Assembly: GCA_003649565.1 (NCBI GenBank)
Contig: QMSF01000035.1
Span: forward strand, 1-7,573
Source: Thermoprotei archaeon
Lineage (GTDB): Archaea > Thermoproteota > Methanomethylicia > Nezhaarchaeales > WYZ-LMO8
Direction of reading: 5' to 3'
DNA: 7,573 nucleotides
Made by a program: the position numbers and the translations under genes. Within the stretch, counting starts at the first letter, position 1. Each line of letters opens with the position of its first letter. The notes below the pieces were generated by a model that searched no databases, had not been told where the DNA came from, and was given only the letters and a program-made list of their open reading frames with translations. Below, one piece after another: positions 1 to 7,573 of the stretch.

Positions 1-1011
1 ACGCTCATTAAAAACTTCTATCTTCAGCCAGATACTCCTGCCCGAAGATGCATAACTACCTATATAGTCGTGCTGTGGCTCCTCCCACACATCCTCAAAC
101 CCACCACCAAAATGGTATCTGTTTGCAAATGAGTCACCTGTAGCTGTGGGGACGGCTACTAGGTAGTGAGTCTCATTAACCTCCTTTACAGCCCACACCT
201 CCTCACTAGGACAACGATATAATGTTAACGTGTATAGTGGAACGAATTTCTCACTTAGGAATTCCTTACGACCAAATTCATCAAAAGAATAGTAAACTAT
301 CATACCCACACCTTTCAATCGTAGTGTTATATTGAATAAATACCGGTCACAATCGTACCCTAGGTATGTAACATTCTCGATAGCGATGCTAAACCTTGGT
401 AGAGGATAATTGATATACATGTCTATTACGTCCCCAAAATAAGGGTCAGGGGTCAATACTATTCTCCCTATTTTAACGACATCGCCCCTCTCTAACCCTA
501 GAAAGTCATATACTTCAAAGTATAACCTGCCACCAGCCGCATCTTCATAACATTCATTCACTTTCTTATACGATTCCCAAAGAGAGCTGGGGGTATAGGG
601 TATTAGGAGGGTATCATTATCAACACGTAGAGCACAGTCTATGTCGGCCGAGAAGCACTCCTCATAAAGTTCTCCTACACGGCACTCGATCGTCGAACCG
701 TGGCGCTTCCACTCTAGGTTCGTCCTTACTGCCAAGAATAATATTAATGACCGCCAGCTTCCCATTTTATCCCTCCATTCGAGGAGTGATAAATATTGTC
801 TTAGTATTGTACTATTTGGTTCAACCCATCCTAATACCTCGAAGTAATATTGTTTTCCGTTTTTTATGAAACAAAATGAATAAGTCCCGTTAATTACCCT
901 TAGAGTAACTTCTTTTTTATTCTCTTCCTGAATCACGCCTAACACTACTATGAAAGTGAAGAATAGAATTGTTCCTACTCCTATAACTTTTAGAACCTTA
1001 GTCGTCTTCAT
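1..1011 (-). CDS. Signal-anchored, cysteine- and sequon-rich extracytoplasmic protein (C-terminus beyond left edge)
   Basis: A reading frame of 337 codons stays open to the left edge, so the 5' end is present and the 3' end is missing. It starts MKTTKVLKVIGVG. A hydrophobic segment at about residues 9-27 fits an uncleaved signal anchor or signal peptide, so the rest should lie outside the cell. The outside part has six N-glycosylation sequons (N41, N66, N132, N213, N227, N279) and seven cysteines (47, 110, 119, 126, 154, 221, 267), which could form disulfides. It looks beta-rich and I recognise no family. The start at 1011 is supported by an upstream AAGGGGGT (1021-1028) on the coding strand; an in-frame ATG at 1020 is possible but touches that site. 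The gene follows the 1014-1388 gene after two bases, so the two are probably one transcript. Function unknown. Confidence 0.8.
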   Translation of the reverse strand, partial: MKTTKVLKVIGVGTILFFTFIVVLGVIQEENKKEVTLRVINGTYSFCFIKNGKQYYFEVLGWVEPNSTILRQYLSLLEWRDKMGSWRSLILFLAVRTNLEWKRHGSTIECRVGELYEECFSADIDCALRVDNDTLLIPYTPSSLWESYKKVNECYEDAAGGRLYFEVYDFLGLERGDVVKIGRIVLTPDPYFGDVIDMYINYPLPRFSIAIENVTYLGYDCDRYLFNITLRLKGVGMIVYYSFDEFGRKEFLSEKFVPLYTLTLYRCPSEEVWAVKEVNETHYLVAVPTATGDSFANRYHFGGGFEDVWEEPQHDYIGSYASSGRSIWLKIEVFNER

Positions 1012-1013
1012 GC

Positions 1014-1388
1014 TTAGCATACCCCCTTAGGTGTGACTACTGGAACTACTCCGCCCCTAACCTTGCCTAGGATAAGCCTCCCCTCAACCTCTAGCCTATA
1101 CCTCCTACCTCTAACATAAGGCTTCGCTAGTTTAAGCTCCCATGACCTCTTGCTCCTCGGAGGCATCCTCCTGAAGAAGACAACCTTGCTAGCTAGCTCC
1201 TCCCCATGTATGATTTTAGTGAACTCCCAGAAGAGAATCTTTCTACGAATTCGAAGGGGGTGGGGGTAGAGCATGGCTAGAGTTACTGCGTTGATCTCAA
1301 CGGGGAATATTGTTTTATTGAAAAGTTCTACACGTATAATCCTCTCTCCTAAAGGATACATGTTCAAGAGATCTAGCACAACACCCAT
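1014..1388 (-). CDS. Small basic beta-rich protein of unknown function
   Basis: Hypothetical protein of 124 residues from ATG 1388, ending in cysteine (TPKGVC). Residues roughly 16-35 (RIIRVELFNKTIFPVEI) and the part around RSWELKL to RYRLEVEGRLI look like strands of a small beta-sandwich, loosely like WHy/LEA14 or CARDB-type folds; this is weak resemblance only. It is rich in Arg and Lys. The frame can also begin at TTG 1427 (137 residues). I prefer ATG 1388 because a good TATA-like box lies about 28 bases upstream, fitting a leaderless mRNA, and because TTG 1427 has no ribosome site. The longer form would add a fairly hydrophobic N-terminus that could act as a membrane anchor, so the alternative is not excluded. 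The downstream gene (1-1011) starts two bases after its stop. Confidence 0.65.
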   Translation of the reverse strand: MGVVLDLLNMYPLGERIIRVELFNKTIFPVEINAVTLAMLYPHPLRIRRKILFWEFTKIIHGEELASKVVFFRRMPPRSKRSWELKLAKPYVRGRRYRLEVEGRLILGKVRGGVVPVVTPKGVC

Positions 1389-1410
1389 CAAGTATATTGT
1401 GTAATGGATG

Positions 1411-1420
1411 AGATATAAAC
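1411..1420 (-). promoter_or_regulatory. TATA-like promoter for the 1014-1388 gene
   Basis: On the minus strand the bases read GTTTATATCT, preceded by purine-rich GGAAG that could serve as a BRE. The centre lies about 28 bases before ATG 1388, the usual archaeal TATA-to-start distance for a leaderless transcript. It would drive the 1014-1388 gene and the 1-1011 gene. No experimental support. Confidence 0.5.
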
Positions 1421-1512
1421 CTTCCAATATGAGTACTAACGAGAAATTTCCTCTTGCAGAATATGCTGAATCCCTGATTAACTTTTATTCATAAATTCAT
1501 AGTGGAAAGTTT

Positions 1513-3390
1513 TTAGTGCTCGAGACTTTTGACTATGGCTTCTGCTTCTTTGGCACGCTCGAATGCATGTATTAATCTCGCTAGATGCGCTAGTGGTGCT
1601 ATTATGGGGGTTATTGCGATTAGATTTGCTATGAACATTGCTTGTATGCGGATGCTATCTATAAAGGCTTCATCTGGTGCATAGAGGAAGTTGGCAATAT
1701 TAATGGCTAACTGATTTACAAGACTCATGATTAAAATGCCCAAAGCATAAATGAGCATTGTTGATTTGTAGAGTCTTTCAGTACGTTCTCTTTCGCTTGG
1801 GTAGAGTATTGCAGAGGCTAGGAATAATCCTGAGCCTATTCCACCAAGTAGCAAGACCATAGGATTGCTTGTTAGCATCGATGCCATGCATAAGACTGTG
1901 ATAACAGTGATATGCCCTAAACATGCTTCTAATGCCTCCTTATTGACTAAACGGGCTAAGGCTAGTAAGATGGCCCCTGATGCTAATGTAAGCCATATTG
2001 GGTGAAGCCTTAACAGCTCATAAGCACAGTAAGCTGGGACTACTTGAACAATTACTGCTGGCAGGCCTAATTTGAGCCTATGCCTTCTACTAGGAGCTCC
2101 GCATAAGGCTACGATTGTTGATAATAATGGTAATCCCAGCCAGGCATAGTCAAGCAACGTTCTCTCAAAGCTTGCTTCAAGCCTAATAGTGCCTTCACCT
2201 ATTAGAATGCCTCTAGGCGATTTGATCATGGCTTTAACCTTATACTCGCCAGCTAGGGGTACCTCTAAAGTCCATTGCTCCTCATAGTTATTCCCTTCAA
2301 GCTTAAACTCAAGACCACCTATGCTGAACTTCAACGTATATGGTGGCTTGTAAACACAAGTCACATTAATTAAGCCGAACGCGGTTCGTTCAAGCCTCAG
2401 CCATGCAGTCTCTTCACGAGCTACATAGTGCTCAAAGGTTAGGAGGCGTTTATCGACCCCGAGCCTACTAATGATTTTGCCGTTCTCTAACGACCATGAA
2501 AATTCATAATCTTTAACAACCTCATTAGACCACTTAATAATGCTTATACTCACGATCCTAGGCTCCTGCTTAACGACGATAGCGGGAACGATGGTTGCGT
2601 TTATGAATGCCGGTCTGAAGGCGATGAGGGTCTCGATGTTGAACCATTCTGAGAAGCTAAGGCTTGTGAAGTCTTCATAGGAGTAGTTTCTAAGCACTAG
2701 CTTAGCCCGAACCTTCGCGTATGTATCCCGAGCATTCTCAAGTAACCACCTAGCCTTTCCAGCATCCTTGAAGAGGCATAACCACATGGCAGTAGCCTTT
2801 ATTGAGGGCCTCGAGGAGTTTCTAATCCATGAGATCGCATAACCTAGATCGAAGTCTCTAAGCATATTCTCGCTAACATTATAGCCTAAGAGCCTAAGCG
2901 TCATAACTATGTAGTAAGCCTTGTCAAAGGTATTGGCTTTGATAAGCTCGTGTAGTAGAAGGCTTGCATTAACCTCAAATCTAGCACCTATAACCTTGAG
3001 GAGCCATGTAGCATACAACGTCGCCTCAGGGTTAAAACTAACCTCACTAGGCGTTTGAGAGAAGTACCCATTTCGCCTACATGCTAAGATAAAGCTTAAC
3101 CCTACTTCATCAAGCTCTATGCCGTAAAGAGATTTGAGAAGAAGCTCTCGAGCAATTTCAGAACATACCAAAGCCTTGGCTTCATATGGTGGTCTTGGAA
3201 CATACTCTACATGCCTTACCTCACCATAATCTACAGCCTCAAGGGTTAGTATTATTGAGTGCTCTCCCTTTGCAAGGATCGTGCTATTACTAGGCAAGAG
3301 GTTTGACAAAAATAATCCTAATATAATAATTAGTAGCGTTCCCCAAAGGTTCGGGGTATGACTACCTATAACCCTCATACCTAACACCAC
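1513..3390 (-). CDS. Polytopic membrane protein with outside helical-repeat and beta domains
   Basis: Hypothetical protein of up to 625 residues. Residues 14-31 form a signal or anchor helix. Residues about 65-235 are helical with three similar units near 119-141, 153-175 and 194-216 (pattern Y-A-x3-L-K/R-x-I/L-G), recalling the alpha/alpha-toroid repeats of prenyltransferase-like and thioester-type domains. Residues about 270-408 look like one or two beta-sandwiches. About seven membrane helices follow (near 413-431, 440-461, 464-482, 487-506, 509-530, 541-570, 582-607), then a short charged tail. Seven N-glycosylation sequons (N35, 141, 171, 191, 235, 264, 342) all lie in the predicted outside part. 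The start is GTG 3390 or, better spaced from the GGAGG site, GTG 3387; ATG 3378 is also in frame. It overlaps the end of the 3362-4057 gene by 29 bases, so the two are probably translated together. No enzyme motif seen; a surface or sensing role is a guess. Confidence 0.8.
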   Translation of the reverse strand: MVLGMRVIGSHTPNLWGTLLIIILGLFLSNLLPSNSTILAKGEHSIILTLEAVDYGEVRHVEYVPRPPYEAKALVCSEIARELLLKSLYGIELDEVGLSFILACRRNGYFSQTPSEVSFNPEATLYATWLLKVIGARFEVNASLLLHELIKANTFDKAYYIVMTLRLLGYNVSENMLRDFDLGYAISWIRNSSRPSIKATAMWLCLFKDAGKARWLLENARDTYAKVRAKLVLRNYSYEDFTSLSFSEWFNIETLIAFRPAFINATIVPAIVVKQEPRIVSISIIKWSNEVVKDYEFSWSLENGKIISRLGVDKRLLTFEHYVAREETAWLRLERTAFGLINVTCVYKPPYTLKFSIGGLEFKLEGNNYEEQWTLEVPLAGEYKVKAMIKSPRGILIGEGTIRLEASFERTLLDYAWLGLPLLSTIVALCGAPSRRHRLKLGLPAVIVQVVPAYCAYELLRLHPIWLTLASGAILLALARLVNKEALEACLGHITVITVLCMASMLTSNPMVLLLGGIGSGLFLASAILYPSERERTERLYKSTMLIYALGILIMSLVNQLAINIANFLYAPDEAFIDSIRIQAMFIANLIAITPIIAPLAHLARLIHAFERAKEAEAIVKSLEH

Positions 3391-4057
3391 CAGCCTCCTC
3401 TTTAACCCTCTTTACCACGAAATATGCTGAAGTGACCACAATTAAGACCAAGCTGATGGTGTAAAGCTCTCTTAATCTTGGAGTGTATAGTATGCGTATG
3501 AAGGAGTCTAAAGGCAGTCGTTCGAGAAGGCTTAGTGTTATTGATGCATAGGCGTATGCAAGGTCTTCAAGATCCTTAGGCTTATAGGAGAGCCAGTAGT
3601 CAATAAGCTTCTCAGGGTCATCACTATAAAGCCTTACAGAGCCCCAGTCCAAGCGCTCTAAAAGGCTTAATAGCTGGGATCCGAGTTGCTCTGAGTAGCC
3701 TTTAACTTTAAGCATGAGAGCTAATAGAGTGCCTACATAATGGGCGCATTTCTCAAGCTTATTGTGAAGCATGGAATCGTAGGCAAGGCGGTAGTAGGCT
3801 AGTAGTGTCTCGCGATGATCAGCAACATCAAGCTTAATCGCTTGAGTAGCTGAGAGCTTAATCACCCGCTCGTAGGGAGCTAGAGCATCATGGACTTTAG
3901 AGTGAGCAAGTACCAAGCATGCGATCTCACCTGCATAGCTAGGTATGAAAGCATTTGCCATTAGGATGACCAGCATCAAGCTTAAGGCTACCATGAGGTA
4001 GAAGCAAGGGAGTAGAAAAGAAGACTTACAGGATAGTGTTAAAGATAGAATCTTCAT
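3362..4057 (-). CDS. Membrane protein with helical extracytoplasmic domain and two terminal membrane segments
   Basis: Hypothetical protein of 231 residues. A hydrophobic stretch at about residues 14-38 (ending near FIPSYA, a possible signal cleavage site) and a second at about 199-215 bracket a mostly helical, charged domain (about 42-195). The C-terminus is short and basic (VKRVKEEAGG). The expected topology is type I: helical domain outside, small tail inside. No family recognised and no sequons obvious. It starts at ATG 4057 without a clear ribosome site, so the mRNA may be leaderless. Its stop lies inside the 5' end of the 625-residue gene; the overlap and shared membrane topology suggest that the two proteins act together. 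The gene is divergent from the Gp37/TcmP unit, sharing the 156-base region 4058-4213. Confidence 0.8.
   Translation of the reverse strand: MKILSLTLSCKSSFLLPCFYLMVALSLMLVILMANAFIPSYAGEIACLVLAHSKVHDALAPYERVIKLSATQAIKLDVADHRETLLAYYRLAYDSMLHNKLEKCAHYVGTLLALMLKVKGYSEQLGSQLLSLLERLDWGSVRLYSDDPEKLIDYWLSYKPKDLEDLAYAYASITLSLLERLPLDSFIRILYTPRLRELYTISLVLIVVTSAYFVVKRVKEEAGGVRYEGYR
3394..3400 (-). promoter_or_regulatory. Ribosome binding site of the 1513-3390 gene
   Basis: The minus strand reads GAGGAGG here, inside the 3' end of the upstream gene. GTG 3390 is three bases away and GTG 3387 six bases, so the second GTG is the better-spaced start. ATG 3378 is 15 bases away, which is too far. Confidence 0.6.
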
Positions 4058-4074
4058 GAGAGATAAGCAGAGGG

Positions 4075-4084
4075 ATTAAAACCA
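4075..4084 (-). promoter_or_regulatory. Possible TATA-like box for the 3362-4057 gene
   Basis: The minus strand reads GGTTTTAATC around here, centred about 22 bases before ATG 4057. This is slightly close but would fit a leaderless start, which would explain the missing ribosome site. A second AT-rich candidate lies near 4101-4112 (TTTAAAGTTATA on the minus strand). Confidence 0.3.
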
Positions 4085-4114
4085 TACTCCTCTTCGAGGG
4101 TATAACTTTAAACT

Positions 4115-4125
4115 GATAATTTATC
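4115..4125 (+). repeat. Short perfect palindrome in the divergent intergenic region
   Basis: GATAA-T-TTATC is a perfect inverted repeat of two five-base arms around one base. It lies between the two divergent promoters and could be a regulator site, but AT-rich palindromes of this size arise easily by chance. Confidence 0.3.
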
Positions 4126-4155
4126 TTCACAAGCGTAATTCCGTGTAGACGCCAA

Positions 4156-4163
4156 TTTATATA
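4156..4163 (+). promoter_or_regulatory. TATA box for the Gp37/TcmP unit
   Basis: TTTATATA lies 51-58 bases before the TTG start at 4214. A start site about 26 bases downstream of the box (near 4185) would give a leader of roughly 28 bases that contains the GGTGA ribosome site. A second candidate, TTTTAAATAC at 4175-4184, would begin transcription too near the ribosome site and is less likely. Confidence 0.5.
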
Positions 4164-4173
4164 GTACCTATAT
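4159..4173 (+). promoter_or_regulatory. Operator-like inverted repeat overlapping the TATA box
   Basis: ATATAG-TAC-CTATAT is a perfect inverted repeat with six-base arms. It overlaps the TATA box by five bases, where a bound repressor would block TBP/TFB. The position suggests the cassette is regulated; the regulator is unknown, though the first protein's own N-terminal domain is a candidate. Confidence 0.35.
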
Positions 4174-4202
4174 CTTTTAAATACTAGGTACCATGTATAA
4201 AA

Positions 4203-4207
4203 GGTGA
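4203..4207 (+). promoter_or_regulatory. Ribosome binding site fixing the TTG start at 4214
   Basis: GGTGA matches the archaeal 16S 3' end and is followed by exactly six bases, then TTG 4214. An in-frame TGA at 4205-4207 forbids a more upstream start, and ATG 4210 is in another frame that stops after six codons. The TTG start is therefore well supported. Confidence 0.75.
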
Positions 4208-4213
4208 ATATGT

Positions 4214-5236
4214 TTGTGGGACGAGGCTGAAAGGCTTATCGAGCATATTAAGAATCGCGGACCTAGAAAAGTATTCTACGTTGGAAAAAGCAAAGATGGC
4301 AGATATTACGGTAGAGGGAGGATCAGCGCCCCCAAGAAGTTTATTGGTAAGAAGGTATACATAGTTACTGAGGAGGAGCTTCAAGAGCTTTCTAGATTAC
4401 TTGTTAGGTTAAATGCCCTTAAGGACTTCTTCGTCGCTTTCTTGAACTCTGAAAAGTGCCCGAAGATGTTCAATATTGTTGGCGAGACATGGAATCCAGT
4501 TACAGGATGTATACATAATTGTAATTACTGTTGGGCACGGAAGCTGGCATTATCGAAGCTTCGAAACTCCAGAAGGTATCGTAATGGCTTTATACCTCGG
4601 CTTAATCCTGAAGAATTTAGAAAAAGCTTTAAAGGAGGGATAGTCTTCGTCAGTGACATGGGGGATCTATTTAATGTGCATGTTAAAGATGAATGGATCA
4701 TGCGGGTTATAAGGCATATAAGGAAGTTCCCAGACACCTTCTTCCTCTTCCTCACGAAAAATCCAGCGAGATATCAAGAATTCATAGGGCACTTTCCGAG
4801 GAATGTGATCTTAGGGACCACCATCGAGACAGATGATGATGACTTATATCTCAAACATCGCATTTCTTCGGCTCCCATTCCTAGCCGACGTTATAAGGCT
4901 ATGAAGGAGCTCAACTGGCCTTGCAAGTTCGTCTCTATCGAGCCGATACTTGACTTCAACTTAGATAATTTCGTGAAATGGATCCGGGATATAGCTCCCT
5001 TCATGGTTTATGTAGGTTATGACAACTACAATAATAAGCTCCCAGAGCCATCACTCAAGAAGACTATGGCGCTTATCGAGAAGTTATCAAGGTTTACACT
5101 TGTAGTGAGAAAAACCATCAGACCAGCTTGGTTCGAGAGTATGGAAAGCTATATTGATTTCTCTAAGTCGGCGAAAAACTCGAATGAGGCTGGGGTGAAG
5201 CAGAATGTCCGAGAGAATAAGAAGCGAGAGGTATGA
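4214..5236 (+). CDS. Gp37/Gp68 (DUF5131) family three-Cys-motif protein, radical SAM-like
   Basis: Protein of 340 residues. The core from about residue 86 matches the phage Gp37/Gp68 family (PF07505, DUF5131): ETWNPVTGC, then C99-x3-C103-x2-C106 followed by WARK, the spacing that binds a 4Fe-4S cluster in radical SAM enzymes. Other family-like blocks are SDMGDLFN (147-154), FLTKNP (179-184), GTTIET (201-206) and SIEPILD (241-247). The reaction and substrate are unknown for the family. Residues 1-85 are extra compared with the usual domain: residues 18-52, centred on GRISAPKKFIGKKVYIV, resemble small AbrB/DUF2080-type beta DNA-binding domains, followed by a helix (53-78). The last 25 residues are charged and probably disordered. 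It starts at TTG 4214 on ribosome-site evidence. It overlaps the tcmP-like gene by 32 bases, the standard partner of this family, so joint function is expected. The family call is firm; radical SAM chemistry is inferred. Confidence 0.88.
   Translation: MWDEAERLIEHIKNRGPRKVFYVGKSKDGRYYGRGRISAPKKFIGKKVYIVTEEELQELSRLLVRLNALKDFFVAFLNSEKCPKMFNIVGETWNPVTGCIHNCNYCWARKLALSKLRNSRRYRNGFIPRLNPEEFRKSFKGGIVFVSDMGDLFNVHVKDEWIMRVIRHIRKFPDTFFLFLTKNPARYQEFIGHFPRNVILGTTIETDDDDLYLKHRISSAPIPSRRYKAMKELNWPCKFVSIEPILDFNLDNFVKWIRDIAPFMVYVGYDNYNNKLPEPSLKKTMALIEKLSRFTLVVRKTIRPAWFESMESYIDFSKSAKNSNEAGVKQNVRENKKREV
5192..5198 (+). promoter_or_regulatory. Internal ribosome binding site of the TcmP gene
   Basis: GGGGTGA lies inside the end of the upstream gene, six bases before ATG 5205. 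The spacing is identical to that of the first cassette gene and of the 6648-7349 gene, supporting ATG 5205 as the start and translational coupling. Confidence 0.7.
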
Positions 5237-6296
5237 GAGATTTGAACAGTACCTCTACAAGTTAAGAGAACTTGCACTAGGCATTATGGATAACCTTGAT
5301 GATAACGATAAAAGAATTATCCGGGGCTTTTTCAAGAGACAGTATCCTTCCCCAAGAGAGCATTATTGGAGCATTAAGAAGCTATACTGTTTCGCTATGT
5401 TTCTGCCAGTATTTCTACAGATTGGCCTAAGCTACTTTGATAAGCTCATATACATAGATACGCATGCAGGCCCTGGACTAGCTAAGATTGGACCTGAAGA
5501 GGATGAGTTTGTTCCTGGATCACCACTAATAGCCCTAAAATGGCCTGAAATAATCGCAGAGACCTGCAAACCTTTCAGGAAGATACAACGTGGCTTTGAT
5601 GAATATGTCCTAGTAGATAAGGATCCTCAGGTACATAATATATTACATAGAATAATTAATAATGTTGCGAAAGATAAAGAGGTCGCAGTAATCAACAGTG
5701 ATTCCAACCACTACCTGCCCTCGCTAGCTAAGAGGATAAGTAAAGAGCAGGCGAAAAAGAGAGTTCTAGCTCTCCTTTTCGTAGATCCCTTTGGAATAAT
5801 CAAGTCCCAACTTAGCTATAGTGCATTATCATCTCTATTAGGCGGCGATTGTAAAGTTGACGTAGTAATGAACATAATGTCAAGTATGTTAGCCCGTGGA
5901 CTATCATATCAGCTTAACTCTAACTACCTCAAATATAAAGACACTGTTCGTCTCTTATTTAATGACCTTCCTAGCAGGGTAAGAGGTCTCTCTCTTTTCG
6001 AATATTGCCTTAAGAAACCCTCACCAAAGGCTAGTATCTCACGCGACGACGTAGTTCAGGCCTATATACATTTATTCAAAAGCTTTAGGTACCAGACCAT
6101 ATTTTGCGTACCTGTCGAGTTTCGAGAAGGTCAGATACTCTATCATTTAATCCTTGCTTCAAAAAGTCGTGGGGCTCGGAGATGGCTAGGTAATTATGTA
6201 AATTATATAGAATCTCAGTTACCACAAGGCTACGAGAGTCTCAAAGCGAAATGGTTTAAGGTATCTGGAAAGGGCCTTTACAAATGGCTCTCTTAG
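5205..6296 (+). CDS. tcmP: Three-Cys-motif partner protein TcmP (methyltransferase-like)
   Basis: Protein of 363 residues that I recognise as TcmP (TIGR04474), named for its regular pairing with C-x3-C-x2-C proteins of the Gp37/Gp68 family, exactly the neighbour here. A Rossmann, SAM-methyltransferase-like core is visible: YIDTHAGPG (83-91) as the nucleotide-binding motif I, GSPLIAL (105-111), an acidic strand end LVDKD (136-140), NSDSN (164-168), and FVDPFG (192-197) where methyltransferases carry the catalytic DPP-type loop. YHLILASK (313-320) is a typical late TcmP block. Residues 1-80 are helical. No signal or membrane segment, so it is cytoplasmic. Its true activity is not established; a modification step together with the upstream protein is an inference. 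It overlaps the upstream gene by 32 bases and has its own ribosome site, so it should be made in a fixed ratio with it. Confidence 0.88.
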   Translation: MSERIRSERYERFEQYLYKLRELALGIMDNLDDNDKRIIRGFFKRQYPSPREHYWSIKKLYCFAMFLPVFLQIGLSYFDKLIYIDTHAGPGLAKIGPEEDEFVPGSPLIALKWPEIIAETCKPFRKIQRGFDEYVLVDKDPQVHNILHRIINNVAKDKEVAVINSDSNHYLPSLAKRISKEQAKKRVLALLFVDPFGIIKSQLSYSALSSLLGGDCKVDVVMNIMSSMLARGLSYQLNSNYLKYKDTVRLLFNDLPSRVRGLSLFEYCLKKPSPKASISRDDVVQAYIHLFKSFRYQTIFCVPVEFREGQILYHLILASKSRGARRWLGNYVNYIESQLPQGYESLKAKWFKVSGKGLYKWLS

Positions 6297-6313
6297 AATT
6301 CTGACCGGAATTA

Positions 6314-6334
6314 TCTTAAGAAGCAATCTTAAGA
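6314..6334 (+). repeat. Paired self-palindromic octamers downstream of tcmP
   Basis: TCTTAAGA, itself a perfect palindrome, occurs twice with five bases (AGCAA) between. In RNA the two copies can form an eight-base-pair stem with a five-base loop on either strand. It lies 18 bases after the tcmP stop and could protect or end the transcript; it could also be a protein-binding site. No T-run follows, so a classical terminator is not shown. Confidence 0.45.
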
Positions 6335-6335
6335 G

Positions 6336-6351
6336 CCCGCCTAAGAGCGGG
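6336..6351 (+). terminator. GC-rich hairpin, possible transcript end element
   Basis: CCCGC-CTAAGA-GCGGG forms a perfect five-base-pair GC stem with a six-base loop, standing out in an AT-rich gap. It directly follows the paired octamers and lies between the ends of convergent reading frames. No T-tract follows on either strand, so termination is only a possibility; an RNA-stability role is equally likely. Confidence 0.3.
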
Positions 6352-6364
6352 TACGCTCCTATAA

Positions 6365-6554
6365 TCACAGTTGCTCTCCCAGTATCCCTTCTGATTCGAT
6401 AGCTAAGGTCTCAAGGGATGGGTATAATACATCAACAAATTCTGGATGAGTGAACCTTAGCATGTATTTTGCCTCCTCCTCATATTTGATAATGGGTTTA
6501 GGTCATGTAGACGACTTCCTTCTCTCCATCCGATACTATTATAGCCTTTTTCAT
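6365..6554 (-). pseudogene. Frameshifted remnant of a small leftward gene
   Basis: On the minus strand ATG 6554 begins MKKAIIVSDGEKEVVYMT and stops at TAA 6498-6500. An overlapping second frame, open from 6502 and ending at TGA 6365-6367, continues in protein-like fashion (PKPIIKYEEEAKYMLRF, then HPEFVDVLYPSLETLAIESE). Joining them needs one frameshift near 6498-6504 and would give a protein of about 64 residues. Alternatively the second frame is a separate 32-codon gene from ATG 6463, since GAGGAGGAGG at 6472-6481 sits eight bases upstream. No family recognised. Broken gene, tiny gene, or chance cannot be settled by eye. Confidence 0.3.
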
Positions 6555-6570
6555 GCATTAATACTGCCAC

Positions 6571-6582
6571 TTGATAAATCCT
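6571..6582 (+). repeat. Direct repeat copy 1 (TTGATAAATCCT)
   Basis: This exact 12-base sequence recurs at 6625-6636, 54 bases later, in the gap behind the 6648-7349 gene. On the minus strand each copy reads AGGATTTATCAA, which includes a weak TATA-like core, so paired promoter or regulator sites are possible. Confidence 0.5.
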
Positions 6583-6624
6583 GTAGGGCACGTGAGGTAG
6601 AGAGAATACACCTCAACTCTCAAG

Positions 6625-6636
6625 TTGATAAATCCT
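6625..6636 (+). repeat. Direct repeat copy 2 (TTGATAAATCCT)
   Basis: Second exact copy of the 12-base repeat at 6571-6582. It overlaps the right arm of a small inverted repeat, CAACT-CTCA-AGTTG (6614-6627). It lies only 12 bases past the stop of the 6648-7349 gene on the minus strand. Confidence 0.5.
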
Positions 6637-6647
6637 CCGTAGAACGA

Positions 6648-7349
6648 CTAAACTTCAGTCATTAAGAGAGCCTCAGCTAATGTTTCAGGCTTCTTATCCC
6701 CCACCTTCCTCCTAACCTTCTTCACACGCTTAATCTTAGCCCTCCTAATCTTCCTCGGCTTAGCCCCTGCCTTAGGCCTCCTCCTAAGCTTGTAAGCACT
6801 AGCCCCAATTGCTGGTGCTATCATGAATGGCATAGCTTTAAGCAAGGCTTCGGGAATTATCTCATAAGTTCTACCAATACTTATTACACCACCTTCCCAA
6901 TAGATGACCTTCTTGAAGTTAGAGCCTACGATTTCAATCTCGTAAGCGCAGTAGGGCAGGTCTTCAAGAATGTAAGAGGTCTCTCCTGTAAGCAACCATG
7001 TATGATTCGTTCCAAGTAGCTTAACTCTAATTGTTAGGCTTCTAGGAGCTTGTATGAGCATACCGCCTACAAGAACTCTTAGCCTGTAAGTGCCGTTAGG
7101 CACTAGCTGAAATTCGCCAACACACAAGCCCATGCGATAGACTTTGACCAGAACCTTTGAGGCATTAGTCCTTACAAGCCAGTAAGTCTCATTATAAAGT
7201 TCAGCCTTACCACCTATGGTAATCACTTGGACCTTATCGCTTATGGGCTCGCCGTACTGATTAACGACAATTAGCCAGAGTTCACCAGCTCGAACCATAG
7301 GCATCATAGATATGAGCGTGGATAGTACTAGTAGTAACCATAGCCTCAC
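6648..7349 (-). CDS. Secreted single-pass membrane protein with beta domain and very basic tail
   Basis: Hypothetical protein of 233 residues. A signal peptide covers about residues 1-21 (LWLLLVLSTLISMMPMVRA, likely cut after ARA-type VRA). The outside part (22-160) is beta-rich: LWLIVVNQYGEPISDKVQV resembles the first strands of carboxypeptidase-regulatory or CNA-B-like domains, and a second beta unit seems to follow from about 86. It has four sequons (N53, N62, N85, N115) and two cysteines (76, 134). A membrane helix lies at about 167-187. The tail is extreme: 19 of 32 residues in 189-220 are Lys or Arg, with a short acidic end. It could contact nucleic acid, phospholipid or an acidic partner. 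It starts at GTG 7349, overlapping the upstream stop by four bases, with GGTGA six bases before. Function unknown. Confidence 0.8.
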   Translation of the reverse strand: MRLWLLLVLSTLISMMPMVRAGELWLIVVNQYGEPISDKVQVITIGGKAELYNETYWLVRTNASKVLVKVYRMGLCVGEFQLVPNGTYRLRVLVGGMLIQAPRSLTIRVKLLGTNHTWLLTGETSYILEDLPYCAYEIEIVGSNFKKVIYWEGGVISIGRTYEIIPEALLKAMPFMIAPAIGASAYKLRRRPKAGAKPRKIRRAKIKRVKKVRRKVGDKKPETLAEALLMTEV

Positions 7350-7573
7350 AGCTCATCACCTATAGCAAGCAAGTCCATAAAGCCCAAGTCACGATATGAC
7401 TTAATGACTCGGACTAGGGCTTTCTCAATCTCCGCGGACTTATAGCCCTTAGGCATAAGCTCATTAAGAAGCCTTTTGAGAATATCTTGAAGCACATCTC
7501 TAAGTCTCTCCCTCTCTATGACTGGATAATTCCGCCTTAGATAGTCGTAGATAGCCTTCAATAGCTCATTAGA
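7346..7573 (-). CDS. C-terminal part of a helical cytoplasmic protein (start beyond right edge)
   Basis: The last 75 residues are visible and the frame is open to the right edge, so the start is probably outside the window; an in-frame TTG at 7561 has too little upstream sequence to judge. The visible part is charged and almost wholly helical (AIYDYLRRNYPVIERERL, then LQDILKRLLNELMPKGY), ending LLAIGDEL. It has no signal, membrane segment or cysteine. Its TGA overlaps the GTG of the 6648-7349 gene by four bases, so the two form an operon with coupled translation. No family recognised. Confidence 0.65.
   Translation of the reverse strand, partial: SNELLKAIYDYLRRNYPVIERERLRDVLQDILKRLLNELMPKGYKSAEIEKALVRVIKSYRDLGFMDLLAIGDEL
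7356..7360 (-). promoter_or_regulatory. Ribosome binding site for GTG 7349
   Basis: GGTGA on the minus strand lies exactly six bases before GTG 7349, inside the end of the upstream gene. It matches the spacing of both cassette genes and supports the GTG start. Confidence 0.65.

Follow-up and report, generated by a model that had tools for sequence, protein, structure and literature searches.

What chemistry might be carried out by a radical-SAM-type protein and a methyltransferase-like protein that are encoded side by side, and would the two act on a common substrate? The question is raised by two adjoining genes on the + strand of the window, by which is meant the whole stretch of 7,573 nucleotides of Thermoprotei archaeon DNA that was analysed. 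The pair is flanked by ORFs on the - strand, and the ORF positions bear out where a preliminary description had placed both genes. The features of the locus are as follows.

4174..4184, + strand: putative archaeal TATA box (CTTTTAAATAC), about 30 nt 5' of the TTG start, read from the sequence
4214..5236, + strand: DUF5131 (PF07505, Gp37/Gp68-type) radical-SAM-type protein, 340 aa, TTG start
4214..4450, + strand: N-terminal extension of DUF5131, about 75-79 residues long and DUF2080-like over residues 35-51
4508..4531, + strand: C-x3-C-x2-C motif (CIHNCNYC) of DUF5131, codons C99 to C106, predicted [4Fe-4S] ligands
5205..6296, + strand: TcmP (TIGR04474), RlmJ-like class I SAM methyltransferase, 363 aa, ATG start
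5379..5381, + strand: K59 of TcmP, aligned with the essential K18 of RlmJ; K in 30/30 rows
5457..5477, + strand: motif I of TcmP, DTHAGPG, residues 85-91, predicted SAM-binding loop (compare DTHAGAG in RlmJ)
5784..5795, + strand: motif IV of TcmP, DPFG, residues 194-197; D194 aligned with the essential D164 of RlmJ; D in 30/30 rows

The 3' end of the DUF5131 ORF overlaps the start of the TcmP ORF by 32 nt, which suggests that the translation of the two is coupled. None of the six flanking - strand proteins reached a Pfam or NCBIfam cut-off or matched a PADLOC model at E up to 0.01, and the flanking protein of 625 aa, when sought across 200 genomes of the phylum, was not matched in any, the search having had no positive control. 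Scanning of the window for sigma-70-type promoters and terminators stayed near chance level, and no notable repeats flank the pair within it.

The first protein was assigned to PF07505 with 75.6 bits (E 5.8e-21), well over the gathering cut-off of 28.9; the alignment is of partial length, running from residue 90 to 247 of the protein and from position 8 to 165 of the 243 in the profile. Across 52 aligned sequences of the window clade, that of the window included, no cysteine is invariant apart from C99, C103 and C106, and their arrangement, CxxxCxxC with an aromatic residue (Y) before the last Cys, is that of the radical-SAM superfamily. The family and the C99-x3-C103-x2-C106 motif named in the preliminary description are thereby upheld. 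Judged by its sequence, the protein is best placed in a divergent subfamily that still falls within PF07505, in view of the partial profile match and of the C-x3-C-x2-C spacing that stands in place of the typical C-x6-C-x2-C; the latter was found in 12/18 of the aligned TcmP-paired DUF5131 proteins, and the former in the window protein and five others. The radical SAM profile PF04055 remained below threshold on the window protein (23.6 bits against a cut-off of 29.5; E 6.7e-5) and is present on some of its close relatives. The modelled fold is a radical-SAM barrel matching spore photoproduct lyase, viperin, lipoyl synthase and NifB, with spore photoproduct lyase as the top PDB fold by VIA-align, so that the radical SAM-type partner proposed earlier agrees with the predicted fold. 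A search of PDB sequences with the DUF5131 profile returned nothing credible, and single-sequence searches found no credible solved relative for either DUF5131 or TcmP. Chance is excluded for both proteins by their best relatives, at E 2.2e-139 for DUF5131 and 4.4e-139 for TcmP.

The DUF2080-like stretch in the N-terminal extension of DUF5131 scored 20.0 bits against NF033496 (E 3.6e-4), slightly under the cut-off of 22. Among the close homologues with locus data, the extension is borne by 5/5 of those paired with TcmP and by 0/16 of the unpaired ones; further database relatives bear such an extension too. That the extension contacts TcmP is only a suggestion, since shared descent could explain the pattern.

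The second protein passed the TIGR04474 cut-off of NCBIfam (90.3 bits against 53; E 1.9e-25), and the DTHAGPG and DPFG motifs previously attributed to it were located at residues 85-91 and 194-197. D85, G89, G91 and D194 are invariant among 28 TcmP sequences, the window included. In an alignment of 30 TcmPs, two rows of which are the same Pyrodictium protein and one of which (L011) has a doubtful N-terminus, motif IV reads DPFG in nine, DPYG in seven, DPEG in seven and a different singleton in each of the other seven, being mostly DPxG. The AF2 model of the window TcmP has a pLDDT of 92.0, and the nearest methyltransferases by fold include the RNA enzymes RlmJ, Trm1 and TYW4. A nucleotide binder other than a methyltransferase was ruled out, as fold and motifs are those of a class I methyltransferase; the SAM or nucleotide binding envisaged in the preliminary description is sustained as a predicted SAM-methyltransferase fold, and its view that the motifs are intact holds for both proteins in the alignments.

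RlmJ, the E. coli 23S rRNA m6A2030 methyltransferase (PF04378), was the best PDB fold match of TcmP in two comparisons. Using hhalign, a 28-TcmP profile was aligned with E. coli RlmJ at E 2.8e-7 (probability 93%) and a 30-TcmP profile with eight close RlmJ sequences at E 3.7e-7, the methyltransferase RsmJ being matched by the TcmP profile at E 0.42. When 559 proteins (neighbour and control genes together with RlmJ and RsmJ, the TcmPs having been taken out) were compared with the TcmP profile, RlmJ ranked first at E 5.7e-7 and the runner-up stood at 0.007. The curated TcmP model picked up RlmJ of E. coli at E 0.0012, a score far under the cut-off of the model, and brought up no further family at E up to 0.1. 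The TcmP profile search of PDB sequences placed RlmJ at E 0.7-0.9, behind a designed protein and dihydropteroate synthases. In a joint TcmP/RlmJ alignment (n=13), the invariant residues in RlmJ numbering are K18, D40, G44, G46, G99, S100, L127, D164 and P165, and one study describes K18 and D164 as needed for catalysis (PMC3814359). The motif X Lys, YxDTHAGxG, GSPLIA and the motif IV Asp-Pro are thus common to both, whereas motif IV continues as DPPY/F in RlmJ and as DPxG in TcmP (DPFG in the window), part of the RlmJ sequence that separates motif I from GSPLIA is absent from TcmP, and the Y4/H6 tail of RlmJ motif X, essential for catalysis according to the same study (PMC3814359), has no conserved counterpart. 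PF04378 gave no match on the window TcmP at E up to 1 and matched 2/30 TcmPs at E up to 0.1 (best E 0.024). On the basis of the fold comparisons, the profile comparisons and the joint alignment, TcmP is a relative of RlmJ; a true RlmJ was ruled out by the failure of DPPY, Y4/H6 and PF04378. This likeness points to a nucleic-acid base as the likely target, while the missing DPPY and the variable third residue of DPxG (F, Y or E) mean that the base and the chemistry may differ from those of RlmJ. Neither a link between RlmJ and TcmP nor an experimental test of the pair was present among the papers listed in the literature searches (open-licence PMC papers).

The company kept by TcmP was surveyed in 398 archaeal genomes, from the phylum of a Desulfurococcales relative, and in 296 bacterial genomes, from the phylum of Lentzea. 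TIGR04474 was found at 26 archaeal places in 24/398 genomes, 24 of the places lying over the cut-off and one (G373) carrying an internal stop. A radical-SAM-type neighbour accompanies 23/26: PF07505 adjoins TcmP at 14 (one fused; one TcmP-DUF5131-TcmP cluster is entered twice in this count) and another C-x3-C-x2-C protein does so at nine further places. Two of the three unpaired places are partial, sub-cut-off matches, and the third has its nearest such gene 3.7 kb off. With this 3.7-kb gene included, ten partners other than PF07505 were classified: spore photoproduct lyase relatives (TIGR04070) take the place of DUF5131 at six, and the remaining four belong to the Rv2578c/PA0069/mobile-pair-B families. 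PF07505 itself matched in 69/398 genomes, 55 of them over the cut-off; TIGR04474 is adjacent in 12/55, so that archaeal DUF5131 mostly stands without TcmP. The bacterial survey yielded 44 TIGR04474 places in 37/296 genomes, of which the 30 with loci were covered, the other 14 being largely partial matches. Here a radical-SAM-type neighbour was seen at 29/30 loci, comprising a strong DUF5131-profile neighbour at 20 (for one of these, L133, the available part of the ORF did not show the three-Cys motif) and another three-Cys protein at nine (eight C-x3-C-x3-C and one C-x3-C-x2-C); the sole partnerless locus, L146, is a TcmP fragment. The orientation of the pair varies between divergent, convergent, same-strand and fused, and TcmP/radical-SAM-type fusions are represented by three proteins (P0004, P0005 and L021). 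By comparison, C-x3-C-x-[YF]-C occurs in 2/293 genes of 20 control regions, all of them archaeal; x6 and x3-x3 spacings escape this pattern. Pyrodictium abyssi is another archaeon that carries the pair. TcmP and its radical-SAM-type partner are a real functional pairing, as had been claimed and as the loci in both surveys and the fusions bear out. The trait of the TcmP family, a gene beside a three-Cys-motif protein, is seen in the window as DUF5131 with its 32-nt overlap. The possibility that the two genes are usually apart, raised in the preliminary description as a check, fails when viewed from TcmP (23/26 and 29/30) and holds when viewed from archaeal DUF5131 (12/55).

A defence or mobile context had also been put forward for the pair. 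The PADLOC candidates PDC-M30 and PDC-M41 list the same two components, A being TcmP-type and B DUF5131-type. The window proteins match PDC-M41B (70.3 bits, E 3.8e-20) and PDC-M41A (64.1 bits, E 4e-18) side by side, and the PDC-M30 models match both as well. The window pair differs from these candidates in its far lower scores (S. meliloti proteins reach 332 and 206 bits), in having C-x3-C-x2-C instead of C-x6-C-x2-C and in the added N-terminal extension; the existence of fused forms is a further difference. Gordonia phages carry a convergent TcmP/DUF5131 pair, which in Jablanski, the one phage viewed, lies near integrases and an immunity repressor; a convergent pair is also found on the IMG/VR contig L122. 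Close relatives of DUF5131 (44-55% identity) are found on five viral contigs, possibly fragments, which lack TIGR04474 over the whole record, and the window TcmP as query matched zero viral contigs. TcmP matches were obtained in 26 plasmid records; in the two Streptomyces plasmids viewed DUF5131 adjoins TcmP, with a NACHT gene next in one. On S. meliloti pSymA, a DUF5131 is grouped with two TcmPs and with a PDC-S28 protein of 852 aa that is probably Hna; TcmP SMa2243 and the defence gene Hna SMa2245 appear in the same table of putative transcription units (PMC12445080).

Defence genes were not clearly commoner near 20 archaeal pairs than in control regions. This comparison covered 244/252 genes near the pairs, eight TcmP or radical-SAM-type genes being excluded, and 149/293 control genes (150 random draws minus one very long gene). 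Hma, HEC-05, MTase_II and Cas3 are among the matches listed near the pairs, and Cas10, MTase_II, IetA and others among the matches listed for the control regions. No enrichment is claimed, because the counts are per family and not per gene and derive from the matches listed, which in two of the three sets are the best 25 of 110 and the best 25 of 109 families. A defence or mobile context is supported only in part: the PADLOC candidate listing and the carriage by phages and plasmids speak for it, while the archaeal neighbourhoods, not clearly above control, and the flanking proteins without a PADLOC match do not.

We consider it an even call that the pair forms a mobile two-enzyme module which modifies one nucleic-acid substrate, most likely in host-virus conflict. 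TcmP would bind SAM in a Rossmann fold like that of RlmJ and, via K59 and D194, methylate the exocyclic amine of a base, adenine N6 being favoured and guanine N2 possible. DUF5131 would carry a [4Fe-4S] cluster on C99, C103 and C106 and cleave SAM to a 5'-deoxyadenosyl radical, which may act in a second reaction, either on that base or on one beside it. The module would move as accessory cargo among archaea, bacteria, phages and plasmids. The families, the folds, the conserved catalytic residues, the closeness of TcmP to its partners and the fusions were computed; we infer a joint action on one base, an order of steps, a DNA or RNA target and a role in conflict. Points against this explanation are the sub-cut-off PF04055 score, the missing DPPY and Y4/H6, RlmJ at E 0.7-0.9 in the PDB search, archaeal DUF5131 mostly without TcmP, a defence neighbourhood near control, no flanking PADLOC match, five viral contigs with DUF5131 and no TcmP, and single-sequence searches that led to no credible solved relative for either protein.

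A narrower form of the two-enzyme module, the odds of which overlap with those of the broader one, would have the pair modify tRNA or rRNA, in the manner of RlmJ and Trm1, and so affect translation or an RNA-targeting attack, with no involvement of DNA. It is a tentative but possible reading, in line with the RNA enzymes among the nearest methyltransferase folds. Trm1 is the tRNA G26 methyltransferase (PF02005), and DPFG, present in 4/5 archaeal Trm1 genes inspected and absent from the fifth, is common to archaeal Trm1 and the window TcmP; the motifs around it differ, and PF02005 gave no match on the window TcmP at E up to 1 or on the 30 TcmPs at E up to 0.1. An exclusively RNA target is opposed by the kinship of both the nearest radical-SAM fold and 6/10 of the alternative archaeal partners with spore photoproduct lyase, a DNA enzyme, and by the RlmJ active site, itself described as nearer to DNA m6A methyltransferases (PMC3814359).

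The same kinship would suit a role in DNA repair or demodification, where the radical-SAM-type protein reverses a lesion or a foreign base modification with TcmP assisting, and 3 of the 120 DUF5131 relatives listed are named "DNA repair photolyase". We nevertheless judge it improbable. Spore photoproduct lyase has an H-donor Cys, Cys140, beyond its cluster motif, to which no conserved counterpart exists among the 52 DUF5131 sequences, where just three cysteines are invariant, and the lyase models TIGR04070 and TIGR03886 miss the window protein at E up to 1. The patchy spread of TcmP (24/398 archaeal genomes) and its carriage by phages and plasmids are also a poor fit to housekeeping repair. 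DUF5131 as a true spore photoproduct lyase was ruled out, there being no family match and no fourth Cys. Cys140 mutants of the lyase are named in PDB titles.

Equally doubtful is a toxic or abortive-infection system, in which TcmP would damage nucleic acid and be restrained or completed by DUF5131. The PADLOC candidate listing, the small and tightly paired genes and the integrases and immunity repressor near the pair in Jablanski are compatible with such a system, but the variable gene orientation is atypical of toxin-antitoxin operons, DUF5131 is also found alone, and fusion of the two parts argues for joint catalysis. Chance neighbours, or unrelated genes sharing one element, are very improbable: archaeal DUF5131 is indeed usually apart from TcmP, but a radical-SAM-type partner at 23/26 and 29/30 TcmP loci, against the motif in 2/293 archaeal control genes, and the existence of fused proteins tell against it.

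With regard to the two-enzyme module, the kind is already known, since NCBI has given the pair a name and PADLOC includes it in its listing; within this kind, the archaeal form with C-x3-C-x2-C and the N-terminal extension represents a variant. A bolder and rather unlikely version holds that the pair makes an undescribed base modification by RlmJ-type N-methylation, with radical chemistry on the same nucleotide after or before it, and that a constant TcmP core with varied lyase-like partners would give different final bases in mobile systems of archaea, bacteria and phages that serve self-marking or act against viruses. The spread of the pair is wide but patchy, TIGR04474 being present in 24/398 genomes of the archaeal phylum and 37/296 of the Lentzea phylum. 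The likeness of TcmP to RlmJ names a likely reaction and two residues to mutate, its pairing with several radical-SAM-type kinds shows where the product should be sought, and a pair of unknown function thereby becomes directly testable by nucleoside mass spectrometry.

Six genes flank the DUF5131–TcmP pair in the window, and a run of hairpins follows it:

1-4057 and 6648-7573, - strand: flanking genes for proteins of 340 (partial), 137, 625, 231, 233 and 75 (partial) aa
6297-6355: successive hairpins, directly 3' of TcmP

The + strand pair is placed between these - strand genes, as though inserted into a - strand cluster. None of these six genes reached a Pfam or NCBIfam family cut-off, nor was any matched by a PADLOC model at E up to 0.01. 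The folding energy of 6297-6380 gave a z of -2.2 against shuffles, and the hairpins are possibly a terminator or processing site.

A single DUF5131 gene is accompanied by two differing TcmP genes, one PDC-M30A-type and the other PDC-M41A-type by PADLOC models, on S. meliloti pSymA (L123:9083-14903), and likewise by two different TcmPs in an archaeon (G127; L014 and L031), so this arrangement is shared by the two domains. Among the bacterial TcmP loci examined, the sole partnerless one is a TcmP fragment (L146:1174-2157), the adjoining gene of which looks by eye like an IS30-type transposase. At another TcmP locus, the adjacent DUF5131-matching ORF (L133:1486-2955) contains an additional stretch resembling, on visual inspection, an intein or homing-endonuclease insert.

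Where SPL-like proteins replace DUF5131 beside archaeal TcmPs, the six aligned partners (L007, L009, L010, L017, L019 and L024; alignment A8) share seven invariant Cys, four of which lie outside the cluster motif and may bind a second metal site.

An Erythrobacter phage Gp37Gp68 protein carries the label "ssDNA-annealing protein" in a table of PMC5463345, a name at odds with the radical-SAM-type fold predicted for the window DUF5131. Five viral contigs (L112-L116) encode DUF5131 proteins 44-55% identical to that of the window with no recognised TcmP. In Mycobacterium phage Bipper (L106), DUF5131 gene 79 likewise lacks a recognised TcmP and lies amid hypothetical genes. Solitary DUF5131 may have a separate viral role.
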